Origin: Lachnospiraceae bacterium
GTDB taxonomy: Bacteria > Bacillota_A > Clostridia > Lachnospirales > Lachnospiraceae
Length of the DNA stretch: 10,373 bases
Direction of reading: 5' to 3'
Assembly (NCBI GenBank): GCA_031262285.1
Contig: JAISHZ010000043.1
Span: 1-10,373, forward strand
Shown in pieces: positions 1 to 10,373 of the stretch. A model generated the notes under the pieces. The model was not told the DNA's origin. It saw only the letters and a program-made list of their open reading frames with translations, and made no database searches. The translations under genes were made by a program, and so were the position numbers. Every line of letters begins with the position of its first letter. Positions within the stretch are counted from its first letter, which is position 1.

Positions 1-1887
1 GATTTTTCACATACAGAAGCAGCAAATGCCGTCACCAAGCCGGTAAGACCAATCAAGATCATTTTGGAACGAAAACCGCAAAATATGATTCGAATTTTGC
101 ATAACGCCTCAAAGCAAGCGCGAATCGGTCTTTATATTATGACGCAAAACCGGCTTTTTTTTGGTTTTATCGTGTCTTTCACAGATGGGACGACTTATTT
201 TTGTCCGATAACGTTACCGGAACCGGAAATGGAGCAGCTTACATTACCCGGCATATCGCAAGAGGTTCGTGAGAAAGGTCAAAAAGGTGCAACTCTTTCC
301 GGAAGCGAAATAGAGGAAGTGCTAAGAGCGATTTATGAACTTTCCACTACACAGGTTCAGATCATTACCTTTGATTGTAAAGAACAATATTTATTTTTAC
401 AAAAAGAAAATACAACCAATTATTTTGATGTAATCATCGCATCCTATCTGCGCAATCCCATCCAGACAAACTATACACCACAAATGATCGCAAAAGAGTT
501 TTTTGACGAAAAACTTCCGGATCATGCGCAAGTATTTGGGAAAAAGAGTTTCATACAGATCTTCAAGGATCCTTCGTTGGAAGCAGCGTTTCAAACCTTG
601 TATAGCCAAGCACTCTACTATTCTTTATGCGCGTATCCGATTCTGGATCAAGTACTGCGGGAAGAACAGATGGATCATTTGATGACGGAGATTGAGATGC
701 CGTTATCACTTGTGTTGTATGATATGGAAACAGAAGGGATTCAAGTACGCCAAAAGGAATTGCATACGTATAGTGAAGCGCTTACGCAACGAATCACGGA
801 ACTGGAAAAGATGATATATGAAGCAGCCGGGACTTCGTTTTTGATTCAATCGCCGAAACAGCTTGGGGAAATCTTGTTTGACAAATTGGGATTGCCCAGT
901 GGCAAGAAAACAAAGAGCGGCTATTCCACAGATGTAGACGTGCTTGAAAAACTTGCACCCGATTATCAAATTGCCAAAGATGTATTGGAGTATCGCGGTT
1001 TGATGAAATTAAAATCGACCTATGCAGAAGGATTGGTAGCTTTTATCGGAGAAGATCAGCGCATTCATACACATTTCACCCAAACGGAGACTCGTACCGG
1101 ACGATTGAGTTCCAAAGAACCCAATTTACAAAATATCCCCATGCGAACAGAGCTTGGCAGGAAAATCAGAAAAGTATTCGTCCCCAAAGACGGCTATCTG
1201 TTCATGGATGCAGATTATTCCCAGATAGAGCTACGCGTTTTGGCGCATATGTCCGGCGATGAACAACTAATTGAAGCTTATCGTAGTATGGCGGATATTC
1301 ACAAAATAACAGCTTCACAGGTATTCCATACGCCGATGGATCAAGTGACCGATATACAGAGGAGAAATGCGAAAGCAGTCAATTTTGGAATCGTTTATGG
1401 TATTAGTTCTTTTGGATTAAGCCAAGATTTGAGTATCAATAGAAAAGAAGCACAGTCTTACATCGAGAAATATTTTGCGACGTATCCGAAAGTCAAAGGA
1501 TTTTTGGATGCGCAAGTAAAGATGGCGAGAGAGAAGGGGTATGTTGAAACCCTATTCGGAAGGCGACGTCCATTACCGGAGCTTGCTGCCGCCGGTCGTT
1601 CTCAACGTTCTTTTGGGGAGCGAATCGCGAAGAATTCTCCGATTCAAGGGACTGCAGCCGATATTATCAAAATCGCTATGATAAAAGTATGGAAAGCACT
1701 CAAAGAGAGCGGTTTGGAATCAAAACTGATTCTACAAGTTCATGATGAACTTTTGATTGAAACGAAAAAAGAGGAAGAAGCACAGGTACGAATCATTTTG
1801 GAAGAAAATATGAAAGGCGCCGCTGATTTATTGGTGGCGTTGGAAGTCGATTTGCATACAGGAAGCAATTGGTATGAAGCAAAATAG
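1..1887 (+). CDS. polA: DNA polymerase I, 5'-truncated by the window edge
   Basis: Family A DNA polymerase, which fills gaps during repair and replaces Okazaki primers. The frame is open from base 1, so the gene starts outside the window and the 5'-3' exonuclease domain is not visible. About 628 residues remain. Bases 60 to about 650 encode the 3'-5' exonuclease-like fold. Its expected DxE metal site is absent (GLYIMTQ at that strand), so proofreading is probably lost, as in Bacillus and Taq enzymes. The polymerase domain is intact: TRTGRL at 1090-1107, motif A DADYSQIELR from 1207, motif B from RRNAKAVNFG at 1360 to YG near 1401, and motif C VHDE around 1738-1749. Counted from the TTG at 64, these residues keep a constant offset of 321 from E. 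coli D705, K758, Y766 and D882, so the core has no net indel. The TTG at 64 is not a real start. coaE follows after 35 bases, probably in the same operon. Confidence 0.97.
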   Translation, partial: DFSHTEAANAVTKPVRPIKIILERKPQNMIRILHNASKQARIGLYIMTQNRLFFGFIVSFTDGTTYFCPITLPEPEMEQLTLPGISQEVREKGQKGATLSGSEIEEVLRAIYELSTTQVQIITFDCKEQYLFLQKENTTNYFDVIIASYLRNPIQTNYTPQMIAKEFFDEKLPDHAQVFGKKSFIQIFKDPSLEAAFQTLYSQALYYSLCAYPILDQVLREEQMDHLMTEIEMPLSLVLYDMETEGIQVRQKELHTYSEALTQRITELEKMIYEAAGTSFLIQSPKQLGEILFDKLGLPSGKKTKSGYSTDVDVLEKLAPDYQIAKDVLEYRGLMKLKSTYAEGLVAFIGEDQRIHTHFTQTETRTGRLSSKEPNLQNIPMRTELGRKIRKVFVPKDGYLFMDADYSQIELRVLAHMSGDEQLIEAYRSMADIHKITASQVFHTPMDQVTDIQRRNAKAVNFGIVYGISSFGLSQDLSINRKEAQSYIEKYFATYPKVKGFLDAQVKMAREKGYVETLFGRRRPLPELAAAGRSQRSFGERIAKNSPIQGTAADIIKIAMIKVWKALKESGLESKLILQVHDELLIETKKEEEAQVRIILEENMKGAADLLVALEVDLHTGSNWYEAK

Positions 1888-1922
1888 AAGTCTTATTGTC
1901 TGACGATGCGGGGAGGAATACG

Positions 1923-2537
1923 ATGTACAGTATAGGGATCACGGGAGGAATCGGCGCGGGGAAAACCATGGCGCTAACTTATGTCAAAGAACATTATCCA
2001 TGCGAAATCTATATTGCCGATGAAGTGGCGCATAAGGTCATGGAACCCGGGCAGCCTTGTTATGAAAGAATCGTCGAATTAATGGGGAAAGGGATTCTTG
2101 CCAAAGACCGCACCATCGACAAAATAGCGATGGCTGCGCGGATTTTCATGGACAAGAATCTACTCAACCGGGTAAACGCGATTGTCCATCCGGCTGTACA
2201 GGAGTATTTAACGCAATGTCTGACACAGGGAAAAGCGAAACCGGAGTTGGCTTTTGTCTTTGTGGAAGCGGCGCTTTTAATCGAAGCGGGTTATACCGAC
2301 AAAATGGACGAGCTTTGGTATATTCATGCGGAAGAATTCGTCAGACGCAAGCGTTTAGAAGCCCAAAGAGGGTATTCGCCGGATCGTATTACCCAAGTCA
2401 TTCGACAACAGTTAACAGAAGAAGCTTTTCGCAAAGAATGTCATGTTGTTTTGGAAAATAACGGAACACCGGAAGAATTGTACAAACAGATAGACCAGAG
2501 ATTGGAGGTCATTACGTGGAATTCATGTATCCATTGA
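1923..2537 (+). CDS. coaE: Dephospho-CoA kinase
   Basis: Catalyses the last step of coenzyme A synthesis, the ATP-dependent phosphorylation of the ribose 3'-hydroxyl of dephospho-CoA, in the cytoplasm. The P-loop GGIGAGK lies at residues 8-14. ADEVAH (D33, H37) is the substrate-site motif, VHP follows in the CoA domain, and the lid and C-terminal signature runs RGYSPDRI..Q..RQQ to ENNGTPEELYKQI. The length is 204 residues, typical of the family. I chose the ATG at 1923 because GGGGAGG at 1910-1916 sits six bases upstream and the P-loop then falls at the usual position. A TTG at 1896 in the same frame would add nine residues with no support. The gene is 35 bases after polA, and its last 22 bases overlap the next gene, whose ribosome-binding site lies inside coaE. 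That points to translational coupling. Confidence 0.96.
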   Translation: MYSIGITGGIGAGKTMALTYVKEHYPCEIYIADEVAHKVMEPGQPCYERIVELMGKGILAKDRTIDKIAMAARIFMDKNLLNRVNAIVHPAVQEYLTQCLTQGKAKPELAFVFVEAALLIEAGYTDKMDELWYIHAEEFVRRKRLEAQRGYSPDRITQVIRQQLTEEAFRKECHVVLENNGTPEELYKQIDQRLEVITWNSCIH

Positions 2538-4714
2538 TATTTGGTCTGGATATCGGAACCAGAAGTATCGTCGGAATCGTGGGGTATCGCAAAGCAGACC
2601 GAATCTATGTCGTGGCACAAGAATCCATGGAACACTCCACACGAGCGATGTTGGATGGGCAAATTCATGACATCGGCAAAGTGGCGGAAACCATCGCACA
2701 GGTGAAACAGCGACTGGAATCTACATTGGGAAGAGAGTTAAAGGATGTCTGTATCGCTGCTGCGGGGCGTGTGCTTCGAACGATTACGACGTATGCTCAA
2801 CAGGATTTTGGTTTGGCAAAAGAGGTGACACAGGAGGACATCTATTCCCTCGTAACGCTAGGAGTGGAGAAGGCATACGAGGAATTTACAGCCGGTAATG
2901 ATTCTGAACTGCGATTTTACTGTGTCGGACATTCGGCGATTCGATATTACATGAATGGCTACCCGATCGGCAATCTGGATGGGCACAAGGCACAGGTCAT
3001 CGGTGTGGATTTGATCGCTACATTCTTACCGGATGATGTGGTGGACGGATTATACAAAGCAGTGGAAATGGCAGGTTTAAAAGTCGTGAACCTGACACTT
3101 GAGCCGATAGCCGCAATGCAGGTGGCGATTCCGGAAAAATACCGGATGTTGAATATGGCATTGGTTGATGTAGGCGCAGGAACAAGTGATATTTCAATCA
3201 CAAAATCGGGAGCAATTACAGCATATGGCATGATACCGGTGGCAGGCGACAGTCTGACCGACATCATCGTTCAGCACTGTTTGGTGGATTTTGATACAGC
3301 GGAATTCATTAAAAGACAAGCGGCGACCAGAAAAGAAGTCGAGTACGTAGATATTATGGGGCTTCCCCAGACGATTCTTTCCACAGATGTCAATGCACTA
3401 TTGGCAGATGCTATCACGCATATGACCAAATTGGTGGCGGATTGTATCAAGGAGTTAAATGGCGATAAGCCCGTTAGCGCCGTATTTGTGGTAGGAGGGG
3501 GCGGTATCGTACCCGGCTATACGGAGAGTCTTGCCAAAGAGTTGGGGATTTCTACCGAGCGTGTAGCGATTCGAGGAGAACAGGTGATGCAAATGATCAC
3601 CTTTGAACAGGAGAATGTCCGTAAGGACTCTTTAATGGTCACTCCGATCGGTATTTGTCTCAGTTATTATGAACAGGGTAATTACTTTATTTTTGTGATG
3701 TTTAACGACATTCGATTAAAAATGTTTGATAATGGCGATTTGTCCATCGCTGACGCTGCTTTACAAGCTCAGTTTCCCAATGATGCACTTTTTCCGAAAA
3801 GAGGGCAAGCCCTTACGTTTACTGTGAATGGAAAATCACGTATGGTAAGGGGACATCAAGGCGAAACCGCTATCATAACGCTAAACGGAGAGTCGGCAGA
3901 TATTCATACGAAAGTGCATAATGGAGATCATATTCGCGTCGTACCATCGACAGCAGGAGCAGCAGCGAAGTCGCTACTGGGGAAACTTCCGGAAATGGCA
4001 GAACCCCTTGTGGTCATTGTCAATGGAACCAAGATCCGCTTACCCAAGACTGCAAAAGTGGGAGATACCGTCCGGAATGAATTCTATGAGATTCAAGATG
4101 GGGATGAAATCACGGTTTTGCATCAATATACCGTGCAGGAGATTGCTCAATTTATGGACATGACTTTGTCGGAGGGAATGGAGATTCTGGTGAATGATAC
4201 CCCGGCAAAACCGCATACGAAAGTATCTGAGAATTTTACGATTTCATGGAATGCGTCCATTCGCGAACAAGAATCAAAATGGTCAGAGGAGGCGATGTCT
4301 TACCCCATTTCCTATCTTTCGATAGAGAAGAAAGAAGAAGATCAAAGTGTTGTGACTGACGATGAAGCGAATCAAAAGGGGAAGAACGATGATGTGAAGA
4401 ATGGGGAAACAGACCCAAAAAGCGAATACGATACATTGAGGAATGCAAAAGCAGATCCCAAAAGCGATGATCATGCATCGTCATATGATACCCCAGCGAA
4501 TGGGAGCCGTCATGTACACGTAATGATCAATGGGCAGCCTTTCACACTAACCGGGAAATCTACGTATGTGTTTGTGGATATATTTGAAGTATATCCTTTT
4601 GATCTGCAAAATTCCAAAGGGAAAAACCTGGAAGCACAGCTAAACGGAGAGAGTGCGCGATACCTACAGGAACTCAATGAAGGCGATGTTATTCGCATTT
4701 TCTGGAAAAAGTAA
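2516..4714 (+). CDS. FtsA-like actin-fold ATPase with ThiS-like C-terminal repeats
   Basis: The N-terminal ~390 residues are an FtsA/PilM-type actin-fold domain. Visible are phosphate 1 GLDIGTRS (10-17), a 1C-like insert with NGYPIGNLDGHKAQ, phosphate 2 VDVGAGTSD (217-225) and the adenosine motif VVGGGGIVPG (325-334). FtsA is normally about 420 residues and ends in an amphipathic membrane helix. Here the tail runs on to 732 residues and I see no such helix. The tail holds three related segments at about 433-478, 498-578 and 666-732, each starting with a VNG or ING strand. Segments 1 and 3 end in LNGESA...NGDHIRV or NEGDVIRI, resembling ThiS/MoaD beta-grasp folds. A charged linker (about 585-664, with DPKS twice) precedes the last one. 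The GTG at 2516 is chosen because GGAGG at 2504-2508 lies seven bases upstream; the ATG at 2525 would be too far. FtsA-like cell-envelope or division work is inferred; PilM-like or Hsp70-like roles are alternatives. Confidence 0.82.
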   Translation: MEFMYPLIFGLDIGTRSIVGIVGYRKADRIYVVAQESMEHSTRAMLDGQIHDIGKVAETIAQVKQRLESTLGRELKDVCIAAAGRVLRTITTYAQQDFGLAKEVTQEDIYSLVTLGVEKAYEEFTAGNDSELRFYCVGHSAIRYYMNGYPIGNLDGHKAQVIGVDLIATFLPDDVVDGLYKAVEMAGLKVVNLTLEPIAAMQVAIPEKYRMLNMALVDVGAGTSDISITKSGAITAYGMIPVAGDSLTDIIVQHCLVDFDTAEFIKRQAATRKEVEYVDIMGLPQTILSTDVNALLADAITHMTKLVADCIKELNGDKPVSAVFVVGGGGIVPGYTESLAKELGISTERVAIRGEQVMQMITFEQENVRKDSLMVTPIGICLSYYEQGNYFIFVMFNDIRLKMFDNGDLSIADAALQAQFPNDALFPKRGQALTFTVNGKSRMVRGHQGETAIITLNGESADIHTKVHNGDHIRVVPSTAGAAAKSLLGKLPEMAEPLVVIVNGTKIRLPKTAKVGDTVRNEFYEIQDGDEITVLHQYTVQEIAQFMDMTLSEGMEILVNDTPAKPHTKVSENFTISWNASIREQESKWSEEAMSYPISYLSIEKKEEDQSVVTDDEANQKGKNDDVKNGETDPKSEYDTLRNAKADPKSDDHASSYDTPANGSRHVHVMINGQPFTLTGKSTYVFVDIFEVYPFDLQNSKGKNLEAQLNGESARYLQELNEGDVIRIFWKK

Positions 4715-4720
4715 TGTAAA

Positions 4721-4825
4721 ATAAATGCGCGCTAAAGCGCGCAGATTGGAGTCAAGTGTGAAAGTAAAGATCACTTTCACACCTCTTGATTTAAATGCGC
4801 GCTAAGGCGCGCAGATAGGAGTCTA
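4721..4825 (+). repeat. Modular hairpin leader repeat, copy A (before yycJ)
   Basis: This repeat nearly fills the spacer between the FtsA-like gene and yycJ. Parts in order: distal GC-rich hairpin TGCGCGC/GCGCGCA (4726-4743), AGATTGGAGTCAA, A/T-rich hairpin with a perfect 10-bp stem GTGTGAAAGT/ACTTTCACAC (4756-4782, 7-base loop), CTCTTGATTT, proximal GC-rich hairpin (4796-4813), then AGATAGGAGTCTA and the GTG start of yycJ. The blocks at 4721-4758 and 4791-4828 are a direct repeat with a 70-base period. AGGAG at 4817-4821 is the working ribosome-binding site, four bases from the GTG. No U-run follows any stem, so these do not look like intrinsic terminators. Two further copies lie at 5626-5996 (split) and on the minus strand at 8391-8487. 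Confidence 0.88.
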
Positions 4826-5623
4826 GTGAGAATTTGCAGTATTGCGAGCGGAAGTTCGGGAAATTGTATTTATGTTGGATCAGAGACTACGCATTTACTC
4901 GTTGACGTGGGAATCAGCAAAAAGAGAACTGTGGAGGCTCTGAACAAGTTGGAATTGACTGCGAGCAATATTGATGCTGTCTTGGTCACCCATGAACACA
5001 GTGATCATATTCAAGGATTGTATACTGTCGCCGCGACACACCACATTCCCATCTATTGCACAGCAGGAACCATACAAGCGATTCAAAGCCGCTTAGTTGG
5101 GCAGAAGATAGATCCCGCATTGTTTGTTCCGATTCAAGTGGATGAAAAAGTGATCCTCAAAGACCTGCTCATTCATCCAATGCGCGTTTCACACGATGCC
5201 GCAGATCCTGTTGCTTACCGAATCTCTTATGGCAAAAGAAAAGTCGGGATATGTACCGATCTGGGTATCTATGATGACTATACGATAGAGTCCTTGCGTG
5301 GGATGGATGTCCTTTTACTGGAAGCCAATCATGACATTGATATGCTCCAAAAAGGATCTTATCCATATCCTTTAAAAAAGCGGATATTGGGAGAAAGAGG
5401 ACACTTGTCCAACGTTAGTTCCGGTCGTTTGTTGTGCCGACTTTTGCATGACCACCTGTCTACTATCATATTGGGGCATCTGAGTCAAGAAAACAATTTA
5501 CCTGAACTAGCTTATGAGGCAGTACGATTGGAAATCACGCTTGATGAAACTACATATTCTAGGCGGGATGTGCCCATCCAAGTCGCCAAACGCAGCACCA
5601 TGTCAGAAGTGATTACTATATAA
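4826..5623 (+). CDS. yycJ: YycJ/WalJ-like metallo-beta-lactamase-fold hydrolase
   Basis: A cytoplasmic metallo-hydrolase of the MBL superfamily, 265 residues, the usual size for YycJ. The N-terminus carries SGSSGNCIYV. The first metal motif is THEHSDH (H56, H58, D60, H61), followed by SHDAADP (H123), CTDLG (D145), LLLEANHD (E166 to D170) and the late LGHLSQENN segment. Together these are the YycJ pattern. YycJ is described as a probable nuclease and in Bacillus sits with the WalKR two-component genes; no walRK is visible here, so a link to cell-wall control cannot be assumed. The GTG start at 4826 is supported by AGGAG at 4817-4821, although the four-base spacing is short, and by the homologous layout of the other leader copies. 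The stop at 5623 is two bases before the next leader repeat. I am sure of the fold and fairly sure of the subfamily. Confidence 0.88.
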   Translation: MRICSIASGSSGNCIYVGSETTHLLVDVGISKKRTVEALNKLELTASNIDAVLVTHEHSDHIQGLYTVAATHHIPIYCTAGTIQAIQSRLVGQKIDPALFVPIQVDEKVILKDLLIHPMRVSHDAADPVAYRISYGKRKVGICTDLGIYDDYTIESLRGMDVLLLEANHDIDMLQKGSYPYPLKKRILGERGHLSNVSSGRLLCRLLHDHLSTIILGHLSQENNLPELAYEAVRLEITLDETTYSRRDVPIQVAKRSTMSEVITI

Positions 5624-5625
5624 AA

Positions 5626-5661
5626 GTACACCTGGCGTACAGACGAGAGCAAAATTGAAAG
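5626..5661 (+). repeat. Leader repeat copy B, distal fragment (left of insertion)
   Basis: A degenerate distal GC-type hairpin, GTACACC T GGCGTAC at 5626-5640, is followed by AGACGAGAGC and AAATTGAAAG. It lines up with the same part of copy C (GGCGCACAGACGGGAGCAC, then ATTTGAAAG). One stem position changes from G:C to A:T on both sides, while another has become an A/C mismatch. The repeat breaks off at 5661 and resumes at 5925, so I read this as the left half of a leader copy split by the element at 5662-5924. Confidence 0.7.
5652..5661 (+). repeat. Putative target-site duplication, left copy
   Basis: AAATTGAAAG occurs here and, identically, at 5925-5934, immediately flanking the palindromic element. 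The neighbouring bases differ on both sides, so the repeat is exactly 10 bp. In the intact leader copy C this place holds a single ATTTGAAAG, the 5' arm of the A/T-rich hairpin, which is the expectation for a duplicated insertion target. Confidence 0.65.
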
Positions 5662-5924
5662 TGTTAGTATTCACGCGTTTGCCGATCTACGTTTATAGCC
5701 AATCGATGCACAGAACCGCACAGAGCCAAGGGGAGTTTTGGGTGTTATACGTTCTGTGGAGATGAGACCAAGTGAAAATGAGCGCTTGCTTGTGCGCGCA
5801 TTTTCACTGCCATGGGCTCATCGGAACGCTCAGAGAGTCTAACACCCAAAACTCCCCTTGGCTCTGTGTGGTTCGTCCGGGAGACACTGCCTTTGAAATG
5901 TAAACAAGCGAACGCGTGAGTAGT
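5662..5924. mobile_element. Palindromic MITE-like element (263 bp), no gene
   Basis: A long interrupted palindrome without a credible reading frame. The outer arms are TCACGCGTTTGC (5671-5682) and GCGAACGCGTGA (5908-5919), pairing over 12 bp with one G-U. Weaker pairing reaches outward to 5664 and 5926, slightly into the right direct repeat. Inside are the 35-bp arms at 5713-5747 and 5840-5874, then smaller nested stems down to a GCGC/GCGC tip. An exact 10-bp direct repeat flanks it, and the flanks joined together restore a leader repeat like copy C. That argues for insertion of a non-autonomous mobile element. A structured RNA gene is the main alternative. No transposase is in the window, so any mobilising enzyme would act in trans. 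Confidence 0.68.
5713..5874. repeat. Near-perfect 35-bp inverted repeat forming a long hairpin
   Basis: The arms at 5713-5747 and 5840-5874 are complementary over 35 positions, 29 of them without interruption (5719-5747 with 5840-5868), then one G-U and five more pairs. Nested inside are CGTTC/GAACG (5750-5754 with 5824-5828), GATGAG/CTCATC (5761-5766 with 5817-5822), AGTGAAAATG/CATTTTCACT (5771-5780 with 5799-5808) and GCGC/GCGC (5782-5785 with 5794-5797). Transcribed from either strand, this would be a very stable rod. It lacks a trailing U-run, so it is not a standard terminator, though it could block or process read-through from yycJ into the ACT gene. Confidence 0.93.
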
Positions 5925-5996
5925 AAATTGAAAGAAAGAAAAAGCTTTCAAAATCTTGATTAAGATGTGCGCCTAAGGCGCACAGACGGGAGTTTT
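5925..5996 (+). repeat. Leader repeat copy B, proximal part (ACT gene leader)
   Basis: It starts with the right copy of AAATTGAAAG (5925-5934). Next come the A/T-rich hairpin TTGAAAG/CTTTCAA (5928-5934 with 5945-5951), AATCTTGATTAAGA, and the GC-rich hairpin TGTGCGCC TAA GGCGCACA (5966-5984). GACGGGAGTTTT then leads into the ATG at 5997. GGGAG at 5988-5992 is the ribosome-binding site, four bases from the start as in copy A. Compared with copy A, the GC stem has changed on both strands yet still pairs. Confidence 0.88.
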
Positions 5997-6272
5997 ATGA
6001 AGAAAACGATTATTACTGTTATTGGAAAGGATACTGTGGGTATTATCGCTAAGGTTTGCACTTATTTAGCGGAGAATGGGATTAATATCTTGGATATCTC
6101 ACAGACGATCGTACAGGAGTATTTTAACATGATGATGATTGTGGATACCTCACAAATCACGAATCAAAACTTCACAAATATGGCGGATGATTTGGAAACT
6201 CTTGGCAAAGAGATCGGAGTCATGATCAAATGTCAAAGAGAAGAAATATTCGCACAAATGCATCGAATATAG
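5997..6272 (+). CDS. ACT domain protein, UPF0237 family
   Basis: A 91-residue single ACT domain starting MKKTIITVIGKDTVGIIAKV. The GKDxxGI turn is where ACT domains bind small ligands, usually amino acids. It continues with VCTYLAENGINILDISQTI and YFNMMMIVD, the normal beta-alpha-beta order, then a second helix and strand. The full length matches UPF0237. The ATG at 5997 is chosen because GGGAG precedes it by four bases and the domain begins at once. A GTG at 5967 in the same frame lies inside the leader hairpin and would add ten residues of hairpin-encoded sequence. The UPF0210 gene follows after 24 bases. The two families are commonly adjacent in Firmicutes and archaea, which suggests that the ACT protein is a sensor or partner subunit. 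The ligand is unknown. Confidence 0.93.
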   Translation: MKKTIITVIGKDTVGIIAKVCTYLAENGINILDISQTIVQEYFNMMMIVDTSQITNQNFTNMADDLETLGKEIGVMIKCQREEIFAQMHRI

Positions 6273-6296
6273 TAAAGAATAGGAGTCAAATAGTAC

Positions 6297-7661
6297 ATGG
6301 TAAATATATTTGAAGTTACCGAAACAAACGATATGATTCAAAAAGAAAATTTGGATGTACGTACCATCACCATGGGAATCAGTTTGCTGGATTGCATAGA
6401 CGCAGATCTGGAACGACTCACTTCCAATATTTATCATAAAATTTGCGAAAGCGCTAAAGAGTTGGTTCGTGTAGGAGATGAAATCGGTCGTGAATTCGGG
6501 ATACCGATCGTCAATAAACGAATATCCGTTACACCAATCTCCCTCATCGGTGCCTCTGCGTGCAAGACCCCGGCAGATTTTGTGAAAATCGCACAGAGCT
6601 TGGATCGAGCCGCTCTTGAAGTGGGAGTCAATTTCATTGGCGGATTTTGCGCACTTGTCAGCAAGTCTATGACACGAGCGGATGAATTGTTGATACGAGC
6701 AATACCGGAAGCGCTGGCGACGACACAACGCGTGTGTAGTTCGGTGAATGTAGGTTCCACCAAAACGGGTATCAACATGGACGCAGTGCGGCTACTGGGG
6801 AATATCATCGTAGAAACCGCACAATGGACGAAAGAGCAAGATAGTATCGGCTGTGCGAAGTTGGTGGTATTTTGTAATGCGCCGGACGACAATCCGTTTA
6901 TGGCGGGCGCGTTTCATGGTGTAACAGAAGCGGACAGTATTATCAATGTGGGAGTGAGTGGTCCCGGAGTGGTAAAGACTGCCTTGCAGAAAGTACGAGG
7001 CGAAAGCTTCGAAGTATTGTGTGAGACGATTAAAAAGACGGCTTTTAAGGTAACCAGAGTCGGGCAGCTTGTTGCCAAAGAAGCGTCGAAGCGTCTTGGC
7101 GTACCGTTCGGGATCGTGGATCTATCGTTGGCTCCGACCCCGGCGATCGGAGACAGCGTGGCGGATATCTTGTGCGAGATCGGACTGGAATACCCGGGAG
7201 CGCCCGGAACGACAGCAGCCTTGGCACTCTTAAATGACCAAGTCAAAAAAGGCGGCGTGATGGCTTCTTCGTATGTCGGCGGATTGAGTGGAGCATTTAT
7301 ACCCGTTAGCGAGGATCAAGGGATGATAGACGCTGTAGCGATTGGAGCCTTAACCCTTGAAAAGTTAGAGGCGATGACATGTGTCTGCTCCGTTGGGTTG
7401 GATATGATCGCAATACCGGGAGATACCGCACCCGCCTCGATTTCCGGGATAATTGCGGATGAGATGGCGATTGGTATGGTGAATCAAAAGACGACCGCTG
7501 TACGTATCATCCCCGTAATAGGCAAAACAGTCGGAGAACAAGCACATTTTGGCGGATTACTCGGATATGCGCCCATTATGCCGATCAATCGCTTTTCTTG
7601 TGAAGCCTTTATTGCTCGCAGTGGTAGAATCCCGGCACCAATTCATAGCTTTCGTAATTGA
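6297..7661 (+). CDS. UPF0210 (DUF711/PFL-family) protein
   Basis: A 454-residue cytoplasmic protein of the UPF0210/DUF711 family, full length. Characteristic stretches are [13 protein letters not shown] near the N-terminus, [14 protein letters not shown] (C118), [25 protein letters not shown] (G219 to K227), [12 protein letters not shown] (around 298-309) and [14 protein letters not shown] close to the end. The biochemical role is not established as far as I know; the glycine-rich loops suggest binding of a phosphate or small ligand, which is inference. AGGAG at 6281-6285 lies 11 bases from the ATG, rather far but the best available. The gene follows the ACT gene closely, so the two are probably cotranscribed. 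Its stop codon abuts that of the opposing traX gene with no space for a terminator. Confidence 0.93.
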
Positions 7662-8390
7662 TCATATAACACCCATAGCATAATGAAGAATTCCTATGAC
7701 CAATAAGTTAAGAGGATATAGCATATAAAAAACCCACTTCGCGAGGAAAGGATTCCGGCTCGGATGATTGGAACGTTTCCCATTGTAAAGCAAAAACAAT
7801 GGAATGGTCGCGAATAAGCCAAATGTCATAAATCCGAGATCACCCCTAAATAGGTAATTCAAACCTTCGCTCATGAAAAGACATATAATAGCAGAAAAGG
7901 TAAACCATTTCAGTTGTTCTTTTCGATTTCCATCATTTAAACCAAATGAGAGAATAAACAGAATCCCAAACAAAAACCAGTCACAGAATAAAGACCCCAC
8001 AAAACAAAGCGCCACGCAGAGCGCTTTGTAACTGCGTGAACGATTGCTTTTGAGTACAGACATTGCAATTAAGCCGAATAAAAGAGTAAAAAGAACATTC
8101 AGCGATTCCGCACCGATCCCAAGAGGAAACGCTTCACCTGTCATAAAATAGGAAAAAGGGATTTGCGCAATCAAAGCGAAAACAAACAAACGCGTTTGAT
8201 ACTTCTGTAAATCTCGGGTATGATGAAATCCTTCCGCGATAAAAAAACACATAATCGGAATGGTCATTCTTCCGATAAAATGCATAAACTCCAATATGAA
8301 TACAGGCGCTTGCAATTTCCAAGCAACATGATCGATGATCATTGCAAGAATCGCGATCCATTTGAGAGAAGTCCCGGATAATTTTTGCAT
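7662..8390 (-). CDS. TraX-family membrane protein
   Basis: A 242-residue hydrophobic protein with about eight membrane segments and no signal peptide. It fits the TraX family, named for the F-plasmid pilin N-acetylase. Features seen: LKWIAILAMIIDH (D20, H21), FIGRMTIPIMCFFIAEGF (G40, R41, E53, G54), HTRDLQKYQTRL, FALIAQIPFSYF, and YMLYPLNLLVIGILHY near the C-terminus. Chromosomal TraX relatives are common in Firmicutes without conjugation genes, and none is visible here, so an acyltransferase acting on a surface molecule is a reasonable inference but unproven. The ATG at 8390 follows ATAGGAACGT, the end of leader copy C. It lies downstream of tmcAL on the same strand, 106 bases away. Its stop and the UPF0210 stop together form the palindrome TGATCA. 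Confidence 0.86.
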   Translation of the reverse strand: MQKLSGTSLKWIAILAMIIDHVAWKLQAPVFILEFMHFIGRMTIPIMCFFIAEGFHHTRDLQKYQTRLFVFALIAQIPFSYFMTGEAFPLGIGAESLNVLFTLLFGLIAMSVLKSNRSRSYKALCVALCFVGSLFCDWFLFGILFILSFGLNDGNRKEQLKWFTFSAIICLFMSEGLNYLFRGDLGFMTFGLFATIPLFLLYNGKRSNHPSRNPFLAKWVFYMLYPLNLLVIGILHYAMGVI

Positions 8391-8487
8391 ACGTTCCTAT
8401 TCTGTGCGCCAAAGGCGCACGTTTCAATCAAGGATATTGAAAGCTTTCTTGCTTTCAAATGTGCTCCCGTCTGTGCGCCAAAGGCGC
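8391..8487 (-). repeat. Modular hairpin leader repeat, copy C (before traX)
   Basis: Read on the minus strand, this contains: distal GC hairpin GCGCC TTT GGCGC (8487-8475, shorter than the other copies), ACAGACGGGAGCAC, A/T-rich hairpin TTGAAAGC/GCTTTCAA (8458-8451 with 8444-8437), ATATCCTTGATTGAAAC, proximal GC hairpin GTGCGCC TTT GGCGCAC (8420-8404), AGAATAGGAACGT, then the traX ATG at 8390. Order and spacing match copies A and B. The repeat occupies nearly all of the gap between tmcAL and traX and supplies the AGGA ribosome-binding site. Its loop, TTT, replaces the TAA of copy B, while the GC stem is the same. Confidence 0.87.
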
Positions 8488-8496
8488 TAGCCTCCT

Positions 8497-9732
8497 TCAG
8501 AAGATCACAGGAGAGGTCATATATTCGTTTAGCATCGATTGTTTCGATTTGGCTGCCAAAACGGACATATAAATATCAGATACGACGATATCGCGCTGAA
8601 ACATTTCCAAAGCAGAAGCAGAAAGAAGTTTCGATGCATTCGCTGTTTTCGTCAGAAGCGGTATTTCTGATTTTTCCTTAATACGCGCCAAAAGAGGTCT
8701 TGCATCCTTACGAAAACCGAGGACTTTGGCATATGGAACCGTGTGCAATTCCGTTGCATATTCATAGTGCTGCCGCTCAATCCCCAACAAGATATGAATC
8801 AAACTACGACTAATACGAGTGTATGTCATATCCTTGCTCTTCAGAAGATCACAAAAGCTGTCAAAGCCATTAAACGCATATAGATTGTTCACTATTTTGT
8901 CAGACAAAGCAGGAGTCACATCCATATAACGCGAAAACCCCTCTTTCGCCTCATTCAAAAGTTTATAATGAAGCAATAACGAAAAATCATTCCCTTCCAT
9001 TGGCAAATATACGCCCCAATAATCCTGTAGAATCGAAAAAACACTTGGCGGAAGATTGGTTCGTAACACTTCTTTCTCTTCTTGACCCAAGAGGATATGT
9101 CGTATAGCCAGCGCAGAACTAAGTGTGATCCTCGGTCGCGTATCATGATAATGACTACCTTTGCGTGAGATCGTCATAGGCTGGATGGTACTATTGCGTC
9201 GCAACAGACATTGAAGGTATTCGATTCCAAGGATCGTATTTGGTGCTGAAAACGCTGATAACATCTCTTGACATTTAGGATACAAATGACAGAGAGCACG
9301 ACTCCTCGCAAGAGGATACGACATTCCCCTCTTTAGCTCCTGCCGCAGAACTTCTTGATAAGCAAGCGGTTCTTCTATCAAGAGTGAAGCTAGCTGTTTG
9401 AGCAAACCAATCTCTCCTGATTCACTCCCAAAACACAGATAATCTACCACTCCAAGTCGATCAAGCAAGGAAACGGATCCATTCGCAAAATATTGCGCGC
9501 TGCCGACTGCGTACAAAGACGGCAATTCCAACACAAGATCAGCGCCGCCAACCAAAGCCATCTTGGTTCGTATATATTTATGAGCAATAGCAGGTTCCCC
9601 ACGCTGTGTAAAATTACCACTCATCACGACGACCGTATAATCAGCCCCCGTACTTTTCTTGGCTTCTTCCAAATGAAATTGGTGACCATTATGAAAAGGA
9701 TTGTACTCCGCAATAATTCCATTGACAATCAT
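8497..9732 (-). CDS. tmcAL: tRNA(Met) cytidine acetate ligase (YlbM type)
   Basis: TmcAL uses ATP and acetate to make acetyl-adenylate and acetylates the wobble cytidine (C34) of elongator tRNA-Met, as shown for the Bacillus YlbM protein. The N-terminal HIGH-type nucleotidyltransferase domain is clear: GIIAEYNPFHNGH (residues 5-17, with HNGH 14-17), SGNFTQRGEPA (38-48), LVLELPSLYAVGSAQYFA (66-83) and FGSESG (101-106). Then come NTILGIEYLQ and ISRKGSHYHD. The length is 411 residues, close to the Bacillus enzyme. The ATG at 9732 is chosen because the family begins at this point and AAAGGA lies seven bases upstream. The longer open frame to 9825 adds 31 residues with no family resemblance. It is probably first in an operon with traX and is divergent from pta. 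Confidence 0.94.
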   Translation of the reverse strand: MIVNGIIAEYNPFHNGHQFHLEEAKKSTGADYTVVVMSGNFTQRGEPAIAHKYIRTKMALVGGADLVLELPSLYAVGSAQYFANGSVSLLDRLGVVDYLCFGSESGEIGLLKQLASLLIEEPLAYQEVLRQELKRGMSYPLARSRALCHLYPKCQEMLSAFSAPNTILGIEYLQCLLRRNSTIQPMTISRKGSHYHDTRPRITLSSALAIRHILLGQEEKEVLRTNLPPSVFSILQDYWGVYLPMEGNDFSLLLHYKLLNEAKEGFSRYMDVTPALSDKIVNNLYAFNGFDSFCDLLKSKDMTYTRISRSLIHILLGIERQHYEYATELHTVPYAKVLGFRKDARPLLARIKEKSEIPLLTKTANASKLLSASALEMFQRDIVVSDIYMSVLAAKSKQSMLNEYMTSPVIF

Positions 9733-9960
9733 ATCTATTTCCTTTATACGCTGAAAAGTCTTCGGATGTTCGACTAGCGGGATGTAACTTGTTAAAAATA
9801 ACAATCGTAATCTTACTACGCACATTACACTTTCCTGCTTGTCGATAATCAGTTATTTTAGTATAATACAACATACGTAAAGTTGCTAGTCAGATCCTAC
9901 AAAACACACTTTACCACGATCCCACAACCAATGCTTTGGATACGAAAGGAGCCATACACC
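9733..9960. other. Divergent intergenic region, tmcAL and pta
   Basis: A 228-bp region between two divergent starts. On the plus strand it holds a good promoter for pta (9839-9867) and its ribosome-binding site AAAGGAG at 9945-9951, nine bases from the ATG. On the minus strand AAAGGA near 9740-9745 serves tmcAL. I see no convincing minus-strand -35/-10 pair, only weak A/T-rich candidates around 9795-9830. No leader-repeat copy, RNA gene or strong hairpin is evident. Confidence 0.7.
9839..9867 (+). promoter_or_regulatory. Sigma-70-type promoter for pta
   Basis: TTGTCG at 9839-9844 (four of six consensus bases), a 17-base spacer, then a perfect TATAAT at 9862-9867. This predicts a transcript beginning near 9874 and a leader of roughly 85 bases before the pta start. 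Found by eye only. Confidence 0.65.
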
Positions 9961-10373
9961 ATGTCCTATATCGATCGAATCAAAGAACGGGCCAGATTTG
10001 ACAAAAAGACCATAGTGTTACCGGAGACGACCGACAAACGTACCCTTATCGCTGCGGCGAAAATTATCGAAGAAAAAATAGCGGATATTATCATGATCGG
10101 CAATGAAGAAAAGATCATGGATGGTGCGGGATGGCTTGAAGTGGATCTCACCGAAGTCAAAGTAATTGATCCGCAGACGACACCGCTCCTCGACGAATAT
10201 GTGAATCTCTTATATGAAACAAGAAAATCAAAAGGGATGACATTGGAATTGGCTAGAGAAACCCTACTCAAAGACTCTTTGACATTTGGCATTATGATGG
10301 TAAAGGCCGGACACGCAGATGGGATGGTCGCGGGTGCCTGCCATTCGACTGCGGATACCTTACGCCCGGCGCT
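9961..10373 (+). CDS. pta: Phosphate acetyltransferase, 3'-truncated by the window edge
   Basis: Interconverts acetyl-CoA plus phosphate with acetyl-phosphate plus CoA, the first half of the Pta-Ack route that yields acetate and ATP in fermenting bacteria. The first 137 residues of a usual ~330 are present, with no sign of an extra N-terminal domain, so it is the short form. Visible are MSYIDRIKERARFDKKTIVLPE at the start, RTLIAAAKIIEE, ADIIMIGNEE, and KAGHADGMVAGACHSTADTLRPA at the edge, a stretch typical of the phosphotransacetylase family. The ATG at 9961 has AAAGGAG nine bases upstream. An ackA gene would be expected just outside the window but cannot be seen. The neighbour tmcAL consumes acetate. 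Confidence 0.94.
   Translation, partial: MSYIDRIKERARFDKKTIVLPETTDKRTLIAAAKIIEEKIADIIMIGNEEKIMDGAGWLEVDLTEVKVIDPQTTPLLDEYVNLLYETRKSKGMTLELARETLLKDSLTFGIMMVKAGHADGMVAGACHSTADTLRPA

Follow-up and report, generated by a model that had tools for sequence, protein, structure and literature searches.

The window (the whole 10,373-nt stretch of Lachnospiraceae-like DNA that was analysed) carries one and the same layout three times, in which a hairpin 2 (hp2), a TTGATT motif, a GC-rich hairpin 1 (hp1), an AGAnnGGAG-like site and a start codon follow each other. An earlier note on this DNA had described three spacers with a shared architecture; we found them again in the same places, located their modules one by one and observed, in all three copies, the gaps of 3-4 nt that it had reported between the Shine-Dalgarno (SD) site and the start codon.

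Copy A lies on the plus strand and is the leader of an MBL-fold gene (4826..5623, plus strand, GTG at 4826; assigned from its ORF and the family library), a yycJ-like gene that is called yycJ here after the name used in that note. It begins with a first GC-rich hp1, TGCGCGC-TAAA-GCGCGCA (4726..4743; from the fold, with a partial model match at 4722-4755), and an internal SD-like GGAG (4748..4751, read from the sequence) that is followed by hp2 instead of a gene. This hp2, GTGTGAAAGT-loop-ACTTTCACAC (4756..4782, arms at 4756-4765 and 4773-4782), was located by folding and by a pairing script; then come a TTGAT link 5' of hp1 (4786..4790) and a stretch matched by the model (4796..4821) that comprises the terminal hp1 (4796-4813) and AGATAGGAG as the SD of yycJ, with GGAG at 4818-4821. 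Copy B, also on the plus strand, is the leader of an ACT-domain gene (5997..6272, plus strand, ATG at 5997; ORF and family library). Its upstream part (5626..5661) contains a degenerate hp1 (5626-5640), GAGAG (5645-5649) and the 5' arm of hp2, and its downstream part (5928..5996), which matches the model, contains hp2, TTGAT (5956-5960), hp1 (5966-5984) and GGGAG (5988-5992). A 263-bp palindromic insert that lies outside the repeat family (5662..5924) splits this hp2; direct repeats of 10 bp, AAATTGAAAG, border it at 5652-5661 and 5925-5934. A search for the insert in 117 genomes related to G204, run without a positive control, gave no match, and two matches to mir-3047 inside it scored below the gathering score and were rejected. 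Copy C, on the minus strand (within 8391..8487; fold and model match), is the leader of a TraX-family gene (7662..8390, minus strand, ATG at 8390-8388; ORF and family library): its upstream modules are hp1 (8475-8487), GGGAG (8464-8468) and hp2 (8437-8458), and its downstream modules are CTTGATT (8426-8432), hp1 (8404-8420) and AGGAA (8394-8398). RNA folding gave z = -6.7 for copy A, with 0 of 200 shuffles folding equally well, and z = -2.3 for copy C (2 of 200). In Rfam, the window had no match at the gathering score, and nine unit-bearing loci had only two tRNAs.

A unit of this repeat is about 62-68 nt long and has hairpins near both of its ends, hp2 on the left and hp1 on the right. In a 29-row alignment of hand-picked units, TGATT is nearly invariant 5' of hp1, and nothing comparable stands 5' of hp2 apart from the flanking SD. 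The covariance model R1 comprises the hp1 pairs only, and six of the 29 alignment rows, in which hp2 was poor, were excluded from its seed; since the window copies seeded this model, their own scores are dependent evidence, while those from other genomes are independent. Over the 119 model matches, hp1 pairs in 96.4% of the cells and displays 83 two-sided changes versus 33 in shuffles, with 0 of 500 shuffles reaching that number; its stem and loop letters vary among copies. Pairing of hp2 was checked by script on the 86 of these 119 matches in which a TGATT-like anchor occurs; plain shuffles of the letters served as controls.

The core pattern was found 199 times in G001 and 154 times in G002, and the reversed pattern 0 times in both; among the other 193 relatives, the highest counts were 26 and 14, with a handful in most. 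Model matches were found in at least 10 of 116 relatives (44 candidates scored per genome) and in at least 15 of 32 genomes drawn from 80 loci (150 candidates scored per genome). There were 119 matches in 1.22 Mb, mostly tiles of unit-bearing genomes, versus 5 in 1.35 Mb from 78 other loci, densities that are biased by tiles partly picked on contigs already known for matches; L025 and L030 had been shifted from the 80-locus set into the rich set. The occurrence of the repeat is patchy and its presence lineage-specific, its hosts being Lachnospiraceae and relatives. Together, the RNA folds, the core-pattern counts and the covariation of hp1 establish that the three-copy layout exceeds chance.

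In 61 of the 119 model matches, an ATG ORF of at least 100 aa starts 4-8 nt further on (5 or 6 nt in 51 cases), and 126 of 5,950 random windows pass the same test. In 64 of the 119 matches, the ATG of an ORF of this size is found no more than 30 nt from the 3' edge; the corresponding arrangement on the other strand, at the 5' edge, occurs in 2 of the 119. A strict start test was passed by 605 of 13,522 GGAG sites (4.5%), and a GGAG-only test by 57 of the 103 matches that have GGAG. Fifteen of the 119 matches continue into a next unit, the units in one array standing head-to-tail; 37 have an SD and a start inside 250 nt by a loose test without matched control, and 6 have no SD-bearing start inside 250 nt, one of these six being at a contig end. 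The repeat, with its covarying hp1, is thus neither confined to the three copies of the window nor mostly remote from gene starts, the two outcomes against which the earlier note had set its reading.

Two pairs of filled and empty sites from two sister genomes, both pairs between species rather than strains, were compared. In the clean pair, whose direction of gain or loss was read without an outgroup, L264 (G017) has TTTATGGAACAGGAGGAA, a 65-nt unit and ATG, and L295 (G007) has TTTATGGAATCGGAGGAA, AT and ATG, with the remaining flanks alike. In the other pair, L237 (G007) has AAGGGAGAA, a 65-nt unit and ATG, and L236 (G017) has AAGGGAGAA, TGGGAA and ATG; this pair is less clean, the spacer before the SD differing too, and G008 and G009 are likewise empty. 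In both pairs, the SD and the start codon are separated by the 65-nt unit, which has an SD of its own; SD-like letters (AGGAG, AAGGG) stand on both sides, and what follows the right-hand SD is no repetition of the left flank. All eight young copies viewed by eye (six that are at least 92% identical, from G007/G017, plus two of three in G572) lie a few nucleotides 3' of an SD-like GGAG (7) or GGAA (1), a motif that is not fixed. Gene starts that have units in G001 or G002 have a plain SD in three other genomes, and one gene has different module types in G001 and G002 and neither of them in four other genomes. For the first hp2 of arrays (n = 33), the preceding 14 nt display anti-SD pairing of -4 kcal/mol or stronger in 64% of cases, compared to 18-33% at shifted positions.

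Considering the architecture, the covarying pairing, the genome-wide numbers, the position at starts, the lineage-specific presence and the filled and empty sites, all of which are observed, we think it probable that the family is a small, dispersed repeat with recent mobility, whose units insert into the SD-start gap, supply the SD anew, serve as the leader from then on and accumulate in arrays. A unit would insert in one orientation, with the SD plus spacer of the host gene on its left and the start codon on its right. Because it would bring an SD at its 3' end, the gene would keep a ribosome-binding site (RBS) and gain the unit as leader; the earlier SD (the gene's own or that of a preceding unit) would end up upstream in front of hp2, and arrays would be built by repeated entry or by tandem duplication. 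Gain would be by transposition-like movement, and retention would reflect tolerance rather than a selected benefit. Interspersed repeats are usually deemed tolerable where gene expression stays undisturbed. The earlier note's suggestion of an interspersed repeat that inserts itself between genes and then serves as their leader is backed by the genome counts, the patchy amplification and the filled and empty sites.

More tentatively, the unit might be a single-strand mobile element (HUH-type or analogous) for which the Shine-Dalgarno sequence itself is the cleavage and target motif. The cut would be made on the sense strand, 3' of GGAG(N)AA, and the element would enter in a fixed orientation; as its right end would carry the same motif, each insertion would restore not only the ribosome-binding site but also the next target. 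If so, this self-repair would keep insertions into expressed genes from doing harm and would suffice to yield head-to-tail arrays. No mobilising gene was found, which speaks against movement of the repeat. The Y1 transposase (PF01797) had 0 matches in G001, G002, G202 and G209, which are four of the five richest genomes; it does occur in G216, which is also rich in units, and overall in 8 of 14 genomes, with no evident link to unit number, and the 13 loci around Y1 matches had no convincing unit (best E 0.11). A RAYT/IS200 enzyme, to which no link was found, was rejected as the mobiliser; the MAG assemblies may conceal a mobilising enzyme.

Against such a mobile cassette stands a cis-acting leader RNA under selection, in which hp1 immediately 5' of the SD and repeated SDs, each with a hairpin after it, would shield the downstream cistron from 5'-to-3' decay in the manner of a STAB-SD or would tune initiation, copies having spread as beneficial; we consider this unlikely, although several observations agree with it. 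Covariation of hp1 is one, and G.U over A.C in hp1 is another (36 versus 15 cells, pointing to the sense strand, the cells being non-independent and model scoring possibly favouring G.U), whereas hp2 has no sense-strand bias (5 versus 7). The upstream neighbour is co-directional for 60 of 70 unit-led genes versus 681 of 921 genes overall, internal SDs are retained in tandem arrays, and hairpins are retained at some orthologous starts: among orthologous leaders of G007 and G017 (14 of 20 fetched matches), 4 of 14 pairs keep the hairpin while the sequence turns over (shuffle p ≤ 0.055), which looks like selection on function. However, the accessibility of the SD (windows of 5 and 4 nt) was 0.47 in 72 unit-led genes versus 0.44 in 200 of 339 controls (p = 0.36), and 0.47 versus 0.42 when their own upstream part was shuffled (p = 0.07). 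The general translation device that the earlier note had proposed finds no support in this form, and RBS insulation was rejected, as no difference in accessibility from control genes was found. Moreover, most species have no unit at the same gene: visual comparison of 81 yycJ leaders showed an intact or decayed unit only in the window, L014, L025 and L042; L030 has a possible remnant, and L054 has a dissimilar hairpin.

An explanation without any movement is that the RBS region was duplicated in place, by slippage or snap-back copying, and homogenised between loci by gene conversion. It fits the SD repeated in each unit and a tandem array whose unit number differs between sister species (G001 has three full units plus a partial one, G002 has 1.5). 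We regard it as improbable, given that near-identical units occur at separate genes whose flanking SDs differ (G007/G017; G572) and that sister sites are wholly empty. Still less credible is a leader-peptide attenuator in which SD1 and TTG/GTG-AAA in hp2 start a short ORF controlling SD2: TTGAAA or GTGAAA frequently forms the 5' arm of hp2, as far from an SD as a start codon would be, but stems such as GGCTGAAAG, GGCGGAAAG and CGGAAAATC retain pairing without a start codon, and frame and stop position vary among copies (by eye). An anti-SD switch, with CTCCC before TGATT pairing either SD, was plausible by eye for many G001 and G002 units; it was rejected as not general, since the G209 subfamily lacks it and the window copies show it only weakly. 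A riboswitch, which the earlier note had already argued against in its pathway form, is disfavoured here too: stems and loops are variable, no conserved aptamer sequence or coherent regulon was found, and downstream genes share no theme by inspection, with family-library searches on the window's genes only.

The mobile repeat that we favour occupies the highly sensitive SD-start gap at many genes of some genomes and supplies the part that it displaces. If its movement is confirmed, a mobile RBS cassette would be a source of natural leader diversity, would follow a new logic of target choice and would offer a convenient test of how leader hairpins and extra SDs act on translation and mRNA decay. 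In the literature searched by title and abstract, no family was described that enters the SD-start gap with its own SD, and no described family was found that corresponds to what would be, judging from sequence, a mobile hairpin cassette supplying the SD.

The STAB-SD leaders of Bacillus cry genes have an SD-like site without a gene, upstream of the real SD; the marks of a STAB-SD would be 30S binding and protection from RNase J. The unit is similar in its SD-like site with no gene after it, upstream of the real SD, and differs in its hairpins; we know of no hairpin unit or repeat family in STAB-SD leaders. Elements of the IS200/IS605 family are not known to make target duplications, and no clear one is seen in our two pairs of sites. 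The ends of these elements and their non-autonomous derivatives (PMC6006769), as far as the consulted part of that source describes them, are like our unit in having a hairpin near each end and a fixed orientation to the gene, and a similar motif (GGAG/GGGG..AA) is carried by the unit's left flank and right end; in contrast, no transposase with such ends was found, no left guide sequence is evident and the flank motif is no fixed tetranucleotide. REP/REPIN sequences of TnpA-REP (RAYT), according to the portions consulted of two sources (PMC3733652, PMC6006769), are often paired in opposite orientation and lie mostly 3' of coding regions. They share with our units high-copy short palindromes, a short motif beside the hairpin foot and several families per genome, whereas our units stand head-to-tail upstream of starts, with no Y1 match in four of the five richest genomes. 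The BOX, RUP and SPRITE repeats of Streptococcus pneumoniae are described, in the excerpt available (PMC3049150), as small modular interspersed repeats with tandem boxB modules, predicted RNA structure and expansion in one lineage; terminal inverted repeats and target duplications are reported there for BOX and RUP, and the repeats are over-represented between convergent genes, BOX being counted 16 times there and 70 times upstream of a gene. Compared by description, the likeness extends to all of modularity, interspersion, tandem modules, RNA structure and lineage expansion, and the label "BOX-like" given by the earlier note fits as to modularity. Unlike BOX and RUP, as far as that excerpt goes, the window-type units have no clear target duplication and lie mainly directly before starts, in one orientation and with an SD aboard.

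The window is 10.4 kb of Lachnospiraceae-like chromosome that holds polA, coaE, an FtsA-like gene, an MBL-fold (yycJ-like) gene, an ACT-domain gene, DUF711, a TraX-family gene and a HIGH-nucleotidyltransferase gene. The best 80 relatives of its yycJ product share 57-67% identity, and most are labelled Lachnospiraceae or with genera of that family, while a few carry other labels. The earlier note had proposed that three leaders in this region share one modular layout, and we could confirm it: the leaders that precede the MBL-fold, ACT and TraX genes all run through a GC-rich hairpin (hp1), GGAG, a second hairpin (hp2), TTGATT, hp1 again, a GGAG-like site and the start codon. In copy B, ahead of the ACT gene, hp2 is interrupted by a 263-bp palindromic insert (window 5662-5924; inner arms of 44 nt, outer arms of 31 nt) with 10-bp direct repeats AAATTGAAAG on either side. 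This insert resembles a MITE that has jumped into the repeat copy; a search without positive control gave no match to it among 117 genomes related to G204.

The repeated unit (~62-68 nt) comprises hp2, a TTGATT-like link, hp1 and a Shine-Dalgarno site (SD) with its spacer. Its core pattern, TGATT-N(8-24)-CAGANNGGAG, matched 199 times in G001 and 154 times in G002, two related genomes in which the reversed pattern had 0 matches each. Among 195 genomes related to G001 (these two included), 153 had at least one match, the top two counts beyond G001 and G002 being 26 and 14, and the majority had a handful each, as chance would give. A covariance model of the unit (R1; 23 seeds, only hp1 pairs modelled) detected units in at least 10 of 116 relatives, in at least 15 of 32 genomes drawn from the source genomes of the 80 loci (with at least 53, 76 and 25 matches in G202, G216 and G209), and in at least 2 of 341 genomes sampled from the class, one of these being G001 itself. 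At E up to 0.05, R1 gave 119 matches in 1.22 Mb (50 in G001, 45 in G002, 11 in G202, 6 in G216, 3 in G209 and 4 in the window), a set made mostly of tiles of these five genomes plus the window and loci L025 and L030, and chosen partly in favour of contigs already known to have matches; 78 other loci (1.35 Mb) gave 5. The family is amplified patchily across genomes, with genome-specific subfamilies such as GTTTGAAAG-TAA-ACTTTCAAA in G209 and GGTGAAAAAG..TTTTCACC in G216. Genome G572, reached solely via the class-wide search, has 65-nt units that are almost the same in sequence at two separate genes (L300 and L302).

Other leader hairpins were also seen. A sister module, whose right hairpin is TATCGCAGG..CCTGCGATATGC and whose SD resembles GGGGTATAA, lies in L167 (~10,030-10,060, minus strand) and also in L162, L117, L118, L113, L122, L129 and L200. 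A pattern search of the tiles gave 11, of which 5 stand ahead of a start by a loose criterion and 4 have a further unit after them; stretches next to the module match many places in G002. A weak R1 match ending AGACGGGAG (or an AGA-type SD) ahead of DUF711 is common to sister loci L058, L059 and L061, which L057 resembles by eye upstream of DUF711. At L054, a termite-type MAG locus with no R1 match, an unlike hairpin (CAAATTTTG..CAAAATTTG) and then TAGACATGGAG stand upstream of yycJ.

Many units stand just ahead of a gene. The ATG of an ORF of at least 100 aa stands 4-8 nt downstream of 61 of the 119 R1 matches (5 or 6 nt in 51 of them), compared to 126 of 5,950 16-nt windows placed at random in these sequences and judged by the same test; for GGAG sites, the background is 605 of 13,522 versus 57 of the 103 matches having GGAG. 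A further unit comes next after 15 of the 119. A less strict test, for which there is no matched control, finds an SD with a start no more than 250 nt away for 37 others, many of them followed by units missed by R1 or by short or GTG/TTG genes; the remaining 6, one at a contig end, have none within that distance. Same-strand ATG ORFs begin at most 30 nt from the 3' edge in 64 of 119 matches, and opposite-strand ones at most 30 nt from the 5' edge in 2. Of 70 unit-led genes, 60 have an upstream neighbour that runs in the same direction, compared to 681 of 921 genes overall, and inspection of the downstream genes revealed no common theme. The array in L025 opens (~6040-6075) with an hp1 and GGGAG that appear to overlap the coaE 3' end (cf. 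L030), so that this unit may have altered the C-terminal end of the upstream protein.

Both hairpins show signs of conserved pairing. In the 119-row alignment, hp1 is paired in 96.4% of cells, with 83 cells changed on both sides (33 in shuffles) and a covariation score of 0.352 (0.180 in shuffles); for four of five measures, none of 500 shuffles reached the observed value, and the fifth (pairs with two-sided change, 5) was reached in 21 of 500. Slid controls scored at most 0.109, below the observed value, the +2 slide having 6 pairs with two-sided changes. The excess of G.U over A.C cells in hp1 (36 versus 15; 5 versus 7 in hp2) points, with caveats, to the sense strand. Among the 86 of 119 matches with a TGATT-like anchor, 44 had a perfect hp2 stem of at least 7 pairs, compared to 5.5% of letter shuffles, and these stems were of 36 distinct kinds (e.g. 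GGTTGAAAG/CTTTCAACC, AGGCTGAAAG/CTTTCAGCCT, GTGTGAAAGT/ACTTTCACAC, GGCGGAAAG/CTTTCCGCC). When 14 ortholog pairs, out of 20 matches fetched from G007/G017, were compared, a hairpin before the SD was also found in the other species in 4 (shuffle p <=0.055), its sequence turned over, which suggests that some unit leaders are old and may be retained for a function. A leader peptide is disfavoured, since divergent hp2 stems retain pairing and the start-like TTG is sometimes absent. A simple insulator role is unsupported by computed SD accessibility, which averages 0.47 over 72 unit-led genes compared to 0.44 over 200 controls, and 0.42 when the upstream part is shuffled.

Filled and empty sites could be compared directly. 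G017 locus L264 reads ...CTTTGGTTTATGGAACAGGAGGAA, 65 nt GTTTGAAACAAAGTACGTTTCAAATATTGAATTAATGTCCGCTGAAGCGGACAAGGAGTATAATT, then ATGAAAAC, and its empty ortholog in G007 (L295) reads ...CTTTGGTTTATGGAATCGGAGGAA-AT-ATGAAAAC; since this pair was compared without an outgroup, the difference is either a gain in G017 or a loss in G007. In the reverse case, G007 locus L237 has 65 nt after AAGGGAGAA, G017 locus L236 reads AAGGGAGAATGGGAAATGGAT, and the spacer ahead of the SD differs too; because the site is also unit-free in G008 and G009, the comparison favours a gain in G007. By eye, all six young subfamily copies of at least 92% identity (five in G007 and one in G017, leaving out eight weaker or partial matches) begin immediately 3' of a GGAG or GGAA stretch, as do the two matches viewed, of three, in distant G572, and all eight end in their own SD and start codon. 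One gene is preceded by three full units plus a partial one in G001, 1.5 in G002 and plain AGGAG in G007, G008 and G017; another has the hp1 type in G002, the sister hairpin type in G001 and neither in four further genomes. SD-like pairing is strong in the 14 nt before the first array hp2 in 64% of 33 cases, some standing behind decayed units, versus 18-33% at shifted positions.

A Y1 transposase (PF01797) had no match in G001, G002, G202 or G209; it had two in unit-rich G216 and was present in 8 of 14 genomes overall, with no convincing unit in the loci around its matches. With Rfam at gathering scores, neither the window nor nine unit-bearing loci gave a family that corresponds to the unit, and no description of a repeat inserting between SD and start codon was found in the literature searched, which took in few subscription journals. 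We rate the family as probably a variant of the small interspersed repeats, a known kind; a single-strand, SD-targeted element would be a bolder and rather unlikely reading. BOX (PMC3049150), REP (PMC3733652, PMC6006769) and IS200/IS605 ends (PMC6006769) each resemble the unit in parts only, and differ from it in position, neighbour orientation, flank rule or enzyme.
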